Shown here piece by piece: positions 1 to 64,000 of a DNA stretch of 64,000 nucleotides. The DNA is from Pontibacter pudoricolor (lineage in GTDB: Bacteria; Bacteroidota; Bacteroidia; Cytophagales; Hymenobacteraceae), in the NCBI RefSeq assembly GCF_010092985.1, contig NZ_CP048106.1, positions 744,001 to 808,000 of the forward strand. The letters are read 5' to 3'. The notes under the pieces are model-generated. The model was given only the letters and a program-made list of their open reading frames with translations. It was not told the DNA's origin and made no database searches. The translations under genes and the position numbers were made by a program. Numbering within the stretch: position 1 is the first letter of the stretch; each line of letters opens with the position of its first letter.

Positions 1-2174
1 AACAGCACTGTAATGTTAAATACGGAGGCGCCTAATACTTTTCGGATTCCTACTTCTTTGGTTCGCTGCGCAGCCATAAACGCGACCAGCCCATATAAAC
101 CTAAGCAACCAATAAAAATTGCTATCAGCGAAAATATTTTGAAGAGGGTATTTTGTCTGGCCTCATCCTGGTAAAATTCGGCTATAGTTTCATCAAGGTA
201 TTTATAATTAAATACGTCATCCGGGTAAACCTTTTCCCAAACTTTTTCCAGATGCTGAAGCGCTTCTTTTTGTTGAGTCATGTCTATTTTGGCAGAGATA
301 ACACTGTAGGCTTCCGGGTTTTTTGTCATAACAAGCGGTTCTATGGGCGATGCCAGTGATGCCTGATGAAAATCGGCTACGACACCAACTATAGTACCCG
401 CAAATCTTCTGTCACCCAAAGACAAATGTTTTCCGATGGCATCCTCAGGCGTTTTGATTCCTAGTTTGCGACGCATCGTGTCATTGATCACCATGTAATG
501 TATTGAGTCGCTGTTCGGATACGCTTTGCCAGCCAGAAACTTCATATCAAACAAACTAAAGTAATAAGGGTCTACAAACTTTTTGTGAGTCTGAAAATCT
601 TCATCTTTTGACGCATGGTTAAAGTAGAAGTTACCGTAGCTGATGTTGCCAGATGAAGGGGCATCTGAGCCAAAGCTGATTTCCCTGATCGCGGGATTAT
701 TTAATAACTCCTGGCGCAGAGGCTGAATTTTATCTCCTGTGTTCAGAGGTAAAAAAACGGTGATTACGGCTTCCTTATTAAAGCCTAAGGATTTGTTTCG
801 GAAAAAGTTCATTTGTTCATTTACCAGAAGGGTACATATAATGAGCACCTGGCAAATGGTGAATTGCATGACCACTAATACCTGGCGTAAGGATATGCCG
901 CCAAAACGTTGCACGCTCATACGATTGCGCAGCGCTGTAATGGGTTGCAAACTTGATAAAACAAAGGCAGGGTAAAAGCCGGCGAAAAGCGTGACCAGTA
1001 AGGTTTGTATTCCCAGGAACAGTAACAGTAGTTTATCATCAACCAAACTGAAAGTTATCTGAAGGTCGAGAAGCGTATTCAGGTATGGTAAAGCCAGCTC
1101 CGTAAGAATAACCGACAGAAAAGTAGCACAAAGCACTATTAATAGGGTTTCGCATAAAAACTGGATAACCAATTGAGTGCGGCTGCTACCCATTACTTTT
1201 CTCACACCAACTTCTTTGGCACGTCTGATGGCCTGTGCAGTAGCAAGGTTTATAAAGTTTATGCAAGCGGTTAAAAGTAGCACTATGCCAACTATAGCCA
1301 TAGCCAGAATCAGTTCTTTTGAAATAGGCGTCTGAGCGAATGCTCCATAAAAGCTGGTATTATAGTGTATATCTTTCAGTGGTTGCATCAGGTAATGCAG
1401 AGTATGTCCTGGGCTCTCTCTTTCTGTATGTTTGCTTATAAATTGATTGACAGCTGCTTCAGCCCTGGTTGCAGACAGATTATCTGGTAGAACCACAAAT
1501 GTCTGGTGGTCGCTCGACAAATTACCCCAATCCGTTGGCAGTGTCTTTCGAATTGTTTCATAGGATACGAGCATTACAAAAGGAAACTCTGTATTGCCAG
1601 GCATATCCGGCATCACGGAAATTACCTTCAGGTTGTATTGGTTGTTGTACCTGATTACTTTGCCAATTGCATTCTGGTCCGGGAAATATTTTGTTGCAAG
1701 AGACTTCGTTAGTATCACTACATTGGGCTCCGTAAAGTGCGATCTCACATCCACGGGGCCTGTATTAAAATCAAAAACATCAAAAAAGCTTGGTTCTATA
1801 AAACCGATATTCTCATCAACCAAAAACTTCTTACCGGTACCTGTGCCGTTCGATGGAATATTTATCCGTGCACCTGCATCTCCCTTTATCTGAGTTATCT
1901 CTTCAAAGCCAAGTTTATTGTTGCTTCGCATATTGGCTGCCAACGGAAAATGGGAGGCAGGCGTGTTAAAATCATTTTCCGGGAAAGTAACTACCAATCG
2001 ATAGATTCTGTCGGCTTTCAGGTGAAAGCTGTCATAACTAAGCTGGTACTGGATTACCAGGAAAAGCAGGATGCTACAGGTAATGCCAAGAGCAAGTCCG
2101 GCAATGTTCAGGATGCTGTAACTCTTGTTACGGACAAGTGAGCGCATAGCCGTAAGGAAATAGATCTTTAACAT
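1..2174 (-). CDS. MacB/FtsX-type ABC transporter permease, C-terminus cut by window edge
   Basis: The minus strand is open from the ATG at 2172-2174 to the window edge, about 725 codons without a stop. The start reads MLKIYFLTAMRSLVRNKSYS, followed by a first membrane segment, a periplasmic MacB_PCD-like domain (DRIYRLVVTFPEND), an FtsX block (LLTACINFINLATAQAIRRA, then KEVGVRKVMG), a second periplasmic domain, and the start of a second FtsX block (KEVGIRKVLGAS) where the window ends. This double-FtsX layout is that of Bacteroidota permeases of about 790-800 residues, which work with a separate ATPase to export or mechanically transmit across the inner membrane; the substrate cannot be read. 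It is divergent from a sigma-54 regulator, and a sigma-54-type promoter lies 61 bases upstream of the start. Confidence 0.9.
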   Translation of the reverse strand, partial: MLKIYFLTAMRSLVRNKSYSILNIAGLALGITCSILLFLVIQYQLSYDSFHLKADRIYRLVVTFPENDFNTPASHFPLAANMRSNNKLGFEEITQIKGDAGARINIPSNGTGTGKKFLVDENIGFIEPSFFDVFDFNTGPVDVRSHFTEPNVVILTKSLATKYFPDQNAIGKVIRYNNQYNLKVISVMPDMPGNTEFPFVMLVSYETIRKTLPTDWGNLSSDHQTFVVLPDNLSATRAEAAVNQFISKHTERESPGHTLHYLMQPLKDIHYNTSFYGAFAQTPISKELILAMAIVGIVLLLTACINFINLATAQAIRRAKEVGVRKVMGSSRTQLVIQFLCETLLIVLCATFLSVILTELALPYLNTLLDLQITFSLVDDKLLLLFLGIQTLLVTLFAGFYPAFVLSSLQPITALRNRMSVQRFGGISLRQVLVVMQFTICQVLIICTLLVNEQMNFFRNKSLGFNKEAVITVFLPLNTGDKIQPLRQELLNNPAIREISFGSDAPSSGNISYGNFYFNHASKDEDFQTHKKFVDPYYFSLFDMKFLAGKAYPNSDSIHYMVINDTMRRKLGIKTPEDAIGKHLSLGDRRFAGTIVGVVADFHQASLASPIEPLVMTKNPEAYSVISAKIDMTQQKEALQHLEKVWEKVYPDDVFNYKYLDETIAEFYQDEARQNTLFKIFSLIAIFIGCLGLYGLVAFMAAQRTKEVGIRKVLGASVFNITVL

Positions 2175-2234
2175 AGTTTTAGGAATGATAGAGTGGTATC
2201 AAAAAACAGTAATGTAAATCGGTTATAAACTACA

Positions 2235-2251
2235 TGCCAAGTGCTGTGCCA
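2235..2251 (-). promoter_or_regulatory. Sigma-54-type promoter for the permease gene
   Basis: On the minus strand the sequence is TGGCACAGCACTTGGCA. It matches the sigma-54 consensus TGGCAC-N5-TTGC except for G in place of the C of the -12 element; the GG to GG spacing is the required ten bases. It lies 61 bases before the permease start and faces away from the sigma-54-dependent regulator gene. Confidence 0.6.
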
Positions 2252-2303
2252 AAACTATAAATCCTGATTCCTGAGCGCCCAGCTAAACTATAGTTTAAAA
2301 TAC

Positions 2304-2340
2304 TGTCCGGGCGTGGACACTTTTTGTCCGGCAATGGACA
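2304..2340. promoter_or_regulatory. Paired dyad sites, probable activator binding sites for the adjacent NtrC-type regulator
   Basis: Two 16-base dyads with arms TGTCC and GGACA lie at 2304-2319 (TGTCCGGGCGTGGACA) and 2325-2340 (TGTCCGGCAATGGACA). Their centres are 21 bases apart, two helical turns, so both would face the same side of the DNA. The pair lies midway between the two sigma-54-like promoters, as expected for enhancer sites of an NtrC-family activator. Binding by the neighbouring regulator is inferred. Confidence 0.6.
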
Positions 2341-2392
2341 GCAGGTACTACTTTTTCCGGTTAATTTCCCATAAATTACACTTGTATTAGCT

Positions 2393-2408
2393 TGGCACAA
2401 TATTTTAC
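2393..2408 (+). promoter_or_regulatory. Possible sigma-54 promoter for the regulator-kinase operon
   Basis: TTGGCACA at 2392-2399 is a perfect -24 element. The matching -12 position reads TTTAC rather than TTGCW, so the second half is weak. It ends about 30 bases before the regulator start and is the same distance from the paired dyads as the permease promoter on the other side. Confidence 0.4.
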
Positions 2409-2437
2409 TGTAAAGTATAAACTATAACCTACCTGCC

Positions 2438-3823
2438 ATGGAAAATAACCTGGGACGCATACTGGTAATCGACGATAACGAGGACGTGCTTTTCTCTGCT
2501 AAAATGCTGCTGCGTAAACATGCCAAAGAAGTAGTGATGGAGAAGAACCCGAAGAAGATACCATTTCTGCTTACCAACTATGAGTTCGATATAATACTGC
2601 TGGATATGAACTATAGCCAGGACATTACCAGCGGACAGGAAGGTTTTTACTGGCTACAGGAAATCCTGAAATATGATCCGTCGGCGGTGGTAGTGATGAT
2701 AACTGCGTTTGGCGATGTGGAGATGGCAGTGCGGGCAGTAAAAGAAGGCGCTACCGACTTTGTGCTCAAACCCTGGCAAAACGAAAAGCTGATCGCAACA
2801 CTTTCGGCGGCATCCAAGCTTAGAAATTCCTATAAAGAAGTGTCTCAGCTTAAAGAAGTAAATCGCACACTTTCAGCTGAGCTCAACTCAACTTCTGATA
2901 TCATTACCGGTACCAGCCAGCCCATGCAGCAACTCTTTTCGATTATTGATAAAGTTGCTAAAACGGATGCTGATATTTTACTGCTGGGCGAGAACGGAAC
3001 AGGTAAAGAGGTGATTGCCCGAACAATACACCAACGCTCTTCCCGCGCCGATAAAGTGTTTGTTACCGTAGATATGGGCGCTGTTACAGAATCTTTGTTT
3101 GAAAGTGAATTATTCGGGCATAAGAAAGGTGCGTTTACCGATGCGAAAGAGGATAGAGTAGGTAGGATAGAGGCGGCCAACGGCGGGACGCTATTTCTGG
3201 ATGAGATCGGGAATTTATCGCTGGCCATGCAGGCAAAATTACTGACCGTGCTGCAGCGCCGCGAAGTTATCAGAGTTGGAACCAACAAGCCAATACCCGT
3301 AAACGTACGGCTGATCTGCGCCACCAATATGCCCCTGAAGGAGATGGTTGCCCGTAACGAATTCCGCCAGGATCTGCTTTACCGCATTAATACCGTAGAG
3401 CTTAACCTGCCACCTTTACGCAACCGGCTAGATGATATTCCGGTGTTTGCGGAGCATTTTTTGGGCGTCTATGCTCGCAAGTACAAGCAGCCATTTAAGC
3501 GACTTTCGGATAGCGGTCTGGCCAGACTGAGCCGCTATAGTTGGCCGGGCAATGTGCGCGAGTTACAGCATGTACTGGAGCGTGCATCCATTATGAGCGA
3601 TAACCGGGAACTGCAAGCTGAAGATTTTTTCTTTTTAGCTGAATCAGAAACCTCTGCAACTATAGCTTTACCCGCAAATGATGCCCGTCGTCTGGACGAC
3701 CTGGAACGGGAAGCCGTGCAGCGGGCACTGGAAAAACATGACGGCAACGTATCGAAAGCTGCAAAAGAATTAGGCCTGTCGCGCGGGGCATTGTACCGAA
3801 GACTGGAGAAGTATGAGCTTTAA
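2438..3823 (+). CDS. Sigma-54-dependent response regulator, NtrC/AtoC family
   Basis: A 461-residue cytoplasmic activator of sigma-54 RNA polymerase. An N-terminal receiver domain (residues about 6-125) has the acidic pair IDDNED and the phosphorylated Asp in IILLDMN. The central AAA+ domain (about 155-385) has Walker A GENGTGKE, the sigma-54 contact loop as GAFTDA rather than GAFTGA, Walker B GGTLFLDEIG, and RQDLLYRINTVEL. The C-terminus carries WPGNVRELQ and a Fis-type helix-turn-helix (GNVSKAAKELGLSRGALYRR). The next gene, its likely kinase, overlaps it by 11 bases, so the two are translationally coupled. The divergent permease gene is the likely target. The GAFTDA change also occurs in other Bacteroidota regulators, as far as I recall. 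Confidence 0.95.
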   Translation: MENNLGRILVIDDNEDVLFSAKMLLRKHAKEVVMEKNPKKIPFLLTNYEFDIILLDMNYSQDITSGQEGFYWLQEILKYDPSAVVVMITAFGDVEMAVRAVKEGATDFVLKPWQNEKLIATLSAASKLRNSYKEVSQLKEVNRTLSAELNSTSDIITGTSQPMQQLFSIIDKVAKTDADILLLGENGTGKEVIARTIHQRSSRADKVFVTVDMGAVTESLFESELFGHKKGAFTDAKEDRVGRIEAANGGTLFLDEIGNLSLAMQAKLLTVLQRREVIRVGTNKPIPVNVRLICATNMPLKEMVARNEFRQDLLYRINTVELNLPPLRNRLDDIPVFAEHFLGVYARKYKQPFKRLSDSGLARLSRYSWPGNVRELQHVLERASIMSDNRELQAEDFFFLAESETSATIALPANDARRLDDLEREAVQRALEKHDGNVSKAAKELGLSRGALYRRLEKYEL

Positions 3824-5168
3824 GAACTACAGGCTTCAGTTGCTGCTGCGTATTCTGTTACTTACAGCATCAATTTATGCCCTGGCTATAGTTGGGGCCA
3901 ACCAGCAGTACAGAGGGACTTTTATCGGGCTGATCGTTTTAATAGTTGCACAGATCTTACTACTTATTTATTTTCATGAACGCACAAACCGGCAGTTTTT
4001 ACGTTTCCTGAATTCTATAAAGTACGACGATTTTACGGAGCAATTTCATGTGACCGGCGAAGGAAAAGTACAGAACCAGCTTGCGCAAGGGTTAAACGAT
4101 GTGATGCAGAAGTTCCGGGAAGTACGCGCCGAAAAAGAAGCGCATCTGCATTACTTCGAAGTTATAGTGCAACACATCGGTATCGGTATCATAACCTACA
4201 AACCAAACGGCGAGATAATGATGCTGAATAATGCCGCCAAAAAGCTGGTGCATTTAACGCAGGCCAGTAACATTAGTGAGCTGCAAAAAGTAAGTCCGGA
4301 GCTTGCCCTGGGTTTGCAACAACTTGAACATGGCGACAAGGTGCTGGTCCCGATCCGGAAAGGTGGCGAACAGGCAAACCTGACTGTACATGTCATGGAG
4401 CTTTCGCTGCTCGGGGACCGGATAAGGCTGGCATCTATCCAGAACATTCAGCGCGAACTGGAAGAGAAAGAGATGGAAGCGTGGCACAACCTGATCAAAG
4501 TACTCACACACGAGATCATGAACTCTGTAACGCCAATAGCGTCGCTTTCGGCAAGTGCATCCGAAGAGATCAGCAGTTACACGGATACCGAAGCCGAAGA
4601 GATAACCATACTGCGCGAAGAACTGGATGACGTGGGGAAATGCCTGCAAACTATAAGCCGCCGTTCTGATAGCCTGATCCGTTTTGTGAACGACTTCCGT
4701 AACCTGACAACCATATCTGTTCCACAGAAATCTGTATTTAAGGTAGGGGAGTTGTTCCGAGAAATAAAGATGCTGATGCGGGAGCAACTGGCCAGGCAGC
4801 AGGTTCGGTTACAAGTAGAGGTGCCATCCGAAGATATTTTACTTTCTGCTGACCGTGGCATGGTGGAACAAGTGCTGATAAACCTGGTAAAGAATGCTGT
4901 GGAGGCACTGCACGAAAGATCGGATGCAACTATAAAATTACAGGCCACCCTGGATGACCGCAGCCGGGCCCGGATTCTGGTTTGCGATAATGGGCAGGGC
5001 CTGACGGAAGAAGCCATGCAAAAGATATTTATTCCATTTTATACCACCAAAAAAACCGGTTCTGGTATCGGACTTAGCCTATCACGACAAATCATGCGTC
5101 TGCATCAGGGCAATATAGCTGTTGATTCTAAACTCGGTGAGGGTACAGCTTTCACTTTAAGTTTCTGA
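3813..5168 (+). CDS. NtrY-like sensor histidine kinase
   Basis: A 451-residue membrane kinase, partner of the overlapping regulator. Two membrane helices (residues about 6-27 and 34-55) are joined by a very short periplasmic link, so it probably senses from the membrane or cytoplasm. A HAMP/PAS-like segment (about 95-210) follows, then the dimerisation helix with the phospho-accepting His in LTHEIMNSVTPIASL, and an HATPase domain with N box NLVKNAVEAL, G1 DNGQGL and G2 GSGIGLSLSRQIM. The ATG at 3813 lies inside the end of the regulator gene, so the order is regulator then kinase. Input signal unknown; the divergent ABC permease suggests envelope stress or efflux control. Confidence 0.93.
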   Translation: MSFKNYRLQLLLRILLLTASIYALAIVGANQQYRGTFIGLIVLIVAQILLLIYFHERTNRQFLRFLNSIKYDDFTEQFHVTGEGKVQNQLAQGLNDVMQKFREVRAEKEAHLHYFEVIVQHIGIGIITYKPNGEIMMLNNAAKKLVHLTQASNISELQKVSPELALGLQQLEHGDKVLVPIRKGGEQANLTVHVMELSLLGDRIRLASIQNIQRELEEKEMEAWHNLIKVLTHEIMNSVTPIASLSASASEEISSYTDTEAEEITILREELDDVGKCLQTISRRSDSLIRFVNDFRNLTTISVPQKSVFKVGELFREIKMLMREQLARQQVRLQVEVPSEDILLSADRGMVEQVLINLVKNAVEALHERSDATIKLQATLDDRSRARILVCDNGQGLTEEAMQKIFIPFYTTKKTGSGIGLSLSRQIMRLHQGNIAVDSKLGEGTAFTLSF

Positions 5169-5234
5169 GGTCAAACTATAGTCTGACCATAAGTGCAACC
5201 GCGTGCGTATAGTTGAGGAAAGCAACAATACAGT

Positions 5235-5669
5235 ATGAGCAGAACAGTAACTATAAGCGCCGAGCAACCCAACGGGTTTGTTGCCAATATCCGGATGGGA
5301 GACCAGCAGTTTGTAATCGATGAAAGCGGAATTACTGAAGGAATTGATACCGGGCCAACGCCATACGACTATATTATGAGCGCACTCGGAGCCTGTACGG
5401 TTATTACCTTGCACATGTACGCGCAACGCAAACAATGGCCTCTGCAACGCGCAGAAGTAATCCTTAGCCATGAACGCGTATACGCTGCCGATTGTGAAAA
5501 TTGCGATGACAAATCAGCCAAAATATCTCAGATAACCAAAAAACTGAAACTGGTTGGGGACCTTACCCAGGAACAGCGCCTTCGGCTGGAAATTATCTCT
5601 TCTAAATGCCCGGTACAAAAAACCCTGCAGGCCGGCATTGTGATACAGACAGAGCTGGTGCAGGGCTAA
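5235..5669 (+). CDS. OsmC/Ohr-family hydroperoxide-reducing protein
   Basis: A 144-residue cytoplasmic protein of the OsmC/YhfA type. Family members reduce organic hydroperoxides with a pair of cysteines: here one in the SALGACTVITLHMYAQRK segment and one in SSKCPVQKTL. It also has the family's GPTPYDYIMSALGAC block. A further CxxC (DCENCDD) lies in the middle. It starts 66 bases after the kinase gene on the same strand and may read through from it, though the gap contains AACTATAG motifs and could hold its own promoter. Substrate not known. Confidence 0.9.
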   Translation: MSRTVTISAEQPNGFVANIRMGDQQFVIDESGITEGIDTGPTPYDYIMSALGACTVITLHMYAQRKQWPLQRAEVILSHERVYAADCENCDDKSAKISQITKKLKLVGDLTQEQRLRLEIISSKCPVQKTLQAGIVIQTELVQG

Positions 5670-5757
5670 GCTATAGTTTGCTACTCTTCCTGATTTCGGT
5701 ATATTCGTAACGTGTAACCAGGGCAGCCATACCCAAACTATAGTTGCTTTTCAGCCT

Positions 5758-7065
5758 ATGTTCAGAAGATCTGTATTTGTACTTTCACTCGTGTTTTCAC
5801 TGTTTGCCGGCTGCGTACCCATCGAGGAGCAGGCTCAAAGCGGCTCATCTAACCAGCAGACACCAATCCGGTACGAAGATTATATTTACAACGAAACTAT
5901 AAAGTCGGTACAGTTTTACCAGGCAACCGGTGTGCCCGAAGAAGTTTTGGAACCGGCTGTAACTTCGTTGCAGCAGGGGCGCCCGATCTTACTGGAGTTC
6001 GACAGGCTGAATGCCGGCCCGCAACGATTGGTAGCCAAGCTTATCCATTGCAACTATAACTGGACGCCTTCTAACCTTACCGAGACCCAGTATCTGAACG
6101 ATTTCAATGAGTTTTTTATAACGGATGTACAGAATTCGGTAAATACGCGCGTGCCGTATGTGCATTACCGGTTCAGGGTGCCACGGGTAAAAATGAGTGG
6201 TAACTATGTGCTGGAAGTAAGGGAAGAAGGCGGAAACCTGTTACTAACCCGCCGCATGATGGTGTATGAAAACCTGACAGCTGTTACTGCAAAGTTAGGT
6301 TTACCGGCTGGTCCATCAGGCAGGCAGACACGCCAGCCGGTTGAGTTTAATGTGTTTTACCAGGACTATGAACTTATAAACCCAGCCATGGAAGTAAAGG
6401 CTGTGCTACGCCAGAACCATCGCTGGGACAATGCCAGGTTTATCCCTTCACCGACCTTTGTGCGCGACCACCTGAAACGCCTGGAATATGTGTTCTTCGA
6501 GCCGAAAGATAATTTCCTGGGTTTGGCTGAATACCGGCCATTTGATACCCGCAGTGTACGCTACAATGGCATAGGCGTAAGCAGTGTAAAAGTAGAAGCT
6601 AACCCGATAGAAGTGTTTCTACAAATCGATAAAAACCGTTCGGGAGAAGTGTATAGCCAGGAGCCGGATATTAATGGCAAGATGCTTTTCAACAACCGCG
6701 AGTACGGCAACGGTGACGTGAACAGCGACTATACCTGGGTCGATTTTGAACTGAAAGCGTCGGAAGAAACGAACGGTCAGGTTTATATTCTGGGTGCGCT
6801 AACCGACTGGAAACTTACCTCTGATGCCCGAATGCGCTACAACGCTGAAAAACAGGTTTACAACGGCAGGCTACTTTTAAAACAGGGATACTACAACTAT
6901 CAATATGTACTTCAACAGAACCAAACGATAGATTATAGTTATTACGAAGGCAGTCACTTCCAGACAGAAAACTCCTACGACATCCTGATCTATTACCGCC
7001 CGCCAGGGTCAAGAGCTGATTTGTTGATCGGGTATGAGGAGATCTTGTTTAACAGGAGGAGGTAA
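5758..7065 (+). CDS. Type IX secretion system plug protein (DUF5103)
   Basis: A 435-residue lipoprotein. The N-terminus has a signal sequence ending in LFAGC, with Cys19 as the likely lipidation site. The body matches the DUF5103 family, which was identified as the periplasmic plug that closes the SprA translocon pore of the type IX secretion system. Recognised segments are the LIHCNYNW region, the PRVKMSGNYVLEVREEGG strand pair, and a C-terminal early-set/CBM48-like part (GQVYILGALTDW, LLKQGYYNYQYVL). Length fits the family. The CHU_C protein at 61002-63206 is the kind of cargo this system exports. It follows osmC after 88 bases. Confidence 0.88.
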   Translation: MFRRSVFVLSLVFSLFAGCVPIEEQAQSGSSNQQTPIRYEDYIYNETIKSVQFYQATGVPEEVLEPAVTSLQQGRPILLEFDRLNAGPQRLVAKLIHCNYNWTPSNLTETQYLNDFNEFFITDVQNSVNTRVPYVHYRFRVPRVKMSGNYVLEVREEGGNLLLTRRMMVYENLTAVTAKLGLPAGPSGRQTRQPVEFNVFYQDYELINPAMEVKAVLRQNHRWDNARFIPSPTFVRDHLKRLEYVFFEPKDNFLGLAEYRPFDTRSVRYNGIGVSSVKVEANPIEVFLQIDKNRSGEVYSQEPDINGKMLFNNREYGNGDVNSDYTWVDFELKASEETNGQVYILGALTDWKLTSDARMRYNAEKQVYNGRLLLKQGYYNYQYVLQQNQTIDYSYYEGSHFQTENSYDILIYYRPPGSRADLLIGYEEILFNRRR

Positions 7066-7205
7066 AGTTATACTACATACATAGTGCAGATAAGCGAATG
7101 TTGTTGTTTATACTTTAGTTAATCCGTCATTGGGATTATTTTCAGATTAAAAAAATGGCGAAGCTTTCAGGCTTTAGTAGTAGGAAGGGATCACAGGCTT
7201 AAAAG

Positions 7206-7397
7206 AAAAGGCCTGTAAAAGAGCCAAAGGCATAAATGGAATTTGTGACTGGAAGTCTTGCGGCGGCGATGCCGGAGAAAGCCAGTGCTTTCGGACGGAA
7301 GCGTCCCCATGCAAGACTTGGAGCGGGCGAAGTTAGTCTTGAAAAAGGATAAAGTCAAGTAGGCTCACTTCGGCTAGGTAACTCTTTTACAGGCTTT
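7206..7397. repeat. Nested inverted-repeat element of about 190 bases
   Basis: Outer arms GCCTGTAAAAGAG (7211-7223) and CTCTTTTACAGGC (7382-7394) are perfect over 13 bases. Inside them, AAGTCTTGC (7253-7261) pairs with GCAAGACTT (7311-7319), and within that GGACG (7293-7297) pairs with CGTCC (7302-7306). Such nesting fits a structured RNA or a small non-autonomous mobile element. No open frame of note lies in it. The whole gap 7066-7697 otherwise holds only the second inverted repeat at 7547-7613 and a GC-rich hairpin-like tract just before the next gene. Confidence 0.5.
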
Positions 7398-7546
7398 AAC
7401 ACTTGATAAAAGATGCCTTTGATGGATTAATTTTAAAGCCTACCGCCCCTGGCCACGCTTGCCGATACCCGTATCAACAACATGGCCCGTGGCTAAAGCC
7501 GCCATTTGGAAAAAGAATTTATAAGGAGAAAATAACCCAACGAGCA

Positions 7547-7613
7547 GCTTGTTTTTCCTTAAATAAAGAAAGAAATTAAGACCAGCAGTCACTACAAAAA
7601 AGGAAAAACAAGC
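7547..7613. repeat. Inverted repeat with 14-base perfect arms
   Basis: GCTTGTTTTTCCTT at 7547-7560 is the exact complement of AAGGAAAAACAAGC at 7600-7613, with a 39-base spacer. Neither arm is followed by a clean T run at the right place for a simple terminator, and the preceding gene ends almost 500 bases upstream, so a recombination or mobile-element boundary is as likely. Confidence 0.5.
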
Positions 7614-7697
7614 ACGGATAACTACGCCCAGAAGTCACCAAGGCAAGGCAGGCAAGCCTCGGCGCCTCCTGGCCTTGTTTGTTGTACTACATCTTGA

Positions 7698-8348
7698 ATG
7701 AATAAATTTATCTCCATAGCCATTATCTGTTTGTTGTTCGCCAGCAAGTCCTTTGCATGCCAATGCATTGGACCTTCAGCTAACATAGAAGAGAATTGGA
7801 AAGGGTCTTATCAGGTTTTTGTAGGTGAAGTTCTGGAATCATCGTCTGATAAACTTTACTTGGCAAGTGGACTGAACTATACCTATTATACCATTCAGGT
7901 GATTGAATCCTTGAAAGGCAACTATCATCCAAAGTATAGACTGCGGACGTTTGAAAGGATTAGCCACGGCTCTTGTGACTATACATTTGAAGTTGGTAAA
8001 AAGTACCTCATCTATGCCTACAGCGATAATGGTAATCTATCAACTAACATATGTTCCAGAACAGCACCAATAGAAGAAGTCAACAAAAATGAAATAGAAG
8101 AACTCAGACGACTGACTAAAGACTATGGTGAAGAAAAGGGAGCAGCCTTGATTATTGAGAAAAGCGTAGCAGAACGAGAGTTGGGAGTAGCACAAGTAAA
8201 AATAAAGGAATTGAATAATGCTACAGAAGAGCTAAACAACACTAAAAATTGGTTACTCGGGATAGCATTGGCTTTAGCGTTGCTCTTAGTTCTCTCAGTT
8301 TTCACAAGTCTAAGAAGGAAAAAAGACAAAGTACAGCACGGTTCATAG
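7698..8348 (+). CDS. Secreted TIMP/NTR-like domain protein with C-terminal membrane anchor
   Basis: 216 residues. A signal peptide (MNKFISIAIICLLFASKSFA) is followed at once by mature CQCIGP, the Cys-X-Cys start characteristic of tissue-inhibitor-of-metalloproteinase/netrin-like folds. The next 100 residues (VFVGEVLES, VIESLKGNY, SCDYTFEVGKKYLIYAY) match bacterial proteins of that sort. A coiled, charged stretch (about 140-182) leads to one membrane helix (LLGIALALALLLVLSVF) and a basic tail RRKKDK, so the domain faces outside and the tail inside. Role unknown; protease inhibition is a family guess only. It sits alone between palindromic intergenic sites, which suggests an accessory gene. Confidence 0.65.
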   Translation: MNKFISIAIICLLFASKSFACQCIGPSANIEENWKGSYQVFVGEVLESSSDKLYLASGLNYTYYTIQVIESLKGNYHPKYRLRTFERISHGSCDYTFEVGKKYLIYAYSDNGNLSTNICSRTAPIEEVNKNEIEELRRLTKDYGEEKGAALIIEKSVAERELGVAQVKIKELNNATEELNNTKNWLLGIALALALLLVLSVFTSLRRKKDKVQHGS

Positions 8349-8390
8349 TTTAGGCTGCGGCTATGCCTTGCCCACACTATGCACAACCCG
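8346..8390 (+). other. Palindrome-rich site ending in CCCGTTAGC, cassette-junction-like
   Basis: Between the TIMP-like gene and the DUF4269 gene lies a compact GC-rich run with GGCTGCGGC and GGCTATGCC and ending in CAACCCGTTAGC, 25 bases before the next ATG. Related sites with CAAC, a stem and CGTTA or CGTTG precede the genes at 9010, 14619 (minus) and 16008 (minus). The ends only partly fit the integron attC core GTTRRRY. Confidence 0.3.
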
Positions 8391-8414
8391 TTAGCACCTA
8401 TTGATGATTAACTA

Positions 8415-8974
8415 ATGAATTTCACTACTATTGAATATTTAAAGACTGGAACTCCTAAGCAACAGGAAGCATATGATGTGCTCACCAAATATTCAATTAT
8501 GGAATATTTGCAACCGTATTCTCCCATATTGGCGGGAACAATTCCGATAGACGTTGATATAGAAAACAGTGATTTAGACATTATTTGTTACTGGCAAAAT
8601 GCCGACGAGTTCAAGATTAACTTATGCAAATACTTCTACGGTTATAAAGACATTCAAATAGTTGATAAATTGGTTCGTGATCAACGTACCATAATTGCTA
8701 ATTTTAAAGTCTCAAACTTTGAGATTGAAATATTCGGACAGAATAAGCCTTCACAAGAGCAGTATGCCTACAGGCACATGGTAATAGAAAACTATCTTCT
8801 ACTGTCCAAGGGGAATCAATTCAGGCAAACCATTAGGGAACTTAAAGTTCAGGGATTTAAAACGGAGCCAGCTTTTGCCTATGCATTAGGATTGCAGGAG
8901 ACCCATATCTTGAACTTCTAAAAGAAGAAGAAAAATTGAAACCCTATCTGCCAACAAATGCTAAAAAGCATTAA
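8415..8974 (+). pseudogene. DUF4269 nucleotidyltransferase-like protein, frameshifted near its 3' end
   Basis: The open frame runs from ATG 8415 to a stop at 8919-8921 (168 residues) and ends with the odd tail ETHILNF. In the next frame, starting at 8900, the sequence continues as DPYLELLKEEEKLKPYLP and so on to a stop at 8972-8974. The DPY..LL ending is what DUF4269 proteins have, so one base appears to be lost at about 8894-8900 in the GCAGGAGACCC run. The rest is normal: a nucleotidyltransferase-type core with LAGTIPIDVDIENSDLDIIC (the DxD-like pair) and YAYRHMVIENYLLL. Family function is unproven. The protein may still be stable, since only about 25 terminal residues are affected. Confidence 0.7.
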
Positions 8975-9002
8975 AACGCATTTTAGCAAAGCCGTTAATT
9001 AA
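8954..9002 (+). other. Hairpin site with CAAC and CGTTA ends
   Basis: TGCTAAAA (8959-8966) pairs with TTTTAGCA (8981-8988) around a short loop, bracketed by CCAAC on the left and GCCGTTAATT on the right, ten or so bases before the methyltransferase start. The layout (AAC, stem, GTT, next gene) is that of a cassette recombination site, but the flanks fit the attC consensus only in part. It overlaps the corrected end of the DUF4269 frame. Confidence 0.3.
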
Positions 9003-9009
9003 CCTTACA

Positions 9010-9639
9010 ATGTCAAGCATACAAAAAGCCTACAATAGTTGGGCAGCGCAATATGACACCAACCAAAACCGCACCCGCGACCTGGAAGGAAAGGGTTTGC
9101 GAACTACACTGGCAACTATAGATTTTGAACGCGTACTGGAAATTGGCTGTGGGACCGGCAAGAACACCGTCTGGCTCCAGGAAAAAGCTACCCATGTAAC
9201 AGCTGTAGACTTTTCAGAAGAGATGCTTACAAAAGCGAAACAGAAAATCGCTTCTGATAGTGTTCAGTTCGTTCAGGCGGACATTACAAATAACTGGTCG
9301 TTTATTGATAAGAAGTATGAACTGATAACCTTTAGCCTCGTGCTGGAGCACATTGCTAACCTGGAACCTATTTTCAGGAAAGCTTCGGAAGTTTTGGTTT
9401 CCGGTGGACATGTTTATATAGGTGAGTTACATCCATTCAAACAATATACTGGCAGTAAAGCCCGCTTCGATACTGAAAATGGCCAACAAATACTGGAGTG
9501 CTACACCCACCATATTTCCGACTTCACACAAGCCGCCAAACAACACGGTTTTATAGTTGCAGATATCAACGAGTTCTTCGACGATAACGATCGCTCGCAG
9601 CTTCCCAGAATTTTAACTGTACTCTTGCAGAAAGTATAG
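9010..9639 (+). CDS. Class I SAM-dependent methyltransferase
   Basis: A 209-residue Rossmann-fold methyltransferase. Motif I is VLEIGCGTGKNTVWL (residues about 41-55), motif II VTAVDFSEEML, and the post-II motif VQFVQADITNNW. The methyltransf_11/25 core is complete, with LVLEHIANLEPIFRKASEVL and GGHVYIGELHPFKQY following. The small, general form does not reveal the substrate; the GELHPF segment occurs in small-molecule methyltransferases. The gene stands alone, with a palindromic site before it and a repeat-filled gap after it. Confidence 0.85.
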   Translation: MSSIQKAYNSWAAQYDTNQNRTRDLEGKGLRTTLATIDFERVLEIGCGTGKNTVWLQEKATHVTAVDFSEEMLTKAKQKIASDSVQFVQADITNNWSFIDKKYELITFSLVLEHIANLEPIFRKASEVLVSGGHVYIGELHPFKQYTGSKARFDTENGQQILECYTHHISDFTQAAKQHGFIVADINEFFDDNDRSQLPRILTVLLQKV

Positions 9640-9649
9640 CTCTTGTAAC

Positions 9650-10000
9650 ACAACAAGGTTCTCATTTATTCTACATACTGGCGACAACTATAGAACTATA
9701 GTAAGACTATAGCAAAGGCAGAAAATCCCCTCTTGGGATGGGGAGGGTTAGGTTAACTTCCTGCTTTGGATAAGAAGAGGTCAGGGGGTAGTTGGAAAGT
9801 TTTAGATCTATAGCGACAGCCTATGCTATTTCTGTCCCTATAGGGCCAGTTGAGTTACAAACTCAACACTATCGTTAAGTACGGGTTGCAAACCCGCGCC
9901 GGCAAAAACTAGTATAAACAACTATAGAACTATAGACTCAATTATAACAAAAGGTCAATCCTGAAAATCCTTTAATCCTGTGAATCCTGATTCAGACAAA
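9650..10000. repeat. Intergenic repeat mosaic (C, B and E modules joined by AACTATAG)
   Basis: No gene is seen here. Contents in order: AACTATAG/CTATAG spacers at 9686-9715; a G/C-tract module (9725-9775, CCCCTCTTGGGATGGGGAGG); the three-hairpin module at 9832-9903 (separate entry); more AACTATAG spacers; and an AATCCT tandem module at 9961-9998 that runs directly into the terminator of ychF. The same modules recur in every long gap of the window. Confidence 0.75.
9832..9903 (+). repeat. REP-like three-hairpin repeat, copy B1
   Basis: Three adjacent hairpins: CCCTATAGGG (9836-9845); GTTGAGTT-ACA-AACTCAAC (9849-9867); CGGGTT-GCA-AACCCG (9882-9896), followed by the constant end CGCGCCGGC. Other copies are at 12029-12102, 21533-21608 and 25776-25894. 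The arm sequences differ between copies but remain complementary. Confidence 0.65.
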
Positions 10001-10003
10001 AAC

Positions 10004-10034
10004 AAAAAAGGGCAACTATAAAGCTGCCCTTTTC
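10004..10034 (-). terminator. Rho-independent terminator of ychF
   Basis: On the minus strand GGGCA and TGCCC form the stem around a loop that contains TATAGTT, followed by TTTTTTG. It lies 20 bases after the ychF stop codon. Confidence 0.8.
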
Positions 10035-10053
10035 TATATTTCAAAAGTATAAA

Positions 10054-11151
10054 CTATACGTTGAAACGGAAGTGCATAATGTCACCATCCTGTACCACAT
10101 ATTCTTTACCTTCTACAGCCATTTTACCGGCTTCTTTTATCTTCGCTTCTGACTTATACTCCTGGTAGTCTTTTAGTTTGATAACCTCGGCACGGATAAA
10201 GCCTTTTTCAAAATCTGTATGAATTACACCGGCCGCTGCAGGCGCTTTCCAGCCTTTACCAATCGTCCAGGCACGTACTTCTTTTACACCTGCTGTAAAG
10301 TAAGTGATCAGGTTCAGTAAACTATAAGACGCCTTTATCAGCTTGCTCAAACCAGACTCTTTCAGGTTATATTCTGCCAAAAACATCTCCTTTTCCTCTT
10401 CGTCAGTAAGCTCTGCGATCTGCGCCTCAATAGAAGCCGAGATCAGAACAACTTCAGCATTTTCAGCTTTCACATGTTCTTCCAGTGCTTTCGAGAACTG
10501 ATTACCAGTGTTAACAGATTCCTCGTCTACGTTAGCGGCATAGATCACCGGCTTAGCTGTAAGCAGGTTAAGGTCCTCTACAGCTTCTTTGTCTTCATCA
10601 GTTGCATCAAGGCTACGCGCGTTCAGACCAGCCTCCAGATGGGTCTTGTATTTCTCCAGGCTGGCATACTCTTTCTTTGCTTTTGCATCGCCTGCTTTTG
10701 CGGAGCGCTGCACTTTCAGCAATTTCTTGTCAACAGACTCCAGGTCTTTTAACTGCAGCTCTGTATCTATAATTTCTTTATCTGAGATCGGATCCACTTT
10801 ACCGGCAACGTGCACAATGTTCGGGTCCTCGAAGCAACGTACTACGTGTATAATGGCATCCACTTCTCGTATGTTTGCCAGGAATTTGTTGCCCAGACCT
10901 TCGCCTTTACTAGCACCTTTTACCAACCCGGCAATGTCAACAAACTCAATTACAGTTGGTAACACACGCTCAGGATGCACTAATTCCTCCAGTATCTGCA
11001 AACGCTCATCAGGTACGGTAATTACGCCCACGTTTGGCTCAATGGTACAGAAAGGGTAGTTGGCAGATTCTGCCTTGGCGTTAGAAATAGCGTTAAATAA
11101 AGTTGACTTACCTACGTTTGGCAAGCCCACGATGCCGCATCTTAATCCCAT
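10054..11151 (-). CDS. ychF: Redox-regulated ATPase/GTPase YchF (OLA1 family)
   Basis: 365 residues, the usual length. An Obg-like P-loop protein that binds ribosomes and, in this family, prefers ATP to GTP. The G domain has G1 GLPNVGKSTLFNAIS, G3 DIAGLVKGASKGEGLGNKFL and a G4 position NVDEES in place of NKxD, which is the YchF signature for relaxed nucleotide choice. A coiled-coil insert (about 130-200) and a C-terminal TGS domain (TIGKGWKAPAAAGVIHTDFEKGFIRAEVI) complete it. It is transcribed alone, with a -7 type box just upstream and a clear terminator downstream. Confidence 0.97.
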   Translation of the reverse strand: MGLRCGIVGLPNVGKSTLFNAISNAKAESANYPFCTIEPNVGVITVPDERLQILEELVHPERVLPTVIEFVDIAGLVKGASKGEGLGNKFLANIREVDAIIHVVRCFEDPNIVHVAGKVDPISDKEIIDTELQLKDLESVDKKLLKVQRSAKAGDAKAKKEYASLEKYKTHLEAGLNARSLDATDEDKEAVEDLNLLTAKPVIYAANVDEESVNTGNQFSKALEEHVKAENAEVVLISASIEAQIAELTDEEEKEMFLAEYNLKESGLSKLIKASYSLLNLITYFTAGVKEVRAWTIGKGWKAPAAAGVIHTDFEKGFIRAEVIKLKDYQEYKSEAKIKEAGKMAVEGKEYVVQDGDIMHFRFNV

Positions 11152-11178
11152 GTATCTTTAGTTCTTAATTTCAGGGGG

Positions 11179-11186
11179 CAAAGATA
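11179..11186 (-). promoter_or_regulatory. Bacteroidota-type -7 box for ychF
   Basis: The minus strand reads TATCTTTG, a full match to the Bacteroidota primary-sigma -7 consensus TAnnTTTG, 28 bases before the ychF ATG. No good -33 TTG is visible at the usual spacing. Confidence 0.45.
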
Positions 11187-11382
11187 CGATTTTTTGTGGA
11201 TTGATTTATAGTTGAAATTAAAGTGTTGGAGTGGGGCAAATGTATCTTTTTTATAGTCATTCTGAGATGAGAGTAGAAGAGAGTCAGCAAAGTTGTGAGG
11301 AATCATATTTCCCCTTTAGTTTGTCTTTTGTCATTTTGACGTTAGGAGAAATCTGAGTGCTATAGTTTGATTTTCTACTCCT

Positions 11383-11697
11383 TGAACCAAGCCTTTTCTT
11401 CCATAGCGTTCTTTAATCCTGGGAGCTCTAACAACCTACCGATCTATAGTTGGCTTTGGTGCCCTCATGGCCGGGAGGCCCCGTCTTCGGGCATCGCGCT
11501 GCTGCTTTCTTGCTACCCTCGCTCTGCTCGGGTTGCCTTGCGGCAGCGCAACAAATCAAAGGCGCTCAACCCAAAGACTGTGATCAGTTCGATAGTAACT
11601 CTATAGTTTAAAGGAGAAGCTATAGTTGAATCGCCTTATCGTGGTCATAATTCCGTAGGGACAGGTCGCGACCTGTCCGCTCCTGGTCTGCAACTAT
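11383..11697 (+). repeat. Structured intergenic repeat A, copy A1
   Basis: First of four copies (others at 20953-21262, 44716-45024 minus, 58212-58537). The GC-rich core runs from 11452 to 11594. It has an outer stem (TGCTTT-C-TTGC at 11503-11513 against 11548-11558, one extra mismatch in this copy), a hairpin ACCC/GGGT, and a hairpin TGCC-TTGC-GGCA. The 20-base palindrome GGACAGGTCGCGACCTGTCC follows at 11659-11678, 64 bases after the core. Confidence 0.75.
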
Positions 11698-12028
11698 AGC
11701 AAATTCAGCTTTCTCCCACTGGTCAAAATAACAGTTGGGCAAGCAGTAGCAGAAAAGTCCCCCTTCGAAGGGGCAGGGGGGTGACAAACGGAAACTAAAA
11801 AACGATAACTAAAACTATAGCAACAGCCGCAATTCCCTCCCGGGAGGGCAGGGGTGGGTTAAAACAGTAACTATAAAACAATATTCAAAACTATAGCAAA
11901 GGCTAAAAGCTCCTTCCCCTGTTTTTAGGGGAAGGCTGGGAAGGGGTAAAACCACAACTATAAAACTATACCAATCACCTTTATCCCAAAAATCCATAAA
12001 TCTCCCTTAATCCCGGTTCAGACAATGC

Positions 12029-12102
12029 CTGTCCCTGACGGGCCAGTTGAGTCAGGAGACTCAACGCCATAGTTAGTCACGAGCGGGGACGCTCGCGCCA
12101 GC
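12029..12102 (+). repeat. REP-like three-hairpin repeat, copy B2
   Basis: The hairpins are GTTGAGTC-AGGA-GACTCAAC (12046-12065) and GAGCG-GGGA-CGCTC (12081-12094), after a first weak CCCTGACGGG. The constant tail CGCGCCAGC follows. Compared with B1, both arms of the third hairpin have changed while pairing is kept. Confidence 0.65.
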
Positions 12103-12343
12103 ATCATAGATTATAGAACTATAGCTCCACCTTAAATTTCCACTTCTGGTATGGGAGAAGGGGTAAAACCCCAATTATAGCAATGGCCCAAAAAACTCCC
12201 ATCTTTATTCTAGCTTGAAGTGATCTTGAAAGTAGCGATCGTAGCACTGAGGGCTGGGGTGGTTGGATAACGGGTACTATAGACATAAACATCAACTACA
12301 GTAGAAACCTTAGAAATCAACATCACCCATTGAGATGAAAAGC

Positions 12344-12371
12344 AAAAAAGCCTGTAGCGTTAACTACAGGC
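12344..12371 (-). terminator. Terminator of the PUR-protein gene
   Basis: GCCTGTAG (12350-12357) and CTACAGGC (12364-12371) form an 8-base stem, with a T6 run on the minus strand after it. It lies 33 bases past the stop codon of the gene at 12404. Confidence 0.85.
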
Positions 12372-12403
12372 TCTTTCAGTATTTTATAAAGCAGGAGTGT
12401 AGG

Positions 12404-12769
12404 TTACTCCCACTTGAGTTCTTCATCAAAAGTTGCGTCGGCAGATACGGTTACGGGCTCCGTTGATTCCATCGTTTCCATCGTTTCAGATGCCTCTAAA
12501 GCAGCAAGTGCTTCCTCGGTTAGCAGCTCAGATTTAACGTGCTCAATTGTTCCCTGCAGTGCTTCCATAAATTTCACAAAGTCTTCTTTATAAAGAAAGA
12601 TCTTGTGCTTTTCGTACGAGAAGGTCTCATCTTTGAACTTTCTTTTACTCTCTGTGATGGTCACATAGAAGTCGTTTGAGCGAGTTGATTTCACATCAAA
12701 GAAATACGTTCTCTTCCCGGCTCTTACTCTTTGGGAATAAATTTCTGCTTTTTCGTTGTTCTCTTCCAC
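12404..12769 (-). CDS. PUR-family DNA/RNA-binding protein (DUF3276)
   Basis: 121 residues. The first 85 (SQRVRAGKRTYFFDVKSTRS, NDFYVTITESKRKF, KHKIFLYKEDFVKFMEAL) form the PUR repeat found in Bacteroidota and spirochaete single-repeat homologues of Pur-alpha, which bind single-stranded nucleic acid as dimers. The tail is acidic and Ser/Thr/Glu-rich with an irregular ESMET-type repeat, then ELKWE. The start is GTG at 12767-12769, not ATG; the MEENNEKAEIYSQRV reading begins there and fits homologues. It has its own terminator, is divergent from the RlpA-like gene, and probably acts as a nucleoid or regulatory protein. Confidence 0.88.
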   Translation of the reverse strand: MEENNEKAEIYSQRVRAGKRTYFFDVKSTRSNDFYVTITESKRKFKDETFSYEKHKIFLYKEDFVKFMEALQGTIEHVKSELLTEEALAALEASETMETMESTEPVTVSADATFDEELKWE

Positions 12770-12870
12770 CGTTTATAAGACGTTAAATTCAACTTAATGA
12801 ACCTAAAAGTAACATATAGAATTGATATATAAAAATTTTTGAATTTAAAATCGATATTAAATTTTTCTAT

Positions 12871-12878
12871 TATATTTG
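12871..12878 (+). promoter_or_regulatory. Bacteroidota-type -7 box for the RlpA-like gene
   Basis: TATATTTG matches TAnnTTTG and lies 24 bases before the ATG at 12902, in a very AT-rich stretch. The -33 element is not clear. Confidence 0.4.
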
Positions 12879-12901
12879 GCCCCGGACCAAAATAGTAAAT
12901 C

Positions 12902-13312
12902 ATGAATTTATGTTCAATTTTACTAGTATTCCTTCTCTCTTTTTCATCGGGTAACACCACCTATATAGCTAACGGTAAGGCATCTTACTACGCCGACCGT
13001 ATGCAGGGGCAGCGCACTGCCAGCGGCGAACGCTACGACAAAACACAGTTGACTGCCGCGCATCCAACACTTCCTTTCAACACTTTTGTAGAGGTTACCA
13101 ACCTGGCAAATGGCAAATCGGTTATAGTTAAAATAAACGATCGTATGCCGAAAGGTAGCCGCATCATAGATCTGTCCAGAGCTGCTGCAAAAGAGATCGA
13201 TATGATTCGTGCCGGTGTAGGTAAGGTAACTTTAAAAGAAGTAAACCCAATGGAAGAGCAACAAGAAGTGCCTTTTGCCGTTTCAGAAGCAAAGCCAGAT
13301 AAAACCAACTAA
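12902..13312 (+). CDS. RlpA-like double-psi beta-barrel protein
   Basis: 136 residues with a short signal peptide (about 1-18) and a double-psi beta-barrel domain: [19 protein letters not shown], then [40 protein letters not shown]. The catalytic-type Asp of the family is in the KINDRMP segment. RlpA proteins bind or cleave glycan strands without stem peptides, usually at the septum; this one has no SPOR domain, so septal targeting is not evident. It ends 10 bases before the DUF58 gene, forming a two-gene operon. Confidence 0.85.
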
Positions 13313-13322
13313 TATGTAGCCC

Positions 13323-14234
13323 ATGAAGCAGCCCATCACCCTTGCCGATGTTCAGAAATTTGAGAACATGGAGTTTCTGGCAAAGCAGTTGGTGGAAGGC
13401 TTTATTACCGGTTTGCATCAGTCGCCGTACCATGGTTTCTCGGTAGAGTTTTCGGAGCACCGCCTGTATAATAGCGGCGAAAGTACCCGCCACATCGACT
13501 GGAAAGTTTTTGCCCGCACCGACAAGCTTTTTGTTAAGCGCTACGAAGAAGAAACCAACCTCCGCTGCCACCTTTTACTGGATGTGTCGCCGTCCATGTA
13601 CTACCCTACAGACTCGCATGGTAAGATAAAATTCAGTATACTTTGTGCAGCGGCTATTGCGACCGTTTTGCGCAAACAGCGCGATGCCGTTGGGTTGGTA
13701 ACGTTTGCTGATACCATTCAACTACAAACGCCGGTTCGCTCCACGGCTTCTCATTTGCACACCTTATTACTGCTGCTTCAACAGCAATTAGAGGCTAAGC
13801 CGGCCCTCTCCGGAACCGAAGTGCCAGGAGTCATTCACCAGATCGCGCAGCAAATTCCTAAACGGTCTCTGGTTATTATTTTCAGTGATATGCTGGGGCG
13901 CAATGAGGATATGGACACTACTTTTTCGGCATTACAGCACCTGAAACACCAGAAACACGAAGTGCTGATTTTCCATGTGATGGACCGCAAAACGGAAGAA
14001 GAGTTTGACTTTGCCGAGCGGCCCTACATTTTTGTGGATATAGAGACAGGGCAGGAGCTGAAGTTGCAGCCATCGCAGGTGCGCGACAACTATAAAACGG
14101 CTGTTGCGAACTATAAACGCGAGCTTGCGCTAAAGTGTGGCCAGTATAAAATAGATTTTGTGCCTGTAGATATCAGCGAGCCTTTTGATAAGGTGCTGTA
14201 TAGTTACCTGGTAAAACGGGCGAAGGTGCGTTAA
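13323..14234 (+). CDS. DUF58 domain protein
   Basis: 303 residues. The DUF58 signature is complete: GEDTRxIDW-type motif as GESTRHIDWKVFARTD, then KRYEEETNL, and a von Willebrand A-like half with DVSPSMYYP (MIDAS-like DxSxS), LVTFADTIQ and VIIFSDML. DUF58 proteins usually sit with MoxR ATPases and VWA proteins; here the neighbour is an RlpA-like gene instead. A second DUF58 gene, at 32325-33206, lies in a Bat-type operon. Role likely in metal-dependent complex assembly or envelope stress, by family context only. Confidence 0.88.
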   Translation: MKQPITLADVQKFENMEFLAKQLVEGFITGLHQSPYHGFSVEFSEHRLYNSGESTRHIDWKVFARTDKLFVKRYEEETNLRCHLLLDVSPSMYYPTDSHGKIKFSILCAAAIATVLRKQRDAVGLVTFADTIQLQTPVRSTASHLHTLLLLLQQQLEAKPALSGTEVPGVIHQIAQQIPKRSLVIIFSDMLGRNEDMDTTFSALQHLKHQKHEVLIFHVMDRKTEEEFDFAERPYIFVDIETGQELKLQPSQVRDNYKTAVANYKRELALKCGQYKIDFVPVDISEPFDKVLYSYLVKRAKVR

Positions 14235-14235
14235 G

Positions 14236-14619
14236 CTAACTATAATCCTGTAACCGGATGATTTTACCATCCTCAATAGTAAATACAGACTTTCCTTTCA
14301 ACTCCAGCTTATCGCAGGCTTTCATCCCGTTTGGTAAATCTATTGCAAGTATAGCTGAGTAGTCTATTTGTGCGTCGGCTTTAGTATCAGTTATAGTTAG
14401 CTGCGTAATTTTCTGCTCGCGGTGTTTAAAGTATTTGGTAGCTACTTCAGCCTGCTGCTTAAAGGCTTTTGTACCTTTTATACTTAGCGTCACTTCTCCA
14501 TTCGCAATATTCTCAAATTCAATATCAGGGTGTAACTGCGCAATCATGGCTTCTACATCAAAGTTGTTGTAGGCTGCGATGTAGGTTTCTATAGTTTGTT
14601 GGATGGCGGAGTTTGGCAT
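14236..14619 (-). CDS. SnoaL/NTF2-like protein
   Basis: 127 residues of the NTF2-like alpha+beta cone fold: IQQTIETYIAAYNNFDVEAM, LHPDIEFENIANGEVTLSIK, KTELKGKSVFTIEDGKI-like end. Such proteins are small-molecule isomerases, hydrolases or ligand binders, and the sequence does not say which. It converges with the DUF58 gene, with stops two bases apart. A palindromic site with a CACGTTAGAA end lies just before its start, like those ahead of other accessory genes here. Confidence 0.75.
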   Translation of the reverse strand: MPNSAIQQTIETYIAAYNNFDVEAMIAQLHPDIEFENIANGEVTLSIKGTKAFKQQAEVATKYFKHREQKITQLTITDTKADAQIDYSAILAIDLPNGMKACDKLELKGKSVFTIEDGKIIRLQDYS

Positions 14620-14631
14620 GTGAATTTTTAT

Positions 14632-14690
14632 TTCTAACGTGTTGGGCTATGCGGCTGCAAAGCTGCCGTATAGGTTGTGTTGTACCATAC
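14632..14690 (-). other. attC-like hairpin site before the SnoaL-like gene
   Basis: On the minus strand the order is ACACAAC, CTATACGGC, a 9-base loop, GCCGCATAG, CCCAACAC, GTTAGAA, then the gene start after about 15 bases. Against the integron cores RYYYAAC and GTTRRRY the ends score six of seven each. The two inner arms pair with one mismatch. No integrase is present in the window. Confidence 0.35.
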
Positions 14691-14709
14691 TTTTCTGCTT
14701 AAGAAGATA

Positions 14710-16008
14710 TTATAAAGTCTGCTCTTGCCTGGCAAGTGGAATAAAGGTTTTCTCAAAAATATCTTCTGTGTAGAAAAGGCCGTCCATTACCTGTGGCAAT
14801 CTCATGCGCATTTCTTTATACCCGAAGGGCCTTGCAACCAAAGGGTCTAGTAGCCATTGAGGGAGATCGGTTTTGTTAAAATCAAGAAACAAATATGGCT
14901 GATTGGTCTGTCCAAACACATATTCTATACTATTTAGCTTATGTTTTTTTACGTTTATCAGGGGAAAGAAAAGAAGTTTCCCGATTTTTCCCTTATAGCC
15001 TGTGAAACCAATATTATAGTATTTTTCACCATAGGATTGCTTTATATAATCCCCTAATCTCAGATTCTGCTGATAAAATTCACGTTCAATGTTTACTCCA
15101 TTGTAAGTAAGGTGAGAAGAAGCAGCCCATACAACCACTTTTTGTCCTTTATACAACTGGCTTTGTAAAAAAGCCAGGTTAGCTCCCATTTGCCTGTCCC
15201 GCACCTGCTCGTTTGAAAATCTTTTGGATATTTCTGCAAGCGTACTATGCATGAATTGCTGCCAAAACAGATGTTCCTGCTGACTTATTTCCCGTGAGGC
15301 GGCCTTGCCTTTTACGTCTTTAAGAATATTCCTGAGCTCTGTCTTCAGAATCAGGGTATCGGCAGCGCTGGGTTTGGTTAGGTAATCTGAGATGGCTATA
15401 GTGCGCTCTAACGCAGCACTAAAAGCAGACCACTTAGCAGTATCCTGAACAGTTGCTGATTCAACGACTTGCAGGTAATCTTTAAAGTCGTGAAGCAGAC
15501 TATTCTTAGAATAGGTGCCTGAGAACTTGCAGTCTATACCAGCGAGTATTAGAGGCTTATCTGTATCTTTTTGTTTATCAATGTATTTAAAAAGCTCTTC
15601 TGTTTCCTTGCTAATCCAGAAAGGATAAATGGATTTCCTGGCTGCCTCTATGGTAATCTCTCCATTTTGTATTTCCTGCCATGCCTTATAGCAATCATAG
15701 AAGCCACTTTCGAAAGCGATAACACTAAAGCCCATCTCCTGGTGCAGGAATTTAATAAGCCTGGTTTTGGCCTTGAAAGTGTGGCCGTCATGATGGGTCT
15801 GTTCCCCAAGGCCTACAATTTCTACATGCTCCAGGCTTTTCTTAAGCAGGGCTAAGTCAGAATAATCTTCATTAAGTGGTTCTATGTTGTTTACTACAAC
15901 TGCATTTTCTTTAATGTAGGCCAATCGGTCAATATTCGATTGCGCAAACACCTGAAGTGATGGACAAAGCAGTAAAAATAGTAGAAGTAATGTCTTTATA
16001 TTTCTCAT
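14710..16008 (-). CDS. Erythromycin-esterase family protein, secreted
   Basis: 432 residues. A signal peptide (about 1-22, LLLLFLLLCPSLQVFAQ) precedes an erythromycin-esterase domain: VGLGEQTHHDGHTFKAKTRL (catalytic Glu/His region), FSVIAFESGFYDCYKAW, PLILAGIDCKFSG and VVWAASSHLTYNG. In EreA/EreB these regions make the metal-independent His/Glu active site that opens the macrolide lactone. Bacteroidota also have many relatives of unknown substrate, so resistance cannot be claimed. Export to the periplasm is unusual for classic Ere enzymes. It is flanked by palindromic sites and lies next to an insertion sequence, so transfer is likely. Confidence 0.82.
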   Translation of the reverse strand: MRNIKTLLLLFLLLCPSLQVFAQSNIDRLAYIKENAVVVNNIEPLNEDYSDLALLKKSLEHVEIVGLGEQTHHDGHTFKAKTRLIKFLHQEMGFSVIAFESGFYDCYKAWQEIQNGEITIEAARKSIYPFWISKETEELFKYIDKQKDTDKPLILAGIDCKFSGTYSKNSLLHDFKDYLQVVESATVQDTAKWSAFSAALERTIAISDYLTKPSAADTLILKTELRNILKDVKGKAASREISQQEHLFWQQFMHSTLAEISKRFSNEQVRDRQMGANLAFLQSQLYKGQKVVVWAASSHLTYNGVNIEREFYQQNLRLGDYIKQSYGEKYYNIGFTGYKGKIGKLLFFPLINVKKHKLNSIEYVFGQTNQPYLFLDFNKTDLPQWLLDPLVARPFGYKEMRMRLPQVMDGLFYTEDIFEKTFIPLARQEQTL

Positions 16009-16019
16009 AAATTAAGTTT

Positions 16020-16075
16020 GGTACAACGTCTCTGCTATAAGGTGGTGTAGCTAACTTATAGGTTTTGTTGTGGTA
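16020..16075 (-). other. Palindromic site before the erythromycin-esterase gene
   Basis: On the minus strand: CCACAAC, then CTATAAG, a short loop, CTTATAG, and GACGTTGTAC, followed by the gene start. It resembles the sites at 8346, 8954 and 14632. The outer ends fit the attC cores only in part. Confidence 0.3.
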
Positions 16076-16083
16076 TGTTGTTT

Positions 16084-16300
16084 TTAGATTTGTGCTATTT
16101 CTATTATTGAAATAATGCTCATTAGCAACCCAAAGGCTATCCCGAAAACGAGTATTCCTGCAGGCATTTCATAAGCTGTTCTGGTACTTGGCTTCAGAAA
16201 CAGGAATATCAAGCCCAACAAGATGATTGGTATAGTAATAAAGAAAAAGAAAGTCCACCATGTAGGAATGAGATTTAGAGTAATGGCGGGAGTGTAATTT
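16084..16300 (-). pseudogene. C-terminal remnant of a small membrane protein cut by the insertion sequence
   Basis: The minus strand is open from the insertion-sequence end to the stop at 16084-16086 and encodes about 72 residues: PAITLNLIPTWWTFFFF, a helix IPIILLGLIFLFL, then TRTAYEMPAGI and a second helix FGIAFGLLMSIISII. It has no start of its own in a sensible place. Two hydrophobic helices with normal codon use suggest a real protein whose N-terminal half lay beyond the element. Confidence 0.55.
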
Positions 16301-17660
16301 AAACTGTGTCATTCCTCATTTCAATTTACTGGCCCTTTTGCTGTTCTGGCTGAGTCCTTACGGCAACAGGGCCAAACTATTGAAGTGTGACTCACTTCAA
16401 GTCCAGTTGCATCCTCTCGCCAAACCAGATCGATAGCTGCTGGGCCGTCTGGCTCCAGTTTGCCAGTGGCATCACCCACTTTTTGCTGATATGCTGGTGC
16501 GAGAGGTAAATCAGCTTCAGCAGAGCCATGTCTGAGGGGAAAGCTCCTTTGGTTTTGGTCACCTTCCTGACCTGGCGGTGAAAACCCTCTATCGTGTTGG
16601 TGGTGTAGATCAGGTGGCGAATCGGCTCAGTGTACTTAAAGTACGTTGAGAGCTTCTCCCAGTTTCGCTGCCAGCTCTCGAGCACCTTGGGGTACTTTTT
16701 GCCCCACTTCTCTTCCAGCTCCAATAGCCTGAGCTCCGCCAGCTCTTTTGTTTCTGCCCGGTACACGGGCTTTAAGTCCCTGATAAAATCCTTCTGATCC
16801 TTAGAGCCCACATATTTGATACTGTTACGGATCTGGTGGACAATACAGCTTTGTACTTCAGCCTGCGGGAAAACACTGCCGATGGCTTCGGCAAAGCCCT
16901 TTAGGTTGTCGATGCAGGCAATGAGCATATCCTGTAGGCCCCGCTGTTGCAGGTCAGTGAGCACCGAGAGCCAGAAAGTAGCCCCTTCGCTTTCGGATAC
17001 ATACACGCCCAGCAACTCTTTGTAGCCGTGGCGGTCAATGCCCAGAATGTTGTAGACAGCTTTGGAGATGGTGCGCCCTTCCTGCCTGACCTTGTAGTGC
17101 ATGGCGTCCAGCCAGACGATGCAGTAGAGCGGATCCAGCGGCCGGGCCTGCCATTCCTTAACCTGGGGAACGATCTTTTCGGTGAGGGCCGCTAAGGTAT
17201 CGTGGGAGATGTCCATGTCGTACATCTCCTTCAGATGAGCCGAGATGTCCCGAAGGCTCATGCCCAGGCCGTACATGCTTAGAATGCGGGGCTCCAGGTT
17301 TTCGGCCAGCACCGTTTCCCGCTTGCGGATAATCTGCGGCTCAAAGCTAGCCGAGCGGTCGCGGGAGGATTCCACTTCAATCACTCCGTCTGTTGTACGC
17401 ACTTGTTTGCTCACCTTTCCGTTGCGCCGGTTGCCTTGCTTGCGTTGCTCATCTGTCAGATGAAGGTCCATCTCCGCGTCCAAAGCGGCTTCTAAAAAGT
17501 GTTTTAACAAGGGGCCAAGTGCGCCATCTTTGCCAAAGGTGGGTTTGCCGCTCCGGAACTCTTCCAGGAACTGGCGCTTGATCTTTTCCAGATCCAGCTC
17601 GTTTTTTTCTTCCATGTCAACTGTGTTAAAGGTAATACTCCTAATCCTTTGACACAGTTT
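16301..17660 (-). mobile_element. IS256-family insertion sequence
   Basis: About 1360 bases with one transposase gene. The ends are inverted repeats: AAACTGTGTCA at 16301-16311 and TGACACAGTTT at 17650-17660. The flanking 8-mers (TAATTTAA-like and TTATTTTA-like) are similar but not identical, so no clean target duplication is seen. The element is richer in GC than its flanks and interrupts a small gene region. Confidence 0.85.
16392..17615 (-). CDS. IS256-family transposase (mutator type)
   Basis: 407 residues, full length for the family, with no internal stop. The DDE catalytic set is present: first Asp in CIVWLDAMHYKVR, second in ACIDNLKGFAEAI, and Glu in TNTIEGFHRQVRKVTKTKGAF. The N-terminal part (ALDAEMDLHLTDEQRKQGNR, then GVIEVESSRDRSASFEPQII) matches mutator-type transposases, including the block FEPQIIRKRE. 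The enzyme cuts and pastes or copies the surrounding element through the AAACTGTGTCA ends. It looks active. Confidence 0.95.
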   Translation of the reverse strand: MEEKNELDLEKIKRQFLEEFRSGKPTFGKDGALGPLLKHFLEAALDAEMDLHLTDEQRKQGNRRNGKVSKQVRTTDGVIEVESSRDRSASFEPQIIRKRETVLAENLEPRILSMYGLGMSLRDISAHLKEMYDMDISHDTLAALTEKIVPQVKEWQARPLDPLYCIVWLDAMHYKVRQEGRTISKAVYNILGIDRHGYKELLGVYVSESEGATFWLSVLTDLQQRGLQDMLIACIDNLKGFAEAIGSVFPQAEVQSCIVHQIRNSIKYVGSKDQKDFIRDLKPVYRAETKELAELRLLELEEKWGKKYPKVLESWQRNWEKLSTYFKYTEPIRHLIYTTNTIEGFHRQVRKVTKTKGAFPSDMALLKLIYLSHQHISKKWVMPLANWSQTAQQLSIWFGERMQLDLK

Positions 17661-17663
17661 ATT

Positions 17664-17735
17664 TTACAGCCTCGTAATGGCTGTTATTCCTAATAATTTG
17701 GGCTTCCTTATTATTTCATCAAACCAGTTACTCAT
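17664..17735 (-). pseudogene. Short N-terminal remnant next to the insertion sequence
   Basis: ATG at 17733-17735 opens a 23-codon frame, MSNWFDEIIRKPKLLGITAI and three more residues, ending at a stop created within four bases of the element end. It starts 17 bases after the previous gene, so it was probably the second gene of an operon. Its frame does not join directly to the membrane remnant on the other side, so the link between the two halves is uncertain. Confidence 0.35.
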
Positions 17736-17752
17736 GCTTTGAATATTTTCTT

Positions 17753-18007
17753 TTATACTTTCATAAACCTCCTATATGCTTGTTCATCAGTTAGCTCTTC
17801 CAATCTTGATAAGGTTCTTTTAGCGAAGTCACCCGAAGCAAGACCATGGTTGATGAGTTCCAAAGATTGTATTAACTCATCTATAAGCGCCCAGTCTTCA
17901 CTATTGAGTTTCTGTTTTTCAACTTCTTTACCTGCTCTTGCGAATCCATCGTTGTCCCCGCCATACTTTTGGTAGATGTTTAGCTTATCAATAGTTATTC
18001 TTTTCAT
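17753..18007 (-). CDS. Small hypothetical protein
   Basis: 84 residues from the ATG at 18005-18007 (MKRITIDKLNIYQKYGGDND); an upstream ATG at 18025 would add six residues. The protein is soluble, mixed-charge and helical in look (LNSEDWALIDELIQSLELIN, SRLEELTDEQAYRRFMKV), with no recognised domain. It lies upstream of a gene remnant disrupted by the IS256 element and in a patch of accessory genes. Function unknown. Confidence 0.55.
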   Translation of the reverse strand: MKRITIDKLNIYQKYGGDNDGFARAGKEVEKQKLNSEDWALIDELIQSLELINHGLASGDFAKRTLSRLEELTDEQAYRRFMKV

Positions 18008-18113
18008 GATTCCAATGCACCACAACTATTGGATACACGACAACATACGCTTATCTGCTTTATGTACGGAGTAGGTTTCCTTTATTCTCCACTCAATATA
18101 ACTATAAATCCTC

Positions 18114-18746
18114 TTACTTCGGCATATTATCCAGCGACTGCCACAGGTACTTGCTGGCGATGGTGCGGTGGGGGCGCCAGTTCTCCGCAAGTTGCTGCAT
18201 GCGGATGCGTAAAGGCTTGCCCGTCTCTTCCAAACTATAGTGTCGCTTCATCGCGTTCTGTATACCCAGGTCATCCACCGGGAAAACATCCGGGCGCTCC
18301 AGGGCAAACATTAACAGCATTTCTACGGTCCAGCGGCCAACTCCTTTTATTTTCGTCAGGTGCAGGATCAGTGCTTCGTCTTCCAGGGCATCTATCGTTG
18401 CATGTTCCAGGTTACCATCTGCAGCGAAGGCCGCCACATTGCGTACATAGCCAATCTTCTGGAACGATAAGCCAACACTGCGCAGCATCTCATCGGTGGC
18501 AGCAAGTACCAGTTCCGGGTGTGGGTAATTGTCCGGGAAAAACTCCGTAAAACGTTTAAATATAGTGGCTGCGGCCTTGGTTGAAAGTTGCTGCGAAACG
18601 ATAGCACTCAGCAATTTATAGTACAGGTCTTCTGATTTAGAGGATTTGAGGGGCTGTCCGTTCGCGATTATAGTTGATAGAATTGGGTCCTTGCCAAGTA
18701 TGGCCATTACTTCAGGTGCAGGGTAGATAGGAGTAGAGTTATTCAT
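18114..18746 (-). CDS. DNA-3-methyladenine glycosylase, AlkA/HhH-GPD family
   Basis: About 210 residues from the MNNSTPIYP start at 18746 (an earlier ATG at 18773 would add nine residues). The helix-hairpin-helix and Gly/Pro/Asp loop read LTKIKGVGRWTVEMLLMFAL, with the catalytic Asp in VFPVDDLGIQNAM. The N-terminal half has YYKLLSAIVSQQLSTKAAATI, typical of the family. The enzyme removes alkylated purines in base-excision repair. It is shorter than E. coli AlkA because the N-terminal beta domain is absent, as in yeast MAG1-type proteins. Single gene on the minus strand, upstream of nothing obvious. Confidence 0.92.
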   Translation of the reverse strand: MNNSTPIYPAPEVMAILGKDPILSTIIANGQPLKSSKSEDLYYKLLSAIVSQQLSTKAAATIFKRFTEFFPDNYPHPELVLAATDEMLRSVGLSFQKIGYVRNVAAFAADGNLEHATIDALEDEALILHLTKIKGVGRWTVEMLLMFALERPDVFPVDDLGIQNAMKRHYSLEETGKPLRIRMQQLAENWRPHRTIASKYLWQSLDNMPK

Positions 18747-18907
18747 AGTTTTATAGTTGACATTAATTATCATCTCGACAAAGGAGAGTTCTATTTAACA
18801 TATTGGGGTAGTCCGAAATAGATTTCTCACTTTGTTCGAAATGAAAATAGTAAAGTAATTGCAGGCTCTAGCCTTAACCGAGAAAAGGCTGGTGGGATTG
18901 GATTTAA

Positions 18908-19930
18908 CTACAGCGACTTCAGCACATTCAGGGTATGCTCCTGCATCTTATCGGTCACATCAAGGTGTGTCACAAAACGAATCATCTGAGGGCCAAAAGC
19001 TGATGCCCGGATGTTATGTTCTGCCAGTGTATTTATAAAAGCAGCATCATTGTACTTCTGGTTAAGCTTAAAGATGACGATGTTGGTTTCAACTGGCAGT
19101 ACACTTTCTACATAGTTCATCTGCAACAGTACTTCTTCCATTTGTTTCGCCTTGCGGTGGTCTTCTTTCAGGCGCTCGATATTATTATCCAGGGCATAGA
19201 TGCATGCTGCTGCCAGGTAACCGGCTTGCCGCATACCGCCGCCAAACACTTTGCGCACACGGCGGCTTTGCTTTATAAATGCTTTACTGCCCAGCAACAC
19301 CGAACCAACCGGAGCACCTAACCCTTTACTCAGGCAAACCGAAATGCTGTCGAAGTACAAACCATAGTCCTTAGCGTTTTCACCGGAAGCTACCAAAGCA
19401 TTAAATACACGCGCGCCATCCAGGTGCAGGGCCAGGTTATTGCGCTTGCAAACCTCCGAAATGGCTGCAATTTCCTTTATAGTGTAGTAAGACCCGCCAC
19501 CTTTGTTACAGGTGTTCTCCAGGGCAACAAGTTTTGTAATAGGGTGATGGATATTATCCGGACGTATGCTTCCTTCTACCTGTTCAGGTGTCATTTTGCC
19601 GCGTTCACTATTCACCAGCGCTACTGATGCATATGAGTTTGAAGCAATACCACCACCTTCGTACTGGTAAATGTGCGCTGTTGTGTCACAAATTACTTCT
19701 GTTAATGGCCCAGTATGCACTTTTATCGCGATCTGGTTGGTCATGGTGCCTGATGGGCAGAATAAGCCGGCTTCCATGCCAAATAGGGCAGCTGCTTTGG
19801 CTTCCAGAGCGTTTATAGTTGGGTCTTCTTCGTACACGTCGTCGCCAACCGGGGCAGCAAACATGGCCTGCAGCATTTCGGGTGTAGGTTTTGTAACGGT
19901 ATCGGAACGAAGATCTGTTATCTCTATCAT
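18908..19930 (-). CDS. Low-specificity L-threonine aldolase
   Basis: 340 residues, the usual size. A PLP enzyme splitting threonine or allo-threonine into glycine and acetaldehyde. Fold-type I features: DLRSDTVTKPTPEM at the N-terminus, DDVYEEDPTINALEAKAAAL, the His that stacks on PLP in DTTAHIYQYEGGG, DGARVFNALVASG, and the Schiff-base Lys in ISVCLSKGLGAPVGS. All positions are filled. It is divergent from a conserved 59-residue gene with about 100 bases between them. Supplies glycine and feeds one-carbon metabolism. Confidence 0.95.
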   Translation of the reverse strand: MIEITDLRSDTVTKPTPEMLQAMFAAPVGDDVYEEDPTINALEAKAAALFGMEAGLFCPSGTMTNQIAIKVHTGPLTEVICDTTAHIYQYEGGGIASNSYASVALVNSERGKMTPEQVEGSIRPDNIHHPITKLVALENTCNKGGGSYYTIKEIAAISEVCKRNNLALHLDGARVFNALVASGENAKDYGLYFDSISVCLSKGLGAPVGSVLLGSKAFIKQSRRVRKVFGGGMRQAGYLAAACIYALDNNIERLKEDHRKAKQMEEVLLQMNYVESVLPVETNIVIFKLNQKYNDAAFINTLAEHNIRASAFGPQMIRFVTHLDVTDKMQEHTLNVLKSL

Positions 19931-19994
19931 AAGGTTTGTATAGGTAATACTGAATTTGATGTAGTAAATGCTTTACTTTGTAAAAATAATAACT

Positions 19995-20002
19995 TACTTT
20001 TG
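19995..20002 (+). promoter_or_regulatory. -7 box for the 59-residue protein gene
   Basis: TACTTTTG matches TAnnTTTG and lies 25 bases before the ATG at 20028. A TTTG at 19977-19980 is only 14 bases upstream, short of the usual 19-21, so the -33 element is uncertain. Confidence 0.45.
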
Positions 20003-20027
20003 CCCTTCAAATTTAATAATTGCAACG

Positions 20028-20207
20028 ATGGGAGTTACTAGACTTAAAAGAAAAGACCGTAAAAATAAGGCAAGAGCAAACAACAAGGTTGCCAGAATTA
20101 AGCAGCTGTTGTTAACACCAGTTATCAAGAATGTTGACATGGACGAGCTACGTGCTCAGTTCGGTGAAGCTCCAAAAAACAAGAAAGAAGAAGCTTCTGC
20201 TGAGTAG
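20028..20207 (+). CDS. Conserved small basic/acidic protein of Bacteroidota
   Basis: 59 residues from the ATG at 20028 (MGVTRLKRKDRKNKARANNK); the frame also has an ATG 60 bases upstream, but homologues, as I recall them, start at MG[VI]TRLKRK. The first 30 residues are strongly basic (Lys/Arg-rich), and the tail NVDMDELRAQFGEAPKNKKE is acidic then mixed. Size, charge pattern, a good -7 box and a strong terminator suggest a well-expressed nucleic-acid or ribosome-bound protein. That role is inferred; no domain is known to me. Confidence 0.75.
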   Translation: MGVTRLKRKDRKNKARANNKVARIKQLLLTPVIKNVDMDELRAQFGEAPKNKKEEASAE

Positions 20208-20286
20208 TCTTTTTACGGCAAAGTAAAACCATCTGCCTGCCAACGCTGTGAAAGCTTCGGGTGGCGGGTTTTCGAAAGACTTCAAA

Positions 20287-20317
20287 GTGTGCTTGCACCG
20301 CAGGCACGCTTTTTTTT
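20287..20317 (+). terminator. Strong terminator of the 59-residue protein gene
   Basis: GTGTGCTTGC (20287-20296) pairs with GCAGGCACGC (20300-20309) with one mismatch and one G-T pair, followed by a T8 run. The T run touches the stop codon of the converging metallophosphoesterase gene. Confidence 0.8.
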
Positions 20318-20813
20318 ATGCCCTTTTGCCAAGCTCTATCACCTGCAGATTCGCCACCTTGCCGTTATTCACATCAAATCGCATCATGGTGCGCATCGTA
20401 TGAAAGCCATGTTTGCCGGCGGCTCCCGGGTTTAAGTGTAGTAAGTTGTTCAGGCTTTTATCCGGCATCACTTTCAGGATATGGGAATGACCCGTAATGT
20501 ATAGTTGCGGCGGGTTTGTTTTGATCTCGTTTCTGACATCAGGGTGATACTTTCCCGGGTAACCGCCAATATGCGTCATCATCACATCAAGCCCCTGCAC
20601 TATAAACCGGTTTACTTTTGGGTGCACTTGTCTTATAGTTGCATCATCAATATTGCCATAAACTCCCCGCAACGGCGCTATCTCGTTTAGCCTGTCCGAC
20701 ACTTCTATACTGCCAAAATCCCCTGCATGCCATATTTCATCACAGACTGTTAGTAGCCGGATTATCTGATCATCTAAATAGGAGTGGGTATCGGAAAGGA
20801 GGCCTATTTTCAT
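20316..20813 (-). CDS. YfcE/MJ0936-type metallophosphoesterase
   Basis: 165 residues. Metal ligands of the calcineurin-like fold: DTH in MKIGLLSDTHSYL, GD in EIWHAGDFGSIEV, GNID in LRGVYGNIDDATI, H in VMMTHIGGYPGKY, and GHSH in YITGHSHILKVM. All are present, so a two-metal phosphodiesterase is expected; the family cleaves small phosphodiesters in vitro and the natural substrate is unknown. It converges with the 59-residue gene, with its stop inside that gene's terminator T run. Upstream is a repeat-filled gap. Confidence 0.92.
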   Translation of the reverse strand: MKIGLLSDTHSYLDDQIIRLLTVCDEIWHAGDFGSIEVSDRLNEIAPLRGVYGNIDDATIRQVHPKVNRFIVQGLDVMMTHIGGYPGKYHPDVRNEIKTNPPQLYITGHSHILKVMPDKSLNNLLHLNPGAAGKHGFHTMRTMMRFDVNNGKVANLQVIELGKRA

Positions 20814-20952
20814 TGGCTATAGTTATAGTTGAATGTGAAGTTAAGGTTTACGGATGAGTTTTGGGAAAGTATAGTTCGAGTTTATAGTTTCTCCTCTGTC
20901 ATTTCGAACGTTAGTCGGGAAGGCTGGATTCTATAGTCAACTATAGTTGCAA

Positions 20953-21262
20953 CCTGAACCAAGCCTTTTCTTCTATAGCTACTTTTAATCCTGGGAGCTT
21001 TACTCACTTACAGTTCTATAGTTGGCTTTGGTGCCCTCACGGCCGGGAGGCCCCGTCTTGGGGCATCGCGCTGTGTACATTTCCTTTGCTCGTTCCTCGC
21101 AATGCCTCACGGCACCGGAAATCTACAAGGCGCTCAACCCAAAGACTGTGATCAGTTCGATAGTTACTTTTGTCTATAGTTTGAACCAGTTAAGCTTCGA
21201 CCTTTATCGTGGTGATAATTCCGTAGGGACAGGTCGCGACCTGTCCGATCCTGGTCTGTAAC
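20953..21262 (+). repeat. Structured intergenic repeat A, copy A2 (divergent arms)
   Basis: Core 21024-21163. The outer stem TGTA-C-ATTTCC (21074-21084) pairs with GGAAAT-C-TACA (21117-21127). Hairpin 1 is TTGC (21086-21089), loop TCGTTCCTC, GCAA (21099-21102). Hairpin 2 is TGCC-TCAC-GGCA (21103-21114). The arm sequences differ from the other three copies on both sides while pairing is kept. Palindrome GGACAGGTCGCGACCTGTCC lies at 21227-21246, 63 bases after the core. Confidence 0.8.
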
Positions 21263-21532
21263 TATGGAACTACAACTCTCAACTATAGCAACAGCCGTAA
21301 TTCCCCTCCTGGGAGGGGCAGGGGTGGGTTAAAACCAAAACTATAAAACAGTAACCTCAACTATAGCGACAACTCGAAAGCTCCTTCCCCTGTTTTGGGG
21401 GTAGGGGCCCTCTTTTAAAGGGAAAGGCTGGGAAGGGGTAAAACCACAACTATAGAACTATAGCTCCAACTATAGCAATTCCCTTTATCCCAGAAATCCT
21501 TTAAATCTCCCTTAATCCCGGTTCAGACATAG

Positions 21533-21608
21533 TCTGTCCCTGCCGGACCAGTTACGTCAGGAGACTCCACACCATCGTAAGTCATGAGCGAGTACACTCG
21601 CGCCAGCG
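21533..21608 (+). repeat. REP-like three-hairpin repeat, copy B3
   Basis: A weaker copy: TCCCTGCCGGACC, ACGTCAGGAGACTCC with imperfect pairing, then CGAGT-ACA-CTCG and the constant end CGCGCCAGC. Confidence 0.55.
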
Positions 21609-21677
21609 GAGAAGCAAGAATTCAAGCGTCATCTGAAGCAGAATCCTTAAAATCCTTTAATCTCAATTCAGACAAAA

Positions 21678-21712
21678 CAAAAAGGGAGACAAAGCCAAAG
21701 CCCCGTCTCCTT
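21678..21712 (-). terminator. Terminator of pyrE
   Basis: GGAGAC (21685-21690) and GTCTCC (21705-21710) form the stem; the minus strand continues with TTTTTG. It lies 27 bases past the pyrE stop codon. Confidence 0.75.
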
Positions 21713-21738
21713 CATTATTTATTCCTAATTAATCATTA

Positions 21739-22377
21739 TTAAACTCCCCATGTTTCAGGAGATTTACGCCATTCAGCTAAAGCTTCTAAGGCAGACTCCT
21801 GGATGTAACCATTAGCAACGGCCGCTTCTGTTAAAGCGCTATAGTTGCTCAGGCAGTGTAACGCGATGCCTGCTTTTCGGAAATTCTCATCGGCCAGGGC
21901 AAAACCATATGTAAAGATGGCTACCATACCAACCACTTCGCCGCCGGCTGCGCGTACTGCTTCAGCCGATTTTAAAGAACTGCCACCTGTCGAGATCAGG
22001 TCTTCTAACAGTACTACTTTCTGGCCCGGAATTAACTTGCCTTCTATCTGGTTGCCCATGCCATGTTTCTTAGGCTCAGGGCGTACATACAGGAAAGGCA
22101 TCTCTAAAAGGTCGGCTACCAGCGCTCCCTGCGCTATACCAGCAGTGGCTACGCCAGCAATGGCTTCAGCTTCCGGGAAGTTATTTTTGATCTGTTCCGC
22201 TAGCTGTTGTTTGATAAAGCTGCGTATATGCGGAAAAGAAAGGGTAACACGGTTGTCGCAGTAAATGGGCGAGTTCCAGCCAGAGCTCCACTTAAAGGGC
22301 TTTTCTGGGCTTAACTTAACGGCTTCTGTTTCCAGCAGGAAAGAAGCAACCTGGTGTGCTGTCGTCGTAGTATCCAT
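21739..22377 (-). CDS. pyrE: Orotate phosphoribosyltransferase
   Basis: 212 residues, normal length. Transfers phosphoribose from PRPP to orotate, giving OMP in pyrimidine synthesis. The PRPP-binding loop reads KVVLLEDLISTGGSSLKSAE, and the substrate region has KPFKWSSGWNSPIYCDNRVT. The catalytic flexible loop with RPEPKKHGMGNQIEG is present. Monocistronic, on the minus strand, divergent from a NUDIX gene 107 bases away. Confidence 0.96.
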   Translation of the reverse strand: MDTTTTAHQVASFLLETEAVKLSPEKPFKWSSGWNSPIYCDNRVTLSFPHIRSFIKQQLAEQIKNNFPEAEAIAGVATAGIAQGALVADLLEMPFLYVRPEPKKHGMGNQIEGKLIPGQKVVLLEDLISTGGSSLKSAEAVRAAGGEVVGMVAIFTYGFALADENFRKAGIALHCLSNYSALTEAAVANGYIQESALEALAEWRKSPETWGV

Positions 22378-22484
22378 GAGCCGAAATTACAGAAATATTT
22401 GCCTTTTTAAGGCCCTGTAGTTTCTTTAAATTGATTTATTTATCCATTTGTGTAACTTTCACACGAATTAAGAGCACCTACCAC

Positions 22485-23165
22485 ATGAACGTTTTCATTA
22501 ACGATATTCCGCTTATACTCAAAAGGTCTAACGAAAAAGTATACAGGCACCATTACGACCTGGTACTGGATGCTGACGACCATTTTACATCAAAAGACCT
22601 GGTAGGGGACGTACTGATTAAAGATGCAGATCTGTTGCTGATAGACCGCCTGGTGCGCCTGATGGAGGTGAAAAAGCTTAAAAAACTGAATTCACTGACG
22701 CTTGTCACCAACAAAAAGAAACGACTGATTGAGCACCTGAAAGATCAGTTTAAAATAGTAAAAGCTGCCGGCGGACTTGTAATTAAAGAAGGAAAGCTGC
22801 TGATGATCTACCGTTTGGGTGTCTGGGATCTGCCGAAAGGGAAGCTGAATAAGAAAGAAGGTGCGAAAGAGGGGGCCTTGCGTGAAGTAGAAGAAGAATG
22901 TAATATCTCAGTAGAACTACTGGAGAGGTTGCCTAAAACCTGGCATTCGTATGCTTTCAAGGGTAAGAAAATTCTAAAGAAAACGTCCTGGTACGTGATG
23001 AGCTGCACCGATGACAGCCTGATGAAGCCGCAAGCCGAAGAGTTTATCGAGGAAGTACGTTGGATGACACCGGAAGAAGCCCTGGAAGTATTACCAAAAG
23101 CCTATACGTCAATTGCCTTTATTGTGCGTCATTATTTGCAATCGCTGAAGTCGGGAAAGGTATAA
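22485..23165 (+). CDS. NUDIX hydrolase with N-terminal extension
   Basis: About 226 residues from the ATG at 22485 (MNVFINDIPLILKRSNEKVY); the longer frame from 22431 is not needed. The first 95 residues are a Bacteroidota-specific part with no name that I know. The NUDIX box lies at about residue 125-147: GKLNKKEGAKEGALREVEEE, extended by CNI, matching GX5EX7REUXEEXGU with Cys-Asn where Thr/Gly is usual. LPKTWHSYAF and VRWMTPEEALEVL follow. It hydrolyses a nucleoside diphosphate derivative of unknown identity. The last 47 bases overlap the end of the converging coaD gene. Confidence 0.88.
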   Translation: MNVFINDIPLILKRSNEKVYRHHYDLVLDADDHFTSKDLVGDVLIKDADLLLIDRLVRLMEVKKLKKLNSLTLVTNKKKRLIEHLKDQFKIVKAAGGLVIKEGKLLMIYRLGVWDLPKGKLNKKEGAKEGALREVEEECNISVELLERLPKTWHSYAFKGKKILKKTSWYVMSCTDDSLMKPQAEEFIEEVRWMTPEEALEVLPKAYTSIAFIVRHYLQSLKSGKV

Positions 23166-23601
23166 AATCAGCCACATCGCCACCAAAACGGTGAATTTCA
23201 CGGATAATAGATGAACTGATCGCTGCCAGAGGCGGCGACGTGATCAGGAAAACTGTTTCCAGGTCGGTGTTTACGTGGCGGTTGGCTTGGGCAATGGTAT
23301 TCTCGTATTCAAAATCGGTGGTGTTACGTAGGCCACGCAGTAAGAATTGTGCTCCAACCTCGCGGGCATATTCAGCCGTTAATCCTTTGTAAGCTGCTAC
23401 CGACACCTTCGGTTCATCTTTAAACAAACCGTTTATTATCCCTACCATCTGCTCAACCGGAATATAACGCTGTTTGCTGCTATTATTCCCGATGGCAATA
23501 ATGATCTCATCAAACAATCGCGTGCCACGCATCACCACGTCCAGGTGTCCGTTTGTGAAAGGATCAAAAGAGCCGGGAAATAAAGCAATGCGCTTTTTCA
23601 T
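23119..23601 (-). CDS. coaD: Phosphopantetheine adenylyltransferase
   Basis: 160 residues, standard length. Adds AMP to 4'-phosphopantetheine in coenzyme A synthesis. The nucleotidyltransferase motif is GSFDPFTNGHLDVV with the TxGH signature as TNGH, and the second motif is ISSSIIREIHRFGGDV. The substrate-binding region RGLRNTTDFEYENTIAQANR is complete. The 3' end overlaps the opposite NUDIX gene by 47 bases. The upstream DUF3822 gene on the same strand, 132 bases away, is a common partner in this phylum. Confidence 0.96.
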   Translation of the reverse strand: MKKRIALFPGSFDPFTNGHLDVVMRGTRLFDEIIIAIGNNSSKQRYIPVEQMVGIINGLFKDEPKVSVAAYKGLTAEYAREVGAQFLLRGLRNTTDFEYENTIAQANRHVNTDLETVFLITSPPLAAISSSIIREIHRFGGDVADFIPFPTSAIANNDAQ

Positions 23602-23733
23602 TTAAGTAGAATTTTGATTTTTTGCTTGTACTGCAGGTAAGATTTATAGTTTACTAACTATAGTTGATTCAAATTTCTCCTTACGTCGAAATGACAGATG
23701 GAAAATAATTATTCATTACTCATTCTCCATTAA

Positions 23734-24621
23734 TCATTCACACAAGTGTAAACTATAGAGCTCGAAGTAGCGGTGTTCGAACAGGTCGTCGAATTTGTAG
23801 GAGTAGCCGATGTCTTGTGGTTTCTTTCCGAATTTAACCTGCCGGATATACTTCTGCATGATCGTGAACAGCGTTGCATCATGCGTAATGTCGCCCCAAA
23901 CAGTAATGGTTTCCTGCTCCGGGTTCATTTTCTGTTCCTGCATTACAAAGATGATGTAGTAAATAAAGTCTTCGGGGCTGTGGTACTGGAAAATGTTGCA
24001 GAACTGAAGTCCGTGGGCATCTACTACCAATATCGTTACAAAACTTCGTTCTACAAACACAGACATGCTTCGTGCAGCACTTCGGCCGGTTTGGTGCAGA
24101 ATACTTTTGATGAGTGAGGTTGTCTGGTGTACGAACTGAATTTCGCGCTCCGGGAAAATCTCCTGTATGGTAGCACGGAGCACGCGCTCTACAGCAAATA
24201 TGTTAACTGCTTCCAGGCTGCTGTGGTGGTAGGAGAGCACATCGTCCAGTTGCGGATTCAGGTAGCTGTGCAGGCGCAGGTAATCCTGTTGATGCGCCGG
24301 ATCGAAAAGTGTTTCGGGTACAAGTGTAAAGTGCTGGTTGCTTACAGCTACACGTATGGTTTTCCAGTTCTGTTCCTGCAATAATGGGTTTTCTCGGGCA
24401 ATCAGTTGTAACTGTTCAGCCACCTGTGCCGGCGTAAAAACAGTGATCAGCTCGTAATCTTCCAGTACCACAAACTTATTACGCTCCACATCAGTCACAG
24501 CCAGTCGTATACTTTTCTGAGAGATAGATATGTATAGATTGCAATTGCTGGCAGCAGAAAGCGCAAATGCTTCGTCCTGAATTTTGTTCGATAGCCGGAA
24601 GTTAGTGCTGGTCGTGTTCAA
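23734..24621 (-). CDS. DUF3822 family protein
   Basis: 295 residues. Members of DUF3822 are found across Bacteroidota, usually next to coaD or the 16S rRNA methyltransferase rsmD, as here with coaD. The fold looks like an actin/HSP70-like ATPase in two halves (LYISISQKSIRLAVTD; SMSVFVERSFVTILVVDAHG), a reading that is only an impression from spacing of the beta strands. It ends HRYFELYSLHLCE. Role unknown. Between it and coaD lies a short gap with a CATTTCGAAC-type repeat and AACTATAG. Confidence 0.8.
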   Translation of the reverse strand: MNTTSTNFRLSNKIQDEAFALSAASNCNLYISISQKSIRLAVTDVERNKFVVLEDYELITVFTPAQVAEQLQLIARENPLLQEQNWKTIRVAVSNQHFTLVPETLFDPAHQQDYLRLHSYLNPQLDDVLSYHHSSLEAVNIFAVERVLRATIQEIFPEREIQFVHQTTSLIKSILHQTGRSAARSMSVFVERSFVTILVVDAHGLQFCNIFQYHSPEDFIYYIIFVMQEQKMNPEQETITVWGDITHDATLFTIMQKYIRQVKFGKKPQDIGYSYKFDDLFEHRYFELYSLHLCE

Positions 24622-24687
24622 AGTTTAAAGCTGGTGAGTGAAAGCCTGTTTATAGCGCTATGCAAGTATAAAAAAAATATGGCATAT

Positions 24688-25173
24688 CTACTTTACGAAA
24701 TGATGCGGCATGCTCATCAGGTCGTTGAAAGAATACAAGTGGTGCAGAATGCTGTGTTTATCCGGCAACGGAATCTCCCTTACTTCGTGCTTCGTTTTCC
24801 AGGTCACTTCTTCTATCAACTGCATTTCTGAGGTAGCTTCCGGGTCTGTGCCTTTCGTTAAACTTCCGCCAACAGGCTTCACCTCAAAAAATAACTCCAC
24901 AGCCTGCAAAGGAGGCTGCAGAAACTCATTCACAAACAGGAAACGGATTACTTCCACTTCAATACCGGTTTCTTCCAGCATTTCACGTTTCAGGCAATCG
25001 GCTATGCTTTCGCCGAACTGCAAACCACCACCCGGCGGCGCCCAGAAAGCTTTATTTTTTATAGTTGACTGGTGACGAACCAGCAGCATTTTATCGTCCT
25101 GTATGCAGATGCCGCATACCCGCACCCGAACTTTATCGGCGTAGGCAGCGGCATTTGGGTTAATATCAGTCAT
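24688..25173 (-). CDS. NUDIX hydrolase (MutT-like)
   Basis: About 161 residues from MTDINPNAAAYADKVRVRVC at 25173; the ATG at 25221 would extend it into the opposite gene. The NUDIX box is GGGLQFGESIADCLKREMLE followed by ETGIEV, a full match. KAFWAPPGGG precedes it and EVTWKTKHEVREIPL follows. Likely cleaves an oxidised or unwanted nucleotide or a sugar nucleotide; substrate unreadable. It shares a 39-base divergent region with the thioesterase gene. Confidence 0.9.
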   Translation of the reverse strand: MTDINPNAAAYADKVRVRVCGICIQDDKMLLVRHQSTIKNKAFWAPPGGGLQFGESIADCLKREMLEETGIEVEVIRFLFVNEFLQPPLQAVELFFEVKPVGGSLTKGTDPEATSEMQLIEEVTWKTKHEVREIPLPDKHSILHHLYSFNDLMSMPHHFVK

Positions 25174-25212
25174 AGTTTGTTTGCGCGTGGTATTGGTGGT
25201 ATTTTTGTAAAT

Positions 25213-25677
25213 ATGATTCAAACGTTTAACCCCGATTTCGAAGCTGACGTCCGCGAAAAGCTGGAACGGCAGGAGTTCATGAAACTGATGGGCTTCGAAG
25301 TTACGAAAATTGAGGCAGGAAGAATAGAAGGCGAGCTAAAACTGGAGCAGCGCCACAAGCAGCACAAAGGCTTTACGCACGGTGGTGTTATTGCCACACT
25401 GGCCGATATAGTTGCCGGATTCGCTGCTGTTAGCCTTGTACCTAAAGACCATCATGTAGTTACCGCCGAAATAAAAGTTTCTTATTTCCATCCGGGAGTA
25501 GGCGACAAATTACTGGCTAAAGGGTATGTGATAAAGCAGGGGCGCAAGCTCAATTTTTGCGAAGCCGAAGTGTACGTGGTTAAGGATGAAGCCGAACCGT
25601 TGCTGATAGCCAAAGCAACAACCAGCATGGCAACTATAACTCCGGAAGACCTTAGAGTTAGAGAATTAAAGAGTTAG
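25213..25677 (+). CDS. PaaI-type hotdog thioesterase
   Basis: About 154 residues from the ATG at 25213 (MIQTFNPDFEADVREKLERQ); the frame before it reads through the neighbour and is not homologous. The hotdog fold has the catalytic segment QHKGFTHGGVIATLADIVAG, in which the HGG and the Asp of the long helix are the usual residues, and a pairing strand VTAEIKVSYFHPG. Family enzymes hydrolyse aromatic or medium-chain acyl-CoA. Divergent from a NUDIX gene. The last codons (RVRELKS) run into a run of AGTTAGAGA-type tandem repeats. Confidence 0.88.
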   Translation: MIQTFNPDFEADVREKLERQEFMKLMGFEVTKIEAGRIEGELKLEQRHKQHKGFTHGGVIATLADIVAGFAAVSLVPKDHHVVTAEIKVSYFHPGVGDKLLAKGYVIKQGRKLNFCEAEVYVVKDEAEPLLIAKATTSMATITPEDLRVRELKS

Positions 25678-25705
25678 AGAGTTTAGGAGTTACAGAGTTG
25701 TAGAG
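25651..25705. repeat. Degenerate GAGTTAGAGA-type tandem repeat
   Basis: Overlapping variants of GAGTTAGAGAGTTTAGGAGTT cover the end of the thioesterase gene and the first bases after it. Similar runs are at 30312-30378, 35851-35935 and 35998-36055, always at gene 3' ends. Units vary from 8 to 11 bases. Confidence 0.55.
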
Positions 25706-25775
25706 ATGCAATACTTTGGGTCTAAATTAGCTGGTAATTTCTAAACTATAGCTATACTTATAGTTGTTGTAAAGT

Positions 25776-25894
25776 GGCTGGTAACCATGGCGCGAGCGTC
25801 CTCGCTCGTGTCTAACTATAGTTGGGCCTCCGGCCCAGTCGGATTACAAATCCGACATTATAGTAAGTCACTGGTTACAAACCCGCGCCAGCGA
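25776..25894. repeat. REP-like hairpin repeat, copy B4 (with inverted half)
   Basis: The gap 25678-25990 holds no gene. It has AACTATAG spacers and this element: an inverted third-hairpin (GAGCGTCCTCGCTC) at 25794-25807, GGGCC-TCC-GGCCC (25824-25836), GTCGGATT-ACA-AATCCGAC (25838-25856) and GGTT-ACA-AACC with the constant CGCGCCAGC end. The middle hairpin has the same ACA loop as B1 but new paired arms. Confidence 0.65.
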
Positions 25895-25990
25895 CAAGAG
25901 GAAGAGATTGCAAAGCAATTTTTACATTGCTTAAATAGCAAAATCATTCATAATTAATAATTAGTCATTCATCATTATTCATTATAAAAA

Positions 25991-27397
25991 ATGCGTCCGG
26001 TAGAAGTACTGCGTCAGAATTTTCCGTTTGAGCCCACCGAGGACCAGGCGAAGCTGTTTGCCAAACTGGATGAGTTTATACTTACCAAGTCAGATGAGCG
26101 GCAGGTTTTCCTGCTGAAAGGGTATGCCGGTACAGGTAAAACCACAGTAGTGACATCCCTGGTTAAGATCCTGAACAAGTTTGGTTATAAGTATGTGTTG
26201 CTGGCACCTACTGGCCGAGCCGCCAAAGTAATGAGCACCTATAGTGGCAAACAGGCTTTTACCATCCATAAAAAGATATACCGGCAAACCGCAAACCCAT
26301 ACTCCGAAGGACTTGCCTTTACGCGCATGCCTAACAAGCTGGAGAATACGGTTTTTATAGTTGACGAGGCTTCGATGATCTCAGATGAAAGCGGCTTTGG
26401 TGAAAATGGTTTGCTGCAGGATCTGATGAACTATGTGTTCGATAAAAAGAACAATAAACTACTCCTGATTGGCGATACAGCCCAGTTGCCTCCGGTTGGT
26501 CAGGCATTAAGCCCCTCACTGGATGCTGAGTATATGAAGCATAATTTCCGTTGCCAGGTACAGCAGATTGAGTTGAAACAGGTAATGCGCCAGGCCGAAG
26601 CTTCGGGTATACTGATGAATGCCACACAACTGCGCTCACAACTTAACCTGGAGCAACCCGACATAAAGTTATTTACCAAAGGCTGGAAAGACATCTTTAA
26701 AATGACCGGCGAAAAGCTGGAGGATGGTCTGCGTTACGCTTATGATAAGTTTGGTGTTGAAAATGCTATAGTTATTTGCCGCTCCAATAAAGTGGCCAAC
26801 ATGTATAACCAGCATATCCGGCGCAGCATCTTTTTCTCAGAAGATGAAATAGGGGTAGGGGATTACCTGATGATCGTGCGGAACAATTATTTCTGGTTGC
26901 CCAAAGACTCAGAGATCGGGTTTATGGCGAACGGCGACTTTGTGGAGGTCACCAAGATCATAAAGTATGAAGACCTGTATGGTTTCCGGTTTGCTGATGT
27001 GCGTGTGCGTTTTGTGGATTACCCGGATGCCGAAGAACTGGAAACGAAGATTATGTTGGATACCCTGCACAGCGATGCACCGGCTTTACCTACTGATCAG
27101 AATAAAAAGCTGTACGACGCCGTTTTGCAGGACTATATGGACATACCCAACAAGCGCGAACGCTCTAAAGAGCTGAAGAAGAATCCATATCTAAATGCCC
27201 TGCAGGTGAAGTTTGCTTACGCGCTCACGTGCCATAAAGCACAGGGTGGTCAGTGGCAGGCTGTTTTTGTGGAGCAGGGATACCTGAAGGATGATATGGT
27301 GAACCAGGAATTTGCCCGATGGCTTTACACGGCGTTAACCCGCTCATCAGAAGAACTATACCTGCTTAATTTTAACGCACAATTATTAGCCACTTAA
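25991..27397 (+). CDS. RecD-like ATP-dependent DNA helicase/AAA ATPase
   Basis: 468 residues, superfamily 1B. Walker A LLKGYAGTGKTTVVTSLV (residues about 41-58), motif Ia LLAPTGRAAKVMS, motif II VFIVDEASMIS, motif III LLLIGDTAQLPPVGQAL, motif IV region NAIVICRSNKVANMYNQH, and the UvrD_C_2 end LTCHKAQGGQWQAVFVEQG with ALTRSSEELYLL. It resembles RecD2/Dda-type helicases but lacks the long N-terminal region of RecD2. Acts 5'-to-3' on DNA in recombination or repair by family. Preceded by a repeat-filled gap; the next gene is 83 bases downstream. Confidence 0.9.
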   Translation: MRPVEVLRQNFPFEPTEDQAKLFAKLDEFILTKSDERQVFLLKGYAGTGKTTVVTSLVKILNKFGYKYVLLAPTGRAAKVMSTYSGKQAFTIHKKIYRQTANPYSEGLAFTRMPNKLENTVFIVDEASMISDESGFGENGLLQDLMNYVFDKKNNKLLLIGDTAQLPPVGQALSPSLDAEYMKHNFRCQVQQIELKQVMRQAEASGILMNATQLRSQLNLEQPDIKLFTKGWKDIFKMTGEKLEDGLRYAYDKFGVENAIVICRSNKVANMYNQHIRRSIFFSEDEIGVGDYLMIVRNNYFWLPKDSEIGFMANGDFVEVTKIIKYEDLYGFRFADVRVRFVDYPDAEELETKIMLDTLHSDAPALPTDQNKKLYDAVLQDYMDIPNKRERSKELKKNPYLNALQVKFAYALTCHKAQGGQWQAVFVEQGYLKDDMVNQEFARWLYTALTRSSEELYLLNFNAQLLAT

Positions 27398-27480
27398 CGA
27401 ACTAAAAAGCTATCTTGCTTCGTTGTAAAAACAAATAATGACCGTACCCCGTACGAAGCCAAATAATCCTTTATATCATC

Positions 27481-27924
27481 ATGAAAAAAATTCTCCTATC
27501 GTTCGCAATTGCAGCTATAACTGCAGGTGGCGCTGTAGCTCAACAGCAGCCTAAAAAACAACCTACTGCACCGCAGGCACAAGCCAAAGCAGGTCCTGTT
27601 ATCACGTTCGAAGAAGCGGAGTATAACTTCGGCGACATTACGCAGGGCGATGTGGTAGAGCATACCTTCAAATTTAAAAACACAGGTACACAGCCGCTGG
27701 TAATCGATCGTATTGATGTTACCTGTGGTTGCACTACGCCAACCTGGACAAAAGAGCCGATCCTGCCAGGTAAATCAGGAACTGTAGTTGCTAAATTTAA
27801 CAGTGCCGGTAAACTGGGCAACCAGAAAAAAGCGATCACAGTACATTCTAACGTAGGCGAGCCTACCAGCGTGTACATCGTAACAAACATCAAAGAGAAG
27901 CAGACGGGCAGCGCCAAAAACTAA
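27481..27924 (+). CDS. DUF1573 secreted protein
   Basis: 147 residues with a signal peptide (about 1-20, ending in AVA) and a linker rich in Gln, Pro and Lys. The DUF1573 part, an immunoglobulin-like strand fold, reads FEEAEYNFGDITQGDVVEHT, FKFKNTGTQPLVIDRIDVTC, then GCTTPTWTKEPILPGKSG. The CGC motif in VTCGCTTP is typical of the family. Abundant in Bacteroidota envelopes, with unknown job. Followed by a strong bidirectional terminator. Confidence 0.9.
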   Translation: MKKILLSFAIAAITAGGAVAQQQPKKQPTAPQAQAKAGPVITFEEAEYNFGDITQGDVVEHTFKFKNTGTQPLVIDRIDVTCGCTTPTWTKEPILPGKSGTVVAKFNSAGKLGNQKKAITVHSNVGEPTSVYIVTNIKEKQTGSAKN

Positions 27925-27946
27925 GACTCCTTCTTTCTCCAATGCA

Positions 27947-27973
27947 AAAGCCCACCTGAAAAGGTGGGCTTTT
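27947..27973 (+). terminator. Bidirectional terminator
   Basis: AAAAGCCCACC and GGTGGGCTTTT form an 11-base perfect stem with a 5-base loop. It serves the DUF1573 gene and, on the other strand, the DUF423 operon. TTTTATAGTT follows within ten bases. Confidence 0.85.
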
Positions 27974-28036
27974 GTTGTTTTATAGTTCCTGTACTGAAAA
28001 ACTTTAGTTCAAAATCTCTGCGCTCGCTTCTGTCAC

Positions 28037-28414
28037 TTACAAAGACTTCAGGATGGCATAGAATAACGCTCCCCAGCCAACTATAAGCGCTGTGCCACCA
28101 ATAGGTGTAATAGCTCCCAGCCAGGTTATGCCTGTCATACAAAGGGTATAAAGCGAACCGGAAAAAATGAGTATCCCAATAAAGAAGCACCATGCAGCCA
28201 CCTGTAACGCCGGACTCTCCACTTTAAATAACAGGAGACCAACAGCTAAGAGGGCCAGTGTGTGGTACATCTGGTATTTCACTGCTGTTTCAAAAGTATC
28301 GGTGCGGTTAGTGGCTTGTAACATAGGGCCCAACGCATGTGCGCCAAAGGCTCCGATCATTACAGTTAAGGCTCCAAACGCGCTGGCAATGAGGAGTATG
28401 GTTTTTTGTGTCAT
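28037..28414 (-). CDS. DUF423 membrane protein (YgdD-like)
   Basis: 125 residues, four membrane helices: ILLIASAFGALTVMIGAFGA, YHTLALLAVGLLLF, AAWCFFIGILIFSGSLYTL and GGTALIVGWGALFYAIL. The GAFGAHAL motif near the start and the FETAVKYQMYHTLALL segment are family marks. Function unknown. It follows the DUF2750 gene on the same strand after about 20 bases, so the yggS-DUF2750-DUF423 set may be one operon. Confidence 0.9.
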   Translation of the reverse strand: MTQKTILLIASAFGALTVMIGAFGAHALGPMLQATNRTDTFETAVKYQMYHTLALLAVGLLLFKVESPALQVAAWCFFIGILIFSGSLYTLCMTGITWLGAITPIGGTALIVGWGALFYAILKSL

Positions 28415-28435
28415 GTCTGTAAACTGAACTATAAC

Positions 28436-28888
28436 TTATTCTTCGTCGCCTTCCAGGGCATCAATTACCTGCTCTTCAAACTCGCTTAAGCTATCGTACT
28501 GCTCCAGCTCTATTTCTTTACCAAGGTTTTTTAACTCCTGTACAACATCCAGGGCAATTACCAGCGGGTCAATTTCCTTGCCTTGCATATCAGCGGTCCA
28601 GTTAGCGCCTACAAGTAGTTCGTCGTCGTACATGCCTACACACCAGTTCTCCAGAAATTCAGATACAGGCAACGCTTCTGCTTTATAGCTTGCCCATTCG
28701 TCGGCGGCACAGGCTTTGGCAGCTTCCGCATTCGACCAGAAAAGGATTACTTCAGTATCTTCAAACTCATTCGAGCTGGATGTAGCCCAGATATCACCTT
28801 CTGATAAACCCCATACCTGCTCGGTGTCGGCAACCTGCTGTATGAATTTGCGATAGTTGGCTTCCTGGTTTTCGTTTTGATCTTGCAT
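28436..28888 (-). CDS. DUF2750 family protein
   Basis: 150 residues, acidic. Recognised by EANYRKFIQQVADTEQVWGL near the start, then DIWATSSSNEFEDTEVILFW, ACAADEWASYKAEALPVSEF, and GANWTADMQGKEIDP. The C-terminal 35 residues are Glu-rich and may be variable. No catalytic motif is known. Same strand as yggS, 21 bases after it. Confidence 0.85.
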   Translation of the reverse strand: MQDQNENQEANYRKFIQQVADTEQVWGLSEGDIWATSSSNEFEDTEVILFWSNAEAAKACAADEWASYKAEALPVSEFLENWCVGMYDDELLVGANWTADMQGKEIDPLVIALDVVQELKNLGKEIELEQYDSLSEFEEQVIDALEGDEE

Positions 28889-28909
28889 TATGTTGTGTGT
28901 TAGAGTTTC

Positions 28910-29596
28910 TTATTTATTATAGTTGCGTGAGCCAAAGATACCACTTCCTACGCGTATCATGGTGCTTCCTTCTTCCAGGGCCAGTTGCCAGTCCGAGGTC
29001 ATGCCCATCGATATGTCTTTAAAATCCGGGTTAGCGAAGAAGAAAGTCTCTTTCAGTTGTTCAAAGTAGGAGCGTAGCTGCCGGAATTCATTTCTTAGTT
29101 TGTCCTGATCGTCCGTGTTTGTAGCGATGCCCATAACCCCGGTAATACGAATATAGTGCATATTCCGGTAATCATCTGATTGCAGCAACGCAACGGCTTC
29201 GTCGTAGGTCATGCCAAACTTGGTTTCTTCGTCTGCAATAGAGAGCTGCAGCATGCAATTGATAGGGGTGGTACGGTTGCGCTGCTCTGCCCGCTTGTTA
29301 ATCTCAGCCAGCAGTTTCTGGCTATCCACGGACTGTATGGTATCTATAAAATCGGAGATGTATTTTACTTTGTTGGTTTGCAGATGCCCGATCAGGTGCC
29401 ATTCAATGTCGTGGGGCAATAGTGCGTATTTTTCTACGAGCTCCTGAACTTTATTCTCACCAAAAATACGGTGGCCGGCATCGTAGGCTTCTTTTATAGT
29501 TTCAACGGAATGCGTTTTGGTGACAGCTACCAGGCGTGCCGGTGTGTTCTTCAGCTGCTCATCAAAATGCCGTATGTTATCTGCAATATGGCTCAT
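28910..29596 (-). CDS. YggS-family PLP homeostasis protein
   Basis: 228 residues, PLPBP/YggS family. A PLP carrier with a single TIM-barrel-like domain: PARLVAVTKTHSVETIKEAY with the PLP-binding Lys, FGENKVQELVEKYALL, EWHLIGHLQTNKVKYISDFI, and ISMGMTSDWQLALEEGSTMI, then RVGSGIFGSR. All phosphate-binding residues of the signature are there. It balances PLP and amino-acid pools and has no known enzyme activity. First gene of the short minus-strand group ending at 28037. Confidence 0.95.
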   Translation of the reverse strand: MSHIADNIRHFDEQLKNTPARLVAVTKTHSVETIKEAYDAGHRIFGENKVQELVEKYALLPHDIEWHLIGHLQTNKVKYISDFIDTIQSVDSQKLLAEINKRAEQRNRTTPINCMLQLSIADEETKFGMTYDEAVALLQSDDYRNMHYIRITGVMGIATNTDDQDKLRNEFRQLRSYFEQLKETFFFANPDFKDISMGMTSDWQLALEEGSTMIRVGSGIFGSRNYNK

Positions 29597-29641
29597 AGTT
29601 TTAGTTTTATAGTTGTGAATACGTGTTTTATAGAGCTCAAA

Positions 29642-30307
29642 CTATAGTTCGTTGCTGCTTATTCTATTACGCTCATGCTTTATAGTTTTTCTCCAGTTTA
29701 GGCCATGTATTGTAGTTAAATGCTGATATATAACTTCGTTATATGCTTCCCATAATTTAACCTGTTCAATTTCTTGTCGAGTTACCGGCCTTACACAGCT
29801 CTTCATTTCATACTCAAACTCATACTTCTTTTTCAGTTTAGAATTTATTTTCTTGAAGGGATCTTTGGTAACAGACCAGGCTGTCCAATCATAAATTTTG
29901 ATCTTTCCATCTTTAATATCTTGCTTAGCTCTTTCTCTATAGTTAGTAACAGAATCCGTAGTTGCTGGTCGATAGGCTTTGTCAATACAAAAAGTTAAGT
30001 CCCGAATAGGAGCTTCAACTATTATACTAGTATCGTTATCGGGGAAACCCAGTGTCGCCGCTTTTAACTTGTAGGAGCCGGCGGGGAGGCCTTGAAATTT
30101 GAAGTTACCAGTATTATCGGCAACAGCAGAATATTCCTTGCCGGTATCTGAAGAATGTAGCTTTAGGTTTATAGAGCTTTTGCTTAATATTTCTTTATAA
30201 CTGGTATCGTAACATACATCAACTTTACCAACTAAACTATAGTATTGCTGAGCTTTAGCTACCACTGCAAATAAAAGGAGATGAAATGTAAGCAAAGCTA
30301 AACGCAT
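29642..30307 (-). CDS. Secreted protein with carboxypeptidase-regulatory-like domain
   Basis: 221 residues. A signal peptide (about 1-19, VVAKAQ) then a beta-sandwich of the CarbopepD_reg type: SLVGKVDVCYDT, SAVADNTGNFKFQGLPAGSY, KLKAATLGFPDNDTSIIV. The second half (about 115-221) is helical and basic (KKINSKLKKKYEFEYEMKSC) with no known family. Two Cys in the mature part could bond. No similarity to TonB receptors is visible, so it is probably an envelope or surface protein of unknown role. Confidence 0.65.
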   Translation of the reverse strand: MRLALLTFHLLLFAVVAKAQQYYSLVGKVDVCYDTSYKEILSKSSINLKLHSSDTGKEYSAVADNTGNFKFQGLPAGSYKLKAATLGFPDNDTSIIVEAPIRDLTFCIDKAYRPATTDSVTNYRERAKQDIKDGKIKIYDWTAWSVTKDPFKKINSKLKKKYEFEYEMKSCVRPVTRQEIEQVKLWEAYNEVIYQHLTTIHGLNWRKTIKHERNRISSNEL

Positions 30308-30311
30308 ATTT

Positions 30312-30378
30312 TACTAGTTAACTTTCTAACCTTTTAACTTTCTAACTCTTAAACTCTCTAACTCCTTAACTCCCAAAC
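30312..30378. repeat. Degenerate TTAACTCTCTAACT-type tandem repeat
   Basis: Runs of AACTTTCTAACC, TTTTAACTTTCTAACTC, TTAAACTCTCTAACTCC and TTAACTCCCAAACT fill the space between two minus-strand genes. It is the complement of the run at 25651-25705 and 35851-35935. Confidence 0.55.
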
Positions 30379-30384
30379 TAAAAC

Positions 30385-31437
30385 TCAGTCTTCCAGTACA
30401 TTGGTAATAAAGGTGTTTTTCAGTAACATCCAGGTAAGCAGCAGGAGCAATGCCCATTTTAAGTATACCTGGTAATAATCTTTGGTATCCCGGAACCGCT
30501 TTTCGCTCACTTCGGTTTTCTCCAAGGCATTGATACTTCTGAATACCTGTTGCAACGCGTCTTTACTATCGGCTCTGAAGAAACGTCCATTTCCAATGTC
30601 TGCTACATCGCGCAGGCTGCTTTCATCCAGGTTGGTTTCTACAAAAAGTGTTTTTCCACTGTCATCTACAGCGTAAGGCACCTGTCCGTCTTTACCTATC
30701 CCGATACTATAAAGTTTTATGTTGAAGTTATTGGCCAGTTGCGCCGCCATCTGCGGGTCCAGGCTACCGGCTGTATTTTCCCCATCACTGATCAAAATCA
30801 CGACTTTACTTTTTGCATGGGAGTCCCGCATACGGTTTGTAGCTACAGCCAGTGCACTTCCAATAGCAGTTCCGTCATTCTCGATCATCTTAAAACCAAT
30901 GGAGTTTATGCTTTCGCGCAGTAACTGGTAATCGGTAGTTAGCGGTGAAAGCGAGTAGGCATCGCCGGCAAAAACCACCAGCCCGATTCTGTCCTGTACC
31001 CGGCCGTTAATAAACTCGAGGGCAACCTCTTTGGCGGCATCCAGCCGGTTGGGTTTAATATCCTGCAACTCCATGGAGCCCGACACATCCAGGGCAAGAA
31101 TGATATCAATGCCTTCTGCGGTTTGTTCTACCTGCTCGTTTATGCGCTGCGGTCTGGCCAATGCTACCAATACCAGCATTATAAAAAAGATGAACAGGAT
31201 ATCGGGGATAAAGCGGAGCAAGCTGGTCCATTGCCAATGCAGCTTCCCGTCAAACATGGCCACGTTCAGCTTATTTCGCGAGTTTAACGTGAACAGCCAT
31301 TTAAGCAAAAACAACAGCGGTACCAGCGGTAGTGCATAAAGCACCAGCGGAAAAACCCAGTCGTAAGAGCGTAGCGTGTCCCAGCTAAACCAGTTCAGGC
31401 TCAGCCAATCCAGCATGTTGTCTGTTATTTCTAGCAT
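30385..31437 (-). CDS. BatA-like VWA membrane protein
   Basis: 350 residues; a second in-frame ATG at 31416 is also a fair start. Two helices near the N-terminus (WVFPLVLYALPLVPLLFLLK; FIPDILFIFFIMLVLVAL), then a VWA domain with the MIDAS set DIILALDVSGSMELQD, ENDGTAIGSALAV and VILISDGENTAGSLD, and a C-terminal helix WALLLLLTWMLL. The BatA arrangement is complete. The 5' end overlaps the upstream gene by 53 bases. With the next two genes it forms a Bat-type operon, but MoxR, BatB and TPR members are not in the window. Confidence 0.9.
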   Translation of the reverse strand: MLEITDNMLDWLSLNWFSWDTLRSYDWVFPLVLYALPLVPLLFLLKWLFTLNSRNKLNVAMFDGKLHWQWTSLLRFIPDILFIFFIMLVLVALARPQRINEQVEQTAEGIDIILALDVSGSMELQDIKPNRLDAAKEVALEFINGRVQDRIGLVVFAGDAYSLSPLTTDYQLLRESINSIGFKMIENDGTAIGSALAVATNRMRDSHAKSKVVILISDGENTAGSLDPQMAAQLANNFNIKLYSIGIGKDGQVPYAVDDSGKTLFVETNLDESSLRDVADIGNGRFFRADSKDALQQVFRSINALEKTEVSEKRFRDTKDYYQVYLKWALLLLLTWMLLKNTFITNVLED

Positions 31438-32332
31438 TTTTTATGATCTCACGGTTGGCCTTGTAGCGGCTTTTGGCGAAGCGGCGCAGCATCAGTAAGG
31501 CTTCTTTGGTTTCGGCGTCGGCTTCAGTTATCAGGTTGCCATAAATAGCTTTGTCGCAATGGCGCAGTGCCGTGTTTACTTCTTCGTTATCGTTATAAAA
31601 TTCTACAATCTCTTTTGTTGTAAATGAGTTGATGGCGCTGCGTTCAAGTTTGGTCAGGTAGTTTTTCCAGAGCGATACAGCCTTCTCCATGCTTTGCGAA
31701 ACACCTGTTTTTACAAAGCGGTCGATGTGTGCATTGTAGCGCGAAGTAAAGTATAAGTGGTCTTTGCGCAGGCGGTAAAGTTTGTACTTGGTTTTTATAG
31801 TTTGCCCGAATATAAGCCAGATCAAACTGGAGACCAGCGAAATAAAAGTAGTCCAAAGCAGCAGGATGGGCCAGTTAAAGCGCTCTTCAACAGGAACCAG
31901 CCTGGTTTCAGATCTGAACTGTAATGGCTCTATAACTTTACTAACCATCTGGTGCAATACCACCCGGCTGCTGTCACTGTTTACCCGGACGGTATCTTTA
32001 CCCTGTAACACAAACACCGGCAATGCCAGTGACTGTACAGACCTGGTATCAAACGTTCTCAACGTATAAACTGCACTGTCGGTGCTGATGCCATTTTTAG
32101 TAGCGGTCGGGTAAAAATCTTTGCGAACCAGCTCGAAAGGGGAGAAGTTATAGTTTGTGCCGGGCAGTATCACTTCCAGTTTTTCGGGATGCCGGTGCAC
32201 CAAAGTGAATTTGAGCGGCGCGCCAATTCGAATAGTATCGTTAGTGAAAGTGCCGGCCGGGCGTAGCACCTGCTGGCCAGACACCAGCGATGGCAAAACA
32301 ACTAAAACTATAAATAACAGAAAATTACGCAC
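31385..32332 (-). CDS. BatD-like membrane protein of the Bat operon
   Basis: 315 residues. A signal peptide (about 1-19), a beta-rich periplasmic part (LRPAGTFTNDTIRIGAPLKF, LVHRHPEKLEVILPGTNYNF, FDTRSVQSLALPVFVLQGKD) as in BatD proteins, one helix at about 153-172 (LLLWTTFISLVSSLIWLIFG) and a cytoplasmic helical tail of about 140 residues. Position between DUF58 and BatA fits a short BatD/DUF4381-like member. It overlaps both neighbours (8 bases with the DUF58 gene, 53 with batA), so the three are translated together. Confidence 0.7.
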   Translation of the reverse strand: MRNFLLFIVLVVLPSLVSGQQVLRPAGTFTNDTIRIGAPLKFTLVHRHPEKLEVILPGTNYNFSPFELVRKDFYPTATKNGISTDSAVYTLRTFDTRSVQSLALPVFVLQGKDTVRVNSDSSRVVLHQMVSKVIEPLQFRSETRLVPVEERFNWPILLLWTTFISLVSSLIWLIFGQTIKTKYKLYRLRKDHLYFTSRYNAHIDRFVKTGVSQSMEKAVSLWKNYLTKLERSAINSFTTKEIVEFYNDNEEVNTALRHCDKAIYGNLITEADAETKEALLMLRRFAKSRYKANREIIKNARNNRQHAGLAEPELV

Positions 32333-33206
32333 TTCTTTTAGTTGTTTTATTGCGGAGCCTGAAAAGGTTTACCAGCTGTGGCACGTAATCTTCGTTGGCT
32401 TGTATGGCCAGGTAATTTGCCTGGTATTTATGACAGATGCGAATCACGTTTTCCTGGTTCTCTTTGTACTGGGCAAAATATTTTTTATGAAATTCTTCTC
32501 CCGATGTGTTCAGCCAAACCGTTTTCCCGGTCTCTTTGTCCAGCACAGGCACAATGCCCATGCCCGGCATCTTGCGTTCGCGCACATCCACCAAATGGAT
32601 AACTATAAGGTCGTGGTGGCGGGCCAGCATCTGTAGTTCTTTCTCATAGTTCACATCTATAAAGTCTGAGATAAGCAGGATAATGCTGCGGCGCTTTATA
32701 ATATCCAGGGTAAGTTTTATGCCTGCGGCCAGGTTGGTTTTATCGGATTTTGGTTGCAGTTCGTGCAGCGCTTTTATAATGGTATAAGCCTGCTGAATAC
32801 CTTTCGCCGGTTTTATATACTTCTCTTTATGGTCTGAGATACAGATAATGCCGATCTGGCTTTGCTGCCTTGCCGCCGATATAGCCAGCACGCCGCAAAT
32901 TTCCTTGCCAACATCCAGCTTTTGTTGTTTGCCGGTTCCTATAGTTTGCGAAGCACTCACATCCAGCATCAAAAACACGGATTGCTCTTTTTCCTCACGG
33001 TATGTTTTTACAAAGGTACCATGGCCTTTTGCACTCACATTCCAGTCAATAGAGCGTACATCGTCGCCGTACTGGTACGCGCGCACGTCGTCAAATTCCA
33101 GCCCTGAGCCTTTAAACACAGAGTGGAAATCGCCTTGCATCTGGGTAGTGATTGCCTTTCTAATCCGGATCTCGTACTTTCGTAGCTTTTGAACAAGCTC
33201 TTTCAT
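32325..33206 (-). CDS. DUF58 protein of the Bat operon
   Basis: 293 residues. DUF58 marks: GSGLEFDDVRAYQYGDDVRS then IDWNVSAKGHGTFVKTYREE, and a VWA-like part with LMLDVSASQTIGTG, GIKLTLDIIKRRSIILLISD. First gene of the operon; downstream genes overlap it. Paralogue of the protein at 13323-14234, sharing the DxRxIDW plan but with D in place of S in the first element. Probably docks a MoxR ATPase to the membrane VWA proteins; the ATPase gene is elsewhere. Confidence 0.9.
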   Translation of the reverse strand: MKELVQKLRKYEIRIRKAITTQMQGDFHSVFKGSGLEFDDVRAYQYGDDVRSIDWNVSAKGHGTFVKTYREEKEQSVFLMLDVSASQTIGTGKQQKLDVGKEICGVLAISAARQQSQIGIICISDHKEKYIKPAKGIQQAYTIIKALHELQPKSDKTNLAAGIKLTLDIIKRRSIILLISDFIDVNYEKELQMLARHHDLIVIHLVDVRERKMPGMGIVPVLDKETGKTVWLNTSGEEFHKKYFAQYKENQENVIRICHKYQANYLAIQANEDYVPQLVNLFRLRNKTTKRSA

Positions 33207-33265
33207 ACTCTTGTTGTCCTGGTGTGAGATTTTAAAATTAGGACATATTCCCGTAATTTACACCC

Positions 33266-33742
33266 GTGAAACGACTTTTCTATATACTTTTTTGCCTTGT
33301 GCTGCTGGGTTGCCAGCAGCAGGAAGACACCGCAAAGCCCGCTGGCATGGTACCGGAAGGTAAAATGGTACAGATTCTGGCTGATGTACATATTATGGAA
33401 GCCCTGATAGAGGCAAACATAAACTACCCGGATACAGCCATGATGGTGTATAACAAAGAGCACAAAAAGATACTGGATAAGTATGGAGTAAAACAACCGG
33501 CTTTCCAGAAAACCTACAATTACTATGCTGCTAACCTAAAGGAAATGGACAGGTTGTATGAAATAGTATTGGATACCCTTACAGCCCGCGAAGCAAAATA
33601 TGTTGCTAAGAAGTCTAAAGGAGCCGGCGACAGAGACTCGTTGCAGTTGGACCAGGAAGAAGTAAGAGATGAAACGCCCGGAAAGTTAAAGAACACCATC
33701 CGAAGATCAGCCAAAATGAAAACGGGCGAACAACTAAATTAA
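33266..33742 (+). CDS. DUF4296 lipoprotein
   Basis: 158 residues. The signal ends in LFCLVLLGCQQQ, with Cys16 the lipidation site. The DUF4296 core is MVPEGKMVQILADVHIMEAL, then NKEHKKILDKYGVKQPAFQK and TYNYYAANLKEMDRLYEIVL. The last 45 residues are charged and low in order. Function unknown; the family is widespread in Bacteroidota. Divergent from the Bat operon with 59 bases between, and its 3' end overlaps csaA by 4 bases. Confidence 0.88.
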   Translation: MKRLFYILFCLVLLGCQQQEDTAKPAGMVPEGKMVQILADVHIMEALIEANINYPDTAMMVYNKEHKKILDKYGVKQPAFQKTYNYYAANLKEMDRLYEIVLDTLTAREAKYVAKKSKGAGDRDSLQLDQEEVRDETPGKLKNTIRRSAKMKTGEQLN

Positions 33743-34095
33743 ATTAGCTTGCTTCCGTTTGGTACCCTGGAAGCTGGCTGAGCAAGCACGATATCTTTAT
33801 TCTCATCCTCGAAGCCGGTTACAAGCACCTCTGATAAGTATTTACCGATCTGTTTTTTGCCCAGGTTTACTACACAAAGCACTTGCTGCCCTATCAGCTG
33901 TTCGGGTAAATAGTGTTTGGTGATCTGTGCGCTTGATTTTTTTATTCCTAAGGGGCCAAGGTCAACGGTAAGTTTATAGGCCGGCTTACGCGCTTCCGGA
34001 AACTCATGCACTTCCACTATAGTCCCTACCCGTATGTCGGTCTGTTCAAACTGCTGCCAGGTTATCGTTTCTTTTGCTTCTTCGGGTGCGTACAT
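33739..34095 (-). CDS. csaA: CsaA-type tRNA-binding protein/secretion chaperone
   Basis: 118 residues. An OB-fold tRNA-binding domain of the EMAP-II/Trbp111 class: ITWQQFEQTDIRVGTIVEVH, FPEARKPAYKLTVDLGPLGI, SSAQITKHYLPEQLIGQQVL, CVVNLGKKQIGKYLSEVLVT. Length fits CsaA, a dimer reported as an export-related chaperone in Bacillus. It converges with the DUF4296 gene (4-base overlap). The upstream gap 34096-34311 has AACTATAG motifs and nothing else noted. Confidence 0.9.
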   Translation of the reverse strand: MYAPEEAKETITWQQFEQTDIRVGTIVEVHEFPEARKPAYKLTVDLGPLGIKKSSAQITKHYLPEQLIGQQVLCVVNLGKKQIGKYLSEVLVTGFEDENKDIVLAQPASRVPNGSKLI

Positions 34096-34311
34096 GTGCT
34101 GCTTATAGTTTCTGATTTCTCAAATATACTATAAAGCTTAAAAGTGAACTATAGCTAGGCACTCCTGTAAACAAGAAATTTCCTCCTGACATACCCTGGC
34201 AGCCTCAGAAGCAACATAAGCCCCTGCACTTCGTACTCCTATGCAACTTTACTAATGTAAAAATCAGGCAGTTCAGGCTGCCCAACAATCACGCGCTCAC
34301 ACTATAAAACT

Positions 34312-35853
34312 ATGAAGAAAGAATCCGGAGCAAGCAAATCTGTTTGGATTGACGGCATCTCTATGCCTGCCACACATCCGCTGCAAGAAAATATTACCTG
34401 TGATGTTTGTATAGTTGGTGCCGGTATTGCCGGTTTAACTACGGCGTACCTGCTGGCAAAAGAAGGCAGAAAAGTAGTAGTGCTTGAAGCAAAAGATATG
34501 ATTTGCGGTGGTGAAACAAGCCGCACTACCGCGCACCTGGCCAGCGCCCTCGACGACGGTTTTCCGGAACTGATCCGCTTATTTGGAGTGGATGGAACAC
34601 GCCTGGCCGTGCAGAGCCACAAAGCCGCAATCGATATAATTGAAGCCATCATTAAAGATGAAAAGATAGACTGCGATTTTAAACGGCTGGACGGCTACAT
34701 GTTTGCAAACGACCGGAAGGAGGAAGAACAACTTCTGAAGGAACTGGAAGCGCTGCAACAGATCGGCTGGCGCGATGTGGTTTTACGTAAAACCTGCCCC
34801 GTAGACACGCTTACTGATCTGCCATGCCTGCAATTCCCGAACCAGGGCCGTTTTCATGTGCTCAAATACCTCTCCAGTCTGAGTAATGTTCTGTTAGATA
34901 AAGATGTACGCATCTATAGTTCAAGCAAAGCTGTGGAATTCAGGACAGGTGCCATTGCTACCGTCGTTACTGAAAGCGGCCATTCCGTATCGGCTAACCA
35001 CTTAGTGATAACGACAAATACTCCAGTCAATGATTTGGTAACGATGCATACCAAGCAGGCGCCATACCGCACGTATGTTATCGGTGCAAGAGTTGCTAAA
35101 GGTGCTGTGCCCGATGCCCTCTACTGGGATATGAAAGATCCATACCACTATGTCCGGATTCAGGAGGCGGAAAAAGAGGCCGGCGAAGGTGCGGACGATT
35201 TGCTTATAGTTGGCGGTGAAGATCATAAAACAGGGCAGGACGACCATCCGGCGATACGTTTGCAGAACCTGGAACACTGGATGCGTATGAATTTTCCGAT
35301 GGCAGCTGAGGTGGTTTACCGCTGGTCCGGGCAGGTAATGGAACCTGTCGACAGCCTTGCTTTTATTGGCAGAAATCCGGGAGATGCAGAGAATGTGTAC
35401 ATTGCCACCGGCGACTCAGGCCACGGCATGACCCACGGAACTATAGCCGGAATGCTGCTGACGGACCTGATCATGGGGCGCAGAAACGAATGGGAGAAAA
35501 TATATGATCCGGCACGTGTTAGCCTTAAAACTTCGGGCGAGTTCCTGAAAGAGAACATGAATGTAGCGGCGCAATACAAAGATTACCTGACAGGGGGCGA
35601 AGTAAAAGATCCGTCGGAGGTAATGCCGGGCACAGGCAAAATCATGCGTAAGGGTGCAACCAAAATAGCGGTTTACTGCGATCAGGATGGCGTACGGCAC
35701 GAATGTTCTGCTATTTGTACCCATCTGGGCTGCGTGGTAAGCTGGAACAATGTAGAAAGCTCCTGGGATTGCCCATGCCATGGTTCCCGTTTCGATCCGT
35801 TCGGGAAAGTAATTGCCGGCCCTGCCACCAGAGACCTGGAGCAGCCTAAGTAG
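34312..35853 (+). CDS. FAD-dependent oxidoreductase fused to a Rieske [2Fe-2S] domain
   Basis: 513 residues. The N-terminal DAO-type flavin domain has the dinucleotide fold CDVCIVGAGIAGLTTAYLLA (residues about 26-45), a second half with FIGRNPGDAENVYIATGDSG, and HGMTHGTIAGMLLTDL. The C-terminal Rieske domain (about 430-513) has cluster ligands in CTHLGCVV and CPCHGSRFD. Such fusions are thought to oxidise an amine or similar substrate and pass electrons through the cluster; substrate unknown. A monocistronic gene followed by a long-armed terminator and tandem repeats. Confidence 0.92.
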   Translation: MKKESGASKSVWIDGISMPATHPLQENITCDVCIVGAGIAGLTTAYLLAKEGRKVVVLEAKDMICGGETSRTTAHLASALDDGFPELIRLFGVDGTRLAVQSHKAAIDIIEAIIKDEKIDCDFKRLDGYMFANDRKEEEQLLKELEALQQIGWRDVVLRKTCPVDTLTDLPCLQFPNQGRFHVLKYLSSLSNVLLDKDVRIYSSSKAVEFRTGAIATVVTESGHSVSANHLVITTNTPVNDLVTMHTKQAPYRTYVIGARVAKGAVPDALYWDMKDPYHYVRIQEAEKEAGEGADDLLIVGGEDHKTGQDDHPAIRLQNLEHWMRMNFPMAAEVVYRWSGQVMEPVDSLAFIGRNPGDAENVYIATGDSGHGMTHGTIAGMLLTDLIMGRRNEWEKIYDPARVSLKTSGEFLKENMNVAAQYKDYLTGGEVKDPSEVMPGTGKIMRKGATKIAVYCDQDGVRHECSAICTHLGCVVSWNNVESSWDCPCHGSRFDPFGKVIAGPATRDLEQPK

Positions 35854-35935
35854 TTTAAGAGTTAGAGAGTTTGTGAATTAATGATTTAAAGAGTTTGGGA
35901 ATTTAAGAGTCGCTTTAAACCTAAACTTTTGAATC
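35851..35935. repeat. Degenerate GAGTTTAAGAG-type tandem repeat after the Rieske gene
   Basis: Starting at the stop codon, the run reads TTTAAGAGTTAGAGAGTTTG, then AATTAATGATTTAAAGAG, TTTGGGAATTTAAGAG. It belongs to the same family as 25651-25705. A mirror-image run lies at 35998-36055 on the other side of the terminator. Confidence 0.5.
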
Positions 35936-35937
35936 TT

Positions 35938-35991
35938 AAAAACAGAAAGAGCAACTATAGTAAATGGTCTATAGTTGCTCTTTCTGTTTTT
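35938..35991. terminator. Bidirectional terminator with 23-base perfect arms containing AACTATAG
   Basis: Left arm 35938-35960 and right arm 35969-35991 are exact complements around an 8-base loop. The inner third of the stem is GCAACTATAG paired with CTATAGTTGC. T runs on both strands let it serve the Rieske gene and the converging DUF922 gene. The arms are much longer than those of the other terminators here. Confidence 0.85.
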
Positions 35992-35997
35992 TACAGT

Positions 35998-36055
35998 CAT
36001 TAACTTTCTAACTTCTCAATTCTTAAACTCCCAAACTCATTAACTCTTAAACTTC
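35998..36055. repeat. Degenerate TTAACTCTTAAACT-type tandem repeat
   Basis: TAACTTTCTAACTTCTCAAT and TCTTAAACTCCCAAACTC, then ATTAACTCTTAAACTTC run into the end of the DUF922 gene at 36040. It is the inverse of the run at 35851-35935. Confidence 0.5.
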
Positions 36056-36603
36056 TCTAGTTGCTTCAGCCTTTTATTGATGCTGGCTTCCCAGGTGGCT
36101 GTTACTGAGGTATCCAGGCCGTGGCGTGATACTTCGTCAAATCTGTCCTGTTCGGTTTTCCAGTCGGCGAAAGCTTTGTTTACGGTTTCAGTGAGTCTGG
36201 CATTGGCACTAGGGCAGGAGGTACCCAGGCTTTGCAGTTTTTTGCGTAGCATTCGGGCATGTACTTCAGTCAAATCGAAGTGCAGTTGCTCGTGGTGCAG
36301 TAGCTTTTCTGACTTTTTATTTTTAGACCACGACTCTGTAGCTATAAACACGCATTTTACGGTATAGTTAAATTTGCTGGAGGAACATGTAGCATCAACA
36401 GCTAGGTTGGCAGCAGTAACCGCGTGGTGCGGGTTTAATGTATCCGGGGCAGCCTTGAAATCGTCCCAGGACAAGCGACGTTCCGCAGACCACGAAATCA
36501 TACCCGAAACTGTATTTTTATCAGCTGAAATAGGCGTAGCTGCGGCAGGTGCTGGCGCCAGGTAACCCGTTACCAGCGACAGGAAAAAGGTAAGAAAATT
36601 CAT
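36040..36603 (-). CDS. DUF922 putative zinc-dependent secreted protease
   Basis: 187 residues. A signal peptide (about 1-20) then the DUF922 domain: ISWSAERRLSWDDFKAAPDT and the HExxH zinc motif in KLLHHEQLHFDLTEVHARML. The HEQLH motif, with the following Asp/Glu, suggests a metallopeptidase, as noted for the family, but activity has not been shown as far as I know. The last residues KRLKQLEKFKS lie in a tandem-repeat run. Monocistronic, converging with the Rieske gene. Confidence 0.85.
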   Translation of the reverse strand: MNFLTFFLSLVTGYLAPAPAAATPISADKNTVSGMISWSAERRLSWDDFKAAPDTLNPHHAVTAANLAVDATCSSSKFNYTVKCVFIATESWSKNKKSEKLLHHEQLHFDLTEVHARMLRKKLQSLGTSCPSANARLTETVNKAFADWKTEQDRFDEVSRHGLDTSVTATWEASINKRLKQLEKFKS

Positions 36604-36671
36604 CTTGGCTAAAAGATTAATATTTACCGCTTAACAACAGTTTTTGCTAAAATAGTGCCCTTAATTGCACT

Positions 36672-38015
36672 TTAAGTTGTAACTAACTGATTGCTAAGTT
36701 TTTTGAAGCGGAAAAATAGCAATAAAGCAGCAACGGACAAACCCGCCAGCAAGCCAAGCCAGACTCCGTTTACTCCAAATCCCAGTTTAAAGCCCAGCAC
36801 ATAACCCACCGGCAACCCGATCACCCAATACGCGATAAGTGATATCACACCCGGCACCCGTACATCCTCCAGGCCACGCAGGGCACCTAGCCCTACCACC
36901 TGTACACCATCCGAGATCTGGAACAGCGCTGCAATTATCAACAGGGTAGAGGCAAGTTGTATTACTTCCGGATCATCGATGTAAAGCATTGGTATCAGCT
37001 TATTTCCGGCTACCATCAGCAGGCCGCTTGCAATCATAAACATTACTCCCATGGCAAAGCTGCTATTGCCCGCCATTTGCATGCTTCTATAGTTGCCCAG
37101 GCCTTTCAGGTTGCCTACCCGTATAGTTGCTGCTGCTGCAATGCCACTGGCCATCATATAAGTTACCGAAGCCACATTTATCGCTATCTGATGTGCTGCC
37201 AGTTGCTTAGTGCCGAGCCACCCGATCATAATAGCTGAAAAGCTGAAAGCACCCATTTCGAAGATCATCTGTCCGGAAATAGGCAGCCCCAGTTTAAAGA
37301 TGCGGAACATGTGGATGAACGACAGGTGGCGTAACTTCAGGAAGTGGCGGAAGATTCCAAAACGTTTGGCATACAGCACCCAGCCCGCCATCATCAGGGC
37401 CATAACAACCCTGGAAATTAACGTAGACCACGCTGCACCGATCATACCCATTTCCGGGAAGCCCAGCTTACCCCAGATCAGAACATAGTTAAGCGCTATG
37501 TTGAGTAAATTAGCAACTATCGTGATGTACATCGACTGTTTTGTGAACGACAGGCCTTCGGCAAACTGTTTGAATGCCTGGAAAAGCATGAGCGGCACCA
37601 TTGACAGAAAAAGGACGTTTATGAACGGAACGGCAAGTGCCACCACTTCCTCAGGCTGGTTGAGATGCGTGATGTAAGGAGATAAAAAGTAGCCAACTAT
37701 AAACAGTAGTATCCCGAGTATAAAATTGGAGATAAGTCCGTTTAGTAACAGAAGCGAAATGCGGGTGTAGTTTTTACGGCCTTCGGCAGCGGCAATTAGG
37801 GGTGTAATACTAAACGAAACACCCATCCCGAACACCATCACGATCATAAAGATACTGCCTGCCAGCGAAGCCGCCGCTAACTGTACCGTACCGATCTGGC
37901 CCACCATCAGACTATCGAAAACGCTGACCATAATGTGGCCCAGCTGGCTGAGTACTACCGGGTAAGCAAGCGAAAAGTTTTTGGAAAAATGTTCTTTATA
38001 GGTATTGATATGCAT
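36672..38015 (-). CDS. MATE-family efflux transporter
   Basis: 447 residues with twelve membrane helices in two halves. The MATE pattern is clear: NFSLAYPVVLSQLGHIMVSV at the start, FDSLMVGQIGTVQLAAASLA, and in the second half GLPISGQMIFEMGAFSFSAI, MIGWLGTKQLAAHQIAINVA. NorM-like. It exports cationic drugs or metabolites in exchange for sodium or protons. A gene alone on the minus strand; the aminotransferase operon ends 62 bases upstream. Confidence 0.95.
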   Translation of the reverse strand: MHINTYKEHFSKNFSLAYPVVLSQLGHIMVSVFDSLMVGQIGTVQLAAASLAGSIFMIVMVFGMGVSFSITPLIAAAEGRKNYTRISLLLLNGLISNFILGILLFIVGYFLSPYITHLNQPEEVVALAVPFINVLFLSMVPLMLFQAFKQFAEGLSFTKQSMYITIVANLLNIALNYVLIWGKLGFPEMGMIGAAWSTLISRVVMALMMAGWVLYAKRFGIFRHFLKLRHLSFIHMFRIFKLGLPISGQMIFEMGAFSFSAIMIGWLGTKQLAAHQIAINVASVTYMMASGIAAAATIRVGNLKGLGNYRSMQMAGNSSFAMGVMFMIASGLLMVAGNKLIPMLYIDDPEVIQLASTLLIIAALFQISDGVQVVGLGALRGLEDVRVPGVISLIAYWVIGLPVGYVLGFKLGFGVNGVWLGLLAGLSVAALLLFFRFKKLSNQLVTT

Positions 38016-38077
38016 AGCTAAACTGGAAAGGCCTGCAAAATTAGCGCTTTTTACGGTAAGCTATACAATAAGTCAGG

Positions 38078-39208
38078 TTATAGTTTGCCTATAGTTGCCG
38101 GAACTGGTTTAAGCTGCAAAAGTGCTTCTTTCAGTCTGCTCATGGCCTGGTCTAAGATTGGCCTTTCTACTGCAAACGACATCCGGACATGGCCTATGCC
38201 TCCAAATTTATCACCGTTCACAACTATAAGCTTATGCTCGTTTTGGAGATAATTACAAAGGGCTAGGGTAGAGTTTATAGTTTCACCGGCTGGTGTTATA
38301 GTTCCGATGTAGTGACCCAGGTACGGGAAAAAGTAATAGGCACCATCGGGCACAAAAAAGGAAACGTGTGGTATTGCTTCCAGGCCCTGCTGCATTACCC
38401 GGCGGTGTTCCTGTAGCACACTAAGCATCGGTTCCAGCGCTTCGGTTTTGTGGGTTATAGTTGCCAGCGCAGCTTCCTGTATAAACATGCTGACACCCGA
38501 AAAAGTAGATGACTGAAAATCTGTGCACTGACTGATAATCTCTTCGGGGGCCACCATGTACCCGATGCGCCAGCCCGACATGGCAAAGTTTTTAGAGAAG
38601 CCGTTAACAACGATTATTCTTTCCTGAGGCCCTTTGCAGCCAAGGGCAGAAGTAACAGGCTTGCCGTAAGTATCAAGGTCATAAATCTCATCGCTGATCA
38701 GGTATAAGTCCGGAAAATCATGCAGCAACGCAACTATAGTTTCAAGTTCGTGCTTGCTATAGATACGGCCGGTTGGGTTAGAAGGGTTGGTTAACAGCAG
38801 GATGCGGCTTTTAGTTGTAAGCTTATTTCGCAGTTCCGCTGTGTCTAAACTATAGTTATTCTCTAAAGTGGTTTGTAGCGTTACCAGTTTGCCTTTGCTG
38901 TATTTCAGGAGTTCGTTAAACCCAAACCATGCCGGAATCGGAATCACCACTTCATCACCATCGCGTAATAACACCGTGAAAAGGTTGAAAAGGGCCTGTT
39001 TCGTGCCGGGCGTTACCAGTACCTGTTCCGGTTTTACAGTTATACCGTCCTGCTGATAACGGTCAGCTATAGTCTGCCGCAATGCTTCAGTTCCTTCGGC
39101 CGGGCCGTAGTAAGTTTTACCTGAGTTTAAAGCATGAATGGCAGCGGTTATGGCAACGTCAGGACTTCGGAAATAACTTGCGCCGGAAGACAGGTTCAGT
39201 TTGGTCAT
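38078..39208 (-). CDS. Class I/II PLP aminotransferase in the ergothioneine operon
   Basis: 376 residues, close to aspartate aminotransferase subgroup Ib. PLP marks: TPGTKQALFNLFTVLLRDGD, TNPSNPTGRIYSKHELE, LISDEIYDLDTYG, and the Schiff-base Lys in VVNGFSKNFAMSGWRIGYMV. The start is one base after the egtD stop, so it is translated with it. Ergothioneine synthesis needs a PLP C-S lyase (EgtE) as its last step, and this protein fills the place where such a gene would be. An ordinary aspartate aminotransferase remains equally possible from sequence. Confidence 0.88.
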   Translation of the reverse strand: MTKLNLSSGASYFRSPDVAITAAIHALNSGKTYYGPAEGTEALRQTIADRYQQDGITVKPEQVLVTPGTKQALFNLFTVLLRDGDEVVIPIPAWFGFNELLKYSKGKLVTLQTTLENNYSLDTAELRNKLTTKSRILLLTNPSNPTGRIYSKHELETIVALLHDFPDLYLISDEIYDLDTYGKPVTSALGCKGPQERIIVVNGFSKNFAMSGWRIGYMVAPEEIISQCTDFQSSTFSGVSMFIQEAALATITHKTEALEPMLSVLQEHRRVMQQGLEAIPHVSFFVPDGAYYFFPYLGHYIGTITPAGETINSTLALCNYLQNEHKLIVVNGDKFGGIGHVRMSFAVERPILDQAMSRLKEALLQLKPVPATIGKL

Positions 39209-39209
39209 A

Positions 39210-40217
39210 TCAGGTTACAATGTATAAAACGTCAGCAAAATAATGGTTTTTATCCTGAAAGATCTGCTGTATTTTAAATCCATTTACATTGCCTATCGTT
39301 TCTGCAAGCTCCAGGGTGAATTTATAGGAACTTTCGGTATGGATTGCTTCCCAGGCCTTAAAATGGAACGTTTGCCCGGTTGCTTTTATAGTTACTTCCT
39401 GTTCCTGCTGGCTGATGAGGAAGCTTTTCATAACGCCGTGCTGCGGATCGTATAGCGGGAAATGTTTGAACTGATCAACTATAAAGTCGCCACCAAGCTC
39501 GCGGTTAATGCGGTGCAGCAGGTTCAGGTTAAAAGCAGCTGTAACGCCGGTAGCATCGTTGTAGGCCCGAAGGATGGTTTCAGGCTCTTTGCAAAGGTCC
39601 ATACCTAGCAGTAGCATATCGCCGGGTTGCATGTGCGCGCGTACTTGCTGCATAAATTCCTGTCGCTCGTCCGGGTTAAAGTTGCCTATGTTAGATCCCA
39701 GGAATAGCAATACTTTCCGGCCGGGCTTATGTTCATCCAGCCAATCCAGCGCCTCAAAATAATCTCCAATTACTGCTTGTGTCTGCAGGCTCGGAAGTTC
39801 GGTCTGTAGGTCCTCGCATAGTTCTCTCATCGCATCTCCCGAAATATCAACCGGCACATAATCAAAATCGGCATTTTGCTGCAGCAGCTGTTTCAGCAGG
39901 ATCCTGGTTTTAGTGGCATCGCCGGCGCCAAGGTCTATCAGATGAAAATTACCCTGAGCGGCCAGTTGTTTAGCTATAGTTTGCTGCTGTGTCGTAAAAA
40001 CCTCGTGTTCGCTTCGGGTAAGGTAATACTCCGGCAGGTGCATGATCTTCTGGAAAAGCCGGCTGCCTTCGCCATCATAAAAATACCGGGATGATAGTTT
40101 TTTAGCTTCCTGGCTTAGTCCGTTTTTTACATCAGATGCAAATTGTGCTTTAGCGCCTGTACCGGATTCAGGTGTGCTCAGATCGGTGATCTGCAAAGTG
40201 GTGAGGTTGTTTCTCAT
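39210..40217 (-). CDS. egtD: L-histidine N-alpha-methyltransferase (ergothioneine synthesis)
   Basis: 335 residues. Makes hercynine from histidine with three SAM. Family marks: KKLSSRYFYDGEGSRLFQKI, PEYYLTRSEHEVF, FHLIDLGAGDATKTRILLKQ (SAM site), FDYVPVDISGDAM, GSNIGNFNPDE, and LLGMDLCKEPETILRAYNDA, GVTAAFNLNLLHRIN (histidine site). Complete. It lies 6 bases after egtB and one base before the aminotransferase gene in a minus-strand operon. Confidence 0.95.
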   Translation of the reverse strand: MRNNLTTLQITDLSTPESGTGAKAQFASDVKNGLSQEAKKLSSRYFYDGEGSRLFQKIMHLPEYYLTRSEHEVFTTQQQTIAKQLAAQGNFHLIDLGAGDATKTRILLKQLLQQNADFDYVPVDISGDAMRELCEDLQTELPSLQTQAVIGDYFEALDWLDEHKPGRKVLLFLGSNIGNFNPDERQEFMQQVRAHMQPGDMLLLGMDLCKEPETILRAYNDATGVTAAFNLNLLHRINRELGGDFIVDQFKHFPLYDPQHGVMKSFLISQQEQEVTIKATGQTFHFKAWEAIHTESSYKFTLELAETIGNVNGFKIQQIFQDKNHYFADVLYIVT

Positions 40218-40223
40218 GTAGTT

Positions 40224-41489
40224 TTATTTGTTTGCCAGCCTGATGCCGTTGAATTGCCAGCGTTTGTCGGGGTGAAAAAAGTTGCGGTAGGTATTACGAA
40301 TGTGGTCTGACGGGGTGGCGCAGGAACCTCCGCGCAGCACCATCTGATTGATCATGAATTTGCCGTTATACTCGCCCAAAGCGCCCGGAGCCGTGGAGAA
40401 ACCCGGATACGGATGGTAGGCACTATAGGTCCATTCCCAGGCATCGCCGTATAGTTGCAGCAGTCCGTGTTGGCTGGTTTTAGCAGCTGCAGGTTCAAGT
40501 AAATTGGAGTCTGAAAAATTGCCCTGCTGTGGAGGATAAGCCTGTGAGGCGGCTTCCCATTCAAATTCAGTTAACAGCCGTTTTCCGGCCCAGTTAGCGT
40601 ACGCGTTGGCTTCGTAAAAACTGATGTGTGTGACCGGCTTATTCGGGTCAAGCTCTTCGAGCCCATGCAAACTATAGCGGTGCCATTTACCTTCCTGTTT
40701 TATCCAGTAAAGCGGTGATTCCCAGTTTAATGTTTTAACCAGGTTAAAGCCTTCGTTTAACCAGAATCTGAAATCAGCATAGCCGCCACTTTCCATAAAT
40801 TGCAGGTACTCGCCATTGGTCACAAGCCTGTTCATTACCTGAAAATCGTGGATCAGAACCTCGTGCACGCCCAGTTCATTGTCGAAACAAAAGCCATCGC
40901 CCTGGTAGCCTATTTTATAAATCCCGCCAGGTACATCAAGGAAAGTTGCCGGCACATGGTCAGCTTTTTCAGAAGTTTTGGCTGGTGTGTAAACCGGCAA
41001 TAAAGGGTTTGTACTTAGGATGTATTTTATATCCGTGAGGAGTAATTCCTGGTGTTGCTGCTCGTGCTGCATACCCAGTTCCAGCACAGGCATCATTTCG
41101 TTCAGAATACGCTCGTCAGGGTTCTCCAACAGTTTTGCCAAGTGCTCGTTTACATGGCTGCGGTAACTATAAACATCGCGCAGAGGCGGGCGTGTTAAAG
41201 TACTCCGCTCGGCGCGCTGCACCCGGTTCCCAACCGTGTTATAGTACGAGTTAAACAGGTAACTATAGCTCGGGTGAAAAACTTTATAGTTTGGCAGGTA
41301 AGGCTTTAGAACAAATTCCTCGAAAAACCAGGTGGTGTGCGCCATGTGCCATTTCGGCGGGCTAACATCGATCATCGGCTGCACCACAGTATCTTCGGGT
41401 TCCAGTGGTTTACAGATAAACTCTGTCTGCGATCGAATCTTCTGAAGCCGGGTTATTGTATCAGTTAAGCTGGTAGCGAGGGTTTTCAT
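40224..41489 (-). CDS. egtB: Ergothioneine biosynthesis sulfoxide synthase
   Basis: 421 residues. An iron enzyme that joins hercynine to a thiol (gamma-glutamylcysteine or cysteine) with oxygen. The N-terminal DinB-like domain has WHMAHTTWFFEEFVL and the iron histidines of LGMQHEQQHQELLLTD. The C-terminal formylglycine-synthase-like domain has ISFYEANAYANWAGKRLLTE, WEWTYSAYHPYPGF, and MVLRGGSCATPSDHIRNTYR then NFFHPDKRWQF. Which thiol is used cannot be read; no egtA or egtC is in the window. First gene of the operon. Confidence 0.95.
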   Translation of the reverse strand: MKTLATSLTDTITRLQKIRSQTEFICKPLEPEDTVVQPMIDVSPPKWHMAHTTWFFEEFVLKPYLPNYKVFHPSYSYLFNSYYNTVGNRVQRAERSTLTRPPLRDVYSYRSHVNEHLAKLLENPDERILNEMMPVLELGMQHEQQHQELLLTDIKYILSTNPLLPVYTPAKTSEKADHVPATFLDVPGGIYKIGYQGDGFCFDNELGVHEVLIHDFQVMNRLVTNGEYLQFMESGGYADFRFWLNEGFNLVKTLNWESPLYWIKQEGKWHRYSLHGLEELDPNKPVTHISFYEANAYANWAGKRLLTEFEWEAASQAYPPQQGNFSDSNLLEPAAAKTSQHGLLQLYGDAWEWTYSAYHPYPGFSTAPGALGEYNGKFMINQMVLRGGSCATPSDHIRNTYRNFFHPDKRWQFNGIRLANK

Positions 41490-41621
41490 AGGTTAAGTTA
41501 TTTGTTTGATTGGCAGATGGTATTTTGTAAGAAAACCGGCGCAATCTCTGATTGTTATGCAGCTGCTTACGTTTATTCCGAAACCTTTGATTTAATTTAC
41601 ATTCAATTCAGCTCTAAACGA

Positions 41622-42680
41622 ATGGCATTACAAACCGCCTTTATACCTTATACGCTTGATTTTAAGTTTGATGCCCGCACATCGAGGGGCGCTATTTCGC
41701 AGCACCAGGTGTATTTTATTAAAATATGGCACGAAGCTGAACCAACTATAGTTGGCCTGGGCGAATGTGCTCCGCTGGCTGGTTTAAGTATTGATCATCG
41801 GCCTGATCTGGTGCAGAAACTGGAGGCTGTTTGCCAAACTATAAATGCAGGGAAAACTGAAACTTTAAACCTGGATAAACTGGAGTTGCAGGAATGGCCG
41901 GCCATCAGATTTGCTCTGGAAACGGCCTTGCTTGACCTGCAAAACGGGGGAGAGCGGTTGATCTACAGCAATAGTTTCAGCAGCGGGGAAGCAGGCATAC
42001 CGATAAACGGATTGGTTTGGATGGGCGATAAGGATTTTATGCAACAGCAGATTACCCAGAAACTTACCCAGGGCTATAGTTGCCTCAAGCTTAAAATTGG
42101 CGGGCTGGACTTTACCACCGAACTGGAAATTCTGCAAAGCATACGCGAAACCGCCTCCGAAAAAGACCTAACGATACGAGTAGATGCCAATGGCGCTTTT
42201 GCCCCCGACGAAGCCTTTAAGAAACTGGAACGGCTGGCTAAATACAACATCCATAGTATAGAGCAGCCTATAAAACAAAGTCAGTGGAAAGCGATGGCGG
42301 AACTATGTGCTTATACACCCGTTCCTATTGCGCTTGACGAAGAACTGATCGGGGTGCAGGCACCAGCTAAACAAACAGAACTGCTGGAAACTATAAAACC
42401 GCAATACATCATCTTAAAACCTACCCTGGTTGGTGGCCTGCAGAAAAGCGCCGATTGGATAGAACTCGCTGAAGAACGAACTATAGGCTGGTGGATGACC
42501 TCGGCACTTGAATCAAATATCGGGTTAAATGCAATAAGCCAGTTTACTGCAAACTATAGCCTTGAGATGCCGCAGGGTCTTGGAACCGGCCAACTATACC
42601 ATAACAACATTTCCTCGCCATTAGAGATAGAGCAAGGCAAGCTCTGGTACCGCAGAAAGCAGGAGTGGGGCCAGCTATAG
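41622..42680 (+). CDS. menC: o-Succinylbenzoate synthase (enolase superfamily)
   Basis: 352 residues from the ATG at 41622 (MALQTAFIPYTLDFKFDART); the frame continues up to 41502 but that part is not homologous. Catalytic residues of the MR/MLE enolase group are present: K-x-K in SCLKLKIGGLDF, metal Asp in RVDANGAFAPDE, Glu in HSIEQPIKQS, Asp-Glu in IALDEELIG and the second Lys in QYIILKPTLVGGL. It dehydrates SHCHC in menaquinone synthesis. A dipeptide epimerase is a weaker option; the KPTLVGGL and TSALESNIGLNAI segments favour MenC. Converges with the sirtuin gene. Confidence 0.88.
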   Translation: MALQTAFIPYTLDFKFDARTSRGAISQHQVYFIKIWHEAEPTIVGLGECAPLAGLSIDHRPDLVQKLEAVCQTINAGKTETLNLDKLELQEWPAIRFALETALLDLQNGGERLIYSNSFSSGEAGIPINGLVWMGDKDFMQQQITQKLTQGYSCLKLKIGGLDFTTELEILQSIRETASEKDLTIRVDANGAFAPDEAFKKLERLAKYNIHSIEQPIKQSQWKAMAELCAYTPVPIALDEELIGVQAPAKQTELLETIKPQYIILKPTLVGGLQKSADWIELAEERTIGWWMTSALESNIGLNAISQFTANYSLEMPQGLGTGQLYHNNISSPLEIEQGKLWYRRKQEWGQL

Positions 42681-42692
42681 TTGCACCCGAAA

Positions 42693-43388
42693 CTATACGT
42701 ATTTTTCGAGAAGCAGCTGCTTTACTTTTTCCATGCCGGTGCTGGCTTTGTCTTCTATCAGGTGCAGGTTGTGGCGCTTTCTTACAGATGGCAGTTTCGG
42801 GTCTACCACTATAACAGGTACATCATCAGGCACCAGATCTACCAGTCCGGCGGCCGGGTACACAACCAGCGAGGTACCTACCACCAGGAAAATATCCGCC
42901 TGCAGTGTTTCATCCATTGCATTTTCCATCATGGGCACAGGTTCGCCAAACCATACAATGTTCGGGCGTAGTTGCGAGCCTCGTTCACATTTATCTCCTT
43001 TTTTCAGTTCCCAGCCTTCTATTTTATAGACCAGCTTTTCATCTAACGTGCTCCGGCTTTCAAACAATTTTCCATGCAGATGCATCACATTGGTAGAGCC
43101 GGCCCGTTCATGCAGGTCATCCACGTTCTGGGTTATAATGCGTACATCAAAGTACTTTTCAAGCTCGGCAAGAAGAATGTGTCCAGGGTTAGGTTTAACC
43201 GTGTGGGCATTTTTACGACGCTGATTATAAAACTCCAGTACCAGCTCCGGGTTTTTGCGCCAGCCTTGTGGCGTGGCTACTTCCATTACATCGTACCCTT
43301 CCCACAGTCCGTCGGCATCCCTAAAGGTTGCAATTCCGCTTTCGGAGCTAATACCTGCCCCTGTAAGTACTATCAGTTTTTTCTTCAT
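42693..43388 (-). CDS. NAD-dependent deacylase, sirtuin, zinc cysteines absent
   Basis: 231 residues. SIR2 core: VLTGAGISSESGIATFRDAD, GLWEGYDVMEVATPQGW, RIITQNVDDLHERAGS, and the catalytic His in VMHLHGKLFESRS, then FGEPVPMMENAM and VVGTSLVVYPAAGL. The region that normally has CxxC...CxxC zinc ligands holds a single Cys (GDKCERGSQLRP), so no tetracysteine zinc site can form. This form is known from other Bacteroidota sirtuins (class III-like), as I recall. It removes acyl groups from lysine, with Tyr/Arg selectivity for succinyl groups not evident. Confidence 0.9.
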   Translation of the reverse strand: MKKKLIVLTGAGISSESGIATFRDADGLWEGYDVMEVATPQGWRKNPELVLEFYNQRRKNAHTVKPNPGHILLAELEKYFDVRIITQNVDDLHERAGSTNVMHLHGKLFESRSTLDEKLVYKIEGWELKKGDKCERGSQLRPNIVWFGEPVPMMENAMDETLQADIFLVVGTSLVVYPAAGLVDLVPDDVPVIVVDPKLPSVRKRHNLHLIEDKASTGMEKVKQLLLEKYV

Positions 43389-43780
43389 GGGAATAAAATC
43401 TTGCGTCTGTTATTACAGGCAAAATTAAATCTTAATGCCTATAGTAGACTATACGATGAACATTTTATAGTTGGCCTTCAGGTTTATAGGCTATTGTGTA
43501 TTATTTCCTTAAAAGGCCAGGTGTAAAGATTATAAGTTCTTGTGATATAGCTGTTTTAAAATATAGTTAGTTTCTAATGTTTGTAATTATTTTAATATGA
43601 ATACTTGCATTTTTAAATACCTCCTTTTAAATTGCAGTACATCTTCGGAAAAAAATTAAATTATTTAAAGTGATTTTAAGGCCTCAAAGAAGTTTCGCTA
43701 TGTTGGAATTATACTTGCAAAAGATGGGTTTAGACTGGCATACTTCTTGGTTTAATCAGTATAAACTTAACTTTTAGCCA
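43389..43780. other. Gene-free AT-rich gap
   Basis: No coding frame is supported on either strand. The region holds several CTATAG and TATAGTT motifs (43439-43490), an AT-rich run at 43550-43680, and TATACTTG at 43710-43717, which is one base off the TAnnTTTG box for the small membrane protein gene. Confidence 0.5.
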
Positions 43781-44026
43781 ATGTTAGACCTTCTGAATTT
43801 TGTTGCCCTCTCTGGTGTTTTTAACGTTCTGTTCTTCTGGTACGCCTCTACCAAAATGAAATCTAAAGCAGATCCGGTTAAGACCCTGGTAGTGTCGTTT
43901 GTATTTTCTATTCCACTTAGCTTTTTGCTGATTGGCGTGTACACGACCATGCTGATCTATGCAGCAAAGACCGGTGCCAACGAAGATGCCATGTGGGAAT
44001 ACATGGAACAAGAAGAATTACAGTAG
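43781..44026 (+). CDS. Small two-helix membrane protein
   Basis: 81 residues with helices at about 4-23 (LLNFVALSGVFNVLFFWYAS) and 36-62 (LVVSFVFSIPLSFLLIGVYT), a short basic loop between (TKMKSKADPVK) and an acidic tail (NEDAMWEYMEQEELQ). N and C termini are probably on the same side. No family is recognised. A long upstream AT-rich gap and a strong terminator directly after it argue that it is a real single-gene transcript. Confidence 0.7.
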   Translation: MLDLLNFVALSGVFNVLFFWYASTKMKSKADPVKTLVVSFVFSIPLSFLLIGVYTTMLIYAAKTGANEDAMWEYMEQEELQ

Positions 44027-44084
44027 TCTAAGCTTTTCGTTACCAATATCCATTCAACTCTACAAGTTAGTTTTATAAAAGACC

Positions 44085-44120
44085 TCAAAGCGACAGCCTC
44101 TAAAAGCTGTCGCTTTTTTT
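44085..44120 (+). terminator. Terminator of the small membrane protein gene
   Basis: GCGACAGC (44090-44097) and GCTGTCGC (44106-44113) form a perfect 8-base stem with a T8 run after it. Confidence 0.9.
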
Positions 44121-44436
44121 TGTGGTATAGATATATAGTTCGTTTTTTTCCCAGCTGGGAAGTTTCAGTTTGCGTGTAGGGTGCAGGTATTCGTTTTATA
44201 GTTACTGTTGTCCAGCCACCCCAACTCCTCCTTGCTTAAGGAGGGGAGCTTTTCTGCAACTACTCCCTACTTTGTCATCCTGAAAGGATCTTGATGGAAG
44301 GAAGACAGGCTGTATAGTTTCAGCTGTAGTTCTATAGTTGCCTTTTGACACACCCTATTGAGCGCTGCTCGCAAGCTTCGAACTCCCGTTCTTACTTTTC
44401 CTCAAGGGGACAATAATGTTATTACTTTATGTCCTT

Positions 44437-44558
44437 GCCCTCGCTCGCGTCCCGCGAGTGTGAGTTACCTGCGGACTCTGGCCGCTTTAACCTGTGCCTG
44501 AGGCACAAGTGGCGGGACGCCACTAAGTAGCTCACACTCGTGGGGCGCGAGCGAGGGC
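44437..44558. repeat. Large cruciform-type palindrome, 28-base arms
   Basis: Arms 44437-44464 and 44531-44558 match as complements at 26 of 28 positions. Inside are two perfect hairpins, GTGCC-TGA-GGCAC (44494-44506) and GTGGCG-GGA-CGCCAC (44509-44523). The arms start with GCCCTCGCTCGCG and end with GAGTGTGAG. Single copy in the window; no open frame. Confidence 0.7.
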
Positions 44559-44715
44559 GAATAAAAGAATGAAACGGCCCTGTATTCAAGGAGACCCTTC
44601 TGCAAAGCTATAGTTTAAGCCATATTTCTATAGTTGCGGTTTTAACCCACCCCTGCCCCTCCCAAGAGGGGAATTTGGGCTATAGTTTAAGCTTAGCTAT
44701 AGTTCTATAGTTAAA

Positions 44716-45024
44716 GACCCGGATCGGACAGGTCGCGACCTGTCCCTACGGAACTACTACCACGATAAGGCGATGCAACTATAGTTTCTCAAGCAAACTA
44801 TAGTTTAGCTATCGAACTGATCACAGTCTTTGGGTTGAGCGCCTTTGCTTTGTTGCGGTGCCGTCAGGCAACCCGAGGCACGAGGGTAGCAAGAAAGCAG
44901 CAGCGCGATGCCCGAAGACGGGGCCTCCCGGCCGTGAGGGCACCAAAGCCAAATTGAAACGATTGGTAAGTAAAGCTCCCAGGATTGAAGAAGGCTATGA
45001 AAGAAAAGGCTTGTTTCAGGTTGC
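44716..45024 (-). repeat. Structured intergenic repeat A, copy A3
   Basis: Reverse orientation. Core 44809-44950. Same fold as the others: TGCTTT-C-TTGC against GCAA-C-AAAGCA, hairpin ACCC with loop TCGTGCCTC and GGGT, hairpin TGCC-TGAC-GGCA. The 20-base palindrome is at 44726-44745, 63 bases from the core. Confidence 0.75.
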
Positions 45025-45135
45025 AACTATAGCAAACTATAGAACTCAGATTTCTCACGTTTTTCGAAATGACAATAAAGTGTAAATCGAACAATAGGAC
45101 ATACAAAATCAATTAGGCTGCACCCATGATGACAA

Positions 45136-46467
45136 TTACGATAATATGTTTAAAGAATCTCTTTGGATAAGCGTAGTACCATTATACCTGCCATCAACCG
45201 GGCCATTCTCCAGTTTTAAAACACCCCTTGGGCAAACATGCGCACAAATACCACAGCCCACACAAGACGACCGGATAATCGGTTTTCCCTGCTGGGCGTA
45301 CCAGCGTACGTCAATTCCCATCTCGCAGTAGGTGGAGCAATTGCCGCAGGAAATACATTGCCCGCCGTTTGTAGTTATTCTAAAGCGGGAAAGATGTTTT
45401 TGCAGAAGACCTAAGTATGCCGCCATCGGACAGCCAAAACGGCACCACACCCGGTTGCCCAGGATCGGGTAAAAGCCAACACCCACTACACCAGAAAAAA
45501 CAGAACCGATAAAGAAACCATAACTCTTGGAAAAACCACCTGAAAGGTCCCCAAGTAAACTACCGCCAGACCAGGAATTGATCCAGAGCAGGAGTGTGGT
45601 AATGATTACAAACCCGAGGATAGGATAGATGATGGCAACTTCCCACTGCCAGGCCCTTTTGCTTTTGTCGGAGAGTTGACGGTAGGGGTCTCCGGCTGTT
45701 TCGGCAAGACCACCGCAGCCACACACCCATGAACAATACCAGCGCTTGCCGTAGAAGTAGGTTAGCACAGGCGTTGCCAGGAACGTTAAGACAGCTCCCC
45801 AGAAAACCATGAATACCCCTAATGCCTGCCCATTGTCTATCAGGTACCCCACAGTGCCCGGGAAAAGGTAATCGTATTTAAGCGGCCAGAAATAACTGAA
45901 ATAAAACTCCGGTTGGTTAAAGGCCAGCAGTAGCCCAGGCAACAGAAAGGCGAATCCTAACTGAAAGAAAATAACAGAACAAGTACGGATAAGATGATAG
46001 GGGTTATTCCGGTACTTAAGGAGCGCATGCACCCCCATAACCATAACCGCCAGCGTATAGAAAAAACCATACAGAAACCATTGGTCCGAAGGCTTGTGCC
46101 GCAGCCCTTGACTTAACGGTTCCAGAGCAATTATAAGTCCATGCAGCGTATCCGGGAACCAGTAAAGCAGGATATAAAAACTGGTTAAAATGATGCCTAA
46201 AACCCAGGCTGATATACCACGGGCGGTAGCGTCTTTCTGCCAGATTCCGTTATTCTGATGCGCCACATGCTTGGGTAAACGTGAACAAACTATAACCAGT
46301 AAACTGCCTGTGGTTAGCAAACCTATGCCACTTAATCCCCAGACAACGGCATTAATCGTATTTCCTCCTGCTAAAGTAACTGTTAAGCATAACAAGCTGA
46401 TAGCCATCAGGGTAAAGCCAATGTATTTAAAGTAGCTGTAGAATTGCGTTGTAGATGCTTTGTACAT
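45136..46467 (-). CDS. Membrane polyferredoxin, NapH/NosR/CcoG-like
   Basis: 443 residues with about eight membrane helices and cytoplasmic iron-sulfur motifs. A CxxxCxCGG group in WYCSWVCGCGGLAETAG and CRFGCPMAAYLG mark the NapH/NosR-type membrane part; two [4Fe-4S] ferredoxin motifs follow, CISCGNCSTYCEMGIDV and SSCVGCGICAHVCPRGVLKL. It probably moves electrons between quinol and a periplasmic or cytoplasmic partner. It starts 3 bases after the flavin oxidoreductase gene ends, so the two make one electron-transfer unit. Partner oxidase unknown. Confidence 0.85.
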   Translation of the reverse strand: MYKASTTQFYSYFKYIGFTLMAISLLCLTVTLAGGNTINAVVWGLSGIGLLTTGSLLVIVCSRLPKHVAHQNNGIWQKDATARGISAWVLGIILTSFYILLYWFPDTLHGLIIALEPLSQGLRHKPSDQWFLYGFFYTLAVMVMGVHALLKYRNNPYHLIRTCSVIFFQLGFAFLLPGLLLAFNQPEFYFSYFWPLKYDYLFPGTVGYLIDNGQALGVFMVFWGAVLTFLATPVLTYFYGKRWYCSWVCGCGGLAETAGDPYRQLSDKSKRAWQWEVAIIYPILGFVIITTLLLWINSWSGGSLLGDLSGGFSKSYGFFIGSVFSGVVGVGFYPILGNRVWCRFGCPMAAYLGLLQKHLSRFRITTNGGQCISCGNCSTYCEMGIDVRWYAQQGKPIIRSSCVGCGICAHVCPRGVLKLENGPVDGRYNGTTLIQRDSLNILS

Positions 46468-46470
46468 GGC

Positions 46471-47847
46471 TTAACAGTTGTCGGGTGTTTCTGAGAAGAG
46501 GGAAAAGTGCTGGCGTAGTTTCCACCAACCTTGTTGCTTTGCGGGTGCTTGCCTGTCCGGATGCTGCAGGTAATATTGTGTTAAAAGTTCGGGTTCGTAC
46601 CGCTGAAAAAACTCTGAATCGAAGTTAACGGCACTGAGCTGCTCCATTACCTGGTGTATTGTATAGTTCTCTTTTAGCCAGTAATGACACAGGTCATGTC
46701 GGAAGCGGATGCCCAGCAGATTTACACCTTTCAGATTACCGCTTTCGCGCTCATAAAAGAAACGCATGGCTTTACTTTTAGCCGGATGCTCCCAGTAAAG
46801 CGAACTATAGCGTTGCTCATCCCAGGTGTGGGGAACAAAGCCGTAGGTCTGGTACTCAATGTTCAGGAACTTGGCGGAGTTAAACCAGGGGCCACGGATA
46901 TAGGGTTTTCGGTCGCCGGTAAGTACCGCTGCCAGTACTTCGCCGTGTTGCCGGCCGGTATACCAGAGTTGTTCCAGTGCCGGTTCTCCGGGTGCAGGTT
47001 CCTTAAACTGGGCGCAGTCCCCAATGGCATAAACATCCTTTATGCTGGTCTCAAAGAAATTGTTTACCAGAATACCTTTACCAAGCTCAATACCAGATGT
47101 TTTTAAAAATTCTATAGTTGGCTTTACACCGGTAGCTATGCCCACAAACTGGCAGGGAATCATTTCTCCGTTTTTTGACTTAACGGCTTTGACCGTACCG
47201 GTTTCGTCACCAAGTATTTCCGCTAATTCATCCTGAAGTTTCAGTTCTATACCACAAGCCAGGATGTGCTGTGTTACCAGTCCGGCCTCCTTCTCAGGCA
47301 GGTTGCTTTGCCAGTACTGTTTCTCACGAACCAGCATGGTTACCTGTATGCCTTTGCTTTGCAGCATTTCCGCCATTTCAATTCCTATCAGTCCGCCGCC
47401 AACTATAACTGCCTGTTTTATGCCGTTGGTCTGCTGTTGCATCAGCTCCAGGTCCTGTAACGTTATTAACCCCTGTACGCCTTTTAGCTGCATACCCGGC
47501 CAGTTATAATATACCGCCGAAGATCCTGTGGCCAACACGAGCTGGTCGTACGTTAGTGGTTCTGAATGCTGTAGTTTTAGTGTTCTTGTTTCAAAATCTA
47601 TCGTTTCTACATAATCATGCAGCTGTTCAATCTTCTGTTCTTTATAGTACCAGTCAGGATACGGAATAATATCCTGGTAGCGCATGTGGCCCATGTACAC
47701 ATACATCAGCGCAGGGCGGGAAAAGTGAGTTGGGGATTCAGCAGAAATAACTGTAATGCGGCAATCGGAGCGTGCGCGTAGCTTCTGTGCCAGTGTAATA
47801 CCGGCTATCCCGTTCCCAATCACTACTACATGTTTGTCGTGCTGCAT
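46471..47847 (-). CDS. Pyridine-nucleotide/FAD oxidoreductase paired with the polyferredoxin
   Basis: 458 residues. Two dinucleotide folds: FAD site KHVVVIGNGIAGITLAQKLR at the N-terminus and NAD(P) site QAVIVGGGLIGIEMAEMLQS at about 145-165, with the FAD-closing motif VYAIGDCAQFKEP. Related to the N-terminal reductase part of NirB and to rubredoxin reductases. The last 120 residues (WFNSAKFLNIEYQTYGFVPH and on) are a family-specific end. Operon with the downstream iron-sulfur protein, reading across a 3-base gap. Confidence 0.87.
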   Translation of the reverse strand: MQHDKHVVVIGNGIAGITLAQKLRARSDCRITVISAESPTHFSRPALMYVYMGHMRYQDIIPYPDWYYKEQKIEQLHDYVETIDFETRTLKLQHSEPLTYDQLVLATGSSAVYYNWPGMQLKGVQGLITLQDLELMQQQTNGIKQAVIVGGGLIGIEMAEMLQSKGIQVTMLVREKQYWQSNLPEKEAGLVTQHILACGIELKLQDELAEILGDETGTVKAVKSKNGEMIPCQFVGIATGVKPTIEFLKTSGIELGKGILVNNFFETSIKDVYAIGDCAQFKEPAPGEPALEQLWYTGRQHGEVLAAVLTGDRKPYIRGPWFNSAKFLNIEYQTYGFVPHTWDEQRYSSLYWEHPAKSKAMRFFYERESGNLKGVNLLGIRFRHDLCHYWLKENYTIHQVMEQLSAVNFDSEFFQRYEPELLTQYYLQHPDRQAPAKQQGWWKLRQHFSLFSETPDNC

Positions 47848-48017
47848 GTGCTTTACTTCCGGCTCAGGTTAAAAATTTGGTCCGGACTTATAGTTATAAC
47901 GTTTCCAGAGCAGATCAAATATAAGTTAAATTGATTTAAGCGTGCGGAGGATCGAGAGAAGAAACTTAAACAGGTAGAGGTAAGCTATCGTTTGTCTTAG
48001 GGTAACATAACAAAAAA

Positions 48018-48046
48018 GGCCGGAACAATGTCCCGGCCCCTGTTTT
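48018..48046 (-). terminator. Terminator after the hydrophilic 76-residue gene
   Basis: GGCCGG (48018-48023) and CCGGCC (48033-48038) form the stem with extra inner pairs; the minus strand ends in TTTTTTG. TTTTTATAGTT lies on the other side. Confidence 0.75.
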
Positions 48047-48058
48047 TATAGTTCATTC

Positions 48059-48289
48059 TTAATGACTGCCGGCGCTGCTGCCAATATCATTGCCACCGTC
48101 CTGCACATCAGCACTGCCACGGCTACCGCTTTTACGCGATGGCGCACCGCCAACTTCGCCTTTCATAATACTATCGTTGTCCACATCTTCCTTCTCACCT
48201 GTCGGGTTTATATTAGGGACTTTGCCGGCCTTATTTACCGGCTTATTCAGGTTCTCGTTTTTTAGTCTGTCTTTATTTTTATCGTTCAT
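48059..48289 (-). CDS. Small hydrophilic disordered protein
   Basis: 76 residues, no Cys, no Trp, almost no hydrophobic residue. It is Asp/Gly/Ser/Asn/Lys-rich (MNDKNKDRLKNENLNKPVNK, MKGEVGGAPSRKSGSRGSAD) with a Gly/Ser end. The composition resembles stress-type hydrophilins. It is the third-strand neighbour of three larger disordered proteins and has its own terminator, which supports that it is expressed. Start at 48289 has no Shine-Dalgarno. No domain found. Confidence 0.6.
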   Translation of the reverse strand: MNDKNKDRLKNENLNKPVNKAGKVPNINPTGEKEDVDNDSIMKGEVGGAPSRKSGSRGSADVQDGGNDIGSSAGSH

Positions 48290-48334
48290 AGTCTTCGTTG
48301 TTTTCAGTTATAGTTGGGGCAATAGTGCCTGTTA

Positions 48335-48970
48335 TTAATAGCGTTCATAGTTGTCGCGGTCGTTCCGGTTGTTATGCTGCCGGCGCTCGTTACCAGCCTC
48401 AGGGTGGCGGCTAGTATAGTTACCGTGATAGCTGCGTCTGTGTCCGGTTAGGGGGTTGTAATAGCGGTGCTCCTCCCAGTCAGCATTCCATTCGCCATCG
48501 TAACCAACACTCAGCGACCCAGCCATGTTGCCATAGTTTTCGTCGCGGGTGCGGGGCCTGTAACGATCAGGGTCATAGTTTCCCTCAAAGTTTCCGAACA
48601 CGCTTCTGGAGCGGTACATGCTTTCAGGTTGGTTGGTTTCTTCATCCTGCCAGTAGCCCTGCTCATACCGGTTGCCATAGTTGTAAGGTACTCGTCCCTG
48701 GTTACGGTCGCGGCGTGGTGCACGGGTATTGTAATTGTTTAAATTCTGCTCCCTGTTCTCAAGCTCAGGTCTTCGCTCGTAGGTCCGCGGACTTTCGTGC
48801 CGTTCTTCGCGCTCTCTAAAACCGTTGTATGTGGTCTCGTTGTGATGAGGGCTGTCATTATCGAAGCGGTAAGAACCCCTAAACACATCCTGATCTATCG
48901 GGCGCTCATCGCCGCGGTAATGATTTCTGTAGTCGGTGTATCCTGTATTATACCAATCGTTTCCTTCCAT
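48335..48970 (-). CDS. Arg/Tyr/Asn-rich disordered protein, no Lys or Cys
   Basis: 211 residues with no Lys and no Cys at all. It is built from Arg, Tyr, Asn, Asp, Glu, Gly, for example DYRNHYRGDERP, RDRNQGRVPYNYGNRYEQGY and REREERHESPRTYERRPELE. There is one ordered-looking spot, SLSVGYDGEWNADWEEHRYY then NPLTGHRRSYHGNY. No signal peptide or membrane helix. Arginine-tyrosine sticker proteins of this sort condense with RNA in eukaryotes; that is an analogy. It faces the two related genes at 49113 and 49873 across a 142-base divergent region. Confidence 0.7.
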   Translation of the reverse strand: MEGNDWYNTGYTDYRNHYRGDERPIDQDVFRGSYRFDNDSPHHNETTYNGFREREERHESPRTYERRPELENREQNLNNYNTRAPRRDRNQGRVPYNYGNRYEQGYWQDEETNQPESMYRSRSVFGNFEGNYDPDRYRPRTRDENYGNMAGSLSVGYDGEWNADWEEHRYYNPLTGHRRSYHGNYTSRHPEAGNERRQHNNRNDRDNYERY

Positions 48971-49112
48971 AGCATTTAATTCATTAGTGATACTATTTAT
49001 AACGGCTGAAAACGCCTATGGTTAAGGTATTTATAGAACTATAGCTGTACGGCTAATTAATCTAAACACGCTGACCTGCCGTAAAACTAAGCGAACAAAT
49101 TAACCAACAACT

Positions 49113-49802
49113 ATGAGAAACAGACGAGAGAATGACCAGCGCGATTTCCAGAATGATGTAGAACCACGCTGGCTGCACGGCAACCACGGTAATAATTCAG
49201 ACAGAGGAAACTATAGAATTGATTCTCATTTTAACCGCGGAAGAGGGGAATACGACGAAGATTATCTCGACAATGCCTCTTTTAATTCCAGTGCCGAGCA
49301 GAATTATAACTATACGGAGGGCCTTTTTCAGCCAGGAGGGGCGCAGTATGCCGGCGAAGACTTTACAAACCATCGCCGCCGCAGAAGATCTGATAACTTG
49401 TATGGCATGAGCTACACCAAAGACGATGGCTATAATTCCGGCCGCCATTACGATCCGCGAGCCAGCTATAAAAATTCGGATTACAGCGACCTGCGCAGAA
49501 ACAGTGAGCCACGAGACCTGAGCCGGGAACAGGACGAGCGTTTCGGGCATGATGTAAGCCGTGGCAGCAGAGGAGATTACCTGGGCCATGCCTCTATGGG
49601 GGATTACGAATCATACAGAAGAAATGAACGCTTTGACCCTCGTTATGATAATGATTACAGTGGCGGTTTTGCCGGCCGTAATTACTCCGAAGGAGAATCG
49701 CACTATGGCGAGGGCAGCTACTACAGCAACTTAGACCGCTGGAGAGGCGAACAGGCCCGGAACCAACAACAAAGCGGTAAAAGAACCAGGTCTAAGCATT
49801 AA
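49113..49802 (+). CDS. Arg/Tyr/Asn-rich disordered protein
   Basis: 229 residues, no Cys and only four Lys, three of them in the last 60 residues. It is Arg/Tyr/Asp/Gly/Ser/Asn-rich (MRNRRENDQRDFQNDVEPRW, NHGNNSDRGNYRIDSHFNRG) with repeated short units such as RxxYxxxYD, DYSDLRRN and YESYRRNERFDPRY. No hydrophobic core or signal peptide. The style, not the sequence, matches the proteins at 48335 and 49873. It sits 71 bases before the second plus-strand gene, probably the same operon. Function unknown. Confidence 0.7.
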   Translation: MRNRRENDQRDFQNDVEPRWLHGNHGNNSDRGNYRIDSHFNRGRGEYDEDYLDNASFNSSAEQNYNYTEGLFQPGGAQYAGEDFTNHRRRRRSDNLYGMSYTKDDGYNSGRHYDPRASYKNSDYSDLRRNSEPRDLSREQDERFGHDVSRGSRGDYLGHASMGDYESYRRNERFDPRYDNDYSGGFAGRNYSEGESHYGEGSYYSNLDRWRGEQARNQQQSGKRTRSKH

Positions 49803-49872
49803 TAATTTGATTATCTAAATGATGGCATAAAAGCAGAAAGTGTGTTTGTGTCACCTACTAAACTATAAAGTT

Positions 49873-50421
49873 ATGAGACGAAACAACGATATGGATTACG
49901 GAAATTTTGAAAACAACTATAACCGGGAACAGGAAAATGACCGATACGGGCGGAACTATAGCCCGCAGCGGGGCAACTTCCACGAGCAAGGCGAGCAATA
50001 CCGTTCTCCTCAAAACCGGGATAATGGGAGGGGTGGGTATTACCAGCCAACCCGCGAGGATTATTACAACCAGATGTATGACATTGCCAATTACTCCGGT
50101 ATGCCACGCGATGAAGAGTACGGTTTGCCTCACGGCCCTGAAGATGAGCTGATGAACATGAAACCGATGCCGTTACAGGAAGGGCCTTATAACCGGCACC
50201 GGCATTACAACTATAGCTTAGGCTATAACCCGAACTTCGATAACCCCGAAGAAGGTGACATGTACCGCAACTTCGACAGCCGGGGCAACCATGGCTATCG
50301 CCATGATGCTTCCTATGGCAACGAAGATGAATTCAGGGATTTTGGCAACGACCACTATGGTAGCCAGGACTATACAAACCGCCCTCCAAATGATCGGTAC
50401 ACTGATTACGACCGGTATTAA
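49873..50421 (+). CDS. Arg/Tyr/Asn-rich disordered protein
   Basis: 182 residues from the ATG at 49873 (MRRNNDMDYGNFENNYNREQ); the frame starts earlier at 49840 but that adds Cys-rich residues foreign to the rest. One Lys and no Cys. Motifs: GRNYSPQRGNFHEQGEQYRS, DNGRGGYYQPTREDYYNQMY, and a small conserved-looking part YNRHRHYNYSLGYNPNFDNP, comparable with YDGEWNADWEEHRYYNPLTG of the minus-strand protein. Terminator 68 bases downstream. Confidence 0.7.
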   Translation: MRRNNDMDYGNFENNYNREQENDRYGRNYSPQRGNFHEQGEQYRSPQNRDNGRGGYYQPTREDYYNQMYDIANYSGMPRDEEYGLPHGPEDELMNMKPMPLQEGPYNRHRHYNYSLGYNPNFDNPEEGDMYRNFDSRGNHGYRHDASYGNEDEFRDFGNDHYGSQDYTNRPPNDRYTDYDRY

Positions 50422-50488
50422 CTTAACAAATCGCAACCTTAACGTATAAGTAAAGGTACATTAGTATCAAATTTCCATCTGAGAAAAG

Positions 50489-50514
50489 GCCGCGGCATTT
50501 GCTGCGGCTTTTTT
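50489..50514 (+). terminator. Terminator of the disordered-protein operon
   Basis: GCCGCGGC and GCTGCGGC pair over 8 bases around ATTT, followed by T6. Confidence 0.85.
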
Positions 50515-50589
50515 ATTGCTGCAGGCAGCGTGTTGTATATCCAGATAACTATAAATATATTTGACTATACACCTAAACTCGCTTTACGC

Positions 50590-51165
50590 ATGAAATTATT
50601 AAAGAGAATCGGATTCGGGCTGCTCGCACTGGTCTTGCTGCTCATTGCCGGCTCGTTGTTCATCTCCTCTAAATTAAAGGTAGAACGCTCTGTTGAAGTT
50701 GCGGCGCCTGCCGAAGCTGCTTTTGAGCAGGTAAACACGCTGCGTAACTGGGAGCAATGGTCGCCGTGGCACAAAATAGATCCGCATATGTTGCTAACGT
50801 ACAGCGGCCCGGATGGCGGACCTGGTTCCAGCTACAATTGGTTCAGCAAACACCCGGACGTTGGCGATGGCGAATTCAAGATCATCAACACGGAGCCTTA
50901 TAAAAAGATTGATGCTGAAATGCAGTTTGGGCCCAGCAATAAAGCTACCACCAACTATGTTTTTGAAGAAACCGCAAAAGGTACCCGCATAACATGGGCT
51001 ATGGAGTCTGAACTGGGCATGAACCCGGTTAATAAATTTTTTGGCATCCTGTTCCTGGATAAATATGTAGGCACCGATTTCGAGCGCGGCCTGAACAACA
51101 TGAAGCAGATCCTGGAAGCAAAACAATTACCGCAGCAGGACCCGCATGCAGGGCATGGACATTAA
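50590..51165 (+). CDS. SRPBCC-fold membrane-anchored protein
   Basis: 191 residues from the ATG at 50590 (MKLLKRIGFGLLALVLLLIA); the frame from 50530 is an extension. One N-terminal helix anchors a polyketide-cyclase/dehydrase (START-like) domain: KVERSVEVAAPAEAAFEQVN, NWEQWSPWHKIDPHMLLTYS, EETAKGTRITWAMESELGMN, and FERGLNNMKQILEAK. The His-rich end HAGHGH may bind metal. Such proteins bind hydrophobic ligands; ligand unknown. Same strand as the disordered proteins but separated by a terminator. Confidence 0.85.
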   Translation: MKLLKRIGFGLLALVLLLIAGSLFISSKLKVERSVEVAAPAEAAFEQVNTLRNWEQWSPWHKIDPHMLLTYSGPDGGPGSSYNWFSKHPDVGDGEFKIINTEPYKKIDAEMQFGPSNKATTNYVFEETAKGTRITWAMESELGMNPVNKFFGILFLDKYVGTDFERGLNNMKQILEAKQLPQQDPHAGHGH

Positions 51166-51324
51166 ACTATAGTTAGCTGCTTTTGCCCTCGCTTGTGTGA
51201 GTAATATCTCTGGCTATCGGTGTTAATGCGCGACAGTAACTATAGTTTCTGATGCTGTAGTTCCATAGCAGGAGACGCAAAATATTGCGTCTCTACACAC
51301 AATGCTTAACAACTGATAATTTGA

Positions 51325-51370
51325 ATCCTGTAAATCCTTACATCCTGTAAATCCTGATTCGGACAAAAAC
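51325..51370. repeat. AATCCT tandem module before a terminator
   Basis: AATCCTGTAAATCCTTACATCCTGTAAATCCTG, a run of 9-to-11-base variants, followed by ATTCGGACAAAAACAAAA, directly abuts the dapA terminator. The same arrangement precedes the terminators at 10004 and 21678. In those cases too it lies on the far side of the T run of a minus-strand gene. The rest of the gap 51166-51322 has CTATAGTT motifs only. Confidence 0.6.
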
Positions 51371-51402
51371 AAAAAAGCCAGGTTCATCACCTGGCTTTTT
51401 TG
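51371..51402. terminator. Bidirectional terminator, dapA side
   Basis: GCCAGG and CCTGGC pair with A6 and T6 runs on the two sides, so it works for the SRPBCC gene and for dapA. TTTTATAGTT follows. Confidence 0.85.
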
Positions 51403-51422
51403 TTTTATAGTTAAACTATAGT

Positions 51423-52295
51423 TTAGATCAGTTTATACAGCCTGTCGCGGAGGCCGGCAGATGCTTCAACCAATGGCATACGAACTGCAGGCTCGCAAAC
51501 ACCGAAACGCTCCAGCAGGGCTTTTACGCCAACCGGGTTGCCTTCTTCGTACATCAGCGGGTTAATGTCAACAAAGTCGTATAGCAATTGAGACGCTTTG
51601 GCAAAATCATAATTCAGGCCATGGCGGATCATATTGCTGAACTTCTCCGGGAAAGCGTTTGCCAGCACCGAGATAACACCAACTGCCCCAATCGAGATCA
51701 TCGGCAAGGTCAGTACGTCGTCGCCGGAGATCAGCATAAAGTCGGCTGGTTTGTGTTTGGCAATTGCCATACACTGCTCCAGATTACCCGATGCTTCTTT
51801 TATAGCTACTATGTTTGGGTGCGCAGCCAGTTTTAAAGTTGTTTCAGCGGTAACGTTGCTGCCTGTGCGGCCCGGCACGTTATACAAAATAACCGGCACC
51901 GGCGATGCATCGGCAATAGCCACATAATGCTGGTAAATGCCTTGCTGCGATGGCTTGTTATAGTATGGGCTCACCGAAAGGATGGCATCAATGCCATTAA
52001 GGTCGGTAGTAGCGAAGCTATTTAGCAGTTCCTGGGTGTTGTTGCCACCAAGACCGTATACCAACGGCACGCGCCCGTTAACGTGTTCTTTTATAGTTTG
52101 CAGTATCTGCTTTTTCTCTTCGGCTGTAGTGGTAACCGACTCGGCAGTGGTACCATTAATTACCAGGTAATCTACGCCGCCATCCAGCACAAAGTCCAGC
52201 AGCTTTTTAAGGCCGTTATAGTCTACAGCCAGGTCTTTTGTGAATGGCGTTACCAATGCTACGCCCGTTCCTTTTAATCTTTCCTGAATCATCAA
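51423..52295 (-). CDS. dapA: 4-Hydroxy-tetrahydrodipicolinate synthase
   Basis: 290 residues, standard length. Condenses pyruvate with aspartate semialdehyde in lysine/diaminopimelate synthesis. Marks: VDYLVINGTTAESVTTTAEE, SVSPYYNKPSQQGIYQHYVA, the Tyr of VILYNVPGRTGSNVTAET, and the Schiff-base Lys in NIVAIKEASGNLEQCMAI, then LISGDDVLTLPMISIGAVGV. All are intact. The start at 52295 (MMIQERLKG) fits. Terminator immediately downstream. Confidence 0.96.
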   Translation of the reverse strand: MMIQERLKGTGVALVTPFTKDLAVDYNGLKKLLDFVLDGGVDYLVINGTTAESVTTTAEEKKQILQTIKEHVNGRVPLVYGLGGNNTQELLNSFATTDLNGIDAILSVSPYYNKPSQQGIYQHYVAIADASPVPVILYNVPGRTGSNVTAETTLKLAAHPNIVAIKEASGNLEQCMAIAKHKPADFMLISGDDVLTLPMISIGAVGVISVLANAFPEKFSNMIRHGLNYDFAKASQLLYDFVDINPLMYEEGNPVGVKALLERFGVCEPAVRMPLVEASAGLRDRLYKLI

Positions 52296-52483
52296 TTTTA
52301 AATAAGAACTACGAAGTTCTGATTATGGATTGGTTTGTGCAAGTTTTTTAGTTTGTAACGTCTGGAGAACTACAGAAGGTGAGAATTTTCAGTACGAAAG
52401 TTTTCTAGAAGTACACATAATGATTTTTGCACTGCTAGTGAATCGAATTAGCCCGTTTCGGGCAATATATTATTATATACTGT

Positions 52484-53367
52484 TTACTGTTCCTCAAAAA
52501 AATCTTCATCAACCTGTTTAATCTCATATGTCGTTTTTACTTGGATTCCGACATTGAACTGATGCATTAAATCAACCAGCTTTTTTCCATCAATACAAAT
52601 AATTTTGTGGTGGCTGAACGAGCTTTTTCCAAGGCCTTACTATCAAATTCTGATGTGGTAACAAATACTCCTTTGTTGGTGTCGCCACTCATAGCGCCTA
52701 TGAAATTTCTAATATTAGTCTCTCTTACTTTGCCATCATTAAATCTTTTAGCCTGTATATAGATCTTATCCAAGCCAAGCTGGTCTTCATTAATAATTCC
52801 ATCAATTCCACCATCACCCGACTTTGCCGTTTCAATATATTCGCCGTAACCCATTTTTTTCAAAAGTCTCAAAACAACTTTTTCAAAAAAGTATGGATTA
52901 GTCCCTTTAAGTTTCGTCAATAATTCAATTTTTACATCATCATCTATTCTCTTTACACCTTCGTCTATTAAGTCCTGCGGTGAGGAAAGATTGGCTTCAG
53001 GAATTGCATTTGAAAGAGATTTAGGAGCTTCCTGCTTATAAAAGTTAAATAATGAGGATTCATTTTCAAGGTCTCGCACCGTTAAGCTTGCTGAGTGACT
53101 TTTCCCCTTTTCTGTTATTTGAACATAGCCTCTTTCAGGAAAAAATACATAACCACCCTTCTTTAAATACGATTTCCCCCAAGCTATTCTATTGTCAATT
53201 AGTAGATCGCCTGATTTTGTTTTTTGTTTGAGTTGATCTTCGGTTAATTCAGAATAAAATCTAGTTTTTACTTCGTCGATTAAATCACGAGTCTTCAAGA
53301 TTTTATCAGTCTTAAGAATTTCTAATATCGGTAAAAACGTTTCGTCAAATTTCGGAATATCCATCAC
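52484..53367 (-). pseudogene. Mrr-like restriction endonuclease with a 3' frameshift
   Basis: The open frame 53367-52567 codes for 266 residues and stops with the out-of-family end LFVLMEKSWLI. One base later the other frame runs on as KIICIDGKKLVDLMHQFNVG, then IQVKTTYEIKQVDEDFFEEQ, to a stop at 52484-52486, exactly the ending of Mrr proteins. The shift lies at the T4 run 52603-52606 (A4 on the coding strand); five A's would restore it. Before that, the N-terminal winged-helix part (LIDEVKTRFYSELTEDQLKQ) and the nuclease core (YIETAKSGDGGIDGIINEDQ, LDKIYIQAKRF with D..QxK) are intact. Mrr cuts modified DNA. About 40 residues are lost; activity is doubtful. Confidence 0.85.
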
Positions 53368-53417
53368 TGCTTTGGTGTTGCTTTAAAGAGCAAATAGCTA
53401 TTTTACGTATGCCCGGT

Positions 53418-53531
53418 CCTTGCTGGTGAAAACACGTAGCAAGGGCCGCTTTTTTACTGCCGTTGTTGGTGTTCTCACCAACAACTATACTCCCGCCAGA
53501 TTTCTTGCTGGTGAAAACACACAGCAAAGGC
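53418..53531. repeat. Three-hairpin repeat, GGTGAAAACAC family
   Basis: Hairpin 1 CCTTGCT...AGCAAGG (53418-53444) and hairpin 3 TTGCTG...CAGCAA (53505-53527) share the loop GGTGAAAACAC; hairpin 2, GTTGTTGGTG-TTCT-CACCAACAAC (53462-53485), has 10-base perfect arms with a related inner sequence GGTG/CACC. It fills the gap between the Mrr-like gene and the LytTR regulator gene. Confidence 0.6.
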
Positions 53532-53561
53532 AATTATTCATTACTCATTCGTAATTAATCA

Positions 53562-54299
53562 TTACATAATATTATTCTCTTCCACCCACTTCAGGAACTG
53601 GTCTTTGTAGACTTCGCCTATCGGAATTTCTTTCTGGCCTATGCGGATGCGGCTTTTCTCGATGCTGTCGATTTTCGGTAGGGAAACTATAAACGAGCGG
53701 TGCACGCGCAGGAATTTAGAATCAGGTAGTTTCTCCATCATCTTGTTCATGGATAGCAGTGTAATGATCTTCTGGTCTTTGGTCTGGATGATCACGTAAT
53801 CCTTCAGGCCTTCGATCCAGAGTATGTCTTTAAAATCAACGCGTATAGTTTTGTAGTCAGCCTTCACAAACATGAACTCCTGCTCGGGTGCCGGGGAGGC
53901 CTGCGTAATTATAGTTTGTTCAGCCTGCTTCGGATGACGCTGCTGCATACGCTCCTGCGCTTTGGTAACTGCCTTCAGAAAACGGTCGAAGGGGATAGGC
54001 TTGAGCAGGTAATCGACGGCATCGTGGTTAAAGCCTTCCATGGCATACTCAGGGTAAGCTGTCGTAAAAATTACAAGCGGCTGGTTTTTCAGAATGTTCA
54101 GGAACTGTATACCGGTCAGCTCGGGCATTTCAATATCCAGGAACATCAGGTCTACCTGTTCTTCCTGCAACACTTGCATGGCTTCAGTAGCGCTGGAGCA
54201 GGTTTTTACCAGTTGCAGAAAAGGTAGCTTACTGATGTAACTTTCGAGTATGTCGAGGGCAAGAGGTTCGTCGTCTACGGCGATGCAGCGGATGATCAT
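53562..54299 (-). CDS. LytTR-family response regulator
   Basis: 245 residues. Receiver domain with acidic pair CIAVDDEPLALDILE, phosphorylated Asp in VDLMFLDIEMPELTG, then DAVDYLLKPIPFDRFLKAV; LytTR DNA-binding domain (about 140-245) with FMFVKADYKTIRVDFKDILW and FLRVHRSFIVSLPKIDSIEK, SRIRIGQKEIPIGEVYKDQF. It follows its kinase gene by 3 bases, so the two are a unit. Targets not readable; family members act on envelope and polysaccharide genes. Confidence 0.94.
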   Translation of the reverse strand: MIIRCIAVDDEPLALDILESYISKLPFLQLVKTCSSATEAMQVLQEEQVDLMFLDIEMPELTGIQFLNILKNQPLVIFTTAYPEYAMEGFNHDAVDYLLKPIPFDRFLKAVTKAQERMQQRHPKQAEQTIITQASPAPEQEFMFVKADYKTIRVDFKDILWIEGLKDYVIIQTKDQKIITLLSMNKMMEKLPDSKFLRVHRSFIVSLPKIDSIEKSRIRIGQKEIPIGEVYKDQFLKWVEENNIM

Positions 54300-54302
54300 A
54301 GT

Positions 54303-55325
54303 TTAGGTGTGTTTAGGTGTGTGGAAGTATAGTTTCATGGAGGCGTAAAATACACCGTCCTTTTCTTCAAAAGTTAGCTTATGCCGGTTAGGGTAAAGCA
54401 ATTTCAGGCGTTGGCGTAAATTCTCGAGCCCGATGCCGCCAAATTCACGTTTCTTATGCGTGCTTATATTATTGGCTGTACTAAAATGGAGTTCGCTATC
54501 GGTAACCTTCAGGTTAATAATTATCCCGATCTCGTTCTTACTTACCAGGCCGTGTTTAAAAGCATTTTCAACCAGGGTCATCATCAACATCGGGGCAATC
54601 TGTTTGCCTTCAATATCACCTTCAACATTAAACTGCAGACTTGTATGTTCGCGTAGCCGAAGCTTTTGCAGGTCTATAAAGTTGTTGATGTGCTCCACTT
54701 CCTTTTGCAGGCTTACCAGCGTATCGTTGCTCTCATACAACATATAGCGCATCAGCAGCGAAAGTTTCATAATGGCATCCGGCGTTTCCGGCGACTGCTT
54801 GTAGGCCAGCGAGTAAATGTTGTTGAGCGTATTAAACAGGAAGTGGGGGTTAACCTGCGATTTTAAGAAGGCCAGTTCTGCCACCAGTTTCTGGTTTTCG
54901 AGCTCTTTGTTACGGCGTTCGTTGCGTATGTAATTGCCGGTTACTTTTAAGCCTGAGCTTATAAAAACCAATACCAGGCCACCCAAACCGTACTGCAGTA
55001 AACGCTCCGAAGTAAATACGGCTTTCATATTCGGGTTAAACTCTCTGAAAAGGTAAAAATCAAGCGGGGATTTCACCAGACCATATAGCAGGAGCAGGGC
55101 CAGAACATTGGCTATGTACAGCATCAGCTTGTTTCGTGCCAGGTATTTGGGAATCAGGTACGACCAGTTTACATAAAAAATGAGAAGCCAGAAAGCCAGG
55201 CCTACTACCACATCCAGCACACGATGTGGCGTAAGCGCTTTGTTACCATTAATATAATACAGCACCCAGGCCCCGAAAGCAAGCCATACAAGAACATGCA
55301 ACACGATCTGGAATCGCTTTTTCAT
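54303..55325 (-). CDS. LytS/YpdA-type sensor histidine kinase
   Basis: About 340 residues from the ATG at 55325 (MKKRFQIVLHVLVWLAFGAW); an ATG at 55361 is less likely. Four membrane helices (about 7-24, 42-62, 73-88, 115-135), then the His_kinase domain with the phospho-His in LKSQVNPHFLFNTLNNIYSL, and an HATPase part with LVENAFKHGLVSKNEIGIII, FGGIGLENLRQRLKLLYP. No extracellular sensing domain, so it senses in the membrane. Upstream of the LytTR regulator on the same strand. Confidence 0.92.
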   Translation of the reverse strand: MKKRFQIVLHVLVWLAFGAWVLYYINGNKALTPHRVLDVVVGLAFWLLIFYVNWSYLIPKYLARNKLMLYIANVLALLLLYGLVKSPLDFYLFREFNPNMKAVFTSERLLQYGLGGLVLVFISSGLKVTGNYIRNERRNKELENQKLVAELAFLKSQVNPHFLFNTLNNIYSLAYKQSPETPDAIMKLSLLMRYMLYESNDTLVSLQKEVEHINNFIDLQKLRLREHTSLQFNVEGDIEGKQIAPMLMMTLVENAFKHGLVSKNEIGIIINLKVTDSELHFSTANNISTHKKREFGGIGLENLRQRLKLLYPNRHKLTFEEKDGVFYASMKLYFHTPKHT

Positions 55326-55361
55326 TGTAACTTCAGGGAACACAAAGGGTAATGCGCTCAA

Positions 55362-55820
55362 GCTAATAACGTATTAATGATGGAAACTATAGGAGTTGTA
55401 ACAAAAGCCCGTTAAACTCTTCAGGTTAAAGATAAATAAAATAAATACAGGAATAACTATACTTGCACCCGCACTCTGCCAACACAAGGTAAATTACTAC
55501 AAAGCTGATTTCTTGGGTGATAAACTGCCTATTAATATCCAGGCTTTTATATTGACTCCAGACCTGGAGTATTTTTATCTGCCAACTGTGTATTCTATCA
55601 GATTAATTTTTGCTCGGCTGCTTTCTATAGTTTGTCTATAGTTTGAGGCTGTTGGTATAATGTATTTTGTTGAGAATTAAATGTTGCTTCTTTTGTATGT
55701 AATCAGTTGCCGGGAAGCATGCTGCAGTGTTTGCCGGTACCTGATGCTTAATAATATTTGTTTGTTGTTTGTTTTTGCAAATAGCGCCACTTGTAGAACA
55801 GGTGGCGCTATTTTTTATAG
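55362..55820. other. Gene-free gap with an operator-like dyad
   Basis: No coding frame is supported. At 55555-55570 there is a perfect 7-base dyad ACTCCAG-AC-CTGGAGT, preceded by TTG. CTATAGTTTG motifs occur at about 55624-55645. The ligA terminator lies at 55780-55812. Confidence 0.45.
55780..55812. terminator. Terminator after ligA
   Basis: AATAGCGCCAC and GTGGCGCTATT pair perfectly over 11 bases. T6 follows on the plus strand; on the ligA strand the tail is weaker (TTTGC). TATAGTT follows the plus-strand T run. Confidence 0.75.
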
Positions 55821-58900
<3,080 letters not shown>

Positions 58901-58914
58901 CAAGCACCGGAAAC

Positions 58915-58946
58915 AAACCAGCCACCCGAAGGTGGCTGGTTTGTAT
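58915..58946 (-). terminator. Terminator of the DUF4920 gene
   Basis: ACAAACCAGCCACC (58915-58928) and GGTGGCTGGTTTGT (58933-58946) form a 14-base perfect stem with a CGAA tetraloop. The T-rich tail is short on the minus strand (TTTCC). Confidence 0.75.
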
Positions 58947-58958
58947 TAAACTATTGGT

Positions 58959-59453
58959 CTATTTGATCTTTACCCCATCGGCAACAAAGCGGAGTTCTTC
59001 TTTAGGGGAATTGATTGCACGTATCTCGGCAGCAGATTTACCGGCATCTTCGGCATAGTGTCGTTGGTCGTCCACTGAAATTACTTCTCGTTTAGCGGTT
59101 CCTGTAAATACCACTGTTTTACCTTCCAGGTTCTCTACCGGCAAAAAGAAACCATAGTCCCGGAAAGTAACTTTCATGGTACTGTTATCGGCAAGTTTTA
59201 CATCCATCCAGCAACCTTTGGACTGGCAACTCTCTACAATTACGCCGCTTACGGTAGCCTTTACCGAATCCTGATCGCTTATAGCATCCTCAAGTTGTGT
59301 AACTGAAAGCGTGTTTTGTTCTGTGAAATCTGATCCGTACACATTGGCTTCAGCTGTTGTAGCTGGTTTTTCAGTAACATCGTTTGTAGTCTGTTGCTGG
59401 CAGCTAAAAAGCAATGTACTTAACAGTAAAGCAGAAAGTAAGGTCTTGATCAT
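58959..59453 (-). CDS. DUF4920 lipoprotein
   Basis: 164 residues from the ATG at 59453 (MIKTLLSALLLSTLLFSCQQ), with Cys18 after LLFS as the lipidation site. An earlier in-frame ATG at 59489 is not needed. The OB-like DUF4920 domain reads SVTQLEDAISDQDSVKATVS, GVIVESCQSKGCWMDVKLAD, and MKVTFRDYGFFLPVENLEGK. The CxxxGCWM motif is typical and could bind metal. Function unknown; homologues are envelope proteins in Bacteroidota. Single gene. Confidence 0.88.
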   Translation of the reverse strand: MIKTLLSALLLSTLLFSCQQQTTNDVTEKPATTAEANVYGSDFTEQNTLSVTQLEDAISDQDSVKATVSGVIVESCQSKGCWMDVKLADNSTMKVTFRDYGFFLPVENLEGKTVVFTGTAKREVISVDDQRHYAEDAGKSAAEIRAINSPKEELRFVADGVKIK

Positions 59454-59556
59454 GTGCGCTGTTGTGTTGTTGGGCTGTAAATATAGCAAACTACTATGTA
59501 TATCCTACTCTCCTCATATTCAGTAACTCCGCAATTTTATAGCGCCGGCTTTCAGG

Positions 59557-60132
59557 TTAGTATTGATCTACCCAGCGGGCATTACTGATGTTAATGAGCA
59601 GGCGGCCTGTTAAAACGGGCAGGTACCGGACAGGGATACTGGCTTCAAAATTGGCAAGCATTATATCGAAATTAGTGCCGAAGCTAAGCCTGTTCCTGTC
59701 TGGTACAAAAACAATGGGTACACGGGTTTGGTTGGTTATACCCTGTAAGGTAATGTATGTGCGTTGGTTCAGTGGCTCGGCATAAGAGCGTTCGCTGTTG
59801 ATGATTTCTTCCGGTACATCGATCTCAAAGGTAAGCTCCGGGAACTTGGCACCGTACAACACCTCGTAAGCCATAGTTGGTGGAATGGTGTCGCTGGTAG
59901 GTAATAACGAATTTATAAGAACACTACACTCCAGCTGGTCGGTAAGCCGGTTGTATCGCACCAGCAACGATGGAGATTTGAACTCATAACGGCCATTAGG
60001 GCTCTCTAACACTACTGTTATATAGTTATTGGCCGTATAGTTAATGCGGGTTTGTGCCCTTACCTCCACTATAGCGGAAACCATTATCACAAGCAGGCAA
60101 ATTATTGAAAGGAGTAGATTTTTATAATGCAT
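59557..60132 (-). CDS. Secreted YceI-like hypothetical protein
   Basis: 191 residues with a signal peptide (about 1-26, cleaved after VRAQ) and a beta-rich body. The segment FPELTFEIDVPEEI and the end FGTNFDIMLANFEASIPVRY resemble the later strands of YceI lipocalin-like proteins, but the match is weak. No cysteines after the first 25 residues other than one (LECSVLINS). Monocistronic by position, 67 bases upstream of the DUF4920 start in the same direction, possibly sharing transcription with it. Confidence 0.55.
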   Translation of the reverse strand: MHYKNLLLSIICLLVIMVSAIVEVRAQTRINYTANNYITVVLESPNGRYEFKSPSLLVRYNRLTDQLECSVLINSLLPTSDTIPPTMAYEVLYGAKFPELTFEIDVPEEIINSERSYAEPLNQRTYITLQGITNQTRVPIVFVPDRNRLSFGTNFDIMLANFEASIPVRYLPVLTGRLLINISNARWVDQY

Positions 60133-60372
60133 AATACCTCCGGGATTAAATTATTCTTTTTAACGGATGCCGGTCTGGTAAGGTAGGTACTGCAAACTAT
60201 ATTTTTCAGGCTGATCAAACCATAGCTTTATAGATCGATTAGGGACCGGCTTTTACAAAACTATATTTATCTCCTGGTATGCAAAACAAAGCTGTTTGCG
60301 TATAGGTATATAAACGTGAAGTGTAATATTGACCTTTTCTGCTGGTATACTGCCGGTTGTAGTATAATATAA

Positions 60373-60999
60373 ATGGATTCAGATAAAAAAAATAAAGTAG
60401 GCTCCAGGCAACTCTCTGCTTTTAAGCAAATAGAGCGGATGCACCCCATCAGGATGCTGCTTTACCTGAGCATGGTCGGCATAGGAGTATTGTTCCTTAT
60501 CTTGCTGATCGCTTTTATCCGGACCGGTGGATTTATGACGGAGGATGTACAGCTTCCTAAATTCTTCAGCGTTGGTACGATATTGCTGCTGCTGAGTAGT
60601 TATACAATGAGCCGCATACCCGGCATCTACAAAAAAGATAAACTCCATAAAATGACGCGTTACCTGGGTGGTACGCTGGTACTGAGCTTACTATTTGTGG
60701 GCGCCCAGCTACTGGGCTGGCGCGAAATGACTGCAGCGGGCATCACCTTCACCGGGAAAGCTTCTGGCACGTACCTTTATCTTATCTCGGCGCTACACAT
60801 CCTGCATTTGGTAGGAGGGGTGATCTTTCTGTTTTTCCTGTTCCTTAAAACAGCTCATGTAGCTGCTGACAGTGTTAGGAGCCTGATCTTTATACGGGAT
60901 CCGTATCGTCACTTACAATTATCGATGCTGGCAGGTTACTGGCATTTTCTTGATTTTATGTGGCTTGGGCTATACCTGGTTTTCCTGTTCATGTTCTAA
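60373..60999 (+). CDS. Heme-copper oxidase subunit III-like protein
   Basis: 208 residues, five membrane helices, typical of the short subunit III of bacterial cytochrome c oxidases: MLLYLSMVGIGVLFLILLIA, LLLLSSYTMSRIPG, LGGTLVLSLLFVGAQLLGWR, YLYLISALHILHLVGGVIFL, and AGYWHFLDFMWLGLYLVFLF. The HxxH of LHILHLVGG and YWHFLDFMW are family marks. Subunits I and II are not nearby. The gene lies between a hypothetical protein and a surface protein, so it is a stray copy rather than part of an oxidase operon. Confidence 0.88.
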   Translation: MDSDKKNKVGSRQLSAFKQIERMHPIRMLLYLSMVGIGVLFLILLIAFIRTGGFMTEDVQLPKFFSVGTILLLLSSYTMSRIPGIYKKDKLHKMTRYLGGTLVLSLLFVGAQLLGWREMTAAGITFTGKASGTYLYLISALHILHLVGGVIFLFFLFLKTAHVAADSVRSLIFIRDPYRHLQLSMLAGYWHFLDFMWLGLYLVFLFMF

Positions 61000-61001
61000 A
61001 G

Positions 61002-63206
61002 TTAGCGTACAATGGTAACACTGCCTCGGTATTGCGTACTCCCAAAATCTATCAGGTAAAAGTAAACACCGTCATTAACATCTTTTCCATCCCATTTAAA
61101 GGTATCCTGGTTACTATAGTATACTTCTTTACCCCAGCGGTTAAACACTTTTATACTGGCAAACCGGGCATTGCAGAAATCGGATGGCATATCGGGTATC
61201 TCGAAAAAGTCGTTGAGTCCGTCGCCGTTTGGTGTAAATATATTGGCAGGTATAAAACTTTGCAGTTGCGGTACGCGCACTTTAAACTCCATTGTTAGTA
61301 CAGGTTCCGGTGCCGGGTTACAGGTTTCCTCGTTCAGTATAAAGTTAACACGCAGGGTTCCCATTTCGGCCATCCGGCAGGTAGAGGTAAGGTTAAAAAC
61401 ACCCCGTGCTTCACCGTTGCCCTGCCTTGCACTAAATGTCATGCCCAGATCAGACAGATTAAAACCTTCCCCTACAGCGGTTAAGGTTAAAGGGTCCAGG
61501 TCTATATCGTCCCCGAAAAGGTTAGCCTCAAAAGACTGGTTTAAGTCAAGTTCGTAAAGTATAGGTGCTTTATCTGAGGTTAACGTTGGAGCATTATTAG
61601 GCGCTTTTATCCTGAATTCTATCGTGAGCTTTTGGTCCGGCGAGGCGGCGCAGGCATCTTCCTTAAGTGTAAAAGTTACGCGCCTTACCGACTGTTCCTC
61701 GTTGTTGCATTCAACAAGCCAGCTAAATTTTCCTTTAGCTGTTCCCTCACCGCCTGTGCTGTTAAATTGCATTCCTGCTGCATTCATATCAAAGCCTTCG
61801 CCAGCTGCACTTAACGTCAGGCCATCCAGGTCTATGTCATTGCCAAATACATCCATCTCAAAAGCCTGGCCACGATCTAAGATTATAATCCTTTCATTGG
61901 GTGTGGTGGCTATAGTTGGTACATTGTTCACTACCTGCATCCTGAAACTCACGCGCACTGTATCCTGGCGGGGCAGACTGCAGCCATCGTCCTGTACTAC
62001 CAGGTCCAGTTGGTATATTTTGTTGGGTGTATCAAAGCAATCAGCAAAGCAAAGGGTGGCTTTTAAAGAGTCCTGTGTGCCACTTCGGTTTACAATACCC
62101 TGCAGCGTGCCCGACAATGTAAAGTTTGATGCTGTGAAATTTACAGGCACCGCTTTTATAGTTACAAACTCAGACAGATCCGGATCTGTAAAGTAGATAT
62201 CGACACAACGGTTGCTGTTAGGTGTTAGCTCAAGGATCTCCGTTTCTTTATAAAAGTTCTTTTTGCCTCTGTCGCGGGCCACTATATTGGGTGTTTTGTT
62301 GGTTGGGCAATCCAGTACCAGCACCTGGAAGTCGCGACGCACTTCGCCTATCTTTATCTTGTTCCTGAATTCCTGCACCCTGATGCCGAAGACATACAAA
62401 CCCGTACGGCTTGGGCGCATCGTCAGTCTGCCAGTTCTGTTATCGATGTTGATAGGAGGATTGCCATTTATCTGGGAAGCACCGCTAAACCCAGGGCCCC
62501 ATTTAATTTCAGGATAGGGAGCAGTGCCTGGTTTTACATTTTCATATCCGCGTATACCATAATACGGCATGCCAGGTGTAGTGTACCCGTTGAGTGGTGT
62601 GATCATGTCATATGCCAGCGAGTCGCCGTCTTTATCTGAGCCACTGAAATCGAAATAGAAAAGTTCGTTTACACAGGCGTAGTCGCTGAGGGGCGGAAAC
62701 AGGGTAGGGGATGAATTTCTGAAGGTGACACCTTTTTGAGAAACAGCCGGAAACTCCATATAAAAGGTTTGGGCAGCATCGTAAGGGGCTATAATATTGT
62801 CTATCGTTTGGTTGCGGCAGCACCGTTCCCAGGTTACGTAGTAACCGGGAGCGTGAGAGAATTTGGAAGGGTCAAGGTTGAGGGTTTCAGAGTACACAAT
62901 CTTACTGGTGCGCAGTTCCCCTATGGTACATTCGATATTGGTATAAGGTACGGCTGTTCTGGACCTGAAAGGAAGGGTTCTGGCCATTATCCATTTGTTG
63001 GTGCCTTTCTCAAAAACATTAACAGTAATGGTTGGGTCCAGCGCGCCGGGGTCACCGTTTATATCGTCAAAATATAGGTTAAGGGTTAGCAGGTAGGAGT
63101 TCCCGCTCAGGTGGCCCAGGGCAAATTCGCCGCCAACTATATGGGTAGCCTTTGAGGAAACCGAGCAGAGCAATACAACAAGTAATAAGAGTAAACAATG
63201 CTTCAT
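61002..63206 (-). CDS. Large secreted protein with CHU_C gliding/type IX sorting domain
   Basis: 734 residues. A signal peptide (about 1-20, SSKA) leads into about 640 residues of beta-sandwich repeats; two stand out as near copies, FEMDVFGNDIDLDGLTLSAA and FEANLFGDDIDLDPLTLTAV. The C-terminal CHU_C domain has IFTPNGDGLNDFFEIPDMPS, KVFNRWGKEVYYSN and YFYLIDFGSTQYRGSVTIVR, the type B signal for export by the type IX system. Probably anchored or released at the cell surface. Converges with the oxidase subunit gene with two bases between stops. Confidence 0.9.
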   Translation of the reverse strand: MKHCLLLLLVVLLCSVSSKATHIVGGEFALGHLSGNSYLLTLNLYFDDINGDPGALDPTITVNVFEKGTNKWIMARTLPFRSRTAVPYTNIECTIGELRTSKIVYSETLNLDPSKFSHAPGYYVTWERCCRNQTIDNIIAPYDAAQTFYMEFPAVSQKGVTFRNSSPTLFPPLSDYACVNELFYFDFSGSDKDGDSLAYDMITPLNGYTTPGMPYYGIRGYENVKPGTAPYPEIKWGPGFSGASQINGNPPINIDNRTGRLTMRPSRTGLYVFGIRVQEFRNKIKIGEVRRDFQVLVLDCPTNKTPNIVARDRGKKNFYKETEILELTPNSNRCVDIYFTDPDLSEFVTIKAVPVNFTASNFTLSGTLQGIVNRSGTQDSLKATLCFADCFDTPNKIYQLDLVVQDDGCSLPRQDTVRVSFRMQVVNNVPTIATTPNERIIILDRGQAFEMDVFGNDIDLDGLTLSAAGEGFDMNAAGMQFNSTGGEGTAKGKFSWLVECNNEEQSVRRVTFTLKEDACAASPDQKLTIEFRIKAPNNAPTLTSDKAPILYELDLNQSFEANLFGDDIDLDPLTLTAVGEGFNLSDLGMTFSARQGNGEARGVFNLTSTCRMAEMGTLRVNFILNEETCNPAPEPVLTMEFKVRVPQLQSFIPANIFTPNGDGLNDFFEIPDMPSDFCNARFASIKVFNRWGKEVYYSNQDTFKWDGKDVNDGVYFYLIDFGSTQYRGSVTIVR

Positions 63207-63309
63207 GCAACAGTAATTTATACGCCCTTAAAACCTGTATAAGTATACAAACAATCTAAAACTTATGCAAAACTATAGCAGGAACTTACCAAAAGTACGG
63301 TAGGTAGGA

Positions 63310-63912
63310 TTAATTACGGCTTTGAAGCTTTTCTGTTGGCTGCATGACGCAGTCAAGAAGCTCAACAAAAGGAAGGGGCTCGCTAAAAAAGGGATCAGTA
63401 ATCTTATTTGCAATAAGCCTTATAAAACCGGGATGGTTGTTAACTAGGGTCAGCTCAATTAAAATGTTACCGTATAGTTGGTTGCAGAGGCTGCTGTCCG
63501 GCACATCTTTTGGCAAAGGAGTAAGGTAATAGGCCTCCGTTTTCTGAGTGTAGCGCTCGTGATCTATTTTGCGTTTGTCGGCACTTTTTAACTGGTACCC
63601 CAGCAACAGGGCCTGGTCTTTCAGATGATCGAATAAGTAGGAGAAAGCTTGTGGGGAAATGGCAGGGTCGTAGAAAAAAATAACACCCTGGCGGTTCTCT
63701 TCCAAAACCAGTTGAACCCGGTACTTACAGTGCATCCCGGCTTTTTTATAGTGGTAGGCCTTATGGAATGCAGTTGTAAGTTCTTTACAGTCAGTACTGT
63801 TTACCCATGCATTAAACCTCGCACTATAACGTTCAGAACGTTCCAGTTTATGGCATTGTGGCTTATTGTAAAACAGCCCCAACAATCGTTTCAAAAATCC
63901 GTTTAACGACAT
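63310..63912 (-). CDS. Conserved hypothetical protein
   Basis: 200 residues, basic, with no signal peptide or membrane segment. Notable parts: LKRLLGLFYNKPQCHKLERS, HKAYHYKKAGMHCKYRVQLV, EENRQGVIFFYDPAISPQAF, and YYLTPLPKDVPDSSLCNQLY. I recognise no domain, though such proteins occur in other Cytophagales. It lies alone, reading away from the CHU_C gene start, 103 bases upstream of it. The window ends 88 bases beyond its start. Function unknown. Confidence 0.65.
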   Translation of the reverse strand: MSLNGFLKRLLGLFYNKPQCHKLERSERYSARFNAWVNSTDCKELTTAFHKAYHYKKAGMHCKYRVQLVLEENRQGVIFFYDPAISPQAFSYLFDHLKDQALLLGYQLKSADKRKIDHERYTQKTEAYYLTPLPKDVPDSSLCNQLYGNILIELTLVNNHPGFIRLIANKITDPFFSEPLPFVELLDCVMQPTEKLQSRN

Positions 63913-64000
63913 TTAGTAATTTAAAGCAAAAACATCCGTTACCCTGAATAGTTTAGTATCTTACACGCTCCGGGTATTATTTGCAGTTAATAAGTTTATC

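Follow-up and report, generated by a model that had tools for sequence, protein, structure and literature searches.

Organisation and composition of the locus

Four genes, designated A to D, form a compact locus in Pontibacter pudoricolor, within a 64,000-nucleotide stretch of DNA that was analysed as a whole and is referred to here as the window. It comes from a chromosome of 4.34 Mb assembled as one contig. The features of the locus are collected in Table 1. The original prediction, made from the letters of the DNA, had described three proteins of 182–229 residues that are poor in lysine and cysteine and dense in arginine and tyrosine, together with a hydrophilic fourth. The open reading frames lie where it had placed them, and the composition counts agree with it.

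Table 1. Genes, protein signatures and putative regulatory elements of the four-gene locus; positions are those of the window.
Feature	Position	Strand	Description
Likely terminator after D	48004-48053	-	Hairpin and T-run; folded
Gene D	48059-48289	-	76 aa; small, hydrophilic, Gly-rich, Lys-containing; from the ORF list
D C-terminus			Conserved: GSRGSADVQDGG..GSSAGSH
Gene A	48335-48970	-	211 aa; Arg/Tyr/Asn-rich, Lys-free and Cys-free, predicted disordered
A C-terminal 40-residue signature	48428-48547	-	Consensus ENYGNMAGSLSxGYDG...YDPLSG; 11 invariant columns in 21 rows
Candidate ECF-like (alternative-sigma) promoter of A-D	49001-49024	-	TAACC-N15-CGTT
Candidate ECF-like (alternative-sigma) promoter of B-C	49058-49083	+	TAATC-N17-CGTA; TAACC in most relatives
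Gene B	49113-49802	+	229 aa; Arg/Tyr/Asp/Gly-rich, predicted disordered, best conserved of the set
B-C intergenic stretch	49803-49872	+	Hairpin-forming in many relatives
Gene C	49873-50421	+	182 aa from ATG 49873; Tyr/Asn/Arg-rich, net acidic, hydrophilic
Likely terminator after C	50483-50514	+	Hairpin and T-run; folded

In proteins A, B and C, arginine makes up 11–16% of the residues and tyrosine 9–13%, and the residues I, L, V, M, F and C together reach 8–10%. Lysine is absent from A and occurs four times in B and once in C (counted from its ATG), and none of the three contains cysteine. Protein D holds nine lysines and lacks tyrosine. All four are strongly hydrophilic, with GRAVY values of -2.1 (A), -1.9 (B), -2.0 (C) and -1.3 (D), and contain 8.1%, 10.9%, 9.9% and 14.5% glycine, respectively. 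Hydrophilins are delimited by a glycine content above about 6% and a hydrophilicity index above 1; with the latter taken as a GRAVY below -1, A–D all lie within both thresholds. The hydrophilicity of A, B and C is extreme within the window. Among its 51 non-overlapping ORFs of at least 150 aa, with C taken in this comparison from an upstream GTG (193 aa), a GRAVY below -1.8 occurs only in these three, and the remaining 48 range from -0.55 to +0.93, with 25.7–45.6% ILVMFC.

Moreover, the three proteins are net acidic, with charges of -6 (A), -3 (B) and -13 (C) in the window and medians of -3, -7 and -8 in 36 relatives. Without exception, the relatives' copies of B (-12 to -1) and C (-13 to -5) carry a net negative charge; those of A span -10 to +2. 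Over 20-residue windows the charge of A, B and C stays between -0.2 and +0.2. A hydrophobic N-terminal segment is not visible in any of the cassette protein sequences.

Conservation of the genes and their surroundings

The placement of the genes on both sides of one divergent region, as originally proposed, holds at the locus and beyond it. The order D<A< >B>C and the strands are kept in all 36 other genomes of the genus, in which stretches of 12.5–13.5 kb were read. Disruption of the frames in close relatives, named beforehand as a refutation, did not occur: the frames are intact in 36 of 36 relatives and full-length throughout (A 206–255, B 211–250, C 171–202 and D 74–89 aa). Protein searches with A and C found a match in all 36 of these genomes and in 0 of 22 outside the genus (59-genome sample); the identity of the A and C orthologues rests on such protein searches, and that of B and D on profile searches.

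Purifying selection acts on all four genes. Relative to P. populi, the Nei–Gojobori dN/dS is 0.10 for A, 0.12 for B, 0.06 for C and 0.25 for D, in a comparison for which BLAST, as for the loci, was run with composition correction off, a setting that inflates the scores of such proteins. Mean column identity over 37 rows amounts to 36% in A, 59% in B, 52% in C and 53% in D. Protein C additionally carries a strongly conserved block with the consensus NPNYDNPEEGDxYRDFDSRGNHGYRHD. Judged from these sequence records, A–D are real genes.

The surroundings of the locus vary. Of the 36 relatives' stretches, 16 contain the FAD oxidoreductase gene that neighbours the locus in the window and 15 contain the SRPBCC gene; elsewhere the neighbours are ArsR-type, TetR-type, glyoxalase, AI-2E transporter or response-regulator genes, families that were assigned from 10 representatives. 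A consistent stress context was not found among the 10 neighbour proteins scanned for families.

Putative regulatory elements

The gap between A and B measures 142 bp in the window and contains two conserved bipartite boxes, which are divergent and face outwards. On both sides of the gap an AAC-type -35 element is combined with a CGT-type -10 element at a fixed spacing, as in ECF-type promoters, and the CGT box lies 28–58 nt from the start codon. The B-side pattern TAA[CT]C-N16/17-CGTA occurs in 36 of 37 genomes (shuffle mean 0.17, maximum 2) and the A-side pattern TAA(A)C[CT]-N14/15-CGTT in 35 of 37 (mean 0.26, maximum 2), against 200 rounds of dinucleotide shuffles, a contrast that is optimistic because the patterns were picked after the alignment had been viewed and the species are related. 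Such boxes are nearly absent from the other gaps (a similar one in 2/37 B–C gaps and 0/37 D–A gaps), which is consistent with two operons. The house-keeping box TAnnTTTG was seen in the A–B gap in 3/37 genomes on the plus strand and 2/37 on the minus strand.

A genome-wide regulon found no support in the promoter patterns, strict versions of which showed no excess over the reversed control (9 matches versus 7 in the own genome, 54 versus 55 in five genomes). The strict patterns also misfit the two boxes of the window itself, and the five-genome search recovers the B-side box in the other four genomes. Thus, these searches linked the cassette to no stress regulon.

The stretch between B and C folds with z < -2 in 26 of 37 genomes relative to mononucleotide shuffles, a figure that describes the 37 together and not the window copy singly. 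This hairpin is possibly an attenuator or a processing site.

Family assignment and internal homology

These bacterial proteins find no known family in the libraries searched. In Pfam and NCBIfam, no model lies above its cut-off for A–D or for five proteins of relatives, and there were only sub-cut-off matches, Glucodextran_C for C (E 0.14) and PRK12717 for B (E 0.12). PHROGs gave nothing at E 0.1, PDB sequences gave no match to the A and B profiles at E 0.1, and neither a plasmid search with C nor a phage search with B returned a match. No LEA Pfam family matches A–D at E up to 1, and no curated bacterial stress-protein family, such as KGG or CsbD, exceeds its Pfam or NCBIfam cut-off. A recognised RNA-binding domain was likewise not found in the cassette proteins with these two libraries. 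In the open-access library searched, no title or abstract opening described these proteins for the terms used. The sequence families themselves matched nothing in any library searched; the kind of protein, whether hydrophilic disordered protectant or sticker protein, is already known.

One part of the original prediction did not survive. A short piece shared by A and C had been suggested to be homologous, but it is without profile support (hhalign probability 0.3%), and the A–C, A–B and B–C profile comparisons are all negative (probability <1%), so that homology among the three proteins was rejected and the shared piece is best read as a coincidence of composition. A contrary sign is that C aligned with the P. 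populi B gene, at 24.7% over 162 residues, in BLAST with composition correction off; this is read as shared composition.

Distribution outside the genus

Among 200 Hymenobacteraceae genomes, all four proteins are present in all 50 genomes of the genus. Protein C occurs in these 50 of the 200, with none beyond the genus at E 0.01. When named genomes were scanned for relatives of C, 51 pattern matches emerged, of which 42 were confirmed, in 41 loci (40 from Pontibacter and one from Botryobacter ruber). Protein B was found in 51 of the 200 genomes, with a single match outside the genus (G143, E 0.5), and in 11 of 331 genomes of the order, namely ten from the genus and one other (G430, E 0.005, 50-aa frame); both outlying matches were set aside as chance.

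Protein A has relatives in 14 extra-genus Hymenobacteraceae genomes at E <=0.01, one of them weak (G083, E 0.0097, 46-aa frame), and two further matches (G203, E 0.17; G204, E 0.73) were set aside as chance. Ten of the 14 loci were read. Nine hold intact frames of 328–356 aa (L178–L180, L182–L187), and the tenth (L181) is apparently split across two frames. These nine unnamed proteins have in common with A, by profile, a C-terminal ENYGNMAGSLS...YDPMSG block, and A aligns with eight such sister-genus proteins in hhalign at E 4.7e-14 over 39 columns. By visual inspection alone, an N-terminal RGAYR block is also common to them and A; it is exactly DEDQYRGAYR in 5/9 and degenerate in the others. 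Eight of these proteins contain in total 356 arginines, 8 lysines and no cysteine. They differ from A in being longer and in carrying extra conserved blocks. Comparison ruled out that B or C are parts of these longer proteins, and neither B nor C was found, among the 200 Hymenobacteraceae genomes, in the sister genera that carry them. The A signature is present in 27 of 390 genomes of the order, belonging to 3 of 129 genera, all Hymenobacteraceae. In a phylum sample it appears in 2 of 335 genomes, the own genome and one outside the order (G688, E 8e-4); the latter match, to a 416-aa protein that by eye resembles a secreted or outer-membrane protein, was judged to be chance.

Relatives of D were found in 18 extra-genus Hymenobacteraceae genomes at E <=0.01, six of which were read; matches above this value were set aside as chance. 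In the three sister-genus genomes in which relatives of both A and D were read (G069, G073 and G078), the two lie hundreds of kb apart, and the cassette therefore looks as if it was assembled in the Pontibacter lineage. On these searches, B and C were found in this genus only, and further relatives of A and D occur in other genera of the family.

Predicted disorder and the retention of arginine

The disordered character proposed at the outset is probable for A and B. AlphaFold2 gives mean pLDDT values of 47.5 for B and 45.1 for A from alignments of 37 rows, a depth at which low pLDDT is by itself weak evidence of disorder; the models thus support, and do not prove, that both proteins are disordered.

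The choice of arginine over lysine is a persistent property of A, B and C. In columns with a majority of arginine, lysine accounts for 15 of 479 replacements in these proteins versus 57 of 164 in four neighbouring proteins; since cells from related species are not independent, the counts are descriptive contrasts and not tests. The controls comprised the window and the relatives having the genes, 16–17 rows each (E <=1e-20 over >80% of length), and the SRPBCC control is low, with 5 lysines among 33 replacements, closer to the cassette than the other controls. Over 37 rows, A, B and C together hold 3432 arginines and 116 lysines, and the adjoining D 113 and 328. As D holds more lysine than arginine, genome-wide avoidance of lysine cannot explain the composition of A, B and C. 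Even their unconserved columns contain 15–16% arginine and about 1% lysine. Additionally, tyrosine occupies 10–14% of their conserved columns versus 3–7% elsewhere. This pattern fits a need for arginine chemistry together with tyrosine, that is, for sticker-type (cation-pi) contacts. Such contacts have a precedent in FUS, whose phase separation is reported to be driven by tyrosine–arginine contacts, other aromatic/cation pairs being less efficient (review PMC7865556).

Functional interpretation

The reading preferred here, tentatively and at a little short of an even chance, is that of a stress-controlled cytoplasmic protectant cassette in which A, B and C self-associate through arginine–tyrosine and arginine–acid contacts. 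That the four genes act as one functional unit, a divergently transcribed cassette, belongs to this reading and shares its grade. We infer induction, assembly and protection in the following way. An alternative (ECF-type) sigma factor would turn on both arms jointly under an environmental stress, for example drying, osmotic or nutrient stress. Proteins A, B and C would then accumulate and self-associate via many arginine–tyrosine (cation-pi) and arginine–Asp/Glu contacts, with glycine, asparagine and serine acting as spacers between them. The resulting reversible condensate or gel would keep cytoplasmic proteins soluble and recoverable. Docking, among the proteins themselves or with a client, might be the role of the 40-residue C-terminal signature in A and of the blocks conserved in B and in C, and D might be a small, soluble, hydrophilin-like companion. 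The sequences thus leave room for a protective gel or droplet that A, B and C may form in stressed cells; their net negative charge could disfavour condensation. A more specific version, rather unlikely in our judgement, holds that a dedicated set of three mutually unrelated, co-regulated arginine/tyrosine 'sticker-and-spacer' proteins evolved in this genus and was retained there. Together they would form a cytoplasmic condensate or gel that is induced by stress and independent of RNA, with lysine excluded to let cation-pi stickers work. If true, this would be a natural multi-component protective phase in bacteria.

Non-condensing hydrophilins would be a simpler description of A–D, as soluble molecular shields or water-replacement proteins that act in dehydration without a separate phase. 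All four proteins fit it by their high glycine content and very high hydrophilicity, and a precedent is reported from Acinetobacter baumannii, whose hydrophilins DtpA and DtpB contribute to desiccation tolerance (PMC13232832). A shield, however, needs hydrophilicity and not arginine specifically, and the scarcity of lysine, the enrichment of tyrosine at conserved positions and the 59% mean identity per column in B point to contacts of a more specific kind, which makes this account unlikely, if still a serious one.

A scaffold with short linear motifs, in which the conserved blocks dock enzymes or one another and composition is secondary, would account for the strongly conserved block of C and for the recurrence of the A signature in the 328–356-aa proteins of other genera, whose middles are different. 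No partner is known, however, and the arginine-rich, lysine-poor composition extends to freely varying columns, which docking motifs alone do not explain; we give this possibility a low probability.

It is improbable, moreover, that A, B and C bind RNA through arginine and tyrosine and form RNA-organising condensates, that is, bacterial RNA granules. Their arginine/tyrosine richness resembles that driving FUS-type assembly (PMC7865556), and arginine is retained over lysine; yet their net acidic charge, in the window as in the relatives' medians, and the lack of a recognised RNA-binding domain in Pfam and NCBIfam make self-association, or association with client proteins, seem more likely than RNA coacervation. 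Finally, chance open frames in low-complexity DNA, suggested by the overlapping and antisense ORFs within the same stretch, are a practically negligible explanation in view of dN/dS values of 0.06–0.25 and intact frames in every relative.

Significance

In our judgement, disordered bacterial proteins are rarely conserved enough for evolutionary study. In this genus, four genes have stayed together with their reading frames, gene order and promoter-like boxes preserved, and the record of arginine versus lysine gives a look at how sticker chemistry has evolved outside eukaryotes. Should the proteins assemble, they would make a compact system in which protective condensates of environmental bacteria could be studied, and might supply stabilising proteins. 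In the same genus, RNA-seq of P. korlensis under gamma radiation is reported to show changes in 394 of 893 unclassified genes (PMC4460873).

Comparison with known systems

The candidate promoters resemble motif SM6 of Flavobacterium psychrophilum, which likewise has a CGT core in its -10 region; a map of transcription start sites attributes this core to ECF sigma factors (PMC9723704). In that study, the genes under SM6, among them type IX secretion genes, are reported to be induced when nutrients are low; the likeness of the cassette boxes to this motif lies in the core sequence.

Hydrophilins are described as a class by high glycine content and high hydrophilicity (PMC4190154). They are a compositional class and not a homology family, and the cassette belongs to them by composition only. 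Within this class, the DtpA and DtpB genes of A. baumannii lie in one cluster, as the cassette genes do; their cluster, which also encodes a catalase (PMC13232832), is likened to the cassette by description and not by sequence.

Condensate proteins of the FUS family combine dense tyrosine and arginine in disordered chains (PMC7865556), as do A, B and C, in which arginine seldom gives way to lysine and disorder is predicted for A and B. FUS-family proteins are eukaryotic and possess an RNA-binding domain, whereas A, B and C of the window are net acidic, with neither a recognised domain of this type nor a net positive region. Overall, the nearest working analogues of the cassette would be bacterial hydrophilins for its role and FUS-type proteins for its chemistry.

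Relatives of protein A

In the longer relatives of the Arg/Tyr-rich protein A (loci L179-L187 of other Hymenobacteraceae), an NYGNM-like block is present twice, as NYGNMGSYGGAQGWGSS and as ENYGNMAGSLS, which by eye looks like an internal repeat. The GGAQ block of protein B resembles this block by look, a likeness that profile comparison did not support. The A relative of genome G070 is seemingly spread over two reading frames, possibly through a frameshift or a sequencing error. An ORF for an 88-aa hydrophilic-looking protein lies immediately upstream of the A relative in two sister-genus loci.

Locations of features
Feature	Location	Position
88-aa protein gene	L184:1714-1977	just upstream of A relative
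88-aa protein gene	L186:1496-1759	just upstream of A relative
A relative of G070	L181, about 2999-3818	
Repeated short words (examples)	window 2286, 20939, 44777, 51165, 51238, 51414	
B-C intergenic region	window 49803-49872	

Repeated short words

The word AACTATAGTT occurs 14 times in the window against 0.1 expected from base composition. CTATAG occurs 112 times against 18.5 on the same basis, but a Markov model into which the word's inflated pentamers are already built predicts 98.8. Of these 112 copies, 68 lie outside ORFs of at least 100 aa. Among Pontibacter stretches, CTATAG is also raised in L068 (28 vs 3.5) and in L117 of P. populi (20 copies in 12.5 kb), and little or not at all in most others.

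The B-C intergenic RNA

The RNA between B and C was compared with mononucleotide shuffles of itself in the window and in 36 relatives. It is the more stably folded (z < -2) in 26 of these 37 genomes, and in several it takes the form of a GC-rich hairpin. The structure may be an attenuator that sets the B:C ratio.
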